From Gelidibacter maritimus (GTDB lineage Bacteria; Bacteroidota; Bacteroidia; Flavobacteriales; Flavobacteriaceae), in NCBI RefSeq assembly GCF_014062315.1, contig NZ_JACGLT010000004.1, positions 124,001-188,000 on the forward strand: a stretch of 64,000 nucleotides of DNA, written 5' to 3'. Below, one piece after another: positions 1 through 64,000 of this stretch. Position numbers and translations under genes: made by a program. The notes beneath the pieces were generated by a model. That model was not told where the DNA came from, made no database searches, and saw only the letters and a program-made list of their open reading frames with translations. Each line of letters begins with the position of its first letter. Position 1 is the first letter of the stretch.

Positions 1-119
1 TCAAACTGCAAATAAGAAGGTTTGAATTTGTTTTTTTGAATGTCCGATGGTCGCAACGTATCCAATTTATATTTTGCCGATTTTATTAATTTCTTGAGTT
101 CCTTCTTTTTTATTTTCAT
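1..119 (-). CDS. Partial lysine-rich hypothetical protein
   Basis: An open frame starts at ATG 119-117 on the minus strand and runs off the left edge of the window, so only about 39 codons are visible. The visible N-terminus is very basic (MKIKKKELKK, then KSAKYKL). It begins 15 nt after the stop codon of the 111-residue gene at 135-470, so the two are probably co-transcribed. No family is recognisable from this fragment. Confidence 0.5.
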   Translation of the reverse strand, partial: MKIKKKELKKLIKSAKYKLDTLRPSDIQKNKFKPSYLQF

Positions 120-134
120 GGCGATTAAGGTTTG

Positions 135-470
135 TTAAATTGTTTTTTGCGCTCTATAAAACTCGTTAATGTGATCCATTAGGGCCTCCTCGCCCCAAGG
201 CAATAAACGATTGGCGATTTTCAAGGTTTGCTGAACGTATTCATCCTTGTTTCTTTCCAAGATGTCATCCTTTTCGGATTCGGGATCGATAACTTTCATG
301 GATAGATAAATTAAGGCGCGCACAGTCATGATCAAATCAGTATGGTCATCCACATAAAAATATGAAGGTTGGTATTTGCCTTTAAAGTGTAGATGGGGAA
401 TTAGGATTGGGGTGTGATCCGACTTGTGATAATTTAGTTTTTCTATTAGTTTTACTTCAGGGTGCTTCAT
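135..470 (-). CDS. Hypothetical protein, 111 aa
   Basis: A complete 111-residue soluble protein with no signal peptide or membrane segment. The N-terminal half contains HxHFKGKYQPSYFYVDDH and the C-terminal half looks helical and acidic (SEKDDILERNKDEYVQQ). I do not recognise the family. It reads in the same direction as the partial gene downstream with a 15-nt gap, which suggests a small operon. A role cannot be inferred from context because the next recognisable genes (HEPN, XRE) are themselves accessory. Confidence 0.6.
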   Translation of the reverse strand: MKHPEVKLIEKLNYHKSDHTPILIPHLHFKGKYQPSYFYVDDHTDLIMTVRALIYLSMKVIDPESEKDDILERNKDEYVQQTLKIANRLLPWGEEALMDHINEFYRAQKTI

Positions 471-640
471 GATAATTTATTTATAGGTTATATGTTTCTG
501 TGTGGCTTAATCTCAACCATATCTAATGGAAAAATTCAGTAAACTTTAAGAGTTCATCACCAGTATAAAAGGGTTATTGAATACGCGACAACGTTCATCT
601 ACACGTCGTTTTTCATGGTTCTCATTTTAAAATGTTAACG

Positions 641-1789
641 CTATGGTTCCTTAACCGCTAACAACTCCTTAACCTTATCCAAGAAATCCATCTCCTCATA
701 GGGTATCATTTGTAGAGCATACCCAAGAACTTCACTTATATTATTTTCTGGTTCCTTAATAAGATGATTTGGGCCATAATCTGCTTCCAAAGCCATAACG
801 CAGACTTTTAATAAGTTGGCTATCATAAAGGACGTTTCAAGATAGCCATTAGCCAAAAGGTTTATGTGGAAAATATCTTTCCTATGAGGGTGCGGTTTTA
901 AAATATAAAAATGTTCCTGAGTAAGTTTTTTTAGCTTATCCAAAATCAATTCGCCATTGGTTTCCGACATTTGTTCTTCAGAAGAATCTTGTTTATTTAT
1001 AATCTTTTTACAGGAAGACATTTTCTCTGTAAATAAATTGGAAACTAGCGTTTCGATTAGTTTTGCCTTCTCTTGGATGTCGAGAACTTGCTCTAAGTTG
1101 ATATGGTAATTGTTTTCATAACGTGTGGTGATATAAGCATCATCAAGCAGCTTTAAAAGATTAAGTTCTTCTTCTATCTCGGTTTTGAAAAGTTTTCCGA
1201 GGTGTGGGGAATATAAATTGATGTACTTCTGGAGTTCTTTGATGCTATGGCTTTTACGCTCCTTTCCCATAGTCAACAATGCACCGAGTCGAAACCATAA
1301 TTCGATATATTGATGGAACATGTAAGCGGCATGACAAAGATTATTTTTCTCGACAAAAAAGAGAGCGCCATCCATAAAAGCTGTGATTTTATTATGTTCT
1401 TTTTCAAAAGCTGATTGTATATGGCTCAGTGTTTGTTCGGAAAATCTATATTCGTAAAAGTTGTCTAATTCTTCATCAGGATGCTGATAGATCAATTTTT
1501 CCCATACACAACCATGCACATAAAACAGGTTGTCTTCTTTTAGTTGTTGAAGTGCATATTCAAACGAAAATATCCTGTATAGATAATTTGTTTCTTCCTG
1601 AAATATTTTGGCGACCATTGCTGATAATTCTTTGGTCAAAGAAGAGCAACTTCCTTTGAGGATTACAATTAACAGTGATTTGCCATCCTGTTGGAATTCA
1701 ATTTCTGTTTTATAAATAGATCTTACTTCAAGACAGTTGATAAGCTTATTTATTACCAATTCCATATTTGAGTTGTTTATTTCATACAT
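641..1789 (-). CDS. HEPN-domain protein
   Basis: A 382-residue protein in three parts. Residues 1-105 resemble the degenerate nucleotidyltransferase-like region that precedes HEPN in some Bacteroidota proteins. Residues about 130-255 are a HEPN helical bundle: the helix AAYMFHQYIELWFRLGALL, the HSIKEL turn and the LDDAYITTRY helix are characteristic. Residues about 285-382 form a further helical region that I cannot name. R223 and H229 fit the Rx4-6H pattern of RNase-active HEPN domains, although in nucleotidyltransferase-linked HEPN proteins this site is often inactive. It is transcribed divergently from the XRE-type regulator at 1940, 150 bp away. RNA cleavage, tRNA handling or a toxin-like role are possibilities only. 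Confidence 0.72.
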   Translation of the reverse strand: MYEINNSNMELVINKLINCLEVRSIYKTEIEFQQDGKSLLIVILKGSCSSLTKELSAMVAKIFQEETNYLYRIFSFEYALQQLKEDNLFYVHGCVWEKLIYQHPDEELDNFYEYRFSEQTLSHIQSAFEKEHNKITAFMDGALFFVEKNNLCHAAYMFHQYIELWFRLGALLTMGKERKSHSIKELQKYINLYSPHLGKLFKTEIEEELNLLKLLDDAYITTRYENNYHINLEQVLDIQEKAKLIETLVSNLFTEKMSSCKKIINKQDSSEEQMSETNGELILDKLKKLTQEHFYILKPHPHRKDIFHINLLANGYLETSFMIANLLKVCVMALEADYGPNHLIKEPENNISEVLGYALQMIPYEEMDFLDKVKELLAVKEP

Positions 1790-1939
1790 AATAAAAAAAA
1801 TAAATTTGCATATTCGGACAAATATTTCATAGAATCGGAACTAATGTACATAAATTAAGACATAATAACAAATATAAGTTTAGAAAATCGGAAAGGTTTA
1901 TCTTATATACTAACTTTATATACCGAAAACAGGATATAT

Positions 1940-2158
1940 ATGACAAATTTAGGGCTCTACTTTGCTAAAAAATCGATAAATAGATCGGATGTATCTCGTA
2001 AAACTGGCATTAGCAAAACAAGATTAAGTGAGCTTTCGAATAACCGAAAAACACAATTGAGAGTGAGTGAGTTATACTTGATTTCTCTTGCTATTGACGA
2101 AGATCCATGTGAATTATTAATAGAGGTATGTAAAGACCTAAAGCTTCCTAAAGGTTAA
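1940..2158 (+). CDS. Cro/CI-type (XRE) DNA-binding protein, 72 aa
   Basis: A 72-residue single-domain helix-turn-helix protein. The recognition region is visible as SDVSRKTGISKTRLSELSNN (about residues 16-35), followed by helices 4-5 (VSELYLISLAIDEDPCELL), which together make the five-helix XRE fold. There is no additional domain, as in antitoxin or phage/ICE regulators. It is divergent from the HEPN gene, with an AT-rich 150-bp region between them that it could bind. The family is clear; the target is inference. Confidence 0.85.
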   Translation: MTNLGLYFAKKSINRSDVSRKTGISKTRLSELSNNRKTQLRVSELYLISLAIDEDPCELLIEVCKDLKLPKG

Positions 2159-2730
2159 ATCTCAGACCATTAATTTTGGACTAACGGCTTATTTTTTGTC
2201 CAATAAAAGCTTAGATTCTGACAGATTAAATTTTTATTTTGGGTGTGATGTGGTCATTGGTATTGTTGAATTAAACTATTTTCTTATTGGCAATATGGAA
2301 GTGCATCCATTTTATATCAATATGTGGCCACTTAAGAAAGTATTGTCAAGTTGAATATGATTTTGAAACGTCTAACCTATAGTTGGCAGCCATTAAAAAA
2401 ACGAAACCGAGTTGAGTAATCGAATTGAAATCCGTAAAATTCAGCGACCGTATCAATTTACTTTTGGATTTTTAAAATTAGCAAAAGAAATAAATCAACA
2501 TCATTTTACTCCCTGCAGAAAACACATATTTTCAACGCTAATTATAAATAAAATAAGCAAATAAGAAAGCGGATTCTGAGGAATGCACTACGTAATTGCT
2601 AATAAATTGAACACTAATTACTTTGATTGGTCAGCGTTACCAATAAAATTCAAATGTGCTGATCTACTAGAAGAGCGAAATGACCACCAACAGAGATTGG
2701 AAACATAATGACGTTCAATGTCCTAAACAG
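2159..2730. other. Gene-poor accessory stretch
   Basis: About 570 bp without a convincing gene. One short frame at 2583-2708 (plus strand, 41 codons, beginning MHYVIANKLNTNYFDWSALP) is possible, but I cannot assign it. A second frame immediately after the XRE gene stays open for about 70 codons without an early start. Both could be remnants of accessory genes. Confidence 0.35.
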
Positions 2731-3474
2731 TTAAATAATATTTATAATCCGAACCCCGCATAAAGTCTCCAAACCATACACCTCTTCGGAAATAACCTCA
2801 AAATACCTGACCCCCATTAATACAATCCCGGTATGTACCGACGACCTTATCACGTCAGGAGTCAGCTCAAAAGAAATAGGCTCGGCGTCAAGGTCTATAA
2901 ACCGAGTCGGAGAGACCACTAAAGAGCTTTCGAGACTCTCAAAGTCAAAGTCTAAAATACCAAGTGAAATTCCAAGATGTGTGGCAGATGTTGGAGCTTT
3001 GATACCCGCCAAATTAAAATGTGAAACCTTCAAGGTTTGAGATGGCCAATCAAAGACCGTGGATTTGCAAAGGGCCTCTAAAACCTTATTTTTTGGCGTC
3101 AAATCATACTGCCGCAATATCTGCCGTCCCTTAGCTGTTTGTAAACCTTGATGAACACGGCGCTTGCCACGCTCAGAAACCATATCCAACGTTTTGAGTT
3201 GCAGAAAAAGTTGCATCAGATTAGAATGAAATTTCTTGTCTTGAACCTCATTCATAAAAGGTAGTAGCGCCAACCGAAACGCTTTCTTGACGCTACTACT
3301 GTGCCCAAATTCACTGGCATTCTCACGTACCCGTTGCATACTAGCTTGGGTGCGAATGGCATGGCCATCAAATCCACCGCCTGCTTTTCTGGCATAGCCT
3401 ACGCCCTTGGTGATATAAAAATTTATGCCGCCTATGGTCCCTGTAATTTTAAATATTCCCTTTTGTCGTGCCAT
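2731..3474 (-). CDS. Conserved Bacteroidota hypothetical protein (MARQKG type)
   Basis: A 247-residue protein starting MARQKGIFKITGTIGGINFY, which matches a conserved Flavobacteriia family (from memory, typical members begin MARQKGIIKLEGTIGGITFY). The next segment GGGFDGHAIRTQ, followed by RVRENASEFGHSS, fits the same family. No catalytic motif is visible and its function is unknown. I place the start at 3474 rather than at an in-frame ATG at 3510, because the extra 12 residues (MFILLVFITLGP) are foreign to the family start. The gene sits downstream of the tRNA-Met terminator in the same orientation. Members often occur in variable regions, so it may belong to the accessory segment. Confidence 0.75.
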   Translation of the reverse strand: MARQKGIFKITGTIGGINFYITKGVGYARKAGGGFDGHAIRTQASMQRVRENASEFGHSSSVKKAFRLALLPFMNEVQDKKFHSNLMQLFLQLKTLDMVSERGKRRVHQGLQTAKGRQILRQYDLTPKNKVLEALCKSTVFDWPSQTLKVSHFNLAGIKAPTSATHLGISLGILDFDFESLESSLVVSPTRFIDLDAEPISFELTPDVIRSSVHTGIVLMGVRYFEVISEEVYGLETLCGVRIINII

Positions 3475-3619
3475 AGGTCCTAAAGTAATAAAAACCAGCA
3501 ATATAAACAATAGGTATAGCGTATCTATAGCGTATCAATGCTATGGACAATCCATTCCTCATTGCAGTTATAATTGGGATATTTTAAAGGTAATATGGGT
3601 CGAGTAGGTCTCAATGTAA

Positions 3620-3654
3620 AATAAAAAAGTCAAGACTTTGACATCTTGACTTTT
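3620..3654 (-). terminator. Rho-independent terminator of tRNA-Met
   Basis: An 11-bp perfect stem (3625-3635 with 3644-3654, arm AAAAGTCAAGA) with an 8-nt loop. Read on the minus strand it is followed by a T-rich tract. It lies 14 nt past the tRNA-Met 3' end. Confidence 0.85.
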
Positions 3655-3667
3655 CCATCGTTTACTG

Positions 3668-3741
3668 TAGCGAGATCGGGACTTGAACCCGAGGCCTCCG
3701 GGTTATGAATCCGACGCTCTAACCAGCTGAGCTACCTCGCC
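3668..3741 (-). tRNA. tRNA-Met (CAT), elongator type
   Basis: A complete cloverleaf on the minus strand. The acceptor begins GGCGAGG and pairs with TCTCGCT before discriminator A, with G-T pairs at both ends. The D-arm is GCTC...GAGC, the anticodon loop TTCATAA has CAT at 34-36, and the T-arm is TCGGG-TTCAAGT-CCCGA. CCA is not encoded. It lacks the three G-C pairs of initiator tRNAs, so it is most likely elongator Met. A CAT-anticodon tRNA could also be the Ile2 substrate of TilS, which is encoded at 53.4 kb. The promoter lies about 370 bp upstream (4110-4140), with two broken tRNA halves in between. Confidence 0.92.
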
Positions 3742-3787
3742 ATTAATTTTACTCATCGAAGATCATCAGACTTTGAATCCGACGCTC

Positions 3788-3820
3788 CCCGCCCGAACGT
3801 ACCTTTTCGGAACGGGCGGG
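3788..3820. repeat. GC-rich palindromic element (CCCGCCCG family)
   Basis: A 33-nt element with perfect 8-bp ends CCCGCCCG / CGGGCGGG and an inner AACGTACC...GGAA segment. It is inserted in the D-loop/D-stem junction of tRNA half copy 1, with no target duplication or loss. Related copies lie at 3917, 10613 and 47885. Confidence 0.88.
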
Positions 3821-3832
3821 TAACCAGCTGAG

Positions 3833-3860
3833 CCTGTCCGAATGAATTCGTTCAGGCGGA
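3833..3860. repeat. Imperfect palindromic element (CCTGTCCG / CAGGCGGA type)
   Basis: A 28-nt imperfect hairpin centred on GAATTC and inserted between G10 and C11 of tRNA half copy 1. Its start (minus strand TCCGCCTGAACG) resembles the CCCGCCCGAACG start of the longer element, so both probably belong to one family. An identical copy lies at 3961-3988. Confidence 0.82.
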
Positions 3861-3916
3861 CTACCTCGCCATTAATTTTACTCATCGAAGAGCATCAGAC
3901 TTTGAATCCGACGCTC

Positions 3917-3948
3917 CCCGCCCGAACGTGCCGTTCAGTACGGGCAGG
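3917..3948. repeat. GC-rich palindromic element (CCCGCCCG family)
   Basis: A 32-nt copy in tRNA half 2, with ends CCCGCCCG / CGGGCAGG (one changed base in the right arm) and inner AACGTGCC. It sits at the same tRNA position (21/22) as the copy at 3788. Confidence 0.87.
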
Positions 3949-3960
3949 TAACCAGCTGAG

Positions 3961-3988
3961 CCTGTCCGAATGAATTCGTTCAGGCGGA
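3961..3988. repeat. Imperfect palindromic element, second copy
   Basis: Identical to the element at 3833-3860 and inserted at the same tRNA position (10/11). An 8-bp inverted repeat with a 3-nt loop (ATTGGATA...TATCCAAT, 4020-4038) lies a little further upstream in the leader. Confidence 0.82.
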
Positions 3989-4109
3989 CTACCTCGCCAT
4001 TAATTATGTTTTTACACGTATTGGATATGCTATCCAATGCCTCCCCTTAAAAGGTGTCCTCAATTTGGGAGCATAGGCCATAAGGCCACGGTGCCATAAT
4101 TTAAGGCTG

Positions 4110-4140
4110 CAAATATAAAAACATTATTAATCTCACCAAA
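4110..4140 (-). promoter_or_regulatory. Bacteroidota promoter for the tRNA-Met transcript
   Basis: On the minus strand: -33 TTTG (4140-4137), a 19-nt spacer, then -7 TATATTTG (4117-4110), an exact match to the TTTG/TAnnTTTG consensus. Transcription would start near 4103. The two broken tRNA halves would then lie in the precursor leader of tRNA-Met. Confidence 0.82.
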
Positions 4141-4236
4141 CAATAAAACCATAAAAATACGATAAAATTAATTTTGTCAATTTGTCTTTAAACTAAACAA
4201 ATAATTATATATTGAGCAGGTTAACAAAATAGACCT

Positions 4237-4629
4237 ATGCAAGAAAAAATAAAATTTGAAATGGAGTTTCCCATTCAGTCATCCCCTCAACTATTATATC
4301 AATATATATCGACACCTTCAGGCTTATCTGAATGGTTTGCAGACAATGTCAACTCCCGTGGCGAGTTTTTTACATTTATTTGGAATGACAGTGAAGAAAA
4401 AGCCAAATTGCTCAGCAAGAAAAGTGGGGAACGGGTAAAATTCAGATGGATGGATGATGAAGATGACGGGGAATCTTATTTCTTTGAAATCAGAATCCAA
4501 GTGGATGAAATCACTAAGGATGTATCCATAATTGTCACTGACTTTACAGAAGAGGACGAGGTTGACGAAGCCAAAATGCTTTGGGAAAATCAAATCTCCG
4601 ATTTAAAACAGGTTTTGGGCTCTGCTTAG
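4237..4629 (+). CDS. START-like domain protein
   Basis: A 130-residue soluble protein of the SRPBCC/START-like fold, the short family common in Bacteroidota. Visible landmarks are the N-terminal strand KFEMEFPIQSSPQLLYQYIS, the helix GLSEWFADNV, alternating strands such as FFTFIWND and YFFEIRIQVD, and the long C-terminal helix MLWENQISDLKQVLG that closes the pocket. It probably binds a hydrophobic ligand or a client protein, but neither is known. The gene stands alone between the divergent tRNA-Met promoter and a terminator at 4659. Family assignment is good; function is not inferable. Confidence 0.85.
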   Translation: MQEKIKFEMEFPIQSSPQLLYQYISTPSGLSEWFADNVNSRGEFFTFIWNDSEEKAKLLSKKSGERVKFRWMDDEDDGESYFFEIRIQVDEITKDVSIIVTDFTEEDEVDEAKMLWENQISDLKQVLGSA

Positions 4630-4651
4630 ACCAACTCTTTTTTATAAATAG

Positions 4652-4659
4652 TATATTTG
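4652..4659 (+). promoter_or_regulatory. Candidate -7 element of the class IV aminotransferase gene
   Basis: TATATTTG matches TAnnTTTG exactly and ends on the first base of the terminator stem. No TTTG is found at the expected -33 distance. If used, the mRNA would start near 4666 and have a leader of about 25 nt. Confidence 0.4.
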
Positions 4660-4691
4660 TCTCGATTTTTTAAAACTTCGAGACTTTTTTT
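4659..4691 (+). terminator. Terminator abutting the next start codon
   Basis: Perfect 7-bp stem GTCTCGA (4659-4665) / TCGAGAC (4678-4684), followed by seven T (4685-4691). The ATG of the next gene is the very next base (4692). It should end transcripts of the START-like gene. Confidence 0.82.
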
Positions 4692-5537
4692 ATGGTTAAT
4701 TTTAACGGTACCCTTCACGACTCTTCCTCACAATTATTGTCCATCGAAAACAGAGGTTATGCCTACGGCGATGCACTCTTTGAAACCATAAAGGTGGTGC
4801 ACGGGAAAATCTTGTTTTGGGAAGATCATTATTTTAGATTAATGGCCTCCATGCGCATTCTCAGGATGGAAATTCCCATGAACTTTACCATGGAATTTAT
4901 AGAAAGTGAAATTTTAAGGACGGTTGAGGCAAATCAATTACTGAAGGCCACTGCAAGAGTACGTATGAACGTCCATCGGGTGGAAGGCGGTAAATATACC
5001 CCGACCTCCAATAATGTTGCTTATAATATCCTCACAGAACAAATGGATTCTGACTTTTATATCTTAAACACAGAACAATATACAGTTGAGCTGTTCAAGG
5101 ATTTCTATGTGGCACCTGGACTATTGTCCACATTAAAGAGCAATAATAAAAGCATTAATATCTTAGGAGGTATTTTTGCCAAGGAAAATAATTTCGAAAA
5201 CTGTTTGTTGCTAAATACCGATAAAACCGTGGTAGAGGCTTTGAATGGTAATTTGTTTTTAGTGAAGGATAGGGTTATTAAGACGCCACCGTTGTCTGAA
5301 GGCTGTCTTAAAGGGGTAATGAGAACGCAAATTATGGAGCTCATTGAAAAACTTGAGGGTTATACTTTGGAGGAATCACCCATTTCTCCCTTTGAACTTC
5401 AAAAGGCAGATGAGTTGTTTATAACCAATTGCATTGTTGGAATTCAGCCGATAACCAACTATAGGAAAAAAGAATTCACACGAGACGTATCAAAACAGCT
5501 CATAGAAAGACTGAATACAAAAATCAGACTCTCTTAG
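4692..5537 (+). CDS. Class IV PLP aminotransferase (PabC/BCAT-like)
   Basis: A 281-residue fold-type IV PLP enzyme. NRGYAYGDALFETIKV (residues about 20-35) is the classic N-terminal motif. The PLP lysine is probably in LKSNNKSINI, and VVEALNGNLF with GCLKGVMRT forms the phosphate-binding and substrate region. The family includes 4-amino-4-deoxychorismate lyase (PabC), branched-chain and D-amino-acid aminotransferases. A PabB-type synthase is encoded at 52.0 kb, so a PabC role in p-aminobenzoate synthesis is plausible but unproven. The start codon directly follows a terminator T-run and has no Shine-Dalgarno sequence, as is common in Bacteroidota. Its stop TAG overlaps the stop of the convergent YqgE gene. 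Confidence 0.88.
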   Translation: MVNFNGTLHDSSSQLLSIENRGYAYGDALFETIKVVHGKILFWEDHYFRLMASMRILRMEIPMNFTMEFIESEILRTVEANQLLKATARVRMNVHRVEGGKYTPTSNNVAYNILTEQMDSDFYILNTEQYTVELFKDFYVAPGLLSTLKSNNKSINILGGIFAKENNFENCLLLNTDKTVVEALNGNLFLVKDRVIKTPPLSEGCLKGVMRTQIMELIEKLEGYTLEESPISPFELQKADELFITNCIVGIQPITNYRKKEFTRDVSKQLIERLNTKIRLS

Positions 5538-6094
5538 TTGTAAGTAGGGTTTTCAGGCGCATTTGACCAAATACTGTAGTCGCCACCCAATTCCAACATC
5601 TTTTCTCTCCAGAAGCTGTCCTCCTTTTTTTCAATGATAGCTTTTTTGTAGATGTTTTCAGTAACGATCCAAGAATTGAATTCCAGTTCACTTTCCAATT
5701 GAGAAGGTTCCCAGCCGGAATACCCAAGGAAAAACCGGATGTCACAAGGTTTAATGGCGCCTTTATTGATAAGGTTGAGCACTACATCAAAATCGCCACC
5801 CCAATAGATACCCAAAGAAATTTCGATACTTTCTGGTATTAATTCTGGAATTTTATGGATAAAATAAAGGTTGTCCTGTTCAACCGGACCTCCGTTATAT
5901 ACTTTAAATTCAGCGTCCGTATTTGGCACTAAATCCTTTAAAGTGTATTCTAAAGGTTTATTTAAAATAAAACCTACAGATCCTTCAACGGTATGATCGG
6001 CCAATAAAATAACGGAACGGTTAAAAGATGTGTCTCCAATAATGGAGGGTTCGGCAATTAGAAGATGTCCTTTTTCGGGTTTAATTGTAATCAT
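5534..6094 (-). CDS. YqgE/AlgH family protein
   Basis: A 186-residue member of the YqgE/AlgH (UPF0301) family. Hallmarks are KGHLLIAEPSI at the N-terminus, FNRSVILLADHT, GSVGFILNKPL, YNGGPVEQDNLYFIH and the C-terminal RFFLGYSGWEPSQLE. The length is normal. Its biochemical role is unknown despite wide conservation. It lies downstream of HU on the same strand, with a terminator between them, and is convergent with the class IV aminotransferase, sharing the overlapping stop sequence TTAG. Confidence 0.93.
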   Translation of the reverse strand: MITIKPEKGHLLIAEPSIIGDTSFNRSVILLADHTVEGSVGFILNKPLEYTLKDLVPNTDAEFKVYNGGPVEQDNLYFIHKIPELIPESIEISLGIYWGGDFDVVLNLINKGAIKPCDIRFFLGYSGWEPSQLESELEFNSWIVTENIYKKAIIEKKEDSFWREKMLELGGDYSIWSNAPENPTYN

Positions 6095-6162
6095 AAGTCA
6101 TGATTTGAAATTAAATCTAAAACATATTTTCTAAAATTCCAATAAATTTGTTAAAAAATCGC

Positions 6163-6194
6163 ATAAAAAAAGTCCACTGGAGTCAGTGGACTTT
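6163..6194 (-). terminator. Terminator of the HU gene
   Basis: An 11-bp perfect stem AAAGTCCACTG (6169-6179) / CAGTGGACTTT (6184-6194) with tetraloop GAGT. On the minus strand it is followed by a run of T. It lies 22 nt past the HU stop codon. Confidence 0.9.
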
Positions 6195-6215
6195 CAAATA
6201 TATTTAAATGTGATC

Positions 6216-6488
6216 TTAGTTTACAGCACTGCTTAAATCAGAACCAGCTTTGAACTTTACTACGTTTTTAGCTTTGATTTGGATAGTTTTACCTGTTTGT
6301 GGGTTTCTGCCCTCTCTTGCTGATCTTTTAGAAACTGACCAAGATCCAAATCCTACTAAAGATACTCTATCACCTTTTTGTAAAGTACTTTCGATATCAG
6401 TCAATAAAGAATCTAATGCTTTTTTAGCTGCTGCTTTGGTAATTCCAGCATTTTCAGCCATTCCATTGATTAAATCTGTTTTGTTCAT
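6216..6488 (-). CDS. hup: HU family DNA-binding protein
   Basis: A 90-residue nucleoid protein. The order is canonical: MNKTDLINGMAENAGITKAA (helices 1-2), GDRVSLVGFGSWSVSKRSAR, the DNA-binding arm motif GRNPQTGKTIQIKAKNVVKF with its intercalating Pro, then the closing helix. It bends and compacts DNA as a dimer and often serves as an architectural cofactor. It forms a single-gene unit with its own promoter (6548-6577) and terminator. Confidence 0.95.
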   Translation of the reverse strand: MNKTDLINGMAENAGITKAAAKKALDSLLTDIESTLQKGDRVSLVGFGSWSVSKRSAREGRNPQTGKTIQIKAKNVVKFKAGSDLSSAVN

Positions 6489-6547
6489 AAAATTATAATT
6501 TTAATTATTAATTAATAGTTGGGTTAACATATTGTCAAATCCTCATA

Positions 6548-6577
6548 CAAAATTATACGGAATATTCATTCACGCAA
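6548..6577 (-). promoter_or_regulatory. HU promoter
   Basis: On the minus strand: TTG (6577-6575), a 19-nt spacer, TAATTTTG (6555-6548). Both elements fit the Bacteroidota sigma consensus. The start site would be near 6541, giving a 5' UTR of about 50 nt. Confidence 0.72.
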
Positions 6578-6681
6578 GTAATGACAAGGGAAATGCGGGT
6601 TTTTGTTGATAACTTTGGCCATTTGTTAATAAAGGAGACTGGTTTTTGTCGATTTCTTGTAATATCAATGCCCATAAGGGT

Positions 6682-7635
6682 TTACAGCATTTTGTCATCC
6701 TCAGAAAAACTAAATCCATTCAAAAGCGACTTGATTTCCATTTTTCGCTTTCCAGGTAACTGCATTTCATTAATAAATAGGTAACCACCTTGAACTCCAA
6801 CTTTTAACTCATTTTTAGTGGTAATTATTGTTCCAGGTGCTTCTGAATGCGAAACCTCCTCTTTGGAAACCGCAAATAATTTGACCGTTAATTTTTCATC
6901 CTTCGTTTTAAGATAACACCAAGCCCCCGGAAATGGATTGAGTCCCCTGATTTTGTTGTAGATGGCATCCAAGTCCTGACTCCAATCAATTTTACAATTG
7001 GCCTTATTGAGCTTATAAGCGGTTTTGGGCTGTTCTACTTTAGGTTGGACTGTGGTCTTTACCGTGTCCGTTTCTATTAATTTCAAGGTGTCAATCACCA
7101 ATTCACTTCCAACCTCCTGAAGGGTATCATGCAAAGTGCCAACGGTTTCATCTTCTTCAATGCTAACTTCCTTTTGTAGTATAATGGCACCAGTGTCAAT
7201 CTTATCATCAATAAAAAAAGTGGTCACTCCTGTTGTCTTTTCGCCGTTGATTACTGCCCAATGGATTGGTGCTGCACCTCTATAATCGGGGAGGAGGGAC
7301 GCATGGAGATTAAAAGTGCCATATTTGGGCATCTTCCATACCACTTCAGGTAGCATCCTAAAAGCCACCACAATTTGTACATTGGCATCTAAGGATTTTA
7401 ATTCTTTTAAAAATGCGGCATCCTTTAAATTGGTTGGCTGTAGCAGGGTTAAGTTTTTAGAAAGCGCATATTGCTTCACATCCGATTGTTGCAGTTTTTG
7501 TCCGCGTCCCGCAGGACGATCAGGGGCGGTGATGACCCCAACAATCTGATAATCGTTTTCAACCAGTAATTTTAAAGTGGCCACCGCAAATTCTGGGGTG
7601 CCCATAAAAACAATTCTTAATTCCTTTTTTTTCAT
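6682..7635 (-). CDS. fmt: Methionyl-tRNA formyltransferase
   Basis: A 317-residue Fmt transferring a formyl group from 10-formyl-THF to initiator Met-tRNA. The N-terminal Rossmann-like domain begins RIVFMGTPEFAVATL. The catalytic region is visible as FNLHASLLPDYRGAAPIHWA (Asn-x-His) and FFIDDKIDTG (catalytic Asp). The C-terminal OB-like domain starts near NKIRGLNPFPGAWC. Length is normal. The start codon overlaps the end of recQ by 4 nt (ATGA), so the two are translationally coupled in the ATPase-recQ-fmt operon. Confidence 0.96.
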   Translation of the reverse strand: MKKKELRIVFMGTPEFAVATLKLLVENDYQIVGVITAPDRPAGRGQKLQQSDVKQYALSKNLTLLQPTNLKDAAFLKELKSLDANVQIVVAFRMLPEVVWKMPKYGTFNLHASLLPDYRGAAPIHWAVINGEKTTGVTTFFIDDKIDTGAIILQKEVSIEEDETVGTLHDTLQEVGSELVIDTLKLIETDTVKTTVQPKVEQPKTAYKLNKANCKIDWSQDLDAIYNKIRGLNPFPGAWCYLKTKDEKLTVKLFAVSKEEVSHSEAPGTIITTKNELKVGVQGGYLFINEMQLPGKRKMEIKSLLNGFSFSEDDKML

Positions 7636-9536
7636 GTGTGTTTTATTTTGTACAAATTGTTAGCCGTAATATCCAAGATGTCATTGGCCAACATCAGTTG
7701 CAGTGTTTCCAAAACCTCTGGTTCAGAATGTTGCATCTGTTCAACTAATGTTCTTGAACTTAAAGGTTGGTTTTCTAAAAGCAAAATGATCTCATTGGAT
7801 ATACTTTTTTTAGACGAGGTTTTACCTTTTGGTTTTTGTAAAATACAGTAGGAACAAATACCGCAAGGGGTGCTGTTCTTCTCCCCAAAATATTCCAACA
7901 GCATCATGCTCTTGCAATGTTTATCATCAGAAATATAGTTAATAACCGCATCTATCTGATTTTCTTTTAAGCGTTGCTGTTGTTTAATAATAGGGGCAAT
8001 TCTATTAATGGTCTTGTCGTCTTCTCGAGGCTGTAGAAAGGTCAATTCAGAATCGGTATTGGAGTGATGGAAATCTACAATGTCATCTTTTTCCAATTGC
8101 TGTAGGATACTCAAAACTTGTTTTTCAGTAACATTTGCCTTGTCCGAAACCAAATTGAGGTTAATTTTCAATTGCTGGTCAAAAATACCGCCATAGGTGC
8201 GCAAAATTGCTTTGATAACGGGTTCAAAAGATCTATGGGTGTTGAGATATCCAAATAACGCCGGACTGCTGATCAGGAATTGGAGTTTGGTTTGGTAATT
8301 GAATTGTTGAGATAAACTGATAACGCTGTTGCGGTCTAAAATCTGAAGGGCATTATACGTGGTGCTCGTCGGAAAGCCGTAGGTTTTACAGAACACATTA
8401 AAGTTAAACTGATGTTGGGTCAAATGACCTTCGCCATAGGAGATCTGGAAGTAATTACAGAGTTTCCGATACACTTTCTTAATAAAATCAACAGAAGGTA
8501 AAGTGCTTAAGAACTGATGTTTCAATTTTAATTCGTCTGAAGCATTTTTTAAGATAACTGCAAAGGCTTTTTCGCCGTTCCGGCCAGCACGTCCTGCTTC
8601 TTGGTAATAACTTTCCAGGCTTTCTGGTAGATTGATATGAATTACGGTTTTGACATCTGCTTTGTCAATACCCATTCCAAAAGCTGTGGTGGCCACCATT
8701 ACCATTTTTTGATTGGAGGTCCATTGCTCTAAATGCGCACTCTTTTCTTTGCTGCTGATGCCACCGTGATAGAACGTGGAAGAAATGCCTTTCGATACTA
8801 AAAACGAATGAATTTCTATGGTTGCACGTCTCGTCCTGACGTAAATTATTGAGGTGCCTGGATATTTTTTTAGAATTTGTTCAATCTTGTAGTGCTTATC
8901 ATTAGTATCCAAAACCATGTAAGCAATATTTGGCCTTTTAAAAGAAGCCTGAAAAACTTTTGGCGCCATAAAATCCAATTCTGTCATGATTTCCTGTACG
9001 ACTTTAGGCTTAGCCGTTGCCGTAAGTGCCACCACGTTGACGGAAGGGTGCAACTGACGTAAGATATCAATATTTTTATAGGCAGGTCTAAAATCATTCC
9101 CCCATTGACTGATGCAATGTGCCTCATCAACCGCAATTAAATTGACAGGCATTTGTTGGATCCGGTCTTGAACTAAGGTCTGCTGTAAGCGTTCTGGAGA
9201 GAGATAAAGGAATTTATAATTCCCATAAATGCAATTGTCCAAGAGGGTATCTAAAGTGTTGTATGGGATGCCACTGGTAATGGCCATCGCTTTTATGCCT
9301 TTGGCTTTAAGTTGATCTACCTGATCTTTCATCAAGGCAATTAAAGGAGAAACGACAATACATATACCGTCTTTTACCAAGGCGGGCACCTGAAAGCATA
9401 TCGATTTTCCACCACCTGTGGGCAGTAGAACAAAAGTATCCTCGTTATTTAGAACTGCAGTGATAATCTCCTCTTGCAGCGGACGAAAAGAAGTGTGCTG
9501 CCAATAACGTTCTAAAATGATTATAGGATGTGACAT
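7632..9536 (-). CDS. recQ: ATP-dependent DNA helicase RecQ
   Basis: A 634-residue RecQ. The core has motif 0 FRPLQEEII, Walker A LLPTGGGKS, motif II VDEAHCISQWGNDFRP with the RecQ aromatic loop, motif III ALTATAKP and motif VI YYQEAGRAGRNG. The RQC zinc site is C-x16-C-x2-C-x2-C (KHCKSMM...PCGICSYC). No HRDC domain follows; the last ~90 residues are a winged-helix-like tail, as in the short RecQ form common in Bacteroidota. It unwinds 3'-5' in recombination repair. It sits 2 nt after the ATPase gene and overlaps fmt. Confidence 0.95.
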   Translation of the reverse strand: MSHPIIILERYWQHTSFRPLQEEIITAVLNNEDTFVLLPTGGGKSICFQVPALVKDGICIVVSPLIALMKDQVDQLKAKGIKAMAITSGIPYNTLDTLLDNCIYGNYKFLYLSPERLQQTLVQDRIQQMPVNLIAVDEAHCISQWGNDFRPAYKNIDILRQLHPSVNVVALTATAKPKVVQEIMTELDFMAPKVFQASFKRPNIAYMVLDTNDKHYKIEQILKKYPGTSIIYVRTRRATIEIHSFLVSKGISSTFYHGGISSKEKSAHLEQWTSNQKMVMVATTAFGMGIDKADVKTVIHINLPESLESYYQEAGRAGRNGEKAFAVILKNASDELKLKHQFLSTLPSVDFIKKVYRKLCNYFQISYGEGHLTQHQFNFNVFCKTYGFPTSTTYNALQILDRNSVISLSQQFNYQTKLQFLISSPALFGYLNTHRSFEPVIKAILRTYGGIFDQQLKINLNLVSDKANVTEKQVLSILQQLEKDDIVDFHHSNTDSELTFLQPREDDKTINRIAPIIKQQQRLKENQIDAVINYISDDKHCKSMMLLEYFGEKNSTPCGICSYCILQKPKGKTSSKKSISNEIILLLENQPLSSRTLVEQMQHSEPEVLETLQLMLANDILDITANNLYKIKHT

Positions 9537-9538
9537 CG

Positions 9539-10078
9539 CTATAAATTTAAGGAATCTAATATAAAGTCTGCGCGATTTTTTACCGTGTCAAAAGGAATAT
9601 GAACCAGATCATATCCAAACATTTTATAAGTGTTGAGAAGCTGCTCATGAATTTGCTCTGCCTGTTCGAAGGTTTCATAACGGACATTGTCACTTTGGAA
9701 AATGGCTTCCCATGGGGTTACAATGAAAACAGTATCGTAGGGGCTATTTCGGCATACTTTTACAAAGCTCTCTGGGTAGTCACTGCCATAAAAATCCATA
9801 TAGGCCAATACATCAGGCAGACCTCGGTCAAGAAATACAGAGGTGTTTTTATAGGTGTCAGCTTCCGTATATTGTTTTGCACGGCCTTCTAACAATAATT
9901 TGCTAAAGAGTAGGGGCTGTGACAAAAAAAGTTGTTCTATGCCGTTTTCTCGCGCTTCAAGGGTTACTTGTCTTGAGATTTCATCAAAGCAAATGTGTCT
10001 TCTTCGTTTTAATTCTTCTATTATTGATGATTTCCCAGTGCCTGGTCCTCCAGTAATAACAATTTTCTTTGTGCTCAA
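9539..10078 (-). CDS. AAA-type P-loop ATPase (AAA_28/NadR-like)
   Basis: A 179-residue P-loop protein with Walker A VITGGPGTGKSS at residues about 7-18, FDEISRQVT, FLDRGLPDVLAY as the kinase-like second motif, and RYETFEQAEQIH towards the end. This arrangement matches the AAA_28 family (kin to the NadR ribosylnicotinamide kinase domain and Ttd14). The substrate is unknown; it may phosphorylate a small molecule. It is the first gene of the operon with recQ and fmt. Confidence 0.87.
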   Translation of the reverse strand: MSTKKIVITGGPGTGKSSIIEELKRRRHICFDEISRQVTLEARENGIEQLFLSQPLLFSKLLLEGRAKQYTEADTYKNTSVFLDRGLPDVLAYMDFYGSDYPESFVKVCRNSPYDTVFIVTPWEAIFQSDNVRYETFEQAEQIHEQLLNTYKMFGYDLVHIPFDTVKNRADFILDSLNL

Positions 10079-10143
10079 TTTGGCAGGATTTTGGATGCAA
10101 AAATCGTAATTTTAATAGAAACTAAAAAATGTAAAGTAAAATG

Positions 10144-10151
10144 TATCTTTG
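10144..10151 (+). promoter_or_regulatory. -7 element of the DUF493 gene
   Basis: TATCTTTG matches TAnnTTTG exactly and lies 19 nt before the start codon at 10171. No clear TTTG is visible at -33. Confidence 0.5.
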
Positions 10152-10170
10152 CAGTTGAATAAGAAAGATT

Positions 10171-10464
10171 ATGAGCACAGACAAAAATAAAGACGAGTTT
10201 TACGATAAATTACGATCGCAACTTTATGCAACAGCGAGTTGGCCATCAGAATATCTCTATAAGTTTATCGTTGTATCAGAGGGGGATAAAGTGCAACAAA
10301 TAGCATCTGTTTTTGATAATATGGGGGCGGTGATAAAAACCAAAGCCTCAAAAAACGGAAAATATACCAGCGTGTCCATTAATCTGCAGATGGCAACACC
10401 CGAAAGTGTTATAGAAAAATACAAGGAAGTGGCAGATAATGTGGAAGGAGTGATTTCGTTGTAG
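10171..10464 (+). CDS. DUF493 (YbeD-like) family protein
   Basis: A 97-residue ferredoxin-like (ACT-type) small protein of the DUF493/YbeD family. Strands and helices fit well: YLYKFIVVSEGDKVQQIASV, then KASKNGKYTSVSINLQMATP and a C-terminal helix ending in VEGVISL. The YbeD fold resembles regulatory ACT domains, but the ligand and partner in Bacteroidota are unknown. It is transcribed away from the ATPase-recQ operon from a short intergenic region. Confidence 0.88.
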   Translation: MSTDKNKDEFYDKLRSQLYATASWPSEYLYKFIVVSEGDKVQQIASVFDNMGAVIKTKASKNGKYTSVSINLQMATPESVIEKYKEVADNVEGVISL

Positions 10465-10473
10465 AGTTTAGTG

Positions 10474-10575
10474 GGGTAGTGAGTAGTGGGTAGTGGGTAG
10501 TGGGTAGTGGGTAGTTGGTAGTTGGTAGTGGGTAGTGGGTAGTTGGTAGTGGGTAGTTGGTAGTTGGTAGTGGGT
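10474..10575. repeat. Heptanucleotide tandem repeat (GTAGTGG/GTAGTTG)
   Basis: About 14 consecutive 7-nt units alternate between GTAGTGG and GTAGTTG just after the DUF493 stop. The 7-nt period leaves a long frame open on the other strand that would encode a PTTNYPL-type repeat; this is an artefact of the periodicity. Confidence 0.93.
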
Positions 10576-10612
10576 TTTGAGTTCACTGCTATATTTGATT
10601 AACAATTAACGA

Positions 10613-10644
10613 CCCGCCCGAACGTGCCATCTCGGTACGGGCGG
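10613..10644. repeat. GC-rich palindromic element (CCCGCCCG family)
   Basis: A 32-nt intergenic copy: CCCGCCCG, inner AACGTGCC-ATCT-CGGTA, right arm CGGGCGG. Unlike the others it is not inside a tRNA-like sequence; the flanks are AT-rich intergenic DNA. Confidence 0.85.
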
Positions 10645-10695
10645 ATTGAAGAATGTCGATTCTTGAATATCGGTCAACACTAATCAGTGAAGTTC

Positions 10696-10752
10696 AACCA
10701 ACTGAGACTGCAACTGAGGACTGTCTACTGAGGACTGCCAACTATAGACTGA
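10696..10752. repeat. Degenerate 14-nt tandem repeat
   Basis: Four imperfect units of the type CAACTGAGGACTG in a row, with period about 13-14 (twice seven). They continue the repeat-rich character of 10465-10871, where no gene is seen. Confidence 0.75.
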
Positions 10753-10871
10753 TTTGCGTCTTTTTGCGAAACTTTTATAGGACAATTAAACTTTCTTTGT
10801 TTTTTTTCGTATTTTGCACACGTGCACAAAAACACTCCGATGCATAACATTTAAAACTACACTTTAATATT

Positions 10872-11519
10872 TTGATAGACAATTTAGAATACAATACTGA
10901 GCGTGAACATTTGATCATTCCTGAATATGGAAGACATTTACAAAAGATGATCAATTACGCCAAAGCGCGTGAGACAAAAGAAGAACGCAATAAAGTTTCG
11001 AAAGCCATTATTTCGGTCATGGGTAACTTGCAACCGCACTTAAGAGATGTGCCTGATTTTCAGCATAAGCTATGGGATCAGTTATTTATTATGGCAGATT
11101 TCGATTTGGATGTGGATTCGCCATATCCGAAACCTATAAAGGAAGATTTACAGGCCCATCCCGAACCTTTAAAATACCCGCAAAATTTTCCGAAATACCG
11201 TTTTTACGGCAACAATATCAAAACGATGATTGATGTGGCCAATACATGGGAAGACGGCGAGTTAAAAGAGGCGTTGATCTATACCATTGCCAACCACATG
11301 AAAAAATGTTTCCTGAATTGGAACAAGGATACCGTAGAAGACGAAGTGATTTTCAGTCACTTGTATGAATTGTCAGGAGGGAAGATCAATTTGAAAAAAA
11401 CCGATGAAGATCTGTCTGACGTCAGCACGTTGATGCGAAACAAAAAGAAATATTCTTCAAGTTCTAAAAAATCACATTCCAAAAAGGGCGGTTCCAGCCG
11501 CAATAGAAAACGCTATTAA
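10872..11519 (+). CDS. DUF4290 domain protein
   Basis: A 215-residue protein with the DUF4290 signature LEYNTEREHLIIPEYGRHLQ at the N-terminus, followed by PHLRDVPDFQHKLWDQLF and the helix-rich middle. The last ~30 residues are Lys/Ser/Arg-rich (KKSHSKKGGSSRNRKRY). DUF4290 is restricted to Bacteroidota and lies directly upstream of murA in many genomes, as here (6-nt gap), so a cell-envelope link is plausible but unproven. The start is TTG at 10872, which gives the usual family N-terminus; no ATG is available close by in frame. Confidence 0.9.
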   Translation: MIDNLEYNTEREHLIIPEYGRHLQKMINYAKARETKEERNKVSKAIISVMGNLQPHLRDVPDFQHKLWDQLFIMADFDLDVDSPYPKPIKEDLQAHPEPLKYPQNFPKYRFYGNNIKTMIDVANTWEDGELKEALIYTIANHMKKCFLNWNKDTVEDEVIFSHLYELSGGKINLKKTDEDLSDVSTLMRNKKKYSSSSKKSHSKKGGSSRNRKRY

Positions 11520-11525
11520 CTATAC

Positions 11526-12836
11526 ATGACAACATTTATAATTGAAGGAGGTCATCAATTAAAGGGAAGCATACAGCCTCAAGGTGCAAAAAATGAGGCA
11601 CTACAGATTTTATGTGCTGTTTTACTCACCCCGGAAATTGTTACCATCCATAATATACCGGACATCATAGATGTCAATAAACTCATTTCACTTTTACAAA
11701 ATTTAGGTGTTAAAATCAATAAAATTGGTTCTGGCTCCTATACCTTTCAAGCGGATGACATCAACTTAAAATACCTTGAATCTCCTGAATTTAAAGAAGA
11801 TGGTAAGGGACTTCGAGGCTCTATAATGATTGTAGGTCCACTATTGGCGCGTTTTGGAAAAGGTTATATTCCAAAACCTGGCGGTGATAAAATCGGGCGT
11901 CGACGACTGGATACTCATTTTGAAGGTTTTATCAATCTGGGTGCTAAATTCCGTTACAACCGTGAGGACCATTTTTATGGTGTGGAAGCAGACCGTTTAA
12001 AAGGGACGTATATGCTTTTGGATGAGGCTTCCGTAACCGGAACGGCCAATATTGTGATGGCTGCTGTGTTGGCCGAAGGAACAACCACCATTTACAATGC
12101 GGCTTGTGAGCCTTATTTGCAACAACTTTGTAAAATGCTGAACCGAATGGGCGCTAACATCAGTGGTGTTGGTTCCAATATGCTGATTATTGAGGGCGTA
12201 GATGCTTTAAAGGGAACAGAGCATAAGATGCTCCCGGACATGATTGAGATTGGTAGCTGGATTGGCTTGGCGGCCATGACCAAAAGTGAACTGACCATTA
12301 AAAATGTCAGTTGGGATGATTTGGGACAGATACCTAATGTCTTCAGGAAACTTGGGATTACCGTTGAAAGATCGGGTGACGATATTCATATTCCAGCACA
12401 TAAAGATGGCTACGAAATTCAAAACTATATCGATGGTTCCATTCTGACGGTATCTGATGCGCCATGGCCTGGATTTACTCCAGATTTGTTGAGCATTGTG
12501 TTAGTGGTTGCCACGCAGGCAAGAGGTGCTGTTTTAGTGCATCAAAAAATGTTTGAAAGCCGATTGTTCTTTGTGGATAAATTGATTGATATGGGCGCAA
12601 AAATCATTCTTTGCGATCCGCATCGCGCTACCGTTATAGGACATGATTTCAAATCGACCTTAAAAGGAACCACAATGACCTCTCCAGACATTAGAGCGGG
12701 GGTTTCGCTCCTGATTGCCGCCTTATCGGCAAAAGGAACATCCACCATTCATAATATTGAACAAATTGATCGTGGGTATGAGCGCATTGATGAGCGATTA
12801 CGAGCTATCGGTGCAAAAATTAAAAGAGTGAGCTGA
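11526..12836 (+). CDS. murA: UDP-N-acetylglucosamine 1-carboxyvinyltransferase MurA
   Basis: A 436-residue EPSP-synthase-fold enzyme catalysing the first committed step of peptidoglycan synthesis (enolpyruvyl transfer from PEP to UDP-GlcNAc). The start IEGGHQLKGSIQPQGAKNEA contains the catalytic Lys-Asn pair. The loop that carries Cys115 in E. coli reads PKPGGDKIGRRRLDTH here, so the cysteine is replaced by Asp121 (codon GAT, 11886-11888). The same Cys-to-Asp change is known in mycobacterial and chlamydial MurA, where it prevents fosfomycin alkylation. Length and the remaining motifs are normal. It lies 6 nt after the DUF4290 gene and is followed by a strong terminator. Confidence 0.96.
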   Translation: MTTFIIEGGHQLKGSIQPQGAKNEALQILCAVLLTPEIVTIHNIPDIIDVNKLISLLQNLGVKINKIGSGSYTFQADDINLKYLESPEFKEDGKGLRGSIMIVGPLLARFGKGYIPKPGGDKIGRRRLDTHFEGFINLGAKFRYNREDHFYGVEADRLKGTYMLLDEASVTGTANIVMAAVLAEGTTTIYNAACEPYLQQLCKMLNRMGANISGVGSNMLIIEGVDALKGTEHKMLPDMIEIGSWIGLAAMTKSELTIKNVSWDDLGQIPNVFRKLGITVERSGDDIHIPAHKDGYEIQNYIDGSILTVSDAPWPGFTPDLLSIVLVVATQARGAVLVHQKMFESRLFFVDKLIDMGAKIILCDPHRATVIGHDFKSTLKGTTMTSPDIRAGVSLLIAALSAKGTSTIHNIEQIDRGYERIDERLRAIGAKIKRVS

Positions 12837-12865
12837 TTACCTCAGACTATAAAATTATTAATATG

Positions 12866-12897
12866 AAATGCCTCAGTTTTTTTGAGGCATTTTTTTA
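12866..12897 (+). terminator. Terminator of the DUF4290-murA operon
   Basis: Stem AAATGCCTCA (12866-12875) / TGAGGCATTT (12883-12892) with a T-rich loop and a following T-run. It lies about 30 nt past the murA stop. Confidence 0.9.
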
Positions 12898-13059
12898 TGC
12901 AATAATTTATTTCAGCTCATTTAACTGCCGATTGATCATTAAATGCGTTTTTTCAGTGAGTTTGTGAGACCCGGTAGGAGATGTCTTCCACCAATAATTC
13001 CATTCCATTTAATGAAATTAAAATAAAAAGGTGTTCGCAATTTTTTTAAACAATAGTTC

Positions 13060-14364
13060 TTAATCTAAAGCACGCTTATAGACTTCCAAACAGCGCAGTC
13101 TGGCCTCTTTATGATCCACCATTTTTTCGGGATAGGATGTTTCTTGGAATTCAGGGACCCATTTGTTGATGTATTTCAAGTCCTTATCAAATTTTTCAAT
13201 TTGGGTGGTCGGATTAAAAATGCGAAAATAAGGAGCGGCATCTACACCACTTCCTGCAACCCATTGCCAATTCCCAACATTGCTTGACATCTCGTAGTCG
13301 TGCAATTTCTCAGCGAAGTAGGCTTCGCCCCAACGCCAGTCAATTAATAAATGTTTACATAGAAAACTGCCGACCAACATCCGCACCCGGTTGTGCATAA
13401 AACCCGTTTCGTTCAATTGACGCATCCCCGCATCAACCAGTGGATATCCGGTTTTGCCTTCGCACCACCGCTTAAATTCTTCTTCATTATTACGCCATTC
13501 AATGCGGTCGTATTTTGGTTTGAAACTTTCGTTGACCGTGTGTGGAAAGTGCCATAGAATTTGCATAAAGAATTCACGCCAGATGAGCTCCTGCCAAAAT
13601 ACTTCATTTTTTTCAGCAATGGCTTTTTTCATTATTTTCCGGATGCTGACCGTGCCAAAACGCAAATGAGGACCTAATCGGGACGTGCTATCCTTGGCGG
13701 GGAAATTTCGGGTTTGTTCGTAGTCCTGAATTAATGTTGGCGTTACGTCATAATCGGCAATTTTTTGAGAGGCGTTCTTAAACCCAATGTCTGATAAGCT
13801 TACATTTGGAAGGTTCGTGTTTTTAATGAGATTAGAACGGTGGGAGTTGGTGTAATAGATCTTTAAGTCAATAGTTTTAAAATGGTCCTTCCAGAGCTTC
13901 ATATAAGGTGTGAACACCATATACGGCTTACCATCCTTTTTAACCACTTCATCTTTTTCGAAAATAACTTGATCTTTAAAAGTGCGTAAGTTGATGTTCT
14001 TTGAGGACAGAAATTTCTTTATTTCCGAATCGCGCTTTTGGGCATAAGGTTCGTAATCGTGATTGGTATAAACTTCGGCAATGTCAAAGTCCTTAATCAG
14101 CTGTTTGAACACCTCCAGGGGTTTTCCGTAGTATATGGCCAGACTGCTACCGTCCTCGTTTTTTAAGTTGGTCCGCATTTTTTGAAGCGAATCAAAAATA
14201 AAATTTACCCGAGCATCCGTTTTAGGCAGATCGTCCAGGATTTCCGGGTCAAATATAAAAATGGGTAAGACAGGGTGCTCGGATGTTAAAGCCTCATAGA
14301 AACCGATATTGTCATCCAATCTTAAATCGCGACGGAACCAGAAGATATTGATAGGGTTTTTCAT
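13060..14364 (-). CDS. phrB: Deoxyribodipyrimidine photolyase (cryptochrome/photolyase family)
   Basis: A 434-residue photolyase. The N-terminal alpha/beta antenna domain starts INIFWFRRDLRLDDNIGFYE. The FAD-binding helical domain holds SRLGPHLRFGTVSIRK, FWQELIWREFFMQI, TGYPLVDAGMRQL, HNRVRMLVGSFL and the Trp-rich DYEMSSNVGNWQWVAGSGVD, all class I CPD photolyase signatures. It repairs cyclobutane pyrimidine dimers using blue light. Downstream are an SRPBCC protein, TspO and GTP cyclohydrolase I, all on the same strand, a grouping typical of light-stress clusters. CPD specificity is inference from similarity; a cryptochrome-like role cannot be excluded. Confidence 0.93.
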   Translation of the reverse strand: MKNPINIFWFRRDLRLDDNIGFYEALTSEHPVLPIFIFDPEILDDLPKTDARVNFIFDSLQKMRTNLKNEDGSSLAIYYGKPLEVFKQLIKDFDIAEVYTNHDYEPYAQKRDSEIKKFLSSKNINLRTFKDQVIFEKDEVVKKDGKPYMVFTPYMKLWKDHFKTIDLKIYYTNSHRSNLIKNTNLPNVSLSDIGFKNASQKIADYDVTPTLIQDYEQTRNFPAKDSTSRLGPHLRFGTVSIRKIMKKAIAEKNEVFWQELIWREFFMQILWHFPHTVNESFKPKYDRIEWRNNEEEFKRWCEGKTGYPLVDAGMRQLNETGFMHNRVRMLVGSFLCKHLLIDWRWGEAYFAEKLHDYEMSSNVGNWQWVAGSGVDAAPYFRIFNPTTQIEKFDKDLKYINKWVPEFQETSYPEKMVDHKEARLRCLEVYKRALD

Positions 14365-14458
14365 TTGTTTTATTTTTTATGATCAGAGTTCAGGCGATGC
14401 TCTACTTCATCATTCGTTATTCAAAATTCGATGTTTGATGTTCAGGCAATTTCAACTT

Positions 14459-14502
14459 CCCGCCTTCGCTATCGCTTCGGACGGGCAGGCGGACGGGCAG
14501 GG
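14459..14502. repeat. GC-rich intergenic palindromic cluster
   Basis: A very GC-rich 44-nt block, CCCGCCTTCG...CTTCGGACGGGCAGG followed by a second CGGACGGGCAGGG. Its ends resemble the CCCGCC/GGGCGGG theme of the palindromic elements, but the centre differs, so it may be a diverged relative. Confidence 0.55.
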
Positions 14503-14525
14503 CCGCCTCCACATTGCTATGTAAC

Positions 14526-14993
14526 TTACCGGTTATACACCCCAAAGAGTGTTTCCAATTTTTTTCTTCTATAATTAAATATCTCCTCCAACTTTGGTTT
14601 GACAATAATGGGGTGCGCCATCTGTCCCAAGAGACCAAATGGTAATTTGTAATCGATGATATCTTCCATTTGAACCCCACCATCAATCTCTTTAATAAAA
14701 TGTTTATGATGCCACAAAGCATAAGGACCAAAGCGCTGCTCATCGACGAAGTATTCGTTTTTTACACTATGGGTGATCTCCGTAACCCATTTGGTTTTAA
14801 TCCCCAAAACTGGGGTCACAATATATTGGATGATTTGTCCAGCAAACATAGGTCGATCCGCCCCGGAAAGAATATGGAATCCCATATAGTCTGGGGTAAT
14901 AGTTTTTAAATTTCTTGGATCGGAAAGGAAGTCCCATGCCGTGTCAACGCTAATGGGTAAATTCTGTATTTGGTGCAGCGTGTATATCTTCAT
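14526..14993 (-). CDS. SRPBCC family protein (photolyase-associated)
   Basis: A 155-residue SRPBCC/START-like protein. Hallmarks are the N-terminal LPISVDTAWDFLSDPRNLKT, the GADRPMFAGQIIQY strand, QRFGPYALWHHKHFIKE, and the closing helix FNYRRKKLETLFG. Members are often annotated as cell division inhibitor or ligand-binding SRPBCC and are repeatedly found next to photolyase genes. The ligand is unknown. It lies between photolyase and tspO on the same strand. A TGTTTAA half-site at 15019 lies 26 nt upstream of the start codon (see findings). Confidence 0.85.
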   Translation of the reverse strand: MKIYTLHQIQNLPISVDTAWDFLSDPRNLKTITPDYMGFHILSGADRPMFAGQIIQYIVTPVLGIKTKWVTEITHSVKNEYFVDEQRFGPYALWHHKHFIKEIDGGVQMEDIIDYKLPFGLLGQMAHPIIVKPKLEEIFNYRRKKLETLFGVYNR

Positions 14994-15103
14994 GGTAATG
15001 CCCGAGATAGTGGGTGTCTGTTTAATTAATCCTTTGATCTGTTATGTGCATTTCCTTAATCCCACACCCAAAATAAGGCGTTTTCCTTAAAGAACTTTTC
15101 GAT

Positions 15104-15565
15104 TTAATTAAATATTAAAATGTACAAATTCAGTGAGGTGGCAATCCAAATCCATATAAAATACGGAAAAATTAATAATGAATAGGCTTTTAGCAACCTG
15201 AAATAAGTAACTAAAAATACGGTAATAATAAAGGTTAAGGCGATAAGCGTAATCAATCCAATGGCAATTAAATGCTGGTTGAAAAAGATGAAATTCCAAG
15301 CAATGTTCAAAGCCAATTGAATGATGAATAAGGTGATAACTTTATTGGTGGGCTGTTTACGATAAAGTAACGTCATGTAAAAAGAAAAGCAGAGCATTAC
15401 GCCTGTCCAAGCTGCTCCAAATACCCAATTTGGTGGCGTCCATGGTGCTTGGTTCAGTGAAGTGTACCATGCGCTTGTTGGACCATTTCCCATAAGTAAG
15501 ATGCCAAGTCCTAAGGCACCAAAGTTTAGGAATAGAAATACGAGCAGTGGTTTTATAAATTTCAT
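15104..15565 (-). CDS. tspO: TspO/MBR family protein
   Basis: A 153-residue, five-helix membrane protein of the TspO/peripheral benzodiazepine receptor family. The family motif WYTSLNQAPWTPPNWVFGAAW (read as two parts around residues 32-52) is clear, and helices at 5-25, 50-70, 78-95, 100-120 and 130-150 fit the fold. Bacterial TspO binds porphyrins and haem breakdown products and is linked to light or oxygen responses. Its position beside photolyase supports such a role. Confidence 0.92.
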   Translation of the reverse strand: MKFIKPLLVFLFLNFGALGLGILLMGNGPTSAWYTSLNQAPWTPPNWVFGAAWTGVMLCFSFYMTLLYRKQPTNKVITLFIIQLALNIAWNFIFFNQHLIAIGLITLIALTFIITVFLVTYFRLLKAYSLLIFPYFIWIWIATSLNLYILIFN

Positions 15566-15800
15566 ATCTTACTTTTAATTCACACTTGTGGGTTTTGGTT
15601 GCCAGAGGCAAGTCTTTTTTTTAAAAGTCAATTCCATATTCAGACCAAGTGGGGTTACTTGTCCGTGCCGGTCGGGCTCCGAGGTTCTTGATTGCATCTT
15701 AAAAGAGACACTCCCAAAAATGGGTATTGGAATTGGCTTAGGTCTATTGGACTTTAATCTTGATTGGGTGTGCTCTTAGGTTCTTGATTAAAAATAAAAA

Positions 15801-15846
15801 ATTCTATTTTAGTATCGTTATGATTATAACGATGCTCTTATAGAAT
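15801..15846. repeat. Two-stage hairpin
   Basis: Outer stem ATTCTAT/ATAGAAT (15801-15807 with 15840-15846), a symmetric 6/6 internal loop, inner stem ATCGTTAT/ATAACGAT (15814-15821 with 15826-15833) and a GATT loop. No T-run follows, so it is not a standard terminator. Confidence 0.7.
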
Positions 15847-15903
15847 AATCCAAGATACCTCGTCCATTAATTTTAATGCTAAGGGACACTGCATATTTAA
15901 ATG

Positions 15904-15956
15904 CTGGAACCCATTGCGCTGATTAGATCTCGACCTGAATAGCGCAATGGTTCCAG
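15904..15956. repeat. Long inverted repeat, 16-bp stem
   Basis: CTGGAACC(C)ATTGCGCT (15904-15920) pairs with AGCGCAATGGTTCCAG (15941-15956), with a single bulged C and a 20-nt loop. It begins 12 nt past the stop of the 74-residue gene on the minus strand. No T-run follows on either strand. Confidence 0.85.
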
Positions 15957-15967
15957 TTAAATTGTTG

Positions 15968-16192
15968 TTATGCAGTAAGTGGTTTCCCTTTTAATCGTTT
16001 TTCAACTTTCTGCTTTATGACCGTTAATCGTTTCATGATATCCATGATCTGTTCGTCTTTTTTGCGCTTATAAATCTCATTCAACCCTAAGATAAGGCTT
16101 TTCGCTTTTCTGGAAATTTCTATTCTGTCACTAGTAGAGAGTGATCTTAATTTTTGCTTCTCAAATTCGAGTGCTTCATTAATAATGTCCAT
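15968..16192 (-). CDS. Hypothetical 74-aa protein after folE
   Basis: A small basic, highly helical protein (MDIINEALEFEKQKLRSLST at the start, KRLTVIKQKVEKRLKGKPL at the end) with no membrane segment. The start lies 4 nt past the folE stop, so it is probably translated from the folE mRNA. No recognised family. The strong inverted repeat at 15904 follows its stop. Confidence 0.65.
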   Translation of the reverse strand: MDIINEALEFEKQKLRSLSTSDRIEISRKAKSLILGLNEIYKRKKDEQIMDIMKRLTVIKQKVEKRLKGKPLTA

Positions 16193-16196
16193 AATG

Positions 16197-16895
16197 TTAA
16201 TCTTTTAAATAGTTTTGCAATTCGGCGATTTTTTCCGGTGCGCCAAACTTTCCACCGTAATATGAGGTAATTGTTGTTGAGGACTCATCCTTAATCCCTC
16301 GTGAGGAAACACACAAATGTTTAGCGTCAATAATGACGGCAACATCTTCAGTTCCTAAAATATGTTTCAAATCTTCTGCAATCTGATTGGTCAAGCGTTC
16401 CTGAACTTGTGGACGCTTAGCATAATATTGAACGACACGATTTAGCTTTGATAATCCAATGACTTTACCTGAAGAAATATAAGCTACATGAGCTTTTCCA
16501 AATATGGGAACAAAATGATGTTCGCAGTTGGAGTGGAAGCTAATGTTTTTTTCTACCAACATTTGATTGTATTGATAGTTATTATCAAACAGTGTTATTT
16601 TTGGTTTATTTGCTGGATTTAACCCAGAAAAGAGTTCATCAACATACATCTTTGCAACCCGGTTTGGAGTTCCTTTTAAAGAGTCGTTAGTGAGGTCCAA
16701 TCCTAACACATCCATAATTTCTTCAAATAAATGCGCAATGCGTTGTTTTTTCTCAGTATCAGAAAGCGCAAAGGCATCAGATCTTATTGGTGTTTTCAAC
16801 CCGGTATATAAATGGTCGTTTCCAATTTCAGTGGCATTGAAATCCTCGATGAGTTGATTGACTTTAAAAATTTTCAAATCTTTTTCTGGAATCAT
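16197..16895 (-). CDS. folE: GTP cyclohydrolase I
   Basis: A 232-residue GTP cyclohydrolase I converting GTP to dihydroneopterin triphosphate, the entry to folate and pterins. Zinc and active-site motifs are intact: FHSNCEHHFVPIFGKAHV (Cys-x2-His), VIGLSKLNRVVQYYAKRPQ, QERLTNQIAEDL and HLCVSSRGIKDESSTTI (second zinc Cys with the catalytic region). Residues 1-50 are an N-terminal extension. Its place in a photolyase/TspO neighbourhood suggests a dedicated supply of folate antenna cofactor, though it may simply be the housekeeping enzyme. Confidence 0.95.
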   Translation of the reverse strand: MIPEKDLKIFKVNQLIEDFNATEIGNDHLYTGLKTPIRSDAFALSDTEKKQRIAHLFEEIMDVLGLDLTNDSLKGTPNRVAKMYVDELFSGLNPANKPKITLFDNNYQYNQMLVEKNISFHSNCEHHFVPIFGKAHVAYISSGKVIGLSKLNRVVQYYAKRPQVQERLTNQIAEDLKHILGTEDVAVIIDAKHLCVSSRGIKDESSTTITSYYGGKFGAPEKIAELQNYLKD

Positions 16896-16981
16896 GTCGT
16901 CTTTTTTATGTGCTGTCTTCAGAATTTAGATTCCAGAGCAAAGCAACGTTTGGAATTGGAAATTAATTTTTACGCTAATTA

Positions 16982-17419
16982 TTATTGAAATGATGGGAGC
17001 GTATGGTATTCAGCTTCATATTTTACCTTTTCATTCAAAAGTTTGTCAAAAAAACCTTTGTTCTCTCTAAAATTTGAGTTCGCCCTGAAATTGATAAATT
17101 TTCCTTCAGCATGAATACTACTGCCATTACTGCTTTTATTAATGGCCAATTTATAATACGGTATGACCCAAGTGTAGGTATTTAATCCTTTATTAATTCT
17201 GACCAATATTCCTACTGGGCGCATCTCCAAATTGGCATAATTAACATCCGGTACGCTATTGAGATAATTATTCATGTTTGGACTCACTTCATCAATGATC
17301 ATACGCTTGGAACCCGTTCCTTTCATCATAATGGATTGCCAAAAACTGTATGGTTTACCCACCAGATCATTGATGAGCGCTTCGTGCTTTTTATTGGTAT
17401 ATGTGGTGTTCAAAATCAT
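16982..17419 (-). CDS. Hypothetical 145-aa protein
   Basis: A soluble 145-residue protein without a recognised domain. Readable stretches include MRPVGILVRINKGLNTYTWV and YYKLAINKSSNGSSIHAEGK, suggesting a mainly beta structure. It lies between folE and the SDR/DUF2867 gene, all leftward. A degenerate copy of the shared operator (17447-17476) lies 28 nt upstream of its start codon, almost the same spacing as in the SDR and TetR genes. Confidence 0.7.
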   Translation of the reverse strand: MILNTTYTNKKHEALINDLVGKPYSFWQSIMMKGTGSKRMIIDEVSPNMNNYLNSVPDVNYANLEMRPVGILVRINKGLNTYTWVIPYYKLAINKSSNGSSIHAEGKFINFRANSNFRENKGFFDKLLNEKVKYEAEYHTLPSFQ

Positions 17420-17446
17420 GCACTAAATATAGTTAAAATAAATATG

Positions 17447-17476
17447 CGTTTACAGTTACAGCCAAAACATTAAACA
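17447..17476 (-). promoter_or_regulatory. Candidate TetR operator, degenerate site
   Basis: CGTTTAC-N16-TTAAACA: the right arm is perfect and the left arm matches 5 of 7 bases of TGTTTAA. Spacer length (16) and distance to the start codon (28 nt) agree with the two strong sites. Confidence 0.45.
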
Positions 17477-17561
17477 ATAATTAACACATTGCAAGCATAT
17501 TTTGTTGATTATAGATTTTGTGGGAAACAGATATCCAAATAAGTGCTAATATCCACGATGT

Positions 17562-17642
17562 TTAGATTTTGGTAAGACTGATTTCAACACGCGTTCCATC
17601 AGTAAGTTTTGAATTTACATCAACGCCTAAGTTTCCACTAAT
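17562..17642 (-). pseudogene. Possible 3' remnant of a histidine kinase gene
   Basis: A 26-codon frame ends at TAA 17564-17562 and reads GNLGVDVNSKLTDGTRVEI followed by SLTKI. This resembles the C-terminal end of a HATPase domain (GG-x-V-x-S...GT-x-x-x-I-x-L). It overlaps the end of the SDR gene in another frame and is closed by stop codons upstream, so it would be a decayed fragment. Confidence 0.38.
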
Positions 17643-19051
17643 TTATTAATCATTCCTCTGAAAATAAAACCATGAAATGGCAATACACTATACCAATATA
17701 ATCGACCCGCCAATCCATGTGGTCTAAAGGTGGCAGTTTGTTTTAATAGTCCGTCTTCAATTTTGAATTCCAGCCATGCTTCACCAGGAAGTTTCATTTC
17801 GGCATAAAGCAATAGCTTACGTTCTTTTTTATCACTGAAAATCACACGCCAGAAATCCAATGCATCACCAGCATTTAATTCTGAAACATGCGTTCTGCCA
17901 CGTCTCAAGCCTATACCACCAAATAACTTATCGAGATGGCCTCTTATTTTCCACAAATAGTTTCCATAATACCAACCTGTAGAACCGCCAATGGACCAAA
18001 TTCTATTAATGGTTTTGTCCATATCATTTACCTCACGCTCTTTGTAGTCAGTGAAGCAGCCGTACGTGGGGACATTAATATATTTATGCAGACTGCTTTT
18101 GAGTCCGCCGCTACTTACCATCGCATCTTTCCAACTAGATACAATACTGTTTTGCTCAATCTTCTCAAATGCCAAATCCACAGCCTCTCGATAACTAATG
18201 GGATGAACATCAAGCAACTCATTAATATTGCTTTTTTTACCAATAATTTGCACCCCCATACTATCTACTAAAGAAGTTGCCAGTTTGTACGACGTAGAGG
18301 TCACAAAATAAAGCCAGTAGGAGGATAGTTTTGGAGTCATGATCGGGACCGTCAGAATGTAGCGCTTCAAATTTCGGATCTCAGCAAACTTGAGCAACAT
18401 CTCCTTGTAGGTCATGGTTTCTGGACCAAAGACGTCGAAACTCTTGTTATAAAGCGCTTCTTTGCCTTTGGCTCTTGATAAAAATGCCAGTATATCTCTA
18501 ACTGCCAAAGGCTGTGTTTTGGTCTCCAACCATTTTGGAGCGATCATCACCGGCAATTTTTCAACCAAATCTCTGATAATTTCGAAAGAGGAACTCCCTG
18601 ATCCGACAATAATGCCCGCTTTGAATATGGTAAGCGCATAGTTTTCTGAGGCCAATAGTTCCTCAACCTGTTTCCGCGATTTTAAATGCTTTGAGAGACT
18701 TTCCTCATTAGTAATGCCACTTAAATAAATGACCTGTTTTACACTGGTCTTTTCAAAATAGGTCTTAAAGTTTTTAGCACAAGCCGCCTCCAATTTTGCA
18801 AAATCGTCTGACGTACTGGACATGGAGTGAATTAAATAATAAGCAACATCAATATCTTTGGGAATGTTTTTAAGTGTCTCGGGTTTTAGAAAATCGGCCT
18901 CTACAATAGAGATATTAGCATGGTCCTGAAGGTTCTTATCTGCCCTCAAGGTATCGCGGACAGGACAAATCACGTCGTGACCTTCATTGATGAGAATGGG
19001 GATTAATCTTTTTCCGATGTATCCTGTAGAACCAGTAACGACTATTTTCAA
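17627..19051 (-). CDS. SDR-type NAD(P)-binding protein with DUF2867 domain
   Basis: A 474-residue two-part protein. Residues 1-300 form an atypical SDR/NmrA-like Rossmann domain starting MKIVVTGSTGYIGKRLIPIL, with YYLIHSMSS and VIYLSGITNEES. Residues about 330-474 fit DUF2867 (WSIGGSTGWYYGNYLW, ELNAGDALDFWRVIF, LKQTATFRPHGLAGRLYW). Proteins of this architecture commonly neighbour photolyase genes in Bacteroidota; the substrate is unknown. A strong copy of the TGTTTAA-N16-TTAAACA operator lies 30 nt upstream of the start, shared with the TetR-AarF operon. Confidence 0.9.
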   Translation of the reverse strand: MKIVVTGSTGYIGKRLIPILINEGHDVICPVRDTLRADKNLQDHANISIVEADFLKPETLKNIPKDIDVAYYLIHSMSSTSDDFAKLEAACAKNFKTYFEKTSVKQVIYLSGITNEESLSKHLKSRKQVEELLASENYALTIFKAGIIVGSGSSSFEIIRDLVEKLPVMIAPKWLETKTQPLAVRDILAFLSRAKGKEALYNKSFDVFGPETMTYKEMLLKFAEIRNLKRYILTVPIMTPKLSSYWLYFVTSTSYKLATSLVDSMGVQIIGKKSNINELLDVHPISYREAVDLAFEKIEQNSIVSSWKDAMVSSGGLKSSLHKYINVPTYGCFTDYKEREVNDMDKTINRIWSIGGSTGWYYGNYLWKIRGHLDKLFGGIGLRRGRTHVSELNAGDALDFWRVIFSDKKERKLLLYAEMKLPGEAWLEFKIEDGLLKQTATFRPHGLAGRLYWYSVLPFHGFIFRGMINKLVET

Positions 19052-19067
19052 ATGCGTATATTTTTGT

Positions 19068-19110
19068 TAAATATACGACATGTTTAATAAAAAATTCTAA
19101 ATGTTAAACA
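19068..19110 (-). promoter_or_regulatory. TetR-type operator and promoter of the SDR/DUF2867 gene
   Basis: Operator TGTTTAA (19081-19087), 16-nt spacer, TTAAACA (19104-19110). On the minus strand the -7-like TATATTTA (19075-19068) begins 5 nt beyond the operator. Operator arms, spacer, gap to -7 and distance to the start codon (30 nt) are the same as at 25712-25754. Confidence 0.75.
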
Positions 19111-19330
19111 AAAAAATGAAGATCATGTGTTTTGGGTTTCTTCGGTCCCATGCACACGGAGAATTCTACAAGGCGTAAATATGTAATTATCTCCATAATT
19201 GCGGCACCTGCAGAGTGTTAAAAGCTGTCACTAAGGTGTGAGGTGAGAGTGCGCTTTAACATAGGGACTTCTGTAAAAGTTGAATGTTTTGTTTTTGCAG
19301 GTGAAGTGATTAAACTTATCTATGTCGAAA

Positions 19331-19738
19331 TTACGATCGATTTTTCAATTCTTCCATCAGTTCTTGGACTTTGGCCAAGGAGAATGGTTTCACGATATAT
19401 TTATTGACCTTTTCATAGCTTTTTGCTTTATTGATATCCCGACTGTCCACAGAAGAGCTGACAATATAAATAGGAATATTATTTGCAAGAGGAATTTTGT
19501 CGAGTTCATCCAAAAACTGCCACCCGTCCATAACCGGCATATTTAAGTCTAAAAATATAACATCCGGCAAATTGGTGTTCGATTCTAATTTTGGCAATAA
19601 CTGATCAAAGGCATCCTTTCCATTTTTATAAACCAGAAAATTGAGTGAAATCTGCACGGTTTCCAACATTTTCATGGTTCCAAATCTGAAAATGGGGTCA
19701 TCGTCAATAATACAAATGGTTTTAATTTTTTTCATCAT
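19331..19738 (-). CDS. Single-domain response regulator
   Basis: A CheY-like receiver with no output domain. The acidic pair is in KTICIIDDDPIF, the phosphoacceptor Asp is in VIFLDLNMPVMDG, the Ser/Thr switch is in IYIVSSSVDS and the Lys is in YIVKPFSL. It overlaps the end of the eight-PAS kinase gene by about 14-17 nt, indicating translational coupling and a cognate pair. I use the ATG at 19738 (next codon also ATG); an in-frame ATG at 19786 would add 16 residues unlike a receiver. Output is probably by protein-protein contact. Confidence 0.9.
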   Translation of the reverse strand: MMKKIKTICIIDDDPIFRFGTMKMLETVQISLNFLVYKNGKDAFDQLLPKLESNTNLPDVIFLDLNMPVMDGWQFLDELDKIPLANNIPIYIVSSSVDSRDINKAKSYEKVNKYIVKPFSLAKVQELMEELKNRS

Positions 19739-22700
19739 TAAAATATAAAGTGAACGTACTTCCGATATTAGGTTGGCTTTCAACATCTATCCGTCCGCCC
19801 ATGGCTTCCATTTGATTTTTACTAATAAATAACCCAATACCTCTAGCGTCTTTATGCTCATGGAATGTTTTGTACATGCCAAAAATCTTTAAACCATTTT
19901 TATCTAAATCGATTCCCAAACCATTGTCGGATATGCTAAGATACGTATGACCATTTCTTTTTCCAGTATTTATCTCAATTTTTAATAGTCGGTATGGCGA
20001 TCTGTATTTTATAGCATTGGTGAGTAAATTTAGCAAAATACTGTCCAAATAGGACGGCACTGCATAAACCATATCGTAATCGTTGATTTTTATAGTGAGC
20101 TCGGCATTAATTTGATCTAAAGTAGATTGAATGTTTTCGATGGATTTATAAACTCGCTTTTTTAAATTCTGCGGAACTAAAGTATCTTTTATCAGATTGT
20201 TAATTTCGACAATTTCACTTAAATGCTGTACCGTTTCGTTCATATTGTCAGAAGCTGACTTAATATGGCCGAAGAGTTCATTGTTGCAACCTTGGTGATC
20301 GTTGAGTTCAATCAACTCTAACAGCATCGACAAATTTCCGGTATGAGAACGCAAATTATGCGATACAATATGAGCATAATTTTGAAGTCTATTATTATGC
20401 TCTTTTAAGCTTTCTGTCAGAAGCTTTTTGTCCGTGGTATTACTGACTTGTAGCACTAAATGGGTGGTTTCGCCCTGATCATTTTTAACAGCTGAAATGG
20501 AAAGGTTTGCCCAGATTAATTTTCCGTCTTTATGGAAGTAACGCTTTTCCTGTTGAAAACTTTCACGCTCCCCATGTAAAACTTCCTCTATAAGTTCGCT
20601 CGTAAGATCTAAGTCTTCTGGATGGGAGATGGCACTCTTTTCAATATCGATCATTTCCTGTTCTGTATAACCGAAAGTTTCACAGATTACTGGATTGACC
20701 TTGATGATTTTACCGTTTAAGTCCAAAAGGGCCATTCCAATGGGTGCATGCCAAAAGGTTTGCCTAAATTCCTCCTCCCGAAGTACAATCTCAAGCTGTG
20801 CCATTTTGAAATCGTCAATATCCTGTATCAGTCCGTGTAGCATATTACAGGATCCATCCTCAAAATCAGAAACACCCAACATGCGCATCCACCTAATGCC
20901 CGAATTTGTATTCAATTGGATCTCCAGATCAAAATTAACGCCTTTTTTAATGGCATTGTTAACCAAATTGAGCAGATGTTCCTGGTTTTCTGGAAGAATA
21001 TATTGTTTGATAGCATCTGTAAAAGATATGGGGGTATAATCTGTTGTACCAAGCAATCGACCAAGATTAGAGTTCCAGAACAAGAGTTTTGTTTCTGGAT
21101 CTATTTCCCATGAACCTATTTTAGCCAAGGTATTTGAGCGCTCTAAACTATCTTTGTATTTTTTTAAAAGTATTTGATTCGTTTTAGTTTCCGTAATATC
21201 CACCACTTGAGCTACCATGTGTGTAAATTTATTGAAGTCGTTTTTAACTGCAGAAACTGATACGTTGGCCCAAATAACACGACCGTCTCTATGTAAAAAA
21301 CGTAAATCGTCAGTAAAATTGTCTGACGCACCGTTAATCAAATTATCCATTAATTCGATATTTCTGTCAAGATCTTCACTTAATGAAATATCTTTAATTC
21401 CGATTTCAAGCATTTCATTCATGCTATAACCAAAAATTTCACAAAGACTTCTGTTGACATTATCCGCCGTACCATTAAAGTTGATGATTGCCATACCCGC
21501 TTTGGCGTGATTAAATGTTGTACGCCACTGCTCTTCTTTAACAGTGATGGCTAGTTGCGCTTTTTTGATATCATTGATATCCTGGATAAGACCATATAAT
21601 CTAGTGCATTTGCCATCTTCAAATTCTGAGATGCCGACCATTCGTATCCATTTTCGCTTTCTGCCATCTGCTTTGACAAGAACTTCAAGATCAAAATTGA
21701 CCCCTTCTTTTAAGGCTTTGTTGAGTGCATTTTGTAAGACTTCCCTTTGAGGTGAGTTGCCAACGAAGAAATCGATGGACTCTAAAAACGTAGGAACTAA
21801 GTTATCTCTGGTATTAATGATTTTGCGTAAAGACTTACTCCATTTTACAGTATAATCATCAACGTTAATTTCCCAAGAACCAATTTTCGCCATATAATTT
21901 GAGCGCTCAAGTAAGTTTTGATAATCGGTCAACAGAATTTCATTTTTCTTTCGTTCTGTAATATCTTGAACCTGAACTACAAAATGCGTGATTTTATTTA
22001 AGTCGTTTTTAACGGATGAAACTGAAACATGCGTCCATATAGTCGAACCATTCTTATGAATATAGCGTTTATCGATTTTAAAGGTCTCTCGGGTTTTTTG
22101 TACAAGCTCATCAATAAACACATTGGAAATGTCACTGTCTTCAGGGTGTGTGAACTTATTAAAGTTATTTTGTAATAGTTCTTTTTCACTGTACCCAAGA
22201 CATTCACATAACACCTTATTGGCGCGAGAAATATTTCCTTGCAGATCAATTATAGCCATGCCTACAGGAGCATAGGAAAATGTTTTTCGAAACAATTCCT
22301 CTTTTATGGCTAGATTTTTTGAAGCTATTGCTTTTTTATGGATGTTTTGGAAGAAACCATATAAACGAATACACTTGCCATCCTTATGTTCGGTCACACC
22401 AATAGCTCTGGTCCACATATAGCTATCGTCCGAGGTTAAAACTTGGACTTCAATATCGTAATTCTGGCCGTTTTCAATGGCGTTTTCAATGGCGTTTTGT
22501 ATTTTTTGGCGACTTTCACCAGGCTTAAAAAAGCTAATGGCATCTTCAACGCTTGGCTGGTAGGTTGTAGGAACACCAAACATGGTTTTTATTTCATCAC
22601 TCCAATCAACTTGATTGGTGTTTAAATCAATTTCCCATACGCCAATTTTTGCGACTTTATTGACCCCTTCTAAGAGTTCTTTATATTTTGATAGTTGAAA

Positions 22701-23498
22701 TTCATGTCGCTTTCTATCGGTAATTTCGTAAAGTATGCCTTCTAAACGCTTTGGTTGATTGTCTTTGCTGAAAGTGGTAACCTTTCCAATGGAGGTTACC
22801 CAAACCCAATGTCCATTTTTATGTTTGATTCGGTATTGATTACTGAAACAGGACGATCGAGAATTTATGTGTTCTTCGAAGATTTCTTGGGATGCCAAAA
22901 GATCATCTGGGTGCATTAAGTCTCTCCATGTTTCAAGAGTCAATTGTTTTAACTCATCAGTGGTATAACCAATGGTTTGAGCTAAACTTTCGCTACTGTA
23001 AGTTTCTCCGGTAATTATATCGCACTCCCAAGTTCCAATGCTGCTATCGCTAAGGATCTCATGTGCTTTTTTTTGTTGATGAATGATGTCCAGTTCCGCA
23101 GCCCTTTTTTTGGAGACGTTTTTAAATGCAATAAAAACAAATTGATGCGTGCTCTGGCTATGGGGTGAAAAATAGATATGACATTGCAACCAAAGCAAAG
23201 TCCCAGACTTATGTATTATCCTTAGGTCGTCAGCAATACTGACTTTTTTATTACCGCAAAGACCGTTAAGATGATCGCTAAACCTTTTTCGATCGTCCGG
23301 ATAAATAATGCTATCCCAAGTTAATTTTTGATCAGACTCATACCCGAGTAGGTTCTTAAAACTTTTACTAATGACAAAATCATAAATATTTGATTTTTCT
23401 GTAAACCAGACACCGTCGTATAGATCTGAACTGAATAGATCATAAATGGTTGAATCTACAAGTGAAAATTGTGCAGTTTGGGGGCTTTTATCGATCAA
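19722..23498 (-). CDS. Eight-PAS cytoplasmic sensor histidine kinase
   Basis: A 1258-residue kinase with no membrane segment. I count eight PAS domains: about 10-137, 138-268, 269-395, 396-522, 523-650, 651-777, 778-905 and 906-1025. PAS 3, 5 and 7 resemble each other (ERSNxxAKIGSWEI), as do 4, 6 and 8 (APVGMAIIDLQG type), so a two-PAS module was amplified three times. The transmitter follows: H1047 in IVSHNLRSHTGNL, N box LLNLLTNAIKYR, G1 ISDNGLGIDL and G2 DARGIGLFIS. It phosphorylates the overlapping response regulator. The many PAS domains suggest redox, light or ligand sensing, but no cofactor residue can be named. Confidence 0.93.
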   Translation of the reverse strand: MIDKSPQTAQFSLVDSTIYDLFSSDLYDGVWFTEKSNIYDFVISKSFKNLLGYESDQKLTWDSIIYPDDRKRFSDHLNGLCGNKKVSIADDLRIIHKSGTLLWLQCHIYFSPHSQSTHQFVFIAFKNVSKKRAAELDIIHQQKKAHEILSDSSIGTWECDIITGETYSSESLAQTIGYTTDELKQLTLETWRDLMHPDDLLASQEIFEEHINSRSSCFSNQYRIKHKNGHWVWVTSIGKVTTFSKDNQPKRLEGILYEITDRKRHEFQLSKYKELLEGVNKVAKIGVWEIDLNTNQVDWSDEIKTMFGVPTTYQPSVEDAISFFKPGESRQKIQNAIENAIENGQNYDIEVQVLTSDDSYMWTRAIGVTEHKDGKCIRLYGFFQNIHKKAIASKNLAIKEELFRKTFSYAPVGMAIIDLQGNISRANKVLCECLGYSEKELLQNNFNKFTHPEDSDISNVFIDELVQKTRETFKIDKRYIHKNGSTIWTHVSVSSVKNDLNKITHFVVQVQDITERKKNEILLTDYQNLLERSNYMAKIGSWEINVDDYTVKWSKSLRKIINTRDNLVPTFLESIDFFVGNSPQREVLQNALNKALKEGVNFDLEVLVKADGRKRKWIRMVGISEFEDGKCTRLYGLIQDINDIKKAQLAITVKEEQWRTTFNHAKAGMAIINFNGTADNVNRSLCEIFGYSMNEMLEIGIKDISLSEDLDRNIELMDNLINGASDNFTDDLRFLHRDGRVIWANVSVSAVKNDFNKFTHMVAQVVDITETKTNQILLKKYKDSLERSNTLAKIGSWEIDPETKLLFWNSNLGRLLGTTDYTPISFTDAIKQYILPENQEHLLNLVNNAIKKGVNFDLEIQLNTNSGIRWMRMLGVSDFEDGSCNMLHGLIQDIDDFKMAQLEIVLREEEFRQTFWHAPIGMALLDLNGKIIKVNPVICETFGYTEQEMIDIEKSAISHPEDLDLTSELIEEVLHGERESFQQEKRYFHKDGKLIWANLSISAVKNDQGETTHLVLQVSNTTDKKLLTESLKEHNNRLQNYAHIVSHNLRSHTGNLSMLLELIELNDHQGCNNELFGHIKSASDNMNETVQHLSEIVEINNLIKDTLVPQNLKKRVYKSIENIQSTLDQINAELTIKINDYDMVYAVPSYLDSILLNLLTNAIKYRSPYRLLKIEINTGKRNGHTYLSISDNGLGIDLDKNGLKIFGMYKTFHEHKDARGIGLFISKNQMEAMGGRIDVESQPNIGSTFTLYFNDEKN

Positions 23499-23727
23499 AT
23501 TAATTCGTAATTTGGTAGGTACATCCTAATTTGGTAGTTTTCAAGGGGTAAAGATATCTAATCTTGGTCTGAAAACAATGAAATTACAATAAATTAACCA
23601 AAAAGACAAAACAGCACGTTTAAAGTTAAAAGTCAATTAATTACAGCTATGGCAAGCCAATAGACCACTGCTAGGTTATTTAATGGATAGATACCAACGC
23701 GTTTTTTTAAGAAAATGACTTCAATGA

Positions 23728-25038
23728 TTATAGGCTCTTAAAATTATTGATTTTAATGTTATTTGCCTTTAAATCGAACATCAGATTATATAGGCCAAAA
23801 AATGTGCGGTTCATGTAAATAAAGTGCTTAGAGCCTCTATTGCCGTTCATTTTTCTTAGTTCCGTACTTTTTGAATACCGTTGTCCCAATTCTGTGATCT
23901 TTCCAAAGAATTCAGTATCAGAGAAATCAAAGGTTTCTGCATGAAAAGGCTGGGTGAATAAACTCAATAATTCGTGGAACATCTCCGAGAAAAACAGCAC
24001 TTCTTCTTTTGAATCATCTTCACGCAGAATCTCCAATTGATATAATTTATTCATAAAAAAGGTCTTATCTGTAATGTTTGCAGGTTTTGCCAATTCAAAA
24101 TAAGGTTCGTAAAAATCGTCGGGAATAGTTTTCATGCAACCAAAATCAAGCGCGACAAGGTTGTGGTCTTCAGATACCAAAAAATTTCCGGGATGTGGAT
24201 CGGCGTGGACTTTCTTGAGTTTATGGATTTGGTACATATAAAAATCCCAAAGCGCTTGGCCCAGTTTATTGGCCGTTTTCTGATCCGTATTTTGGGCCTT
24301 AAATTCTGAAAGATGCTTACCTTCCATATAATCCATAGTAATGATTCTTTCAGAGGATAATGCCTCATAATATTGAGGAAACAAAAGATTTGGAATGTGT
24401 GCACACGCTGCAGCAATTTCTTTGCTCTGCTCTAACTCCAAAATGTAATTTGTTTCCTCAATAAGCTTTCCTTCAACTTCCTTGAAGTATTTGTCAGAAT
24501 CCTTACCCTTGATATTGAACATTTTCATGGCAATGGGTTTTACAAGTGCTAAATCAGACGAAATACTATCGGCAACTCCTGGATATTGGATTTTCACAGC
24601 AAGTTTTTTCCCGTTTTTTTCTGCAATATGGACTTGTCCAATGCTTGCAGCGTTTACAGAAGTTGTGTTGAAGGAGTCATATAATTCATTTGGCAACTTG
24701 CCAAAATAGGTTTTAAAAGTCTTGATCACCAAGGGTGGCGATAATGGAGGTACTGAAAATTGTGCTAAAGAGAATTTCTCCACATAGGCTTGAGGCATAA
24801 TGCTTTTTTCCATGCTCAACATTTGTGCAACTTTCAAGGCGCTCCCTTTAAGTTGCTTTAAACTGTCATAAATGTCCTCGGCATTGTTTTCGTTTAACTT
24901 TGACCGTGCTTCATTTTCAGTTTTGGTGATTTTATCGCCGTAATATTTAAGGTAATTAACACCAACTTTAGCACCGGTAGACACCAATTTTGAAGCTCTT
25001 TGAATCTTTGATGTGGGAATTTTATCTAATGTCTTCAT
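23728..25038 (-). CDS. ABC1/AarF (UbiB-type) atypical kinase
   Basis: A 436-residue member of the ABC1/ADCK/UbiB family. Family motifs are present: KLKGSALKVAQMLSM (the KxGQ-like helix of the family), AASIGQVHIAE (alanine-rich loop instead of the usual P-loop), LAVKIQYPG (ATP lysine), HADPHPGNFLV (catalytic Asp region) and LVALDFGCMK (metal-binding DFG). Such proteins act as ATPases or kinases in quinone and isoprenoid lipid homeostasis. Its start codon directly follows the TetR gene, so both share the promoter with the TGTTTAA-N16-TTAAACA operator. Confidence 0.92.
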   Translation of the reverse strand: MKTLDKIPTSKIQRASKLVSTGAKVGVNYLKYYGDKITKTENEARSKLNENNAEDIYDSLKQLKGSALKVAQMLSMEKSIMPQAYVEKFSLAQFSVPPLSPPLVIKTFKTYFGKLPNELYDSFNTTSVNAASIGQVHIAEKNGKKLAVKIQYPGVADSISSDLALVKPIAMKMFNIKGKDSDKYFKEVEGKLIEETNYILELEQSKEIAAACAHIPNLLFPQYYEALSSERIITMDYMEGKHLSEFKAQNTDQKTANKLGQALWDFYMYQIHKLKKVHADPHPGNFLVSEDHNLVALDFGCMKTIPDDFYEPYFELAKPANITDKTFFMNKLYQLEILREDDSKEEVLFFSEMFHELLSLFTQPFHAETFDFSDTEFFGKITELGQRYSKSTELRKMNGNRGSKHFIYMNRTFFGLYNLMFDLKANNIKINNFKSL

Positions 25039-25695
25039 TTAACTCATCTGAATTTTTTCTTTAAAAAGAAATTTACCAAGGTCAATCACACTTTTTAAAG
25101 GCGCAATATTTAGTACGTCAAAACTGGTGTTGACTGATTTTTCAATAAATACATCAGTTTTTTCGAATGAAGCCGATGTGTCATCCATCCAAAATTTTAT
25201 GGTCAACAATAATTGCACCCATGCCGATTCTTGTAAGGCACGATGTTGTAATTTATCCATACGCTCCTCTTTAATATCTAAAGTCTCAATATCTAAACCA
25301 GCAATATATGAGGTAAAACTCTTTTTTAATTCGGATAAAACTGAGACATTTTTTAAGGCGTTCTTATGTTGTTGTAGAGCAAATAACACATAACTTCTAT
25401 TGGCAGTCAAATGCTCGAAAAACGTAAAATAAAAACTTAACAATTTGTGGCGAGCATCATAATTCTTGTAGTCGTCACTAGCATTCAACAGCTGAAGTGA
25501 GGTGTCAAAAAGTACACGAAAGATGTGTTTTTCAACGGCCTCAAAGCTGCCAAAATAATTATAGAATTTGGATTCTTCAAAGTTGTTGGCTTTCGCAAAG
25601 ATGTAAACTGATTTAGGTGGCGCATTATGTTCTAAAACATAATCCATATAAAACGTAATGATATTTTGAGCTGAGATATTTTTCTTTTTAGCCAT
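25039..25695 (-). CDS. TetR family transcriptional regulator
   Basis: A 218-residue regulator. The N-terminal helix-turn-helix is at about residues 10-55 (IITFYMDYVLEHNAPPKSVY, FAKANNFEESKFYNYFGSFE), with the FYNYF signature of TetR recognition helices. The rest is a helical ligand or dimer domain of the TetR_C type found in flavobacteria beside ABC1 kinases. The aarF-like gene begins at the adjacent base. A 30-bp inverted repeat lies 30 nt upstream of the start and recurs before the SDR/DUF2867 gene, which points to autoregulation and a small regulon. The inducer is unknown. Confidence 0.88.
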   Translation of the reverse strand: MAKKKNISAQNIITFYMDYVLEHNAPPKSVYIFAKANNFEESKFYNYFGSFEAVEKHIFRVLFDTSLQLLNASDDYKNYDARHKLLSFYFTFFEHLTANRSYVLFALQQHKNALKNVSVLSELKKSFTSYIAGLDIETLDIKEERMDKLQHRALQESAWVQLLLTIKFWMDDTSASFEKTDVFIEKSVNTSFDVLNIAPLKSVIDLGKFLFKEKIQMS

Positions 25696-25711
25696 GAATG
25701 TGATTTTGACG

Positions 25712-25754
25712 CAAAGATACGCTATGTTTAATCTTTATTGCATAATATTAAACA
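25712..25754 (-). promoter_or_regulatory. TetR operator and promoter of the TetR-AarF operon
   Basis: Operator TGTTTAA (25725-25731), 16-nt spacer, TTAAACA (25748-25754). The -7 TATCTTTG (25719-25712, minus strand) is a perfect match and lies 5 nt beyond the operator. The operator therefore occupies the -10 to -40 zone, where bound TetR would block RNA polymerase. Confidence 0.8.
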
Positions 25755-25918
25755 AAATTTAACATGGATTTATGAGTTTCAGTTATCGATTTAAACCGAT
25801 GCGCTTCAGTATTTTAGCTGTCCTTTAGGTTTTAATTTAAGATTTCATTAACAATTGAGGGTTTTAAAAACTGTAATTTTACCTTCAGAACAAAAAATCA
25901 ACTAAAAAATAAATTATT

Positions 25919-26764
25919 ATGAGAAAAATTATGCTGTTTCTTAGTGTTTTAGGAATGACCTTTTCACTAAATGCCCAAATTCAAACCCCACAACCAAGTC
26001 CATTTTCTAAAATAGAGCAAAAGGTTGGAATGACAGATGTCACATTGGAATATTCTCGACCGAATGTAAGATCCCGTACTGTTTTTGGTGATTTGGTGCC
26101 TTACGGGAAAGTGTGGCGTTTGGGAGCCAATGAGAATACAAAAATTACGTTCAGCACTGATGTCAGCGTTCAAGGAAAAGACCTGAAAGCTGGTACTTAT
26201 GCGCTTTTTGCTATTCCGAATGAAAATAATTGGGATATCGTATTTTATTCAAGTGCTCAAAATTGGGGAGCCCCTCAAGTGTTAGACGAGTCGAAAATTG
26301 TAGCTAAGGTTAAGGCTGAAACTTATCCGCTACCGATAGATATTGAAACCTTCACTATGGGCTTTGATGATTTGTCAAGTACTGGTGCCACTCTTGGGAT
26401 GATGTGGGCTAATGTATATGCTGGTGTGAAATTTGAAGTGCCTACTGATAAAATAGTTGCGGCTTCAATTGATAGAGTGATGAATGGTCCTAAAGCTGGT
26501 GATTATTATGCTGCGGCGGTGTACTATTTTCAAGAAGGAAAGGATATCAACCAAGCTAAGACATGGATTGATAAAGCAATGTCAATGATGCCTAATCCAG
26601 CTTTTTACCAATTGAGACAGCAGTCTTTAATATATGCTAAAGCAGGAGATAAAAAAGGAGCGATTGAATTGGCTAAGAAATCTTTGAAGGCATCCGAAGA
26701 GGCCGGTAATCCTGATTATATTAAAATGAATAAGGATTCGTTGAAAGAATGGGGCGCTAAATAA
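25919..26764 (+). CDS. DUF2911 secreted protein with TPR-like tail
   Basis: A 281-residue exported protein. The signal peptide (MRKIMLFLSVLGMTFSLNAQ) ends in a typical Ala-Gln site. DUF2911 spans about residues 27-175: VTLEYSRPNVRSRTVFGDLV, PYGKVWRLGANENTKITFS and AGTYALFAIPNE are hallmarks. The remaining ~100 residues contain TPR-like helices (AGDYYAAAVYYFQEGKDINQ, DKKGAIELAKKS). Function is unknown; it is probably periplasmic. It forms a single-gene unit ending at a strong terminator. Confidence 0.92.
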   Translation: MRKIMLFLSVLGMTFSLNAQIQTPQPSPFSKIEQKVGMTDVTLEYSRPNVRSRTVFGDLVPYGKVWRLGANENTKITFSTDVSVQGKDLKAGTYALFAIPNENNWDIVFYSSAQNWGAPQVLDESKIVAKVKAETYPLPIDIETFTMGFDDLSSTGATLGMMWANVYAGVKFEVPTDKIVAASIDRVMNGPKAGDYYAAAVYYFQEGKDINQAKTWIDKAMSMMPNPAFYQLRQQSLIYAKAGDKKGAIELAKKSLKASEEAGNPDYIKMNKDSLKEWGAK

Positions 26765-26789
26765 TTATAAGGTCCGCATAATATAGAGC

Positions 26790-26822
26790 ATAGCCCCACA
26801 AAATCTTGTGGGGCTATCTATT
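26790..26822. terminator. Bidirectional terminator
   Basis: A 12-bp perfect stem ATAGCCCCACAA (26790-26801) / TTGTGGGGCTAT (26806-26817) with loop AATC. It lies between the stop of the DUF2911 gene and the stop of the convergent oxidoreductase gene and can serve both. Confidence 0.85.
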
Positions 26823-26823
26823 T

Positions 26824-27804
26824 TCAATCGTATTTTAAATCAATAAGATACCTGATATCATCTAAAATAAACATCAGTTCCCTGCTAAAATCATAGGTCA
26901 TGATCGGGCTTTCGGTTTTCTTTTTTCGTAACAATTCATTAAAATGCTCCGTCTCGTAGCTGTAACCGAGGGTGTTACATTCAAAAGTATGTGTAGTCTG
27001 TTTACCGTTATGGGTAATTGTAACTGTAGACGGTCTATGGAACTGACCATTGATTTTAATGATGCCCTTTTCACAATAAAAAATAGCCTCTGTGGGTGTT
27101 TTCTCTAAAAAGGAACTCTTTAAAAATGCTTTGACCCCATTATAATAATTAAAAATAATCTTACAGGAAGCATCTACGCCATTGTCAAAAAATCGCGCTT
27201 TTGCTTCCACATCAACAGGTTTTCCCAAAGTAGATAAAGCTGTAAAAACAGGGTAAATGCCTATGTCCAATAGACTGCCGCCTCCAAGCGATTTGTTAAA
27301 AACCCTCGAATGCATATCCATTTTTGGTTGAAACCCAAAATCCGCTTCCAGTTTATTGATAGAGCCATACTTACCAGTGAACAATTCCTTTAAGACAAAT
27401 TGATAGTGTGGTAGAAAATAAGTCCATAAAGCTTCCATGAGCAACACGTTGTTGGCCTGTGCGACAGAAATCATTTCTTCAACTTCTTTTGAATTCATGG
27501 CCAATGGTTTTTCACACAAGACTGCTTTTTTATGATTTAAACATAAAATGGCGTATGCTTTATGAAAACTATGTGGTGTAGCAATATAAACAGCATCAAC
27601 ATTGGGGTCGGCCGCCAAACTTTCATACTTGCCATAAGCTTTTGTGGCATTGTGTTGTTTAGCAAATGAATTGGCTTTTTCCTGATGCCTTGAGGCCACG
27701 GCATAGAGCTCGCAATGTGCAACAGTTTGGAGATCGGTAGCAAACTTATTGGCAATTTTACCAAGTCCGATAATGCCCCAGCGTATGGTTTTAGGCGTTT
27801 TCAT
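26824..27804 (-). CDS. Gfo/Idh/MocA family oxidoreductase
   Basis: A 326-residue NAD(P)-dependent dehydrogenase. The N-terminal Rossmann motif is RWGIIGLGKIANKFATDL; AVASRHQEKANSFA, YIATPHSFHKAYA and the signature CEKPLAMN (Lys used in catalysis or cofactor binding) follow. The C-terminal domain has GGGSLLDIGIYPVFTAL (DIGIYP motif). The family oxidises or isomerises sugars, inositols or their derivatives. It overlaps the SSS transporter gene by 14 nt, so it probably acts on the imported substrate. Confidence 0.93.
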   Translation of the reverse strand: MKTPKTIRWGIIGLGKIANKFATDLQTVAHCELYAVASRHQEKANSFAKQHNATKAYGKYESLAADPNVDAVYIATPHSFHKAYAILCLNHKKAVLCEKPLAMNSKEVEEMISVAQANNVLLMEALWTYFLPHYQFVLKELFTGKYGSINKLEADFGFQPKMDMHSRVFNKSLGGGSLLDIGIYPVFTALSTLGKPVDVEAKARFFDNGVDASCKIIFNYYNGVKAFLKSSFLEKTPTEAIFYCEKGIIKINGQFHRPSTVTITHNGKQTTHTFECNTLGYSYETEHFNELLRKKKTESPIMTYDFSRELMFILDDIRYLIDLKYD

Positions 27805-29482
27805 TTTGTTGTGGGTTCATAAATTGAAGTATAAAAGCAATCCCGATGACTAATGCACATCCGAATAAATTTAACCATAAATACGGCATCCAATCGTACC
27901 ACCAACCTATAATAACAATGGCTTGAGTGATTAGAGCGGCCATAAATACGGCATTACCTTTAATGTATTTAAAGAAGAATGCCAATAGGAATATCCCCAA
28001 AACATTACCGTAAAATATAGAGCCGATGATATTGACCAATTGAATTAAATTATCAGCTAAATAGGCGACACTTGCAATTAATATGGCTAAACTTCCCCAG
28101 CCTAAGGTAAACCATTTAGAGGCTTTTAAATAATGATTTTCATCTTCGTCCTGTACAAAACTACGTCTATAAAGGTCCATGGTTGTGGTTGATGCCAAAG
28201 CGTTGAGCTCACTGGCAGTGCTTGACATGGCGGCACTTAAGATAACTGCCAACAACAATCCTATTAAACCTCGAGGCAAATTATTTAGTATAAAGTGGAT
28301 GAAGACGTAATCTTTATCATTGGTTTCTACGGCTAAGGTCCGTTCTTGATTTGCTTTCCCAATCAATTCCTTAGCTGCCTCTCTGTTGGCTCTATCACCC
28401 ATATTAAGTGATGCAATCTGTTGAGCAATAGCTTCTGATTTGTTTTCAGCATAAGCACTCATCAAACCCTTTTTCTTTGTAAAAATTGCATCCTGCTCAT
28501 TTTGCAATTGAACATAGTCTTCAACGTAGGAAGAATTCATCACGGTATCTGTCGCTGCTGGATTGAAATTAATTGGCGAGGTGTTAAATTGATAAAATAC
28601 GAAAACCATCACCCCAACCAATAAGATAAAAAATTGCATCGGAACCTTTAGCAGGCCATTGAAAATTAAACCCATTTGCATTTCCTTTACGGATTTTCCT
28701 GAGAGATAGCGTTGCACCTGACTTTGATCGGTTCCAAAATAGGAGAGGGCCAAGAAGGTTCCACCAATAATACCACTCCAAAACGTGTAGCGATTGTTAA
28801 AATCAAATGAGAAATCGAGGATGTCCATTTTTCCACTGGCACTAGCAATCTCTAAAGCGTTGGTAAAGGTGATGTTTTCAGGCAGGTAGCTCACAATTAG
28901 AAAGAAAGCGATAAACATGCCGGTAAAAATAACCGCCATTTGATGCTTTTGGGTGATGCTTACTGCCTTTGTGCCTCCAGAAACGGTATAAATAATAACC
29001 AAAATTCCTATGATAATAATGAGAATATTCAAATTCCACCCTAAAACGGCGGATAGAATAATGGCGGGTGCATAAATGGTGATGCCGGCCGCCAATCCGC
29101 GCTGGATCAAAAATAAAATAGCGGTTAAGCTTCTGGTTTTTAAATCAAAACGGTTTTCCAAAAACTCATAAGCTGTATAGACTTTGAGTCGGTGATACAA
29201 AGGAATAAACACCAAACAGATGATGATCATGGCAATGGGCAATCCAAAATAGAATTGAACAAACCCCATACCGTCATGAAATGCTTGACCTGGAGTGGAC
29301 AGAAATGTAATGGCACTGGCTTGGGTTGCCATTACACTTAGGCCGATAGTCCACCATTGGGCCTCATTGCCGCCTTTTAAATAATCTTCAACATTTTTAT
29401 TGCTGTGTCGCGTTTTCCATGTACCATAAGCAACAATGGAAATCAGCGTTCCAATGAGGACAATCCAATCTAATGTCTGCAT
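27791..29482 (-). CDS. Sodium:solute symporter (SSS family)
   Basis: A 563-residue integral membrane symporter with about 13 helices. Family landmarks are VMATQASAITFLSTPGQAFH in the first core helix region, LPIAMIIICLVFIPLYHRLK, SYFGTDQSQVQRYLSGKS, and AMSSTASELNALASTTTMDL (sodium-site region). A loop of about 100 residues (330-410) between helices is hydrophilic. The substrate is unknown; co-transcription with a PIG-L deacetylase and a Gfo/Idh/MocA dehydrogenase suggests a sugar or amino-sugar derivative. Confidence 0.93.
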   Translation of the reverse strand: MQTLDWIVLIGTLISIVAYGTWKTRHSNKNVEDYLKGGNEAQWWTIGLSVMATQASAITFLSTPGQAFHDGMGFVQFYFGLPIAMIIICLVFIPLYHRLKVYTAYEFLENRFDLKTRSLTAILFLIQRGLAAGITIYAPAIILSAVLGWNLNILIIIIGILVIIYTVSGGTKAVSITQKHQMAVIFTGMFIAFFLIVSYLPENITFTNALEIASASGKMDILDFSFDFNNRYTFWSGIIGGTFLALSYFGTDQSQVQRYLSGKSVKEMQMGLIFNGLLKVPMQFFILLVGVMVFVFYQFNTSPINFNPAATDTVMNSSYVEDYVQLQNEQDAIFTKKKGLMSAYAENKSEAIAQQIASLNMGDRANREAAKELIGKANQERTLAVETNDKDYVFIHFILNNLPRGLIGLLLAVILSAAMSSTASELNALASTTTMDLYRRSFVQDEDENHYLKASKWFTLGWGSLAILIASVAYLADNLIQLVNIIGSIFYGNVLGIFLLAFFFKYIKGNAVFMAALITQAIVIIGWWYDWMPYLWLNLFGCALVIGIAFILQFMNPQQNENA

Positions 29483-29483
29483 C

Positions 29484-29603
29484 TTAGAAGGATTTCATAA
29501 TAAAATAAAAAAGGACGATATATACAGCATTGGCAATCAAGACCAAGGTGTATGATTTTTTCCAAGGTTCTTTTGGTGGTTGATTTGTTGGTTTGTTCTG
29601 CAT
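29484..29603 (-). CDS. 39-aa single-pass membrane protein
   Basis: A short gene fills the gap between the PIG-L and transporter genes. Its start (ATG 29603) is followed by a Pro/Lys-rich head (QNKPTNQPPKEPWKKS) and one hydrophobic helix (YTLVLIANAVYIVLFYFIM). The stop is one base before the transporter start codon region, so translation is probably coupled. The tight fit, the basic head before a clean transmembrane helix and the operon position argue for a real gene. It may be a small subunit of the transporter. Confidence 0.68.
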   Translation of the reverse strand: MQNKPTNQPPKEPWKKSYTLVLIANAVYIVLFYFIMKSF

Positions 29604-29638
29604 AATTGTGATGTTTTTTAAACTTATAAGATAAAACC

Positions 29639-32164
29639 TTAATTTTTCAATTGGTCGTCTGCTTTAGGTGTCTTTTTACCTACCGAAAGCATATTAGCAA
29701 ATAATCGATAGGCGCCGGCCACACCTTCTGGGAATTCCCTGAAAAAGCTTAATCCTGTATAAATATAATGTCCTTTTCCATATTTGGCCACCAATAAGCT
29801 GCCTTCTTTTGGAGATTCGCCTTTGTCGTGCATAGATAATAGCGGCGTAAATTCTTTTGACCATTTGTCGGGAAAATAAAGGCCACGTTCTTGGACCCAA
29901 CCTTCAAAGTCTCTTTGGGTGATTTTGTTGGGATAGTTGAGTAATTCATTAGAGGTGTTCAATAATACGACTTCTGAGTTTTCATCAGTCACACGATCCC
30001 GTGATAACTCCAATGGATATGGCGCTAAATCATCAACAACAAGACCGCCACTCGTGTTGTATTGGATAATTAAATTGCCTCCTTGTTCTACAAAATTGAA
30101 TAACTGTTGCTGTTTAAATTTTAAGGCATCCACCGTGTTATAGGCTCTAATTCCAACTACAATGGCGTCAAAACGGTCAAGGTTTTCGGCGGTGATATCT
30201 TCGGGCTTGATAATGGTTACATGATAACCAATTTGCCGTAAACTTTCTGGAACAACATCTCCAGCCCCTTCAATATAACCAATGTTTTCACCTTTTTTCT
30301 TAATGTCCAATCGGACCACTTTACTTTCACTTGGCAACAAGACCATTTGAAACGGAATATGATCATAGTTGATCTCAACCAATTTTTTAGTGAAAACATT
30401 GTTGCCTATATGCACCATTGGTGTCAGTAGGCCTTCGCTCTGGTTTTTTGAAGGAATAACCGTGAAGTTCAAGATATGTTCTTCGCCTTTATTGGAGATG
30501 GCAATATTCTGCTTTTCAGGATACACCTGCCACCCTTTAGGATATGCCAGTTGAACATAACCTTCTAAATTTTTACGATTGGCCTTAACGACTACTTGAA
30601 TATCCTTTTGTTGTTCATCGGCAAAAATAATGACCGGTTCAGCAATATGTGCGGAAGCTTCCGGAACTATTTCAAAAGGTTTATACACTTCACCTTTTAC
30701 AGGATCATTAATTTTATAAATGACCGGTTTTGTATAGGCTAACATTTCACCTTCAATAGAAATATTAAAGGTTGCAGTGGTTGTTTTGGGTGTTTCCGGC
30801 AAGCCGATGAGCTGTTGGTCATCAACCTTGTACATGCCCAAAGTGCCTTTGTTTTCCAACCAATAAGGGGTGGAATAACTAGCGGTGGCCGGAATGTGTA
30901 TTTGCGATTCATACTGGTGGGAATCATTGAACTTTAATTCGGTGTTTTTTGGAATGCTTGTGCCATCAGACAAAACTATGGCGCTTAATACCATGTTTTG
31001 GGGGCTGCGGTTGATGGCCTCCAATTTCAACTTCACATTGCTGTTTTTGGTGGCAAAATTAGATGCCGCTACGGCTTCCATAAACAATCCTGCGCAAGCA
31101 GCAATAACGTCTTTAAGGTCTTCAGACTTGATAGCTTTCCAGTGAGAATTTTCAAGTTGCTGAACCAATCGATAAGCCTCTATCAATTTTGGAATTGAGG
31201 CTGACGGATTTTTAAAATCGTAATTATCCTGAACTTCTTTCAGTAGTACTCCAATGCGTTTGCCGCCTTTAACACGGTTCCAGCTGGTATCAATACCTTC
31301 AAAAATATTGTTCTTGTCTTTTGGAGCGTCGCCTTTTATGAGTTCTAAATATTCAAAATCGCTTCCTCGGGTTCCTGTGTTTCCGAATCCCTGCGATTTA
31401 TGGGCACTTCGGCTCAATGCGGCAATTTCGGGATTTGAAAGGCCCAGCGCCGGGTAAAAATCGCCTACATCTACCGCATATTGATTGGTTTTATCAGCAG
31501 CATCAAATTTTTCCTTACTGCCATAAAACCACCATGAGGTATTAAAGAATTCGCGTTTTGCCTGCCAAATATCAACAGACTGTAATTGATTTGGAAATTT
31601 TGAGGGATCTGCCGCACTATCAAAGGCCTCTACACTCAACATTGCTGAACTCGTATGATGGCCGTGGGTTGTCCCCGGACTTCTATGATCGAAACGATTA
31701 ATGATAATGTCTGGTTGGAACTTTCGAATAGCCCAAACCACATCACTCAATACTTCCTTCTCATTCCATATGGCCAAGGTTTCATCGGGATGTTTGGAGT
31801 AACCGAAATCATCCGCTCTACTAAAAAGCTGTTCGCCACCGTCAATACCGCGTGCGGCCAATAATTCTTGGGTCCGGATGACTCCCAATAGCTCTTTCAG
31901 CTCTGGTCCAATAAGATTTTGACCGCCATCACCACGCGTCAATGAGAGATAGGCAGTTCTGGCCTTAACACCATTGGCCATATGAGCAATAAGTCGCGTA
32001 TTTTCATCATCCGGATGTGCGGCAACATAAAGAACAGAACCTAAGAAATTGAGCTTTTCTATGGCTTGATAAATTTCTGAACTTGTGGGTTTTTTAGGAT
32101 GTTGTGCTTGAGTTGAAAAGCAATAAAATAAAGTAATTAAAATGAAAAAATAAGGTCTGAACAT
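29639..32164 (-). CDS. Secreted PIG-L family deacetylase
   Basis: An 841-residue exported protein. The signal peptide (MFRPYFFILITLFYCFSTQA) is followed by a PIG-L/LmbE zinc deacetylase domain: VAAHPDDENTRLIAHMAN (zinc motif AHPDDE), LSLTRGDGGQNLIGPEL and the distal TTHGHHTSS histidines. The second half is beta-rich with a C-terminal segment (DAIVVGIRAYNT, NLIIQYNTSGGL) like a glutamine-amidotransferase/ThuA-type fold. It probably removes N-acetyl groups from sugars outside the cytoplasm. It is the first gene of the operon with the small membrane protein, the transporter and the dehydrogenase. Confidence 0.92.
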   Translation of the reverse strand: MFRPYFFILITLFYCFSTQAQHPKKPTSSEIYQAIEKLNFLGSVLYVAAHPDDENTRLIAHMANGVKARTAYLSLTRGDGGQNLIGPELKELLGVIRTQELLAARGIDGGEQLFSRADDFGYSKHPDETLAIWNEKEVLSDVVWAIRKFQPDIIINRFDHRSPGTTHGHHTSSAMLSVEAFDSAADPSKFPNQLQSVDIWQAKREFFNTSWWFYGSKEKFDAADKTNQYAVDVGDFYPALGLSNPEIAALSRSAHKSQGFGNTGTRGSDFEYLELIKGDAPKDKNNIFEGIDTSWNRVKGGKRIGVLLKEVQDNYDFKNPSASIPKLIEAYRLVQQLENSHWKAIKSEDLKDVIAACAGLFMEAVAASNFATKNSNVKLKLEAINRSPQNMVLSAIVLSDGTSIPKNTELKFNDSHQYESQIHIPATASYSTPYWLENKGTLGMYKVDDQQLIGLPETPKTTTATFNISIEGEMLAYTKPVIYKINDPVKGEVYKPFEIVPEASAHIAEPVIIFADEQQKDIQVVVKANRKNLEGYVQLAYPKGWQVYPEKQNIAISNKGEEHILNFTVIPSKNQSEGLLTPMVHIGNNVFTKKLVEINYDHIPFQMVLLPSESKVVRLDIKKKGENIGYIEGAGDVVPESLRQIGYHVTIIKPEDITAENLDRFDAIVVGIRAYNTVDALKFKQQQLFNFVEQGGNLIIQYNTSGGLVVDDLAPYPLELSRDRVTDENSEVVLLNTSNELLNYPNKITQRDFEGWVQERGLYFPDKWSKEFTPLLSMHDKGESPKEGSLLVAKYGKGHYIYTGLSFFREFPEGVAGAYRLFANMLSVGKKTPKADDQLKN

Positions 32165-32518
32165 TTTTTGGACTTTAGCGAATTCTTCAAATATAAAAAA
32201 GAAGCATCGTAATTTCCGATTTTAGTTTTTATTTAACTCATAATCGGAATAATTTGAAATACATCAAGGGGTTTAATTACTCAAAGTTCACAATTTCTCC
32301 AGTAGCGTCTTTAAAATAGGAGTAGGTGATAAATTTGATTTTTATCAATATTTATTGGGTAGACCAAGCCTGGTCGGAACCCGTTGATCGTGCGTAATAG
32401 GTTTTAGAACCTGCACGAATGGATGGTCTTTATCAATTAAAGATACTCATTTACAGGGTTATGAGCATTTTTAAATAAGGTGGCTCAAGGATTATGAAGA
32501 GGTATAGAGTTGGATATA
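32165..32518. other. 354-bp intergenic region
   Basis: No intact gene. It contains the short VOC-like fragment listed separately; the remainder shows no clear repeat, hairpin or promoter. Confidence 0.6.
32277..32351 (-). pseudogene. Possible C-terminal remnant of a VOC/glyoxalase-type gene
   Basis: A 24-codon frame ending at TAA 32279-32277 reads ITYSYFKDATGEIVNFE, close to the F-K-D-P-x-G-N-x-x-E-F end of VOC-superfamily proteins. An in-frame stop lies just upstream, so only a decayed tail would remain. This rests on one short motif. Confidence 0.3.
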
Positions 32519-33061
32519 TTAGGTCAAATCGGTCCCGCCATCAAACACATCATAGATGGCGTCCTTTTTAATCAAGGTCACCGGTTTTTGGAGCATTAGG
32601 TTATTAGGATAGGTAATCAAATCGCCATTATCAATACGCAAATGTAGTTGAAAGGCTCTAATGTCTTCAATGATGCCTTCCAAAGGAAAATCATGATCGT
32701 GAATTTTTATTTTATCACCTACTTTATATGGGAAAGAGAGAAACATAATAATGCCCGAAGTGATATTGCTCAAAATCGACCAAATGGCAAAAAGACCGAT
32801 CCCTATAACTGCAAATACGGATGAAAAAAGCACGACCAAATCGTTGGCCTGAGTTCCAAAAATAAAAGGAATGATTAAAAGAGCAAGCATCAGCAATGCC
32901 ACACTCACGTAACGTTGCATTAATTGAGTACGCGCAAGGTTGATCCCGTTTTTTTGCGATATTTTACCAATGAGCGCATTGATGAAAAATCGGGTCACCA
33001 ATAATAGAATAAGGACTATCCCTGTATAAATAAACTCTTTATGATAAGTTTGGAAAAACAT
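32519..33061 (-). CDS. Small mechanosensitive ion channel (MscS family)
   Basis: A 180-residue short MscS-type protein. Three hydrophobic helices at about 10-30, 50-68 and 72-95 are followed by the pore-lining and beta-domain signature ITSGIIMFLSFPYKVGDKIK and the MscS-type LEGIIEDIRAFQLHLRIDNG with YPNNLMLQKPV. It lacks the large C-terminal cage. It is probably the last gene of the DUF2520-KdsC-UbiA-Maf-lipoprotein run and would release solutes on osmotic downshift. Confidence 0.9.
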   Translation of the reverse strand: MFFQTYHKEFIYTGIVLILLLVTRFFINALIGKISQKNGINLARTQLMQRYVSVALLMLALLIIPFIFGTQANDLVVLFSSVFAVIGIGLFAIWSILSNITSGIIMFLSFPYKVGDKIKIHDHDFPLEGIIEDIRAFQLHLRIDNGDLITYPNNLMLQKPVTLIKKDAIYDVFDGGTDLT

Positions 33062-33112
33062 AAATTTTCAATATAAAAATTATCTGCAAAGATACACAGA
33101 AAACGCAGAAGT

Positions 33113-34045
33113 CTAATTTAAACCTAAGCTTTCTCTCAATGGAAAATCGTTATTTGTGGTCTTGTTCCAATAGTCGGATTTTATAGTATTTATTTTAGTT
33201 GCTTTGGTGGTTAATGGCTTGGCGTTGTCACCAAAGCCGCTGATAAAAGTTTCTTCCCACGAGGTGATGTCAAAAGGAAATTGCGGATTGAAATTGATGC
33301 TCAAACTTCTGTTTAACTCTGGATAAGTGATGGTGTACGTACCTGCAAGCAATTCTGCGGAAGCGGCATAGGCTTTAAAAGGAACATGTCTGAGACGTAA
33401 AAACTCGAAAGAAGGGATGATTTTTAAATCCCCCGTTGGTAAGCTCTCCGGATTGATGCGCAACTGTGTCCATAATTCATTTTCGAGTATCGTTTTGCTC
33501 ATGCTGAAATTTTCATCAGCTTCTCCTTCAAAATAGGAGTGGGAGGCCACATCAAATTCCGTTCGGTTATTGAGTTGGGTATAAACCTGACCGCACCATT
33601 CTTGTACAGAAGCTGTTATTTTTAAAGCATGTTGATTGTTTGCCAATGGGTAAAAAACACTTTGCATGATGCTGTAGGGGTAGATACCAGTATTGAAGTT
33701 TTTAGTGGCATTTAGTTTTAGGACAGCGATGTCTGAAGATGTAGTCTCATCTGCTTTCACTTGCTCGTCTCTTAAAAATGGTTCGGTAACAAACACCAAT
33801 ACCGCATTGCCTTCTCGGATTTCACCATAGCGCGCCTGTTCTAAAGTAAATGAAGTTATTTCGGCGGTATTGTCAAACCAATAGGCTTTGAATTCATCGG
33901 ATAAAGGCTGAGCACTTTTCTGCTTTGCTTCTATGGTTGATGGTTTGATTTCTTGGGGTTTCTGAGTCGCTTCTGTACCTTCCTTGCAAGAGAAAATTAA
34001 AAGAATGAGGATAAAGGGAAACAATGTGGTATGTGATACTTTCAT
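33113..34045 (-). CDS. Conserved lipoprotein next to maf
   Basis: A 310-residue lipoprotein: hydrophobic leader and lipobox FILILLIFSC put the lipidated Cys at about residue 20, followed by a Gln/Lys-rich linker. The body is a compact globular domain with FKAYWFDNTAEITSFTLEQA and VQEWCGQVYTQL. I know this family only as a conserved flavobacterial protein found beside maf; some annotations borrow the neighbour's name without support. No enzymatic motif is visible. Probably anchored at the inner face of the outer membrane. Confidence 0.82.
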   Translation of the reverse strand: MKVSHTTLFPFILILLIFSCKEGTEATQKPQEIKPSTIEAKQKSAQPLSDEFKAYWFDNTAEITSFTLEQARYGEIREGNAVLVFVTEPFLRDEQVKADETTSSDIAVLKLNATKNFNTGIYPYSIMQSVFYPLANNQHALKITASVQEWCGQVYTQLNNRTEFDVASHSYFEGEADENFSMSKTILENELWTQLRINPESLPTGDLKIIPSFEFLRLRHVPFKAYAASAELLAGTYTITYPELNRSLSINFNPQFPFDITSWEETFISGFGDNAKPLTTKATKINTIKSDYWNKTTNNDFPLRESLGLN

Positions 34046-34075
34046 GGAAAATTGGTTTTGATTAAAAATACGATA

Positions 34076-34669
34076 CTAAAGGCTTTTAACCATGTCTTTT
34101 AATGTTTTGTAAACCAGATGGGTTGGCAGACCCATCACATTAAAATAAGAGCCTTCTATTTTGGTCACGCCAATTTGACCAATCCACTCTTGAATACCAT
34201 AAGCACCTGCTTTATCAAAAGGTTTGCACGTGTTGATATAATAGTTGATTTCTTCATCACTGAAGCGTTTGAAGGTCACTTTTGTGACGGCATTTACCGT
34301 TTTTTCGTAAGTAGGCGAGGTAAAGCAAACTGAGGTAATGACCTCATGGGTGGTGTTGCTCAGGGATTTTATAATTTCGAAAGCTTCTTTAGCATCTTTT
34401 GGCTTGCCCAATGCCTTGTTGTTGGCCCAAACAATGGTATCGCTGGTGATGAGAATATCGTTCGGTTTCAACTCTTTCTTGTAAGGTAGAGCTTTAAGTT
34501 GAGCAAGGTAATCACTGATCTCAAAATGATTCAATCGCTCCGGATATTCTTCATGGACCGGTTTTAATCTAATTTCAAATGTCAGACCCAAATCTTTGAA
34601 AAACTGATGTCGCCTTGGTGAGGCTGATGCTAAGATGATGTTGTGATGTTTTAGTTTTTCGTTGAGCAT
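34076..34669 (-). CDS. maf: Maf-like nucleoside triphosphate pyrophosphatase
   Basis: A 197-residue Maf protein. Motifs in order: IILASASPRRHQFFKDLGL (phosphate-binding loop), HEEYPE, DILITSDTIVW (catalytic Asp), LGKPKDAKEAFEIIKSLSN, and AGAYGIQEWIGQIGVTKIEG with NVMGLPTHLVY. Family members hydrolyse dTTP, UTP or modified nucleotides to monophosphates. The IQEWIG form suggests the YhdE-type (dTTP/UTP) subfamily. It sits between the UbiA-like gene and the lipoprotein gene on one strand. Confidence 0.94.
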   Translation of the reverse strand: MLNEKLKHHNIILASASPRRHQFFKDLGLTFEIRLKPVHEEYPERLNHFEISDYLAQLKALPYKKELKPNDILITSDTIVWANNKALGKPKDAKEAFEIIKSLSNTTHEVITSVCFTSPTYEKTVNAVTKVTFKRFSDEEINYYINTCKPFDKAGAYGIQEWIGQIGVTKIEGSYFNVMGLPTHLVYKTLKDMVKSL

Positions 34670-34677
34670 TTTTTTAG

Positions 34678-34714
34678 TCTTCAGTGTTTAGTGTTCAGTA
34701 AGCAGTAGGCAGTG
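34678..34714. repeat. Degenerate heptad repeat
   Basis: Five 7-nt units (TCTTCAG, TGTTTAG, TGTTCAG, TAAGCAG, TAGGCAG) precede maf. A GC-rich segment with GCAGACGGGCAG (about 34758-34777) follows and recalls the palindromic element theme. Confidence 0.7.
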
Positions 34715-34872
34715 TTTCGGCATTCGCAATTGCTAACCGCCTCTACAAAAGTTTCGGGCAAGCAGACGGGCAGACAGTGTTTTGTCTGCAGTTTCTTCTA
34801 ACTTCCAGTTTCGATCTTCACACCTCTCCGAGCCTTCACGCGTCTGTGAGAGATTAATTCAACGAAAGTTAC

Positions 34873-35796
34873 CTACTTCAAAACAATCGGATAAAGCAGT
34901 AAGGACAGCATCCCAAATAGCATGACCAATTTAAGCATATTGCTAATATGATGGTAGTGTTTTTTAGTTTTTGCGTGGAAAGTTTTTAGGGCGATATAAA
35001 TTAATGGTACAACAATAAGCACGAAAAAATAACCGATAAACAATTCGTATTTCAAGAGGTAAGAGGCCACATAATATAAGGAACCAAATATTGGCAATAG
35101 AGAAACCACAAAAGCTACTTTTGATGCTCTGTCACGTCCAATGACTATTGGGAGCGTACTCATTCCCGATTTGTAATCGCCATCAACATCCTCAAGGTCC
35201 TTGATAATTTCGCGCACAAGATTGATCAGGAATGCAAATAAGGCGTAATCAAAAAGAATCTTAAAGAAGGTTAATTGTGTGGCTTGATTTTGATCGGTAA
35301 TTACTGGCATTAATTCAAAAACTCCAACAATGAGAATGCTCATACCTACTAATACTGAGATCAAAATGTTTCCTACTAGAAGCATTTGTTTAAGATAGGA
35401 TGCATAGATATAGAGCAATGCGGAGATGATGACAAAAATAGCAAAAAAGCCGCTCCTTCCTACCAGATGAGATAGGTAGAACCCAATAAGCACTCCAATC
35501 ACATTGAGAACAATGAATAGGGCATAGGCGGTTTTTTCAGGAATCTTTACACCGATGATTACATCAGATGGTCTGTTGACCAAGTCCGTTTCAACATCGT
35601 AGATATCGTTGATGATATTTCCGGCTGCTGCAATACAAAGTGTAGCAATAACTAAAAGTCCAAACCCAAAACCATTGAGTGTAATTGTCAATTCTGTTTG
35701 GTCAATAAAAGGTTGAAATAAGGCGTATTTAATGAGTAATTGCACAAAGGCAATCATCAATAGGTTTTTCCAGCGGATTAAATTCAGAATATTCAA
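34873..35796 (-). CDS. UbiA-family prenyltransferase (GGGP geranylgeranyltransferase-like)
   Basis: A 307-residue membrane protein with about nine helices. The two Asp-rich Mg-prenyl-diphosphate motifs are visible: GNIINDIYDVETDLVNRP near residue 60 and DLEDVDGDYKSGMSTLP near residue 200. Flavobacterial members are usually named geranylgeranylglycerol-phosphate geranylgeranyltransferase, but the true acceptor is uncertain. It is part of the leftward run from the DUF2520 gene; the gap to maf holds repeats. Confidence 0.88.
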   Translation of the reverse strand: MNILNLIRWKNLLMIAFVQLLIKYALFQPFIDQTELTITLNGFGFGLLVIATLCIAAAGNIINDIYDVETDLVNRPSDVIIGVKIPEKTAYALFIVLNVIGVLIGFYLSHLVGRSGFFAIFVIISALLYIYASYLKQMLLVGNILISVLVGMSILIVGVFELMPVITDQNQATQLTFFKILFDYALFAFLINLVREIIKDLEDVDGDYKSGMSTLPIVIGRDRASKVAFVVSLLPIFGSLYYVASYLLKYELFIGYFFVLIVVPLIYIALKTFHAKTKKHYHHISNMLKLVMLFGMLSLLLYPIVLK

Positions 35797-36024
35797 TGGG
35801 TGGGTGGTGTTTGTTCGGAGTTATAGGTTCAGAAGTAATGAGTTCAAAACTCAAGAGTTTCAAGTTTAAAGTTTCAAGCTTTTCATCTCATATTTTATGT
35901 TTTTTCGAGCAGATTTTCGCAGACTTCAGTTTTTTTTAATTACTTAATATATAGCGTATTCATCTTAAAGTTAAATCCCTAATCACTTGGCCTTTCAACT
36001 TCACGCTCCGTGCTTCAAGCTTCA

Positions 36025-36555
36025 TCAATCATACTTAGCATTAAAATTGCCATTCCATTTTCCTTGGACTTTCAAAACCTGTTCAATAACATCTCTTACG
36101 CAACCTTTGCCGCCATTTTTATGAGAAATATATTTCGAAATAGCCTTAATTTCTGGAACGGCATCTTGCGGACAGGTAGGTAGGCCCACAAGTTTCATTA
36201 CAGGAAAATCCGGAATATCGTCGCCCATATACAGCACCTCTTCATGTTTAATGTCATGTTTTTCCATATAAGCATCTAGTTGCTCAATTTTATTGTTGGC
36301 ACCAAGATAGATGTCAGTAACACCAAGTGCCTGCAGTCTATGGCGGACACCTTCATTATTGCCGCCTGAGATAATGCACAAATGGAAACCTGCTTCTATG
36401 GCGGTTTTCATGGCAAAACCGTCCTTTGTATGCATGGTTCTAAGCATTTCGCCAGTAGTGGTGAGTGAAATTGTGCCATCGGTTAATACGCCGTCAACGT
36501 CAAATATAAAAGTGGTGATTTGAGCGAGGTATTCTTTATAACTTTTTTCTTCCAT
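36025..36555 (-). CDS. KdsC-like HAD phosphatase
   Basis: A 176-residue cap-less HAD phosphatase. Motif I is FIFDVDGVLTDG, motif II CIISGGNN, and motif IV YMGDDIPDFPVM; LVGLPTCPQDAVPEIK and GGKGCVRDVIE complete the KdsC (3-deoxy-D-manno-octulosonate 8-phosphate phosphatase) pattern. It probably acts in Kdo synthesis for LPS; similar enzymes act on related sugar acids. It starts directly after the DUF2520 gene. Confidence 0.92.
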   Translation of the reverse strand: MEEKSYKEYLAQITTFIFDVDGVLTDGTISLTTTGEMLRTMHTKDGFAMKTAIEAGFHLCIISGGNNEGVRHRLQALGVTDIYLGANNKIEQLDAYMEKHDIKHEEVLYMGDDIPDFPVMKLVGLPTCPQDAVPEIKAISKYISHKNGGKGCVRDVIEQVLKVQGKWNGNFNAKYD

Positions 36556-37350
36556 TTACTTTGTTTTTTTTGATCGAACAGTGGCGCCCGTTGCCACACG
36601 ATGTGTTTTTTGGATGCTGGCAGTCAAGAGCTCATAGATTGCCTGATGCTGTTCATCTTTTAATAAATCGATATGTTTTTTGAGGGTTTTCTTATCATTG
36701 CGTTTTGCCGGACCAGTTTGTGCCATATATGGCGATAAAATCTGAACTTTTTTTGCAGTTTCTAAGATTAAAGGTTTCAGAATATCAAATTCCACGCCCT
36801 CCGCTTCAGTAATTTCATGTGCCACACGATACAATTGGTTGGTGAAATTATTAACAAATACAGCGGCCAGATGTAAAGCTTTGCGCTGGTTGGTATTAAC
36901 TTTATGGCTATTGCTGCCAACTGCTTTTGCTAGGCCTTTCAGAATTCTGCGATCTGATTTGTCAATAGCCTCAATACAAATGGGCACATCTGCAAAATTT
37001 AATTCTGCAGTTTTACTAAAGGTCTGTAAAGGATAAAATACCCCACGACGGTTTTTTTTGTCGAGGTCATGAATATTGACTGTGCCAGACGTATGGACCA
37101 CCAATCGGTTTTCAAACGTCAATTGCGATGATAAATTGGCAATTGCATCATCACTGACAGCAATAATATATAAATCGGCTTCTTTTAATTCTGATAAATT
37201 GTCTGTGATGGCCACCTTGTTCTTGTAAGAACTTAGATGGCTAATATTTCTGTTAAACCACTGGCTTACAGTAATATCATTTGCGTTGTAAAAAGCGTTG
37301 AATAAATGCGTTGCGACATTGCCTGCCCCAAGAATAACCACTGAAATCAT
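36556..37350 (-). CDS. Rossmann-like and DUF2520 domain protein
   Basis: A 264-residue protein with an N-terminal Rossmann domain (ISVVILGAGNVATHLFNAF) and the DUF2520 C-terminal helical domain (LHLAAVFVNNFTNQLYRVAH, then PLILETAKKVQ). The architecture resembles pyrroline-5-carboxylate reductase and 6-phosphogluconate dehydrogenase relatives, so an NADP-dependent dehydrogenase is likely, but no substrate is known. It heads the conserved run DUF2520, KdsC-like, UbiA-like, Maf, lipoprotein, MscS. Confidence 0.92.
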   Translation of the reverse strand: MISVVILGAGNVATHLFNAFYNANDITVSQWFNRNISHLSSYKNKVAITDNLSELKEADLYIIAVSDDAIANLSSQLTFENRLVVHTSGTVNIHDLDKKNRRGVFYPLQTFSKTAELNFADVPICIEAIDKSDRRILKGLAKAVGSNSHKVNTNQRKALHLAAVFVNNFTNQLYRVAHEITEAEGVEFDILKPLILETAKKVQILSPYMAQTGPAKRNDKKTLKKHIDLLKDEQHQAIYELLTASIQKTHRVATGATVRSKKTK

Positions 37351-37464
37351 GCCGCTAAATTAATGAAGAAATAGGAATTAAGAATTAAGAAATCGGAATT
37401 TTTGGGTTTCTTACAGTATTCACTTTCCGATTTGTTTTTATGTTCTTCCATGGTTTTTCGATTT

Positions 37465-38052
37465 TTAGATATAAACCTTTCTGTCAATTATAGCTAAAGC
37501 CTCTGATTTTTCGAGTTTTTTAATGGCTCTGATAACTGTTTCTACCCGTAGACCGGTTAAATCTGAAATTTGCTGCCTTGTTAGAGGCACTTCAAAACTG
37601 TTATCCCTCTGAGTGCTACCTTTAAGATGGTGCAGTAAGGTTAAAATACGATGTTCTGGTGGATAAATTGAGACCTCTCTTGCTATCTTAGCCTTATAGA
37701 CCATACGTTTGCAAATCAATTTTGTGAATTTTAAATGAATGTCGGGGTGAGTTTTTAAAAGCTTAAAAAAGGCCAACTTAGAAAGCATGTAGATTTTAGA
37801 GGTCTCGAGCGCCAACGCCGTTGCTGGATATTTAAAGGCACCAAACAATGGCGGTTCTCCAAAGGAGTTGCCACTCTCAAAATAGCCCTGTACAAATTCT
37901 TTTCCTTCTTCCGTCATATTGTACATTTTGACTTGTCCTGTTTGGATCTGAAAATAGAAATCTGCTCGTTCACCTTCATTGAAAATGATTCGATCTTTAG
38001 AATAGGTCTTTAAACTACCTCCAAAAGCATGTATTGTATCTTCGGGAATCAT
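37465..38052 (-). CDS. Crp/Fnr family transcriptional regulator
   Basis: A 195-residue regulator with a cyclic-nucleotide-type beta barrel (IIFNEGERADFYFQIQTGQV, GNSFGEPPLFGAFKYPATA), a dimer helix and a C-terminal winged helix (VPLTRQQISDLTGLRVETVI, RAIKKLEKSEAL). There are no N-terminal FNR cysteines, so it is not an Fe-S sensor; haem or another ligand is possible. An FNR-like palindrome lies 7 nt upstream of the start, in the gap shared with the truncated-haemoglobin genes, suggesting autoregulation and control of that side. Confidence 0.92.
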   Translation of the reverse strand: MIPEDTIHAFGGSLKTYSKDRIIFNEGERADFYFQIQTGQVKMYNMTEEGKEFVQGYFESGNSFGEPPLFGAFKYPATALALETSKIYMLSKLAFFKLLKTHPDIHLKFTKLICKRMVYKAKIAREVSIYPPEHRILTLLHHLKGSTQRDNSFEVPLTRQQISDLTGLRVETVIRAIKKLEKSEALAIIDRKVYI

Positions 38053-38056
38053 GATC

Positions 38057-38074
38057 TTATGATTTGAATCATAA
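38057..38074. promoter_or_regulatory. FNR/CRP-like binding site
   Basis: A perfect 18-bp inverted repeat TTATGATT-TG-AATCATAA. Its core TGAT-N4-ATCA is that of the FNR box (TTGAT-N4-ATCAA, one changed base per half). It lies between the Crp/Fnr gene and the divergent haemoglobin-side genes. Confidence 0.62.
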
Positions 38075-38125
38075 AAGTACGAATAAACGTTTAGGAACTT
38101 TGTAAGAACTCAAAAAATAAGAACT

Positions 38126-38416
38126 ATGACACTCTATAACAAAGGGCTCGAAGATTTTAAAGAACATTTGACCTTATATGTTCCGTTGTCCATCATTTTT
38201 CAAAGTTGCTTAGGTTCTATTGCAGCCATGTTTATTTTAATGAACAGTACTTATAATTTTCGTTTCTTGGACTTAATTTTAGTTGTTAGCTTTGCCATGG
38301 CGTATAATGGATCTTTATATGCACAATTGAAGCCGAAAATTATCTATAATTTATTGATCGCAACAATTTTAGTGCATTCAACGTTCCTCATCATTAATTT
38401 GATACGTTTAGCATAA
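38126..38416 (+). CDS. Small membrane protein, 96 aa
   Basis: A 96-residue protein with hydrophobic segments at about 18-38, 46-60 and 74-94, hence probably three membrane helices. No family is recognised. It is the first gene on the right side of the divergent Crp/Fnr promoter region and lies 6 nt before the truncated haemoglobin gene, so the two are likely co-transcribed. A link with respiratory or NO metabolism is contextual only. Confidence 0.72.
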   Translation: MTLYNKGLEDFKEHLTLYVPLSIIFQSCLGSIAAMFILMNSTYNFRFLDLILVVSFAMAYNGSLYAQLKPKIIYNLLIATILVHSTFLIINLIRLA

Positions 38417-38422
38417 TGTATA

Positions 38423-38824
38423 ATGGAAAAAAAGGACATTCAAGATAGGGACGATGTATTTCTACTCGTTTCAGAATTTTATAAGAAGGTTAGAAAAGAT
38501 GAGATTTTAGGCCCGTTTTTTAATCGGGTCATCACCGATTGGGATGCTCATATTGAGCGTTTAACCACATTTTGGGAAACCAGCTTGTTTATGACCAGAA
38601 AATTGGATAACCGATATTTTGGAAACCCTCTACAAGTGCATATTGACGTTGATAAAGAAAATGACAATACCATTACAGAACTGCATTTTGGTCTATGGTT
38701 GAATTTATGGTTTGCAACGCTGGACGAGCTTTTTGATGGTGAATATGCTCAAAACGCTAAAAATAGGGCGCGTAAAATGGGAACTTTTATGTATTTGAAC
38801 ATTTTTCAGGCACGCCAGGAATAG
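38423..38824 (+). CDS. Group III truncated haemoglobin
   Basis: A 133-residue 2-over-2 globin of group III. The N-terminal DVFLLVSEFYKKVRKDEILG contains the B-helix with its Tyr; GPFFNRVI and WDAHIERLTTFWETSLF follow, and the proximal His is in TELHFGLWLNLWFATLDEL. Group III globins bind O2 or NO and in Bacteroidota and Epsilonproteobacteria are tied to nitrosative stress. It sits between a membrane protein gene and the cytochrome c maturation gene and is probably controlled by the adjacent Crp/Fnr regulator. Confidence 0.93.
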   Translation: MEKKDIQDRDDVFLLVSEFYKKVRKDEILGPFFNRVITDWDAHIERLTTFWETSLFMTRKLDNRYFGNPLQVHIDVDKENDNTITELHFGLWLNLWFATLDELFDGEYAQNAKNRARKMGTFMYLNIFQARQE

Positions 38825-39044
38825 GATATAAAGTTTTCAATCCGTAACGAATGGCTCACATTGCATAGGTTTTAAATAGATTAATAGACCGGCTGTCTGA
38901 TGTTGAAGTCGTAAAATGCAGCCTCTACAATTTTGATTTATCCAATCTTCTGCGATTTTCAATTCGAGTGCACATTAATCTATAATGGGCAAGTATTCAA
39001 TGCTTTATATAACGATTCAAATCTTCTAAACACAATCATTTTAT

Positions 39045-39068
39045 AATGACCATGTTAGGTCATTTTTT
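39045..39068 (+). terminator. Terminator of the haemoglobin transcript
   Basis: Stem AATGACC (39045-39051) / GGTCATT (39058-39064) with a 6-nt loop and a T-run. It lies about 220 nt past the haemoglobin stop codon, leaving a long 3' region or room for a small RNA. Confidence 0.75.
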
Positions 39069-39262
39069 GTTTTCCGATGAATCATTGGAAGAACAGCAAG
39101 GGGTAATGATTGTTGGGTTATCCAAGACGAACACTTGGCATTTAAGGTAATAGTTTAAAAGGCTATAGGTTCTAATTTCAAATAGTTTTTTTAAAAATTT
39201 GGGACAATATAGTTATCTGAAATTTAACATTCAATATGCCTTCAATCATCAACAAAAAAGGC

Positions 39263-39270
39263 TAAATTTG
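39263..39270 (+). promoter_or_regulatory. -7 element of ccsBA
   Basis: TAAATTTG matches TAnnTTTG and predicts transcription start near 39277, 33 nt before the ATG at 39310. No good -33 element was found. Confidence 0.5.
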
Positions 39271-39309
39271 CACTGCTTAATTGAACACCCAAAAATTAGT
39301 TCTTCTATC

Positions 39310-42300
39310 ATGCAAAAAAGACTCGCTAATATTCTTTTCTCCACCCGTTTAACTGCCATTTTATTTGTTGTATTTGGCTTAGCTATGGCCATAGGGACAT
39401 TTTTAGATGCCAATCAGGAAACTTCACCAACACCTTACACGCGACATTTAATTTACAACGCTTGGTGGTTTGAAGCCATTATGGGAATTTTTATGATCAA
39501 TTTTTTTGGTAATATCTCTCGCTACAGACTCTGGCGTAAGGAGAAATGGGCGACCCTGACCTTACATTTATCTTTCGTTTTGATCATTTTTGGTGCATTT
39601 ATCACCAGATATATTGGCTATGAAGGCATGATGCATATACGTGAAGGTGCATCTGAAAAACAATTTTTGTCACAAAAAACCTATGTTACTGCTTATATTG
39701 ATGGCGATTATATGGTCAATGGCGTGGCTCAACGTAAAATTATTGAACGCGAAGTCGACTTTTCATACCGATTAGACAATAAACTCCACATAGAAACTGA
39801 TTATGACAATACGCCGATCACTATTGAATTGGAAAAATACATCAAAAGTGCAGAAATAGATATTCTACCAGACCCATCGGGGGAGTCGTACCTTAAATTA
39901 GTTGAAGCTGGAGATGGTCAACCTCACAATCATTTCCTGAAAGTTGGCGAGGTTTCTAATCTTCATAACGTTTTAGTGGCTTTAGATAAACCAACCCCGG
40001 GTGCTATTAATATCACCTCCACCCCTGATGGCTTGACCATTGAGTCGCCTTATGAAGGAAGTTATATGACCATGGCAACCATGGAAACGGGCACTGTTGT
40101 AAAAGACAGTGTGCAACCCTTAGTTTTACGATCGCGATACCTTATTGGAAATATGTCTATGGTGTTTCCGAAACCTATAGAAAAAGGTGTTTTTGATGTG
40201 GTCAAAAAATCTGAAATGCTGGCGGGGGATGAGGATGGCGTTGTGCTTAAAGTTACAGTTGATGGCGAAACCAAACGAGTCAACTTATTGGGCGGTCCGT
40301 TTAAAAACAATCCTTTTGAACAGGTTAAATTTGGAAATTTAGACATTGCACTTAAATATGGTTCCAAATTGATGGAATTGCCATTTGAAGTAAAACTCAA
40401 CGAATTTATCGCTCAAAAATATCCAGGAACCGAAAAGAGCTATTCGTCTTATGAAAGTAAGGTGACGGTATTGGATGAAGAACAGGGCGATTTTGATTAT
40501 CATATCTATATGAATAATATTTTGGATCACAGAGGTTATCGTTTTTTTCAAGCAAGTTTTGACCCCGACGAAAAAGGAACAATTCTTTCTGTTAACCATG
40601 ATTTTTGGGGAACTTGGGTAACTTATATTGGATATATCTTATTGTATATTGGACTTATGGCGATTTGGTTTGACAAAAACACACGATTTGCTGATTTGAA
40701 TCGCATGCTCGAAAAAGTTAAAAGTCAAAAACGAAAACTTGCCACAATTTTATTAATTGGGTGTTCAGCCTTAGGGTTTTCTCAATCTCATTCGCCTGAT
40801 GATGGGCATCGTCATAATGACAGACCAACCAAAGCCCAAATAGATTCAGTCCTTAGAGCTAATATTACCCCAAAAGAACAAGCCGATAAATTTGGACACA
40901 TGGTGGTTCAGGATTATAGTGGCCGTATGATGCCAATGGATACGTATGCTTCCGAAATGCTACGTAAGTTGAGCAAACATGATACTTATGAAGGGTTTAC
41001 TGCCAATCAGGTCATGTTGTCCATTCAGGAAAGTCCGTTGCTCTGGTATAATGTACCCGTTATTTATTTGGCTGCAAATAAAGCGGATACTATCAGAAAG
41101 ATTATAGGGGCGCCTATGGATCAGAAATATGTGGCATTTATCGATTTCTTTACGGAAGAGGGCATCTACAAATTAGAGCCTTACCTTGAAAGTGCTTACA
41201 GAGCGGCAATACCTAATGGATCTCAAAAGGAGTTTAAAGAGGCCGATCAACGCGTTAACTTATTGCATAATGCATTAGAGGGACGTGCCATGAAAATTTT
41301 CCCGGTTCCAGAAGATGATAACAATAAGTGGATATCTTCAAAGGAATTTAGAGATGGCGGTTATCGTGAAAAAATAAGCGATTCGCTTTTGGGGAATTTT
41401 ATAAACAATGGTTTCAGCGCTTATTTACTGACGCTCAATCAAGCCAAACAGGATGGCGATTTCTCACGAGCAGATGCAGTGTTGAATGGGATTAAAAAAA
41501 CTCAGGAGAAATATGGCAGTGAGGTCATGCTATCTGATAAAAAGATAGAAACCGAAATTGCCTATAACAAATATGATATTTTTAAGAATCTGTTTAGTTG
41601 GTATATGTACGTAGGAACACTGATGTTCATTTTGCTAATTGTACAAATTTTTAACGGCAAGAATAAGTTTGTTAATGTCAGTATTAAAGTCTTCGGATTT
41701 ATTCTTTTAGGGTTATTTGTACTTCATACCGCAGGGTTGGGTGTACGCTGGTACCTGTCGGGCCATGCGCCTTGGAGTGATGCCTACGAATCGATGATTT
41801 ATGTAGCTTGGGCAACCATGTTCTTCGGGTTGGCTTTTGGTCGAAAAAGTGATCTTACAATTGCCGCAACGGCTTTTGTGACTGCTATTATTTTGATGGT
41901 GGCTCATTGGAATTGGATGGATCCTGCCATTTCAACCTTGGAACCGGTATTGGATAGCTATTGGTTAATGATTCACGTGGCCGTTATTGTAATGAGCTAC
42001 GGACCCTTTACTTTAGGAATGATATTGGGAGCAGTCTCTCTGATTTTGATGATCTTTACCAACGAAAAAAATAAAAAGAAGATGTTGCTCAATATCAAAG
42101 AGCTTACAATCATTAATGAATTGGCCCTGACTACTGGTTTAGTATTATTGACCATCGGAAACTTTTTAGGTGGGATGTGGGCCAACGAAAGCTGGGGCCG
42201 TTACTGGGGATGGGATCCAAAAGAAACATGGGCATTAATCAGTATTATGGTCTATGCTTTTGTTATCCACATGAGATTGGTTCCGGGCCTACGTGGGCGT

Positions 42301-42504
42301 TTTGGATTTAACTTGGCGTCGATAATTGCTTTTGCAAGTATTATGATGACCTATTTTGGAGTGAATTTCTACCTATCAGGACTCCATGCCTACGCCAGTG
42401 GTGATCAAATTGTCAGCTTAAAGTTTATTGCTATTACCGTTGCAATTGTAACCATATTGGCCATATTTGCTTATCGAAAATATGCTATTTACTATAAAAA
42501 ATAA
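39310..42504 (+). CDS. ccsBA: Fused cytochrome c biogenesis protein CcsB-CcsA (system II)
   Basis: A 1064-residue membrane protein joining both halves of the system II cytochrome c synthetase. The N-terminal ResB/CcsB part starts [20 protein letters not shown] and carries the large periplasmic region. The C-terminal CcsA part has the haem-handling WWD motif region [20 protein letters not shown] and conserved His residues in helices ([25 protein letters not shown]-type). It exports haem and attaches it to apocytochrome c. I start at 39310: upstream in-frame codons to 39199 would cross the predicted promoter and read unlike the family. No nrf genes follow; mscL does. Confidence 0.93.
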   Translation: [1064 protein letters not shown]

Positions 42505-42529
42505 AACTTAATTTGTTCTATTAAGATAT

Positions 42530-42555
42530 CAGCCATAAACCATTGTTTGTGGCTG
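42530..42555 (+). terminator. Hairpin after ccsBA, weak terminator
   Basis: An 11-bp stem CAGCCATAAAC (42530-42540) / GTTTGTGGCTG (42545-42555), one G-T pair, loop CATT. Only a short T-rich tail follows, so termination strength is uncertain. Confidence 0.5.
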
Positions 42556-42589
42556 TTGTCATTAATCTTAAACCAAAAACTATAAATAG

Positions 42590-43033
42590 ATGGGCTTTTT
42601 TAAACAATTTAAAGAATTTGCCGTAAAAGGTAATATGATGGACATGGCCATCGGTATCATTATTGGAGCGTCGTTCAATAAAGTGATTGATGTCTTGGTG
42701 AAAAAAGTATTAATGCCGCCTTTGTCCTTAATGACCGATGGTTTAAACTTTCAGGACAAGCGTTTTATTTTAAGGGACAAAGTGATGGATCCGGCTGGAG
42801 AGCTCGTCTCGGACGAAGTGGCAATAGGTTATGGTGCCCTTTTTGAAGCGTTTATGGATTTCATGATCATTGGGATGACCGTTTTTCTTGTGGTCAAATT
42901 CATGAATAGCCTTAAAAACAAGGCTCATGATGTCAAAGATAAAACCATCAAAACACCAAAGGACATTGAGTTGCTTTCACAGTTGACAGAGTTGATCCAA
43001 GAGCAGAATGACTTGCTAAAAAAGCAGAAGTAA
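42590..43033 (+). CDS. mscL: Large-conductance mechanosensitive channel MscL
   Basis: A 147-residue MscL. The N-terminal amphipathic helix and TM1 are GFFKQFKEFAVKGNMMDMAI and GIIIGASFNKVID; TM2 is FEAFMDFMIIGMTVFLVVKF; a C-terminal coiled coil (ELLSQLTELIQEQNDLLKK) follows. The pentameric channel opens under high membrane tension to release solutes. The periplasmic loop is somewhat long. The window also encodes a small MscS channel at 32.5 kb. Confidence 0.95.
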   Translation: MGFFKQFKEFAVKGNMMDMAIGIIIGASFNKVIDVLVKKVLMPPLSLMTDGLNFQDKRFILRDKVMDPAGELVSDEVAIGYGALFEAFMDFMIIGMTVFLVVKFMNSLKNKAHDVKDKTIKTPKDIELLSQLTELIQEQNDLLKKQK

Positions 43034-43123
43034 TGTCCTAATTGTTTTCTTAATTGAAAAAAAGACAATGTCAGTCTGAAATTTTAACGCTTTGTAATAG
43101 TTTTAAATCAGCTAACAGGATTG

Positions 43124-43801
43124 CTACTTATCAGCAAGAACAGAATTGAAATGTTTGGAAATGGTTTCATACGCAATATCCTTAAAATCGTTCACGACCA
43201 TGTCGGCAAGTGAGAAATCTTGATCATTTGATTCTAAGCCATCATAGCCAACGCAAAAAATACCAGCATCTTTTGCTGCTTTGATTCCGTTTGTCGAATC
43301 TTCAATTACCATACATTGATCGCGGTCAAATCCGGCCGCCTTAGCAGCATTTTCAAAGATTTCAGGATGTGGCTTGGACGCTTTTAAATCGGCGCCACTC
43401 AATTTGGCCACGAAATATTGGTTTAAATTGAAACGCTTGAAAATATTATTGATGTTTTCCATGGTTGCAGAAGACGCAAGTACCAAGGTCAATCCATTGT
43501 TGTAATAATCTTTAATCAGGTCTAAAACTCCAGGTAGAAGATCTAATTCGTCGTCGTTTTCAAATAAATTCTTGAAGTGATAACGTTTAATTTCCTGTAA
43601 GGTTTCAGTACCCAATGGCAAATTAAAATGTTTGATCAACATGTCACAAATCGCACGTGTGGACTGTCCTGTAAAAGTAGAATAAAGATCATCTGGGACC
43701 TCTATATTGACATCGTCAAACATGAGGGCATAAGATTTTTGATGCAATGGCTCAGTGTTCACAATAACACCGTCCATATCAAATAATACGGCTTTAAGCA
43801 T
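43124..43801 (-). CDS. HAD hydrolase, beta-phosphoglucomutase-like
   Basis: A 225-residue HAD-superfamily enzyme with an alpha-helical cap. Motif I is AVLFDMDGVIVNTEPLH, motif II LVLASSATMENINN, motif III the Lys in LKASKPHPEIFENAA, and motif IV VIEDSTNGIKAAKDAG. This order and the GxDLKASKPHPE stretch match the beta-phosphoglucomutase/phosphatase branch. The substrate is a phosphorylated sugar or similar metabolite but cannot be named. It stands alone, convergent with mscL. Confidence 0.92.
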   Translation of the reverse strand: MLKAVLFDMDGVIVNTEPLHQKSYALMFDDVNIEVPDDLYSTFTGQSTRAICDMLIKHFNLPLGTETLQEIKRYHFKNLFENDDELDLLPGVLDLIKDYYNNGLTLVLASSATMENINNIFKRFNLNQYFVAKLSGADLKASKPHPEIFENAAKAAGFDRDQCMVIEDSTNGIKAAKDAGIFCVGYDGLESNDQDFSLADMVVNDFKDIAYETISKHFNSVLADK

Positions 43802-44153
43802 TTGGAGAGTAATTTATTAATAGCGTTACGAATATAAGTTAAATGAGTTACAATGCCTAAAATACAGTTTTTAAGTTTAGATATTTTTTTAGAAGATTAG
43901 ATTTATACATGTATCTTGTAATGGTTTTTCTTATTCAAATTTTTAAAACCTCTATGCTCAGCACCGGGCTTATGGCGCGAAGCTTTCCACTATGGAAAAT
44001 ATAATTTTTATTCCTTTTTTCTTCATCTTTTTATCTGTCCTGTTCATTTCGGCACCATGTTTCTTGATTTTACCGTTATAAAAAGCACTTTGATATTTCA
44101 TCGATGTATAATCAAATATTCGTAATTTTAAAGCTTATTAAATTTTAGAACCC
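43802..44153. other. 352-bp intergenic region
   Basis: A divergent-promoter region between the HAD and trans-sulfuration genes. No repeat, RNA or remnant gene is apparent; a short GC-richer patch (GCACCGGGCTTATGGCGCG, about 43961) has no obvious meaning. Confidence 0.5.
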
Positions 44154-45323
44154 ATGTCAAAATCAAAATACGGATTAAACACCATTTGCACGCACGTTGG
44201 CGAAATCAAGGATGAACAGTTTAAAGGAGCGGTATCGCCTATTTATATGTCTACATCATATCAATTTGACGATGTTGATGTGAAACGTTATCCACGGTAT
44301 TTTAACACACCAAACCAAGAACATTTGTCCAAAAAGATAGCAGCCTTGGAGCATGCCGAAGCAGGAATGATTTTTGGAAGCGGAATGGCAGCCATTAGCA
44401 CAGTGTTTTTGGCATTTTTAAAACAAGGCGATCATATTGTGGTCCAAAATACCTTATATGGTGGCACCAGCAATTTTATTAGGGAAGAGTTTCCTAAATA
44501 CGGTATCGAATTTACGTTTACGGATGGATACGAGGTTGCCGATTTTGATGCGGCCATCCAACCGAATACAAAGCTAATTCATATAGAAACCCCATCCAAT
44601 CCCTTGTTGACCATCACGGATATTAAGGGGGTTGCTGATTTGGCAAAATCGAAAAACATTATCACCACAATTGATAATACCTTTGCAAGTCCTGTCAATC
44701 AAACACCAATCGATTTTGGAATTGACATTATCATGCATTCCGCTACAAAATATTTGGGAGGCCATTCTGATATATTGGCAGGTGCGGTTGCGTGCAGTAG
44801 AACTCATATGGAGGCCATTTTTAATGTAGCCAAGAATTTAGGTGGTAGTTTGAGTGATATGACCGTTTGGATGCTGGAGCGCAGTATGAAGACTTTGGCT
44901 TTACGCGTCAAGGCCCAAAATAAAAATGCCCAAAAATTGGCTCAATTTTTATCAGCTCATGAGGACGTCAAACAGGTGTATTATCCTGGGCTCAAAACCC
45001 ATCCTCAGTACGCTTTGGCAAAATCGCAAATGAAAGGATTTGGAGGCATGCTTTCTTTTGAGCTGGTTGATGGATTGGATGCCATGGCATTCCAAAAGGA
45101 ATTGAAATTGATCAAACCGTCAATGAGTTTGGCAGGTGTTGAAAGTACAATGCTATCGCCTCATAAAACCTCTCATGCTTTACTGACCCAGGAAGAGCGA
45201 GATAAAATAGGTGTGAGTGATAATTTGATTCGCTTCTCGGTGGGGATAGAATCTAAAAAAGATCTGATTGCAGATATTGAGCAAGCCATTGAGACGGTAA
45301 AAAAAGCAAAACTACAGGCGTAA
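44154..45323 (+). CDS. Trans-sulfuration family PLP enzyme (cystathionine gamma-synthase/lyase type)
   Basis: A 389-residue Cys/Met-metabolism PLP enzyme. Landmarks are TICTHVGEIKDEQFKGAVSP, the phosphate-binding FGSGMAAISTVFLAFLKQGD, IHIETPSNPLLTITDI, TIDNTFASPVNQTPIDFG, and the PLP lysine in MHSATKYLGGHSDILAGA. The C-terminal SLAGVESTMLSPHKTSHA is typical. The family covers cystathionine gamma-synthase, cystathionine gamma-lyase and methionine gamma-lyase; sequence inspection does not separate them here. No riboswitch-like leader was seen. Confidence 0.9.
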   Translation: MSKSKYGLNTICTHVGEIKDEQFKGAVSPIYMSTSYQFDDVDVKRYPRYFNTPNQEHLSKKIAALEHAEAGMIFGSGMAAISTVFLAFLKQGDHIVVQNTLYGGTSNFIREEFPKYGIEFTFTDGYEVADFDAAIQPNTKLIHIETPSNPLLTITDIKGVADLAKSKNIITTIDNTFASPVNQTPIDFGIDIIMHSATKYLGGHSDILAGAVACSRTHMEAIFNVAKNLGGSLSDMTVWMLERSMKTLALRVKAQNKNAQKLAQFLSAHEDVKQVYYPGLKTHPQYALAKSQMKGFGGMLSFELVDGLDAMAFQKELKLIKPSMSLAGVESTMLSPHKTSHALLTQEERDKIGVSDNLIRFSVGIESKKDLIADIEQAIETVKKAKLQA

Positions 45324-45366
45324 GACTAAGGTTTTGAGAACTAATGCCGCAAACAAACCGTAATTT

Positions 45367-45954
45367 ATGATAAATAAAGGCAGATTAGAAGCATTCACAG
45401 ATGGCGTTTTGGCAATTATCATTACCATAATGGTTCTGGAGCTTAAAGTGCCACACGGCGGTGATTTTAAGGACTTACAAGGTGTATTTCCCGTTTTTGG
45501 TAGCTATGTTTTGAGTTTTATTTATGTCGCAATTTATTGGAATAACCATCATCACATGATGCAAACGGTAAAGGAGGTTTCAGGAACAATTCTGTGGGCC
45601 AACATCCATCTGCTTTTTTGGCTGTCACTGATTCCTTTTGTAACCGGTTGGATGGGTGAAAATGATTTTACAACGGCCTCGGTATTTTTGTACGGTATAG
45701 TGTTGTTATGTGCTGCTATTGCTTATTTTATTTTGCAAAATGCTATTATCAAAAATCAAGGAAAAGACTCTATATTGAAAGCTGCATTAGGAAGAGACAT
45801 CAAAGGAAAGGTGTCTCCAATTTTATATGTCTGTGGCATTGTTGGCACTTTAGTTGATGTAAGAATTGGGGAAGCTATTTTTGTTTTGGTAGCCTTGTTG
45901 TGGTTGATTCCAGATAAAAGAATAGAAAATAAATTAAAAGATCTGTCGCAATAA
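45367..45954 (+). CDS. TMEM175-family potassium channel-like protein (DUF1211)
   Basis: A 195-residue, six-helix membrane protein. The N-terminal RLEAFTDGVLAIIITIMVLE is the RxxxFxDxVxAI signature of the bacterial TMEM175 (DUF1211) family, and YWNNHHHMM and LFWLSLIPFVTGWMGE fit the family. Bacterial homologues form K+-permeable channels lacking the classic selectivity filter. It lies 43 nt after the trans-sulfuration gene and 12 nt before rlmF on the same strand. Confidence 0.9.
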   Translation: MINKGRLEAFTDGVLAIIITIMVLELKVPHGGDFKDLQGVFPVFGSYVLSFIYVAIYWNNHHHMMQTVKEVSGTILWANIHLLFWLSLIPFVTGWMGENDFTTASVFLYGIVLLCAAIAYFILQNAIIKNQGKDSILKAALGRDIKGKVSPILYVCGIVGTLVDVRIGEAIFVLVALLWLIPDKRIENKLKDLSQ

Positions 45955-45966
45955 AACCTTAATAAT

Positions 45967-46860
45967 TTGCATAAAAACTCATTTCATCTTGAAAATTACG
46001 ATTTTGACCTGCTTGTAAAAAATCATGAGCCATTAAAACCTTATGTTTATGTCAATGATTATCAAACCAAAACCATCGATTTCTCGAACCCGGATGCGGT
46101 AAAATCTTTAAATACGGCCTTGTTGTTTACATATTACAACATTCAGTTTTGGGGTTTTCCTGACCAAAATCTATGTCCACCCATACCAAGTCGCGCGGAT
46201 TATATGCACCATCTGTCCGATTTATTGAGACGAAGCCATTTAAAAACGGATGTCAAAGTTTTGGATATTGGTGTGGGCGCCAGTTGTATCTACCCTTTAT
46301 TGGGCAATGCACTCTTTAGTTGGCAATTTGTAGGTACAGATATTGATGAAAAGTCCCTGCAATTTGCCCAAAAAATTATCGACAAAAACAATTTTGGAGA
46401 TGCCATTACATTGCGTCATCAAAAAGATTATCAGCACATTTTAAAGGGGATCCTTAAACCATCGGATAAGTTTACTGCTTCTATTTGCAATCCGCCATTT
46501 TTTAAAAGTCAGGCGGAGGCTCTTGATGCCACCAAAACAAAATTGAAAGGATTGGGTAAGAACGTCGATAAAGTAGTTAGAAACTTTAGTGGGACACCAA
46601 AAGAGTTGTGTTACGCCGGTGGAGAGAAAGCGTTTTTGCACAATTATTTGTATGAAAGTTCCCAATTCCCTAAACAGTGCTACTGGTTTACAAGTTTGGT
46701 ATCAAATGTCAGCCATGTCCGATCAATGGAGGCCTCATTGAAAAAATTGGGAGCAACTGAGTTCCAGGTTTTGGATATGATTCAAGGTAATAAAGTAAGT
46801 AGGGTAGTGGCTTGGTCATTTTTGACCGAAAAGGAACAAAACGATTGGATTAAAAATTAA
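45967..46860 (+). CDS. rlmF: 23S rRNA (adenine-1618 N6)-methyltransferase RlmF
   Basis: A 297-residue SAM-dependent methyltransferase. Family landmarks are ENYDFDLLVKNHEPLKPYVY, KTIDFSNPDAVKSLNTALL, LCPPIPSRADYMHHLSDLL, the SAM-binding VLDIGVGASCIYPLLG, and the N6-adenine catalytic motif SICNPPFFKS. It methylates A1618 of 23S rRNA (E. coli numbering). The start is TTG at 45967, which gives the family N-terminus; no nearer ATG exists. Confidence 0.93.
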   Translation: MHKNSFHLENYDFDLLVKNHEPLKPYVYVNDYQTKTIDFSNPDAVKSLNTALLFTYYNIQFWGFPDQNLCPPIPSRADYMHHLSDLLRRSHLKTDVKVLDIGVGASCIYPLLGNALFSWQFVGTDIDEKSLQFAQKIIDKNNFGDAITLRHQKDYQHILKGILKPSDKFTASICNPPFFKSQAEALDATKTKLKGLGKNVDKVVRNFSGTPKELCYAGGEKAFLHNYLYESSQFPKQCYWFTSLVSNVSHVRSMEASLKKLGATEFQVLDMIQGNKVSRVVAWSFLTEKEQNDWIKN

Positions 46861-47069
46861 ACTTTAATGATGGAATTGAAGTCAGTAGTGTTTGAAAACA
46901 GACTGGACCTCTGTTTCATTTCAGAAATTTAAAACATAAGAATTGTCAAGTTATGATTCATGTATGAAATGGGGTTAATTCGTGACATTCGTGGTTAAAA
47001 TTAGACAGCAATTGGAAGCCAAATAGCAGTTAGTTGTAACCTTTAATTAGAAAATAAAACTATAAACAG

Positions 47070-47786
47070 ATGAAATTAGACATTTTGGCGATCGGTTCTC
47101 ACCCAGATGACGTAGAGTTAGGCTGTGGTGCCACCATTGCAAAAGAAGTCCACAACGGTAAAAAAGTGGGGATTATAGATCTTACGCGCGGCGAACTTGG
47201 CACTCGGGGCACCGCTGAAACTAGAAAATCGGAAGCCGCAGAAGGCGCAAAAATATTAGGTGTTGTGGTGAGAGAGAATATGGGTTTTGCGGATGGTTTT
47301 TTTATTAATGATAAAGCGCATCAATTGGAACTGATCCGAATGATCAGAAAATATCAACCAGAAATGGTCTTATGCAATGCCATCAATGATCGGCATATTG
47401 ACCATGCCAAGGGCAGCCAATTGGCGAGAGATGCCTGCTTTTTAAGCGGATTGATGAAAATTGAAACCGAATTGAATGGAAAAGTACAACAACATTGGCG
47501 ACCAAAATATGTGTACCATTATATTCAATGGAAAAATATTGAGCCGGATATTGTGGTTGATGTGTCGGGATTTATGGATAAAAAAATGCAAGCAGTTGCA
47601 GCTTATAAAACGCAATTCTTTGATCCTGAAAGCAAAGCACCCCAAACACCCATCAGCAGTAAAAACTTTACAGATAGTATTGATTATAGAGCGAGAGATT
47701 TAGGGCGACTGATAGGAACAGAGCACGCCGAAGGTTTTACGGTAGAGCGGTATGCTGCAGTTAAAAGTTTATTCGATTTAATATAA
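47070..47786 (+). CDS. bshB1: Bacillithiol biosynthesis deacetylase BshB1
   Basis: A 238-residue PIG-L/LmbE deacetylase. ILAIGSHPDDVELGCGATIA holds the zinc motif SHPDDVE, followed by GIIDLTRGELGTRGTAETR and CNAINDRHIDHAKGS with the distal zinc His. The strict family features (RGELGTRG, ENMGFADGFF) match BshB1, which removes the acetyl group from GlcNAc-malate in bacillithiol synthesis. Presence of bacillithiol is therefore likely; the other bsh genes are not in this window. Confidence 0.94.
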   Translation: MKLDILAIGSHPDDVELGCGATIAKEVHNGKKVGIIDLTRGELGTRGTAETRKSEAAEGAKILGVVVRENMGFADGFFINDKAHQLELIRMIRKYQPEMVLCNAINDRHIDHAKGSQLARDACFLSGLMKIETELNGKVQQHWRPKYVYHYIQWKNIEPDIVVDVSGFMDKKMQAVAAYKTQFFDPESKAPQTPISSKNFTDSIDYRARDLGRLIGTEHAEGFTVERYAAVKSLFDLI

Positions 47787-47803
47787 TATTTTCATCAAAA
47801 GAC

Positions 47804-47834
47804 TTTGTAAACATTAGTAAATAAATTACATTTG
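47804..47834 (+). promoter_or_regulatory. Bacteroidota promoter for the tRNA-His transcript
   Basis: -33 TTTG (47804-47807), 19-nt spacer, -7 TACATTTG (47827-47834), a consensus match. Transcription should start near 47841, upstream of the broken tRNA half at 47862. Confidence 0.8.
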
Positions 47835-47861
47835 CAGTCGCATTTAAGAATGCGGTTACAT

Positions 47862-47924
47862 GGTGGTCGTAGCTTAGTTGGTTACCCGCCCGTACCGAAC
47901 GGCACGTTCGGGCGGGGAGCATCG
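47862..47924 (+). pseudogene. Broken tRNA-His 5' half with palindrome
   Basis: GGTGGTCGTAGCTTAGTTGG then TTA, followed after the 32-nt insertion by GAGCATCG, copies the 5' part of the tRNA-His 30 nt downstream with two substitutions. The insertion lies between positions 21 and 22, exactly as in the tRNA-Met halves. The sequence diverges in the anticodon stem. Confidence 0.88.
47885..47916. repeat. GC-rich palindromic element (CCCGCCCG family)
   Basis: A 32-nt copy in the opposite orientation to those at 3.8 kb: CCCGCCCGTACC-GAACG-GCACG-TTCGGGCGGG, with perfect 8-bp outer arms. It is inserted in the D-arm of the tRNA-His half without target duplication. Confidence 0.88.
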
Positions 47925-47953
47925 TTAAGATGTTCCTATAAAAAGTGCAATAC

Positions 47954-48028
47954 GGTGGTTGTAGCTCAGTTGGTTAGAGCATCGGTTTGTGGTACCGAGG
48001 GTCGCCGGTTCGAGCCCGGTCTTCCACC
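47954..48028 (+). tRNA. tRNA-His (GTG)
   Basis: G-1 at 47954, acceptor GTGGTTG, D-arm GCTC...GAGC, anticodon loop TTTGTGG with GTG, T-arm GCCGG-TTCGAGC-CCGGT and discriminator C73. G-1 opposite C73 is the identity mark of tRNA-His. The acceptor pairs with CTTCCAC, leaving two adjacent T-T mismatches (positions 5 and 6), which is unusual. Confidence 0.9.
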
Positions 48029-48036
48029 CAAAATTT

Positions 48037-48067
48037 AAGCCTTCAAAGCAATTTGGAGGCTTTTTTT
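48037..48067 (+). terminator. Terminator of tRNA-His
   Basis: An 8-bp stem AAGCCTTC (48037-48044) / GGAGGCTT (48055-48062), one G-T pair, followed by a run of T to 48067, directly after the tRNA. Confidence 0.85.
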
Positions 48068-48139
48068 GTACACTGATTTTTTAAATGTGGCCAATTAAGG
48101 TTCAAGTCAAAAAGTTAGGGCGAGAGAATACCAATTGTC

Positions 48140-48574
48140 CTAATATCTATAAATGATTTGTTGGTTCCAACCATCAATATTTAATGGTACCTCACTTTGA
48201 GTTTTTATTTGGAATGGAGTAAGGTCAAAAGAAATTGATTTTTGAAATATAGCATCACATAGCTCTTCATTTATTAATTCCATTTTGACAGATCGTTGTA
48301 ATGGAAAAACAGCGTAAAAGGCATCTACACTATATAAATTCTCTTCCCACAATTCTGTTCCGCAGCCACTGGAACTATATGTTATTTCCAAACAATCACT
48401 AATTAATTCAATTTCAGTTATCACATAATTTGAAGTAATGATGGAATTAAATTCACCTTCGGAAACAATTTCAGAGATGAGACTGCAGTTCTGATCAACA
48501 GAAGAATTATCATCATCGGTGTTGCAACTGAAAATTAGGATATATAGAGAAATAATTAGAATATTTTTTTTCAT
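48140..48574 (-). CDS. Hypothetical lipoprotein, 144 aa
   Basis: A small lipoprotein: leader MKKNILIISLYILIFSC gives the lipidated Cys at residue 17, followed by an acidic linker (NTDDDNSS). The mature part contains four further Cys (in DQNCSL, SDCLEI, SSGCGTE and EELCDA) that could form disulfides. No known domain. It is a single gene between tRNA-His and the S1/P1 nuclease gene. The Asp-rich segment after the Cys fits a lipoprotein export signal of Bacteroidota surface lipoproteins. Confidence 0.72.
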   Translation of the reverse strand: MKKNILIISLYILIFSCNTDDDNSSVDQNCSLISEIVSEGEFNSIITSNYVITEIELISDCLEITYSSSGCGTELWEENLYSVDAFYAVFPLQRSVKMELINEELCDAIFQKSISFDLTPFQIKTQSEVPLNIDGWNQQIIYRY

Positions 48575-48727
48575 AATATATAGTCCGTTTTCTATTAGAT
48601 GTAAAAAATTGAAATGGTTGTGTCAAAATCCCAACTTATATTAAATTTAATAGTATTCTACCGCAAAAATTTTACTCGAATGTTCTATAGATTAATAGGA
48701 TTTTAGTCTGGAGAATGTCTACAACTT

Positions 48728-49507
48728 TTAGAATAAATCGTTTAAAACCTTCGCTAATCTAATCCCCGCAATCTGCAATTGGGTTCTTGCTATGTCCAAA
48801 TATTCATAGGAATAGGCGTAACGTAAATTTTCTCCTTCCTCGACGGAGTTGTAGATGGTTTTCGTTAAGTGTTGTGTGGAATTCACCCAATCAACAATAG
48901 ATCCTTGTTGAAGAAACTTGATTTGCTTTTTTGATATAAATTCAGCATTTGCGGCCAATTCACTATAACTCATATTGTAGGACTCAATCATTTGACTGTC
49001 CCAAACTCTATGAAGGTTAGTGTCTTTAAATTGCCATTTTACTTTAATATCGTTGCCGCCACGGTCTTCTTCCCGCCCAATATGTAATGGTTGGTGTAAA
49101 TCGCCAATCAAATGAATCAACATTTTCAAATAAAAAGCTTTATCAGCATCGGAGGCTTTATCGTCCTTAATGACTTTTTTACAATAGGCAATACCAGTGA
49201 CCAAATCGCCTTTTGGATTTTTTTTGGACGACTCATAATCCTCATCAAGGGACATATTCACATAATGCCAAGAGTCAAATTCGTTGTAACGCGGATCGGC
49301 CTTAATTTCATCGGCAAAGGTAGATACGAAGGCTAAGGATTGGTGATTTAATAGTTTTTTGAGATGACGCTTTGTTTTATTGCTCGTGTATTGATCGGCT
49401 ATGGCTCCTACAACACGATGTCCAGTAGCACCCCATTTTTTGTTGGCGAAACTATTGGTGTTGAAAAGTAGAACTGTAGTAATAATAAATATTGTTATTG
49501 ATCTCAT
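48728..49507 (-). CDS. S1/P1-type nuclease
   Basis: A 259-residue secreted zinc nuclease. After the signal peptide (about residues 1-22) the mature chain begins near KKWGATGHRVVGAIADQY, giving the zinc-binding N-terminal Trp region and first His. The other ligands are visible in VSTFADEIKADPRY, SWHYVNMS, HLIGDLHQPLHIGREEDRGG and NLHRVWDSQMIES. The family cuts single-stranded DNA and RNA; here it would work in the periplasm or outside, for nucleic acid scavenging. It lies 12 nt after the DEAD-box helicase stop on the same strand. Confidence 0.92.
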   Translation of the reverse strand: MRSITIFIITTVLLFNTNSFANKKWGATGHRVVGAIADQYTSNKTKRHLKKLLNHQSLAFVSTFADEIKADPRYNEFDSWHYVNMSLDEDYESSKKNPKGDLVTGIAYCKKVIKDDKASDADKAFYLKMLIHLIGDLHQPLHIGREEDRGGNDIKVKWQFKDTNLHRVWDSQMIESYNMSYSELAANAEFISKKQIKFLQQGSIVDWVNSTQHLTKTIYNSVEEGENLRYAYSYEYLDIARTQLQIAGIRLAKVLNDLF

Positions 49508-49519
49508 AATTGTATAAAA

Positions 49520-50872
49520 CTATTTTCTCTTATTTCTTTTATTGTAGTTTTTATCGCCTCTTGTTTTAGGTTTTTTATACTTCTTCGCGATGTCTCTTTT
49601 GTATGAGCCTCCCTGATTTACCTTCTTATTTTTATCCTTTTTTTCATGAAAGGCAGGTCCTGGAAGATCTTCATCACGTCTTTTTATAGGGTTGTAACGC
49701 TCCTTATTTTGTGGACGTTCTTCCTCAATGAGTTCTGTTGAAAGTGAAACTGCATCGGGAATCTCATTTAGCGGTATTTCCATTTGCATCAAACCTTCAA
49801 TCGCTGTTACCCATTCTTGTTCAGCCTCGGTAGAAAATATTAAGGCATGACCTTTTCGCTCCGCGCGACCAGTCCTTCCAATACGATGCATATAGTTTTC
49901 CGGGAAGTGTGGGGTGTCAAAATTGATAACATGACTGATATGGTCAATATCGAGTCCACGAGCCATCACATCGGTAGCTATTAAGATGCGATTCTCACCT
50001 TCTCGGAATTGCTCAATACTCCGCAATCGATAATTTTGTGTTTTGTTGGAATGGATGACGGAGCTTTCATTAGGAAAAAGTGCTTCGATCTTGTCAAATA
50101 ATAAATCCGCCATTTTCTTATAGGCCACAAAAATCAACACTTTATTGAAAGCTTCTTTATCCTTGAGCAAATGCTCCAAGAGATTTACTTTAGTATAAAA
50201 GTTGGGCACATTATAACGCGCTTGAACGATATTTTCCAGTGGTGTCCCTGAGACAGCAACGGTAATTTTTTCTGGATTGGTAAAAAAGTCAGTAATCAAT
50301 TCATCCACATCATCAGTCATCGTCGCAGAAAACATGATATTCTGACGACGTTCTGGTAGAATATCGAAAATATTTAAGAGTTGATACCTAAATCCCAAGT
50401 CGAGCATAACATCCACCTCGTCAATCACCATCTTTTGAATGGATTTCAATGGTAAGACATGGCTCACCGCCAAATCAAATAAGCGTCCAGGGGTGGCCAC
50501 AATAATATCCAAGCCTTGTGCAACGGCCTGTCTTTGAGTGTTGATGTTGACGCCACCATAAATACCGAGCACTCTCACGTTAATATATTTGGTCAGCTTT
50601 TCAATATCCTCAACCACTTGAACAACCAGTTCGCGTGTGGGCACTAAAACCATCACTCGCGGATTATCTTGTTTAGAAAAAGGTAAGTTCTTAAGTATGG
50701 GCAGCATATAGGCGTAAGTTTTACCTGTACCAGTTTGTGCAATACCCACCACATCCTTGCCAGAGGCCACAACATTAAATGCTTGTTCCTGAATAGGAGT
50801 AGGTGTGGTAAAACCTAAGTCGTCTAAGGCGTTGTATAACGGGGTGTTTAAATTTAGGTTTTTAAAGCTCAA
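49520..50872 (-). CDS. DEAD-box RNA helicase (RhlE-like)
   Basis: A 450-residue RNA helicase: Q motif FTTPTPIQEQAF, motif I IAQTGTGKTYAYML, Ia VPTRELVVQ, motif II IDEVDVMLDLGFR, motif III FSATMTDD, motif V ATDVMARGLDIDHI, motif VI HRIGRTGRAERKG. Motif II is DEVD instead of DEAD, a conservative change. The C-terminal ~60 residues are very Lys/Arg-rich (KKYKKPKTRGDKNYNKRNKR) and probably bind RNA. Likely roles are ribosome assembly or RNA decay at low temperature. Confidence 0.94.
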   Translation of the reverse strand: MSFKNLNLNTPLYNALDDLGFTTPTPIQEQAFNVVASGKDVVGIAQTGTGKTYAYMLPILKNLPFSKQDNPRVMVLVPTRELVVQVVEDIEKLTKYINVRVLGIYGGVNINTQRQAVAQGLDIIVATPGRLFDLAVSHVLPLKSIQKMVIDEVDVMLDLGFRYQLLNIFDILPERRQNIMFSATMTDDVDELITDFFTNPEKITVAVSGTPLENIVQARYNVPNFYTKVNLLEHLLKDKEAFNKVLIFVAYKKMADLLFDKIEALFPNESSVIHSNKTQNYRLRSIEQFREGENRILIATDVMARGLDIDHISHVINFDTPHFPENYMHRIGRTGRAERKGHALIFSTEAEQEWVTAIEGLMQMEIPLNEIPDAVSLSTELIEEERPQNKERYNPIKRRDEDLPGPAFHEKKDKNKKVNQGGSYKRDIAKKYKKPKTRGDKNYNKRNKRK

Positions 50873-50950
50873 GATGTGTGATGTTTTTTTATGTTAAACT
50901 ATTGATGGGTGATAACTTTTAATTTGATAGGGTGTAAAATTTTATTTCAA

Positions 50951-51015
50951 CCAACCACCGCCAACCGCCAACCGATAACCGACAACGGATAACCGATAAC
51001 GGATAACCGATAACT
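50951..51015. repeat. Heptanucleotide tandem repeat (ATAACCG/ATAACGG)
   Basis: Nine or so 7-nt units (CCAACCG, ATAACCG, ACAACGG, ATAACGG) lie between the helicase and epimerase genes. Same period as the repeat at 10474, different unit. Confidence 0.9.
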
Positions 51016-51054
51016 CTATCTTTATTCTGGCCAAAGTTAAAACTAATAATCAAC

Positions 51055-51945
51055 TTACACTAAATGCCCTTCGTGTATTTCGATGGTGTAGGAAGCGATA
51101 TAAGTGTTGTTCTTTTCTAAAGCCACAATGCCTTCTTTGTCTTTCAATATGTAATTGCTGTCCTCAGAATCAGCTAAGCCTTGCCATGGTTCAATACAGA
51201 CAAAGTTGGCTTTCGGTTTTGCCCATATTCCTAAAAAAGGGAAATCCTCGAATTCAAAATTTAAAATTTCACCATGGTTTTTGCTGATCAACGCGACGTT
51301 CTTCGATTTCAAATCTTTAAAAACAAGCGCATCTTTATCAAACAAATGCGCGTGTAGCGGAATTGTATCAGGAGTTTTGAATACAGCCTCGGTTTCTGAA
51401 GTGAAAAGTCCTGTACTTACGTTTAGTAGATGGGTATGTGAGGTTTCAGGATGTTCAAATTGCAAACTGTAATCATTATAAGATTCCCCAGGATATAAAG
51501 GGCACTTGAATGCTGGATGTCCACCTACAGAAAAATAAATGGTTTTGTCATCTCTGTTTTTAACGGTATAGGTGATTTTAATTTTATTTTCTACCAATGA
51601 ATAGCCCACCAGAAATTCAAATTTAAACGGGTAATTCAGTAGCGTTGTTTCAGAATATGTCAATTTAAAATTTAAGAGGTTTTCGCTTTGTTCAGCTAAT
51701 TCAAAAGCGTTGCTACGTCTTGTAAACCCGTGTCTCGATAAGTGATAGGCTTTGTTTTGATAAGTAAACTTGCCGTCCTTCAATTCGCCTACAATGGGAA
51801 ATAAATTGGGGGCATGGCCATTCCATATTTCAGGATTGCCATCCCACATAAATTCTAAGCCATTTTTCACAGCTGAAATTTTTTGTAATTCTGCGCCTAC
51901 AGGGTGGATGGCAATTTCCAGAAGCGAATTCTTTAAGGTAAACAT
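51055..51945 (-). CDS. Aldose 1-epimerase family protein
   Basis: A 296-residue galactose-mutarotase-like beta-sandwich protein. HPVGAELQKISAVKNGLEFM, ANLFPIVGELKDGKFTYQ, YHLSRHGFTRRSNAFEL and SVGGHPAFKCPLYPGESY carry the family His pattern, and the C-terminal WAKPKANFVCIEPWQGLADS contains the catalytic Glu region. The subgroup (LacX/YeaD-like) interconverts sugar anomers, possibly of a phosphorylated or less common hexose. It is divergent from pabB across an 81-bp gap. Confidence 0.9.
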   Translation of the reverse strand: MFTLKNSLLEIAIHPVGAELQKISAVKNGLEFMWDGNPEIWNGHAPNLFPIVGELKDGKFTYQNKAYHLSRHGFTRRSNAFELAEQSENLLNFKLTYSETTLLNYPFKFEFLVGYSLVENKIKITYTVKNRDDKTIYFSVGGHPAFKCPLYPGESYNDYSLQFEHPETSHTHLLNVSTGLFTSETEAVFKTPDTIPLHAHLFDKDALVFKDLKSKNVALISKNHGEILNFEFEDFPFLGIWAKPKANFVCIEPWQGLADSEDSNYILKDKEGIVALEKNNTYIASYTIEIHEGHLV

Positions 51946-52026
51946 GGTTTTGATATTTTTAACTAAAGTACAAAGTTCTTAATTAGTTTGTAGAATCTCA
52001 TTAACTTTACCTCGGAAAATTGAGCC

Positions 52027-53316
52027 TTGAGAACACAGCACACCTATACCATTCTATCCCCTGATTTTAAGACCCAGCTTTTGCAGTGGAGCCAACAATT
52101 TTATGAAGTTGTTTGGTTGGACTCCAATAAATATTCTCGAAAATATGGTAGCTATGACGCGGTTTTGGCAGTTGATGCGTTTACGAGTATCACTACCGAT
52201 AGCTATCAGGCATTTGATAAACTACACGAGTATCAAAGCGTGACCAAGGATTGGGTTTTTGGCTATTTGACTTACGATTTAAAAAATGATCTTGAAGATC
52301 TAAACTCCAATAACTTTGATGGATTAAACTTTCCAGAATTATTCTTTTTTCAACCAAAGAAAATTTTTTTGATTAAAGGCGATGTTCTTGAAATGCACTA
52401 TTTGAAAATGGTGGATGACGAATTTGAATCTGATCTTAAAGAAATAGAGCAATGGACGAACAATAAGGTTGACCATGTTTCAGAAAAAATTAATATAAAA
52501 TTACGATTGACCAAGGATCACTATTTTGAAAAGGTCAATAAGATGCTATCGCACATTCAAAGAGGCGATATTTATGAAGCTAATTTCTGTCAGGAGTTTT
52601 ATGCTGAAAACACGCCAATTGATCCATTGGAAACCTACCAAAAACTGAACAGCATCTCAAAAGCGCCTTTTACGACTTTTTTTAAAAATCAGCAGTATTA
52701 CGCTTTGTCGGCATCTCCTGAACGCTATTTGAAAAAGGACGGCACTGTTGTGATTTCGCAACCTATTAAAGGAACTGCTCAACGTTCGTCAGATCCTGGA
52801 GTGGACGAACAACTAAAAGAGGAGCTCAAAAACAATCAAAAGGAACGTAGTGAAAACATCATGATTGTAGATTTGGTGCGAAATGATCTTTCACAAACCG
52901 CTATTAAAGGTAGTGTCAAGGTGGAGGAATTATGTGAAGTATATTCCTTTGAACAGGTACATCAATTAGTTTCGACCATCACATCAGTTGTTGAGAAGGA
53001 AACCTCTCCAGTTACTATATTAAGGACAACTTTTCCTATGGGAAGTATGACAGGAGCGCCTAAGATTTCAGCAATGAAAATTATTGAAGATCTTGAGGAA
53101 ACCAAACGCGGACTTTATTCTGGTGCCATCGGTTATTTTAGTCCGACGGGCGATTTTGATTTTAACGTCGTTATTAGAAGTATCTTGTATAATGCAGAAA
53201 ATCACTATGTTTCTTATTCGGTAGGTGGTGCGATTACTGCAAAAAGTGATCCCCAAAAGGAATATGAGGAATGTTTGATCAAGGCGAAGGCAATGAAGCA
53301 AGTGCTTGAAAATTAG
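52027..53316 (+). CDS. pabB: Aminodeoxychorismate synthase component I
   Basis: A 429-residue chorismate-utilising enzyme. The C-terminal catalytic domain shows SASPERYLKKDGTVVISQPI, PIKGTAQRSS (Lys in place of Ala marks PabB rather than TrpE), NIMIVDLVRNDLSQTA, VHQLVSTITSV, FPMGSMTGAPKISAMKII and GLYSGAIGYFS. It converts chorismate with ammonia from PabA to aminodeoxychorismate for folate. The start is TTG at 52027, giving MRTQHTYTILSPDFKTQLL, like flavobacterial PabB proteins. A PabC-like class IV enzyme lies at 4.7 kb. Confidence 0.92.
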   Translation: MRTQHTYTILSPDFKTQLLQWSQQFYEVVWLDSNKYSRKYGSYDAVLAVDAFTSITTDSYQAFDKLHEYQSVTKDWVFGYLTYDLKNDLEDLNSNNFDGLNFPELFFFQPKKIFLIKGDVLEMHYLKMVDDEFESDLKEIEQWTNNKVDHVSEKINIKLRLTKDHYFEKVNKMLSHIQRGDIYEANFCQEFYAENTPIDPLETYQKLNSISKAPFTTFFKNQQYYALSASPERYLKKDGTVVISQPIKGTAQRSSDPGVDEQLKEELKNNQKERSENIMIVDLVRNDLSQTAIKGSVKVEELCEVYSFEQVHQLVSTITSVVEKETSPVTILRTTFPMGSMTGAPKISAMKIIEDLEETKRGLYSGAIGYFSPTGDFDFNVVIRSILYNAENHYVSYSVGGAITAKSDPQKEYEECLIKAKAMKQVLEN

Positions 53317-53402
53317 CTATATTAATACAATTAATTTTTCAGGTTGACGATCAAAATAAGAATGCGCAATAAAAATCGACAGATACCATAAAACTCAAAA
53401 TA

Positions 53403-54713
53403 ATGTTACAGACTTTTCAGAAACATCTTGACACGCATTTAGGCATGCTCCACGGCAGCCGACTGCTCTTGGCCATTTCTGGAGGCTTGGATAGTGTTGT
53501 TTTAACGCATTTATGTCATCAATTAAAATTAAAGATCTCCTTGGCACATTGCAACTTTAATTTGAGGGCAGCTGAGAGTGATGCTGATGAGGACTTTGTA
53601 TTGGAGTTGGCGGATGATTTGGACATGGATGTTTATATTGAAAGTTTCGATACGGAGACTTATGCTAAAGAACATCATATTTCCATTCAAATGGCAGCTC
53701 GGGAACTCCGTTATACTTGGTTTTTTGAGTTGGCAGAGCAATTGGACTTTGACTATATCCTAACGGCACACCACGCCGATGATAATCTCGAAACATTTTT
53801 GATCAACCTGACCCGGGGTACTGGATTGGATGGGTTAACCGGGATTCCTGAAGTATCTGATAAAATTGTGCGACCATTGTTGCCATTTTCAAGAGAAGCA
53901 TTGGAAACTTATGCGAAAAAGGAACAAATTGAGTGGCGAGAGGATGCTACGAATGCATCCACAAAATACGTGAGAAACAAATTACGGCACGATGTGATTC
54001 CGACATTAAAAGAGGTGAACCCACAATTGCTACAAAATTTTCAAACCACGATTTCGAATTTGCAGGACAGTCAAAATTTGATTGATGATGCGGTGGTAAG
54101 GATGCAGAAAAAAATTGCCAAACTAGAGGATAATGTTATTAAACTCAATATTAAGAAGCTAAAAAAACGGTCTAATCCCAAAGCGTATCTCTATCAACTT
54201 TTAAAAGGCTATAACTTTACAGCTTGGAATGACGTGGTCAATTTGCTCGATGCACAATCAGGAAAACAAGTCTTTTCTTCCACCCATCGGTTGCTAAAGG
54301 ATCGGAATTTCTTGTTGTTGAGCGAAATAGGGCAAGGCGAAGAAGAGGAGATCATCTCCATTTTAAAATACGACAAGAAAATAAAAACACCTTTTGGAAA
54401 TCTGATTTTTGAATTAGTTGAGAAAACGTCTGACGCTTCAAAAGACATCATTTTTGTTGATGCCGACGCCATTCAGTATCCTTTGAAAGTGAGGAAATGG
54501 CGTCATGGCGAATTTTTCTATCCTAAAGGAATGCAGGGAAAGAAGAAGTTAAGTAAATATTTTAAAGACGAAAAACTTTCTTTGTTTGATAAAGAGAACG
54601 TATGGATTCTCTATTCAGATGAAAAAGTGGTCTGGGTGATAGGGCGTCGGGCTGATGAACGGTTTATAGTGAATGAAAACACCACAAATATTTTAAAAAT
54701 AGAAGTATATTAA
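53403..54713 (+). CDS. tilS: tRNA(Ile)-lysidine synthase TilS
   Basis: A 436-residue TilS. The PP-loop is LLAISGGLDSVVLTHL; AHCNFNLRAAESDADEDFV, LTAHHADDNLETFLINLTRG and RPLLPFSREALETYAK complete the N-type ATPase domain. C-terminal domains follow, with LKVRKWRHGEFFYPKGMQGK and KKLSKYFKDEKLSLFDK. It converts C34 of the CAT-anticodon tRNA-Ile to lysidine. Its stop codon is immediately followed by the ade start codon. Confidence 0.95.
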   Translation: MLQTFQKHLDTHLGMLHGSRLLLAISGGLDSVVLTHLCHQLKLKISLAHCNFNLRAAESDADEDFVLELADDLDMDVYIESFDTETYAKEHHISIQMAARELRYTWFFELAEQLDFDYILTAHHADDNLETFLINLTRGTGLDGLTGIPEVSDKIVRPLLPFSREALETYAKKEQIEWREDATNASTKYVRNKLRHDVIPTLKEVNPQLLQNFQTTISNLQDSQNLIDDAVVRMQKKIAKLEDNVIKLNIKKLKKRSNPKAYLYQLLKGYNFTAWNDVVNLLDAQSGKQVFSSTHRLLKDRNFLLLSEIGQGEEEEIISILKYDKKIKTPFGNLIFELVEKTSDASKDIIFVDADAIQYPLKVRKWRHGEFFYPKGMQGKKKLSKYFKDEKLSLFDKENVWILYSDEKVVWVIGRRADERFIVNENTTNILKIEVY

Positions 54714-56336
54714 ATGAAACTACAAGGGCAAATTGTTGATATTGAAAATCGACGCATTTTTAAGGGCGAAATCACAGTACAGAATAAAAAGATAGTTAGT
54801 ATTGTAGAGCTTGAACATGACGTTGATCACTATATCCTTCCGGGTTTTATAGATGCACATATTCATATTGAAAGTTCCATGTTGGTGCCCAGTGAATTTG
54901 CGCGTTTAGCTGTGAAACATGGTACTGTGGCAACCGTTTCAGATCCGCATGAAATAGCGAATGTGCTTGGCGTTGAAGGTGTCGAATTTATGATTGAAAA
55001 CGGAAAAAAAGTACCGTTTAAATTTAATTTTGGCGCACCGTCATGTGTTCCAGCGACCTCATTTGAATCGGCTGGGGCCATAATTGATTCTGAAGGGATT
55101 AAAAAACTTCTTGAAAATCCAGATATAAAATACTTAGCGGAAATGATGAATTATCCCGGTGTATTGTTTGATGATCCTGAAGTTTTGAAGAAAATCGAAT
55201 GGGCGAAACATTTTAACAAACCTGTGGATGGACACGCACCAGGAGTTTTAGGAGACGACATTACTAAATACATCAATGCAGGCATTACAACTGATCACGA
55301 GTGCTTTTCTTATGAAGAAGGGCTTGAAAAGCTTCAAAAAGGCATGAAAATCTTGATCAGAGAGGGTAGTGCTGCCAAAAACTTTGAAGCCTTGATTGAT
55401 TTATTACCGGAGCATTATGAAAATATGATGTTCTGCAGTGACGATAAACATCCTGACGATTTGCTATTACATCATATAAATCACCTCTGTGCGAGAGCGG
55501 TTGCAAAAGGTATGGACATCTTTAAGGTGTTACAAGTGGCGTGCATCAATCCCGTAAAACATTATGGTTTGGAAGTTGGCACATTAAACGTTGGAGATGC
55601 CGCTGACTTCATTGTAGTTGAGGATTTAAAAACATTCAAAACCTTGCAAACCTATAGTGATGGCCAATTGGTTTTTGATGGCGGTATCTCTTTGATTGAG
55701 AGAATTTCTTTTAAAAATCTAAATAATTTCAACACATCTAAAAAGAAGCTAAGTGATTTTAAGTTTGAATCTACTTATAAGAACATCCGGGTGATTGTAG
55801 CCATGGAAGGCCAATTGGTGACCAATGAAATTATAACGGCCAGTTTGAGTAAAAACGGTAATTTGATTTCTAATGTTGAAAAGGATGTTTTGAAAATGAC
55901 CGTGGTCAATCGCTATCAAGATCAACCGCCGGCTGTTGCGTTTATTAAAAATTTCGGATTGAAAACAGGAGCGATTGCTAGCTCTGTTGGTCACGACTCT
56001 CACAATATAATTGCTGTTGGTGCTTCTGACGAGGCTATTTGTAAAGCGGTGAATTTGCTTATCGAAAATAAAGGCGGAATTTGCGCGGTTTCAGATTCTG
56101 AGGAACACATCTTGCCATTACCAGTTGCCGGAATTATGAGCGATCAAGATGGTGTAACCGTAGGAAAGCAGTATGCTGCGCTTGATCAGATAGCCAAGGA
56201 ACTGGGCAGTACTTTAAAAGCACCTTATATGACCTTATCATTTATGGCACTTTTAGTCATTCCAGCATTAAAACTAAGTGATAAAGGTCTTTTTAACGGG
56301 AAAGACTTCAAGTTCACCACCCTGGAAATTGATTGA
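54714..56336 (+). CDS. ade: Adenine deaminase
   Basis: A 540-residue amidohydrolase converting adenine to hypoxanthine. Motifs: [20 protein letters not shown] (metal HxH), [72 protein letters not shown] and the ade-specific C-terminal domain with [17 protein letters not shown] and [14 protein letters not shown]. Length is typical. It is read directly after tilS with no gap, so it is co-transcribed with tilS. Confidence 0.95.
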
Positions 56337-56383
56337 AAACTCAGCGTATCTCTGTGTCTTCTCCCTGTAAATCAGTGCAATAT

Positions 56384-57000
56384 CTTCTTAATTATAAATT
56401 GCATAATTCCGATGAGATCTCACGTGAATGACGCAGAGCGTTATTTCGACCATACATTAACACTTAAAACTTATAATTTGTAATTATTTCACAAAAGACA
56501 CCAAGAAGTCACAAAAGGCACGAAGGAGAAATTGATTAAAAACTCTTTGCATAACTTCGTGTCTCCTTTGTGAAACTTTGCAAATAGCTTCTTAATTATA
56601 AATTGCATAATTCTGATGAGATCTCACGTGAATGACGCAGAGCGTTATTTCGACCATACATTAACACTTAAAACTTATAATTTGTAATTATTTCACAAAA
56701 GACACCACGAAGTCATAAAAGGCACGAAGGAGAAATTGATTAAAAACTCTTTGTGTAACTTCGTGTCTCCTTTGTGAAACTTTGCGTAATAGCTTCTTAA
56801 TTATAAATTGCATAATTCTTATGAGATCTCACGTAAATGACGCAGAGCGTTATTTCGACCATACATTAACACTTAAAACTTATAATTTGTAATTATTTCA
56901 CAAAAGACACCAAGAAGTCACAAAAGGCACGAAGGAGAAATTGATTAAAAACTCTTTGTGTAACTTCGTGCCTCCTTTGTGAAACTTTGCGTAATAGCTA
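56384..57000. repeat. Three-copy 205-bp tandem repeat
   Basis: Units begin at 56384, 56588 and 56793 (lengths 204, 205 and about 208), each starting CTTCTTAATTATAAATTGC and more than about 95% identical by eye. Each unit contains the palindrome-like ATGAGATCTCACGTGA and an imperfect long hairpin built from CACAAAAG...CACGAAGGAG against CTTCGTGTCTCCTTTGTG. No reading frame of note crosses them. It lies between ade and the alpha/beta hydrolase gene. Confidence 0.93.
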
Positions 57001-57037
57001 TTTATAAGAAACCAAATCAACAACACACAACTAAAAC

Positions 57038-58000
57038 ATGCCCATCCTCGATTCCACATTTAAAGCACCCTATTTTTTTCGTAAAAGTTTTGTCGCCACC
57101 GTATATTCCGGATTGTTCAGAAAAGTTGATTTAGAACAAAAGCGCGAACGCTTGGAGTTGGCAGATGGCGATTTCATCGATTTGGATTGGAGCTATGCCC
57201 AGAAAAAATCCGATAAGGTCATTATATTATTAAGCGGATTGGAAGGTCACGCCCAGCGACCTTATCTCACAGGAACCGCAAAATTATTCAATCAAAATGG
57301 TGTGGACGCCATAAGTGTTAATTTTAGAGGATGTAGTGGCGAACCTAATCGGAAATATTATGCCTACCATTCTGGAGCAACGGACGATTTGCATGCCATT
57401 GTCATGCACGCCATTAAAGAAAGAAATTATGCCGAAATCTATATTTATGGGATCAGTTTGGGTGGAAATTTAGCTTTGAAATACTTAGGAGAGCGTGATG
57501 AAGTGCCAATTCAAGTAAAAGTCTGTGTTGGAATTTCGGTGCCTTGCAGTTTGCAACACGCCGCTAAACGTTTGCATCATTTTATAAACAAACCTTTTCA
57601 CGACCGATTTAAAAGAAAATTGGTCCATAACTTACGATTAAAGCAAAGTCAATTTCCAGAGCAAATATCAGAGGAGGAAGTAAATTCTATAAAAACACTC
57701 AATGATTTTGACGAAGTGTACACTTCAAGAGCCCACGGATTCAAAAATGCTTTGGACTATTATGAGAAAAGCAGTTGTCTCCAGTTTTTGCCTAATATAA
57801 AAGTACCTTCTTTAATTATAAACGCGCTCAACGACTCGTTTTTAACGCCGGAATGTTTTCCGGTGAAAGCCGCCAAAAACAATCCCAATCTCTATTTGGA
57901 AATGCCAAAACATGGAGGACACGTCGGATTTATACAGCGTGGTGGCGTATATTATAATGAGAAAAGGGCTTTGGAGTTTGTAAAGGAAAACTCAAAATAA
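57038..58000 (+). CDS. Alpha/beta hydrolase, YheT/ABHD1-like
   Basis: A 320-residue alpha/beta hydrolase of the YheT (UPF0017) group. VIILLSGLEGHAQRPYLTGT provides the oxyanion region, VNFRGCSGEPNRKYYAYHSG follows, the nucleophile Ser is in IYGISLGGNLALKYL, the acid is in NALNDSFLTPECFP and the His is in PKHGGHVGFIQRGG. All catalytic residues are present. YheT-type proteins are esterases of unknown physiological substrate, possibly lipid-related. It reads away from the 205-bp repeats. Confidence 0.92.
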   Translation: MPILDSTFKAPYFFRKSFVATVYSGLFRKVDLEQKRERLELADGDFIDLDWSYAQKKSDKVIILLSGLEGHAQRPYLTGTAKLFNQNGVDAISVNFRGCSGEPNRKYYAYHSGATDDLHAIVMHAIKERNYAEIYIYGISLGGNLALKYLGERDEVPIQVKVCVGISVPCSLQHAAKRLHHFINKPFHDRFKRKLVHNLRLKQSQFPEQISEEEVNSIKTLNDFDEVYTSRAHGFKNALDYYEKSSCLQFLPNIKVPSLIINALNDSFLTPECFPVKAAKNNPNLYLEMPKHGGHVGFIQRGGVYYNEKRALEFVKENSK

Positions 58001-58320
58001 ATAAAGTTCAATTTAAGATTTCGGGTATAATATTGCCGTATAAGCTATTGCACAAAGGCGACAAAGGTTCCACAAAGAAAGGATGGATTATGTTGATCTA
58101 AAAAAAATCAGTGATGAACGTGAAATCGAATTTTAAATATTTCAATATACTTCATTTATAAGTCCATTTTATACTACAATTCCAATACTGGATTTAAAAT
58201 TTCTCCGCTCTCTGTGAACCTCTGTGTAACCTTTGTGGAACTCTGTGTCACAACTTTTAAATGAGTTATGGTCAGTTGCATCAGTGTTTCCGTCTGAACG
58301 GACGGGCATGTCGTTCTATT
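58001..58320. other. Repeat-like intergenic region
   Basis: 320 bp without a gene. 58208-58252 holds four CTCTGTG/CTTTGTG units with period 10-11, similar to the tail of the 205-bp repeat. A short hairpin TCCGTC-TGAAC-GGACGG lies at 58290-58305. Confidence 0.55.
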
Positions 58321-59790
58321 CTACCGCCTCAATGACTCTGGAAAACCTTCAACCGTCAAATCCCAAAGAATCGGTAATAAAAAATAGACAAACAAGGTCA
58401 AGATGACAATGGATATCACATTCATCACAAAACCTTTGTTGACCATATCAGGAATCCTCAGATACCCAGACCCAAAAACCACCGCGTTTGGAGGTGTTGC
58501 CACAGGTAACATAAACGCACATGATGCAGCTCCGGCAGCAGCCACCATCAAAATAAAAGGATGAATATCTACAATGACCGCCATGGGTGCCAAAACTGGT
58601 AGTAACATGGCTGTAGTGGCTGTATTGGACGTGATCTCCGTTAAAAAGTTGACCGCAGCAATGAGCAAGAGGATAAGAATAATTGTTGTTATTCCTGCAA
58701 AGGTGGTCATCTGATTCCCTATCCAAACCGCTAAGCCACTCGATTCAAATCCGCTAGCAATCGCCAATCCACCACCAAATAGCAGGAGAATTCCCCAAGG
58801 CAGTTTTACAGCGTCCTCCCAAGTCATCAATTTTCTTTTGTTATCCTTAGCAGGGATTAGAAATAAGACAATTGCAAAAATTATAGCAATGATCGTATCA
58901 TCCAATTTCGGAATTAACTTATTAAACAAAAACGAACGGGTGATCCAAAAGAAGGCGGTTGTACCAAAGACAAACGCGACCATTTTTTCTTCATAACTAA
59001 TTTTTCCAAGCAATTTCATCAGGCGTTTGATTTCTGCTTTGCCCCCTGGGAATTCCTTTTGTTGAAAGCTAAAGGCATAAGTGGTCAAGTATTTCCAACA
59101 AATAAAAAGCAATACGACAGAGATGGGAAACCCAAACATAAACCACTGTAAAAAGGTGATTTCATAATTATAGATATTCGAGACTACCCCAGCCAAAACC
59201 AAGTTAGGCGGAGTTCCGATCAATGTGGCAATCCCGCCAATAGACGCACTGTAGGCGATGGCAAGCATTAAGGCCTTTCCAAATAAGTTAGTTTCGTTTT
59301 CAACAGTATTAGGGTTGTCTTTAAGTTGAGTAACAATGGCAATGCCAATGGGTAACATCATTACGGCAGTGGCTGTATTGGATATCCACATGCTCAAAAA
59401 TGCAGTCGCAACCATAAACCCGAGAATGATTTTTTTTATGTCAGAACCAATAAAATTGATGATATTGAGTGCAATTCGCCTATGAAGGTTCCATTTTTCA
59501 ATGGCAATGGCTATGATAAATCCACCTATATACAAGAATATGTATTTATGTCCGAAGGATGCCGTTGTAGTACTCAGATCCAATCCGCCAGATAAAGGAA
59601 AAAGGACAATGGGCAACAAGGACGTTACGGCAATTGGAATGGCTTCTGTAATCCACCAAATGGCTACCCATGCTGTAGATGCCAATATGGCCCTGCCTTC
59701 TTCCGAAAGGCCTTCAGGTTTAAAAAACAATATAATGAGGATAAAAGCCAAAGGGCCTAAGAGGAAACCGATGCGTTTGGTAGGGTTCAT
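58321..59790 (-). CDS. SLC13/DASS family sodium:anion symporter
   Basis: A 489-residue transporter of the divalent anion:Na+ symporter family with about 11-12 helices. Both family repeats are visible: WITEAIPIAVTSLLPIVLFP, STAFLSMWISNTATAVMMLP (SNT motif) and, in the second half, LLFGGGLAIASGFESSG and FLTEITSNTATTAMLLPVLA (second SNT), then the signature MLPVATPPNAVVFGSGYL. Substrates of relatives are C4-dicarboxylates, citrate or sulfate; the choice cannot be made here. It stands alone on the minus strand. Confidence 0.93.
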   Translation of the reverse strand: MNPTKRIGFLLGPLAFILIILFFKPEGLSEEGRAILASTAWVAIWWITEAIPIAVTSLLPIVLFPLSGGLDLSTTTASFGHKYIFLYIGGFIIAIAIEKWNLHRRIALNIINFIGSDIKKIILGFMVATAFLSMWISNTATAVMMLPIGIAIVTQLKDNPNTVENETNLFGKALMLAIAYSASIGGIATLIGTPPNLVLAGVVSNIYNYEITFLQWFMFGFPISVVLLFICWKYLTTYAFSFQQKEFPGGKAEIKRLMKLLGKISYEEKMVAFVFGTTAFFWITRSFLFNKLIPKLDDTIIAIIFAIVLFLIPAKDNKRKLMTWEDAVKLPWGILLLFGGGLAIASGFESSGLAVWIGNQMTTFAGITTIILILLLIAAVNFLTEITSNTATTAMLLPVLAPMAVIVDIHPFILMVAAAGAASCAFMLPVATPPNAVVFGSGYLRIPDMVNKGFVMNVISIVILTLFVYFLLPILWDLTVEGFPESLRR

Positions 59791-60169
59791 TTGAAGGTTG
59801 ATTAGTGCAACTAAGATATAAATTTATAGCAGTTTCAAACTTGTTTTTTTTGCCTATTAATTCCCACCGGTGGGTTTTAACACCTCGAGACTTGCCTCAA
59901 TCAAAAAGACAATTGCTTATTCATATCTCGTGGGCTTGCCCGCTCGAGCCGATCGAAAGGGTCAGAGGTTCTTAATTTATAGGTGTAATAGAGATCTGAG
60001 ACCCAATTTTAGCGCTATCGTTTTGAATACCATGCATCTATCTGAATAATAAATGGCAAGATCGATAAATTTAAACTGTTTTTTTCGTAGCTTAGAGCCA
60101 TGACTTCCCCTAGAATTGATTAAAATTAATTCTTGATTCCCACAAGACTGATAATTTTAAACAACGCTT
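59791..60169. other. 379-bp divergent intergenic region
   Basis: No gene. Contains a perfect 12-bp palindrome CCCACCGGTGGG at 59863-59874 and a segment (59868-59975) that is a diverged copy of 15586-15700. No consensus promoter was found for the patatin operon. Confidence 0.6.
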
Positions 60170-62773
60170 ATGTTTATAAATAATCTGAAAGCCTTAGTAC
60201 AACGTCTTCTTGTTTTTGTTGACAATGTGATTTCCTCTTTCGGAAAATTTGGTAAGTCGTCTTATTTGAGTCTTCTCTTCCTTGGGATTATCTTGCTGTT
60301 GGTTCAGGCCATGGAACAGGCCAATACATTATTAGTGGACATGATAGAGCATGATAAAGTGTCATTGATCTGTTGTTTTATATTGATTTCTGTTTTTGCC
60401 TCTGTGCTGTCTCACTACCCTCGCTATATCTATTATGCCGAAAATATTAACGATAGCCGTGACGATCACCAATGGTACGCCTATAAATGGCTTGGCTATA
60501 CAATTTTTATCTTCTCAAAAATAGACAGAGCCTATAAACAGGATTACAAAGCGAAGTTTTTTAGACATTGTTTAGGCTTGATCATATTTATTATTTGGCA
60601 CTATTATATCTATCAGACATTTTATCCAAAGCTGATCTTTGGTGACTATAAGATTGAGTTCTTCCAAACTATGTCACTCTTGTTTACGGTTATTCCCGCG
60701 ATAATTTTAATAGTTCTTTTAGATAGATTTGATAACTATCAAGATAGAATAATAAATGGTGAAGACGATGATGAGGAAGTTATAAAAGCAAAAGACGAAA
60801 AAAAGAAATTTGTTACTTTAGGTGTCACCGCCCTCTTGCTGAGTATGGGTATTGTCATTGTTTTTGCGGTTTTGTTGATCGTTAGCCTGAAATTCAACTT
60901 TACGGGCTATTGGTTGCTCCAGATATTCACATTTCTATTGGCATTGATGTACATTCTGTTCAGGGTGTTTCGGGTTCAAGTCATCACAGTATATTATAAG
61001 TTACATGACTTGAGCAGTAGTGTTGGTTATTTAAGGTATTATTTTGTGTTTGCCGTTGTGGTTGCCTTGTTTTTAATCTATAGCAATCTTGCCGTTTATT
61101 TCAATTGGAAACTGTCTAACGCAATGCTGATATTGTTGGGTTACCTTTTTATTTTCTACTATATAGTGGCGTGTCTGGTGAAATACTATTTTATGCTGTC
61201 CATTTTCGATACGCAAAAAAAGGATCTGGAAGCTAATCCTCATGTCACCCCTAAAAGTTATTTATATACATCGGGCGTAAAAAAGGAAAACAGACACCAT
61301 TTGGTTCCTCTTACGGAACAAAAGGCTTTCTCCCAACGAAGACGCTTGGTAGCTTCAGTGATTACAATGGTGGTCATTGTGCTTGGCATCATTTCTTTAA
61401 ACTCAGAAAGTGCCATCCATGAGCTGAAAGTTTATGAAAAAGCTCAAAATGAAGAGGTGATGGATATGAAAGCCTTTAAAATGAGACTCAGGGAACGTAC
61501 CCAAAAACCCTTGTTTTTCGTTGCATCGCATGGGGGTGGGTTAAAGGCAAACATATGGACCATGAAGGTCTTAAACGAAATTCAGATGAAGACGGAAGGC
61601 GAATTTCTTAATCAGACCATCTCGTTTTCTGGAGCTTCGGGAGGTATGATGGGATTGTCTCTATATTCGGTTTTGAGTGGGGAATACACTGGCGACTTTA
61701 ACGCCATTGGAGCGAAAATAGATGAGGTGGCCACTGAGAATTTTGCCTCTAAGGATTTAGCTTTGACATTTGGTTTTGATGGATTTAGAAAATTGTTTCC
61801 TTTCAATAAATTAGGAAAATATCGCGATCGGTCGTATTACGCAATGGTGACCTATCGGAATATTTTAGAGAATGAAACAGGCAGAACCTTGGATTCCTTG
61901 TCGTTCAATGCTTATTGGAAGACCAATATTTTCGATAATAAAAACCAATATTTTCCATCGCTGATTATCAATACTGCCAAAACCAATGGTAGACGTGGCG
62001 TCTTCTATTCGGTGAAGTATCCAAAGGATTCCACCTTATTTTATAATTCAGACAACTTATCGCAACTGCATAATGGCGCTATTGCCTTTTATGAAGCCGT
62101 ATCGTCCACCAATAGGTTTCCTGCACTCAGTCCTGCGGCAAAAATTAAAAATTACGGGCACTATATCGATGCTGGCGCCATTGACAATAGTGGACTGCTG
62201 AGTTCTATCGATTTGCATAATTACTTGCTAAAGGATTCAACCTTAAATACTACCAAGAAAGTTTTTGTTGAAATAATAAACGGACGCAACAATTATATCT
62301 GGCATCTCATTCAGAAATTTAAAAAAGAGAAGGATGTTGATCATTTCTTTATTGAAGAAAAGGAACAGGATAATATTGTGGCCGATCTTAAAACCGGTCT
62401 GAACTTGGATAAAATCCCGAATTATTTAAGTGATTTCTTAAATGATTGGAGTAAAAATCCACTGGTGAGTTATATTCCCATCTATCTGCCGTTTCAAATT
62501 GAATTAAAAGAAGTAGAAGCCTATTTGGGAGGTAAACTGATCGATTCAGATCAAATCATTGAACTCAATTATTTTTTAGATCGGCAAAATGCAAAGGTGA
62601 AAAAACAAATTAATGACAATGGTTCCGTTTGGCAGACTTACGAACCCACTTTGGCCAGGCATTTAAGTAAAAGCACAATCGCCTATTATGACCGTGTTAT
62701 CCAAAGCGAACTGATAACCGATCAGATCGAGGAAATTACAGCCGAATTAAAAACTAAAACCCATCGCCCATGA
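60170..62773 (+). CDS. Membrane-anchored patatin-like phospholipase
   Basis: An 867-residue protein in two parts. Residues 1-410 contain roughly nine or ten membrane helices (for example 33-48, 64-82, 133-150, 165-185, 217-240, 248-268, 290-310, 317-340, 392-410). Residues 440-867 form a cytosolic patatin-like domain: oxyanion motif ASHGGGLKA (about 452-460), nucleophile S490 in FSGASGGMMG, and the dyad Asp in YIDAGAIDNSGL (D667). Both catalytic residues are present, so lipid acyl hydrolase activity is likely. Fusion to a large membrane domain is unusual for patatins. It overlaps the next gene by 4 nt. Confidence 0.86.
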   Translation: MFINNLKALVQRLLVFVDNVISSFGKFGKSSYLSLLFLGIILLLVQAMEQANTLLVDMIEHDKVSLICCFILISVFASVLSHYPRYIYYAENINDSRDDHQWYAYKWLGYTIFIFSKIDRAYKQDYKAKFFRHCLGLIIFIIWHYYIYQTFYPKLIFGDYKIEFFQTMSLLFTVIPAIILIVLLDRFDNYQDRIINGEDDDEEVIKAKDEKKKFVTLGVTALLLSMGIVIVFAVLLIVSLKFNFTGYWLLQIFTFLLALMYILFRVFRVQVITVYYKLHDLSSSVGYLRYYFVFAVVVALFLIYSNLAVYFNWKLSNAMLILLGYLFIFYYIVACLVKYYFMLSIFDTQKKDLEANPHVTPKSYLYTSGVKKENRHHLVPLTEQKAFSQRRRLVASVITMVVIVLGIISLNSESAIHELKVYEKAQNEEVMDMKAFKMRLRERTQKPLFFVASHGGGLKANIWTMKVLNEIQMKTEGEFLNQTISFSGASGGMMGLSLYSVLSGEYTGDFNAIGAKIDEVATENFASKDLALTFGFDGFRKLFPFNKLGKYRDRSYYAMVTYRNILENETGRTLDSLSFNAYWKTNIFDNKNQYFPSLIINTAKTNGRRGVFYSVKYPKDSTLFYNSDNLSQLHNGAIAFYEAVSSTNRFPALSPAAKIKNYGHYIDAGAIDNSGLLSSIDLHNYLLKDSTLNTTKKVFVEIINGRNNYIWHLIQKFKKEKDVDHFFIEEKEQDNIVADLKTGLNLDKIPNYLSDFLNDWSKNPLVSYIPIYLPFQIELKEVEAYLGGKLIDSDQIIELNYFLDRQNAKVKKQINDNGSVWQTYEPTLARHLSKSTIAYYDRVIQSELITDQIEEITAELKTKTHRP

Positions 62774-63618
62774 AATCAATCAACTCCATTAATGGTATTC
62801 CGTTGCACTACGCTCGATTAACCAATCATCCTTATGGAACCATAGGTGAACAGCGCTTTTTTTCGATTGATGATGATTTTTTAAAGATTCTTGAAAAGGC
62901 ATTTGATGAAGTCTTTAAACGATGTCCGTTGGGTTCTCCGGTAGCTATAACTACTGCTGGAATTTTTGTTGCCAAATCTGGACAACATGGTCACGGCAGC
63001 GCTTTCGATTTGGATGCTATATTTTGGAAGGATGCAACATTGGTTACCTTAAACTTTGTTCATCAAAAGCAGCTCTATCTGGGTGTCGAATCCATTCTTC
63101 GGAAACACTTCGGAATGGTCCTGAACCACTTTTATCCAAAACACGCAGACCATTGGCATTTCGATACCAGCGTTTCGGTCGATTACCATGAATCTTCAAA
63201 ATCAGAAACGCTTTACCTTCAAATGGTATTAAAATATATCTACGGAAAATCAGTAATTATCGATGGCATTTCCGGTCCACAGACCAGGGGATTTACAAGT
63301 GAAGTTTTTAAACGGCTCAAAATTTCCGAGCCCATCACTACCATTGTCAACTATTTGAAGTTTTTAGACTTGACTGCTAAGATTGCATTTAAACTTAGTG
63401 AAGACAAAATAAGCCCAATTGAATTAATGGATAACCTGGAAGCTGTCATAGATACCTTGCCAACGGCTCAAAAACAAGAGGTGAGACAAGCATTGAATTC
63501 ATTTTTAGATCATACTGAAACCTCAAAATGGATCATTAGTATAAAGTACGATCTTGATGTGGAATCTGTAATTGACGAGGTCCTAAAATCGGACAGTAAT
63601 AAATCACATAAAAAATAG
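62770..63618 (+). CDS. M15/extensin-like metallopeptidase with PG-binding-like segment
   Basis: A 282-residue protein without a signal peptide. The zinc motif HxxGxAxD is exact in GQHGHGSAFDLDA (H73, D80), and the last ligand is in KHADHWHFDTS (HxH), as in M15/VanY and extensin-like C domains. A stretch at about 145-185 (KYIYGKSVIIDGISGPQTRG) resembles a peptidoglycan-binding fold. This points to cleavage of a peptidoglycan peptide, although the lack of an export signal is puzzling. Its ATG overlaps the patatin stop (ATGA), so the two are translationally coupled. Confidence 0.8.
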   Translation: MKSINSINGIPLHYARLTNHPYGTIGEQRFFSIDDDFLKILEKAFDEVFKRCPLGSPVAITTAGIFVAKSGQHGHGSAFDLDAIFWKDATLVTLNFVHQKQLYLGVESILRKHFGMVLNHFYPKHADHWHFDTSVSVDYHESSKSETLYLQMVLKYIYGKSVIIDGISGPQTRGFTSEVFKRLKISEPITTIVNYLKFLDLTAKIAFKLSEDKISPIELMDNLEAVIDTLPTAQKQEVRQALNSFLDHTETSKWIISIKYDLDVESVIDEVLKSDSNKSHKK

Positions 63619-63623
63619 AAATT

Positions 63624-64000
63624 ATGGAGGCTTATAACGTAGGGACAAACGCTCCCATCAAACTAAAAATAGCAATTGAAACTGAAGCCATACCCATGAG
63701 CTATGCCTTTTTATATCATACTATTGATGACAAGGAGTTTTTTAGTTCCATTCCACCTTTTGATCCCACCCAAAAAACAGGTTGGAAGCAATTGGACGGT
63801 GGAAATCCAGTGAATGGTACGATTTTAAGAGTCTTAACCTTCCTAAGGTTTTTCAATGATTTCCCCGATGAAAAAACGTTTAAACTGGCCATAAAACAAG
63901 TGGAAGATACTTATGAACCCAGTATCAATGGCGGTGATGATGGCCCTTATACCATACCATTTAAATTGAAGGCATTTTATGAGAATAAATCTTGCGTTTT
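63624..64000 (+). CDS. Unknown protein, C-terminus beyond the window
   Basis: An open frame from ATG 63624, 5 nt after the previous stop, runs to the window end (about 125 codons). It begins MEAYNVGTNAPIKLKIAIET and continues with IDDKEFFSSIPPFDPTQKTG and INGGDDGPYTIPF. No family is recognised; the pattern of alternating strands suggests a beta-sandwich-like domain. It is the third gene of the patatin/M15-like operon. Confidence 0.7.
   Translation, partial: MEAYNVGTNAPIKLKIAIETEAIPMSYAFLYHTIDDKEFFSSIPPFDPTQKTGWKQLDGGNPVNGTILRVLTFLRFFNDFPDEKTFKLAIKQVEDTYEPSINGGDDGPYTIPFKLKAFYENKSCV

Follow-up and report, generated by a model that had tools for sequence, protein, structure and literature searches.

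The systems closest to the locus described here are the phage enzyme SegB and the mobile ORFs (mORFs) of fungal mitochondria. SegB is a free-standing GIY-YIG homing endonuclease of T-even phages that is encoded beside tRNA genes and cuts inside them, and the breaks lead to tandem amplification via homologous recombination; its reported motif is RAWTSGAAC (PMC13096335). According to the retrieved portions of that report, co-localisation favoured no isotype, and these portions describe no palindrome-bearing partial tRNA copy (PMC13096335). The mORFs of Allomyces atp6 and of Glomus atp6, atp9, cox2 and nad3 combine an intron-less endonuclease ORF within a gene with a duplicated gene end; as far as the retrieved text goes, they concern protein genes and C-terminal ends, and are mostly of the LAGLIDADG type, with GIY-YIG in Glomus atp9 (PMC3630166). 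Homing in tRNA genes is also represented by group I introns with homing endonucleases in bacterial tRNA genes (PMC3984707), and short hairpin repeats in RNA genes and spacers by the double-hairpin or repetitive hairpin-forming elements of mitochondria, which the retrieved sections tie neither to partial tRNA copies nor to GIY-YIG cassettes (PMC2800124).

The cassettes described below share with SegB a GIY-YIG gene beside tRNAs, putative cuts in tRNA genes and tandem amplification, which makes SegB a precedent, as the mORFs are for an endonuclease ORF joined to a duplicated gene end. In contrast to SegB, they are chromosomal, contain palindrome-bearing partial tRNA copies, and have nuclease lineages that track the tRNA isotype. 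Compared to the mORFs, they involve bacterial tRNA genes, either the 5' or the 3' part of the gene, and palindromes within the displaced part. Whereas group I introns self-splice, the tRNA of a cassette is restored at the DNA level (the intron check was an Rfam scan of positions 3000–4300). Searches of the top-ranked open-access literature turned up no account of GIY-YIG cassettes anchored at the tRNA genes of bacterial chromosomes.

The window, i.e., the whole 64,000-nt stretch of Gelidibacter maritimus DNA that was analyzed, carries two tandem partial copies of tRNA-Met directly upstream of the intact gene, and a similar copy upstream of tRNA-His. We consider it likely, with a probability of roughly 0.7, that these halves and a further one at tRNA-Ile derive from a mobile GIY-YIG homing cassette anchored at tRNA genes, either as remnants lacking the ORF or as non-autonomous copies. 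The Met halves are best interpreted as belonging to a mobile GIY-YIG system, one that is invisible from the Met site alone.

Table 1. Positions of tRNA genes, partial copies and inserts at the Met and His sites of the window.
Feature	Positions	Strand	Basis
Intact tRNA-Met (CAU; CAT in DNA), restored gene	3667..3741	-	ARAGORN; Rfam tRNA, 62.9 bits
Half 2, tail, 32 nt, end ..AAAATTAAT abutting the intact tRNA	3742..3773	-	sequence repeat
Half 2, tRNA raw nt 23-36	3774..3787	-	exact repeat
Half 2, palindrome (insert 2, 33 nt) at 21|22	3788..3820	-	
Half 2, tRNA raw nt 11-22	3821..3832	-	repeat family D4
Half 2, insert 1 (28 nt) at 9|10 or 10|11	3833..3860	-	
Half 2, tRNA nt 1-10 (nt 1 = 3870)	3861..3870	-	
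Half 1, tail, 32 nt	3871..3902	-	
Half 1, tRNA raw nt 23-36	3903..3916	-	repeat family D3
Half 1, palindrome (insert 2, 32 nt) at 21|22	3917..3948	-	
Half 1, tRNA raw nt 11-22	3949..3960	-	repeat family D4
Half 1, insert 1 (28 nt) at 9|10 or 10|11	3961..3988	-	
Half 1, tRNA nt 1-10 (nt 1 = 3998)	3989..3998	-	
Extra leader, ~94 nt, several small palindromes	3999..4092	-	by-eye comparison with G244
Promoter, TTG(4139)-N19-TATATTTG(4117-4110)	4110..4139	-	
tRNA-His 5' half, nt 1-22, two differences to the intact gene	47863..47884	+	
Palindrome at 21|22 of the His half	47885..47916	+	
GAGCATCG and tail of the His half	47917..47954	+	
Intact tRNA-His	47955..48029	+	ARAGORN

Each Met half consists of GGCGAGGTAG, CTCAGCTGGTTA and GAGCGTCGGATTCA, which together reproduce the first 10+12+14 = 36 nt of tRNA-Met with every base exact. 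The first-pass annotation had described an exact copy of about 34 nt, slightly less than found here, and was right that it is the 5' and not the 3' half that is copied. The repeat pairs of the two units are 96% identical at a spacing of 128–129 nt. The two insertions are as precise as had been reported, and no target duplication was seen at either, again as claimed. Insert 2 follows raw nt 22, which we take to be the 21|22 junction of standard tRNA numbering, and insert 1, identical in both halves, had been assigned to 10|11, although a one-base shift permits a placement at A9|G10 equally well. Both had been called palindromic, which is clear for insert 2 with its outer arms CCYGCCCG / CGGGCGGG; insert 1 is only an imperfect palindrome. 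A promoter had been placed at 4110–4140, and the motif listed in Table 1, presumably the Bacteroidota promoter consensus, lies there upstream of both halves. Both copies are thus positioned inside the tRNA leader, as the first-pass annotation had it, and would be transcribed from this promoter.

Comparison with relatives reveals both empty and filled alleles of the Met site, in different species rather than strains. A congener (G244) and a member of another genus (G212) have an intact tRNA-Met alone behind the promoter, and in both TATATTTG is retained ahead of the gene. A second congener (G013), with a one-base variant of TATATTTG, has a filled site with one half carrying both inserts, the second of which is longer and nested; this half begins where the native tRNA begins in G244. 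The extra leader of the window, which is preceded by ..TTAAATTATGGC, is missing from the empty site of G244, and the GGC before it (4093–4095) matches the native tRNA start of G244. This extra leader is probably an older, decayed insertion.

The same genome holds further copies of this type. A genome search with the Met region identified a tRNA-Ile half between the 16S rRNA and tRNA-Ile of the rRNA operon, on two contig ends. Like the His half, it carries a palindrome of the same family at 21|22 and lies directly upstream of the intact gene. Since the arrangement recurs at these two other tRNAs and in other organisms (see below), that at Met is not due to chance, and an assembly error is unlikely as its origin; the copy number at Met is given as assembled. 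A plain 23-nt comparison upstream of the genome's own tRNAs flags Ile and His and misses the Arg and Pro cassettes, and Met scores poorly because insert 1 splits the half. Inspection by eye showed broken copies beside GIY-YIG ORFs at the Pro, fMet, Phe and Arg tRNAs of this genome. At Arg, the most informative of these loci, the leader and tRNA nt 1–36 are duplicated, with palindromes at both 9|10 and 21|22, and the half is directly followed by a frameshifted GIY-YIG ORF, the duplicated leader and the intact tRNA. None of the 11 matches to PF01541 in this genome is located at the Met, His or Ile tRNAs, and thus no cognate enzyme is known for these copies, which contain no ORF and have either lost it or never had one.

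Palindromes of this family are not confined to tRNA halves. The half-palindrome motif has 43 matches in the genome at up to two mismatches, compared to 23 for the reversed pattern, and among the matches listed 13 have at most one mismatch, eight of which lie away from any tRNA half; by eye, no shared target was seen at the non-tRNA sites. One lone palindrome at 10613–10644 of the window, where no tRNA is found, adjoins runs of a GTAGTGG-like repeat (about 10470–10580). On another contig (C45:48000–53500, L087) matches to the palindrome family form a row with one every ~137–144 nt (C45:51169, 51306, 51443, 51587 and 51731).

To describe the distribution of such halves we scanned species genomes with the pattern TGGTTACCNGNCCG..CGGNNGGGGAGC; as this fixes TGGTTA|palindrome|GAGC, the scan cannot gauge how often 21|22 is used. 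It returned 65 matches in 60 stretches, nearly all of them tRNA 5' halves as judged by eye, with at least one false match (L120, a protein gene). The matches come mostly from Bacteroidota (Flavobacteriaceae, Bacteroidales, Cyclobacteriaceae) and many Patescibacteria. A second copy, in some cases itself palindrome-bearing, is in range for 51 of the 65; the script found none in range for the other 14, where several stretches end or are masked. Absence from all relatives, which the first-pass annotation had named as part of its refutation, is not what we found: relatives have similar arrangements at numerous tRNAs, some with palindromes and others without. Both junctions, 9|10 as well as 21|22, were encountered again in two phyla and for several isotypes. 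In 299 genomes of the family, the spaced pattern matched four times, at the window's own locus, in G212 and at two further loci where ARAGORN called no tRNA. The pattern was not matched in viral contigs, nor did tblastn of one cassette protein find a match in phage records; a phage vector for the cassettes was therefore rejected. Five patescibacterial loci (L101, L119, L123, L136 and L154) contain whole tRNA copies with a palindrome in the D arm, some with stems that look decayed by eye.

In 11 of the 65 scan matches, the half is followed at no more than 300 nt by the start of a GIY-YIG ORF of the same orientation. In seven of these (L105, L107, L109, L122, L136, L139 and L152) an intact tRNA follows the ORF; in the other four the stored stretch ends or, at L114, a second broken copy comes before any intact tRNA. 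In L103 and L104 the ORF lies beyond 300 and within 400 nt, and not between half and intact tRNA, and 52 of the 65 matches have no such ORF within 400 nt behind the half, some of their stretches being cut off. We also asked the reverse question, starting from the nucleases. In a sample from the family, drawn from the listed matches with short ORFs, 28 of 92 small GIY-YIG matches lie within 600 nt of a tRNA, where rough arithmetic would predict about two, and all 28 are on the same strand as the tRNA. Tandem arrays of two to three cassettes occur in this sample. A profile (A1) built from 11 tRNA-adjacent ORFs matched in 139 of the 247 Bacteroidota genomes sampled. Among the A1 matches listed, 103 regions were examined, leaving aside some that lay near a contig end or in an array already covered; of the 154 domains in them, 115 have a tRNA no more than 600 nt away, in all 115 cases on the same strand. 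Because the profile came from tRNA-adjacent ORFs, this result describes one subfamily.

The alignment of the 11 ORFs, which stem from kin of the window's genome, has four invariant positions, Y5, Y16, R26 and E62, presumably the conserved tyrosines of the GIY and YIG motifs, the arginine and the glutamate. Three cassette ORFs match PF01541 with E values of 1.5e-13 to 5.2e-16. In a search of NCBIfam with four ORFs, one ORF had a single match, to a model for group I intron endonucleases, that scored far under the cut-off.

Partial copies and palindromes were counted at 132 tRNAs, each having a GIY-YIG domain on its own strand at a distance of up to 700 nt, with all called tRNAs masked and a partial copy defined as at least 12 exact nt. 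A partial copy was detected near 106 of these 132 tRNAs, compared to a mean of 7.6 (maximum 23) when the tRNA was taken from another locus. An insert was present in 83 of the 132 and was palindromic in 40 (control mean 1.1, maximum 4). Among the 114 distinct inserts, 39 contain a perfect stem of at least five pairs, while shuffling gave a mean of 1.6 and a maximum of 6 in 200 rounds. The script found no palindromic insert at the remaining 92 of the 132 tRNAs, indicating that the palindrome is not obligatory. Where palindromic cases lie upstream of the tRNA, nine of 15 are at raw nt 21–22 and two at 9–11, and one of these two, in an Ala cassette (L316), is a 28-nt insert closely similar to the window's insert 1 and at the same site. 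On the downstream side, palindromes either take the place of the anticodon or T arm or interrupt it, and loci of one isotype share the position, e.g., nt 37 of Met (CAT) in four loci and nt 50–51 of Asp in another four. Several of these 3'-type palindromes fall in the T loop region that matches the complement of the SegB motif; by our own comparison, we take that motif to be the complement of the T-loop consensus. Of 25 halves, 14 have the motif TANNTTTG in the 130 nt that precede them, and none of 23 half-to-tRNA spacers contains it, against a background of 8.7% per 130 nt, indicating that the half occupies the native start position; the count missed the Met promoter of the window, where insert 1 shifts the stretch examined.

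Two more specific ideas about the inserts were rejected. A palindrome acting as a site-specific transposon with the target TA|G would fit 9|10 and 21|22 in many tRNAs, but the flanks of the non-tRNA copies differ, and an Arg cassette (L286) has TG|G at 9|10. A general fold-back by a tail hairpin, formed from the 22–36 part and the tail as at Met, His and Ile, was dropped because only 2 of 60 halves stood out above shuffled sequences (the count excluded L120, any tail of less than 40 nt and duplicates with identical first 20 nt).

On a GIY-YIG tree, which omitted five of the 92 ORFs (<60 aa) and added five from Patescibacteria, the tRNA label is clustered, with ten changes compared to a mean of 28.1 after shuffling. 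One clade of 48 rows has a single tRNA neighbor, and five non-tRNA rows are found among tRNA-anchored ones elsewhere. The nuclease lineage also tracks the isotype, with 12 changes for 25 rows and 10 isotypes, while the minimum after shuffling was 14 and none of 1000 shuffles was as low. For this test one ORF per locus was used, L219 and L256 (no partial copy) were left out, and isotypes and sides were assigned by hand. The 5' or 3' arrangement follows the tree less strictly, nine of 1000 shuffles being as low.

These observations can be accommodated in one model. A full cassette of the 5' type comprises the native leader and tRNA nt 1–21, the palindrome, tRNA nt 22 to ~36, a GIY-YIG ORF of ~80 codons and the restored tRNA. 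Compared to the empty site, the added DNA can be regarded as one insertion precisely at 21|22, [palindrome + tRNA 22–36 + ORF + leader + tRNA 1–21]. We infer that the nuclease cuts the empty tRNA gene, in the D arm for the 5' type or in the anticodon or T arm for the 3' type. After a cut at 21|22, the left end could pair with the dead half and the right end with the restored gene of a cassette, and repair through the matching tRNA halves would copy the intervening cassette, resulting in the observed order. The palindrome would stand at the cut point and may protect the dead half against recutting, a role that is the weakest part of the model. At Met and His of the window, part of the tRNA gene is duplicated and the intact gene remains; the tRNA would be kept intact because the element returns the 5' part that it displaces. 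The restored tRNA would still be cuttable, so that cassettes could accumulate in tandem, which fits the tandem units of the window and elsewhere. Tandem duplication without homing could account for part of this anatomy, and homing is the most economical reading.

An unlikely alternative to such a homing cassette is a passive origin, in which tandem duplication of a tRNA gene is followed by decay of the upstream copy, and dispersed REP-like palindromes enter this neutral DNA by drift. That the genome has palindromes of this family at other places, among them the lone one in the window, suits this explanation and counts against the cassette reading. By eye, the palindromes are located in copies that look dead or decayed, and L116, with a single palindrome, resembles a plain tandem duplication that extends to 17 nt before the tRNA. 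However, passive drift predicts neither the recurrence of the 9|10 and 21|22 junctions across phyla and isotypes nor same-strand GIY-YIG ORFs beside the copies whose lineage follows the isotype.

Less likely still is a selected RNA element, in which the half and its hairpin would have a function within the precursor of the tRNA or rRNA, such as a part in its processing or that of a decoy. Four Ile records (from the window's genome, Arenibacter, Gelidibacter algens and Mesonia) are 93–100% identical in half and palindrome and 50–69% in their spacers, except for 90% between the window's genome and Gelidibacter algens. In addition, the leader of tRNA-Met folds better than shuffled sequences (z −5.06), though strong palindromes alone would yield this value. 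A selected function is at odds with the sporadic presence of the spaced pattern, i.e., four matches among 299 family genomes, and with the lack of a Met copy in the congener G244, and the initially suggestive tail hairpin is exceptional in only the two halves mentioned above. tRNA genes often serve as attachment sites, and partial tRNA copies are frequent scars, but it is very improbable that an integrative element with a tyrosine recombinase left the copies seen here, as the copy is a 5' half adjoining the gene, the ORFs in kin are GIY-YIG, and no integrase was recognised by eye among the window ORFs beside the Met site.

The homing cassette can be extended, tentatively and with less than even odds, to a chromosomal class of selfish elements in Bacteroidota and Patescibacteria that use host tRNA halves as their ends, with the palindrome marking the insertion, the restored tRNA forming part of the element, and the ORF-less forms of the window being non-autonomous and moved in trans. 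If so, the 5' end of a tRNA gene may itself have been replaced by a parasite, even repeatedly. Should the homing-cassette reading itself be right, many of the small GIY-YIG ORFs of both phyla would be homing elements specific for tRNAs. Despite being essential and conserved, tRNA genes would be under constant attack by parasites that are forced to rebuild them. The palindromes in dead tRNA copies would then record the cut site of each enzyme lineage, so that specificity would be predictable from sequence. Odd annotations such as broken tRNA-like genes, one 'tRNA-SeC' call and ORFs running into tRNA genes would also find an explanation.

At L105, L122, L244 and other loci, the GIY-YIG ORF runs into the tRNA and stops at a TAG at nt 8–10 or 21–23, so that tRNA DNA encodes the C-terminus of these proteins. 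Such stops inside the tRNA are seen for 23 of 47 upstream GIY-YIG ORFs (the row of L107 is in the wrong frame), and we rejected them as independent evidence for a boundary, since TAG is where the frame through the tRNA ends anyway. The tRNA-SeC (tca) called by ARAGORN at L235 (G011:C19) has a GIY-YIG ORF on either side and resembles a copy of tRNA-Val in which a TCCCGA..TCGGGA palindrome stands in place of the anticodon arm; the call is probably false. At L355 (G174:C34:5300–11500), at least eight GIY-YIG ORFs follow each other in a row with a period of ~365 nt, forming a long cassette array.
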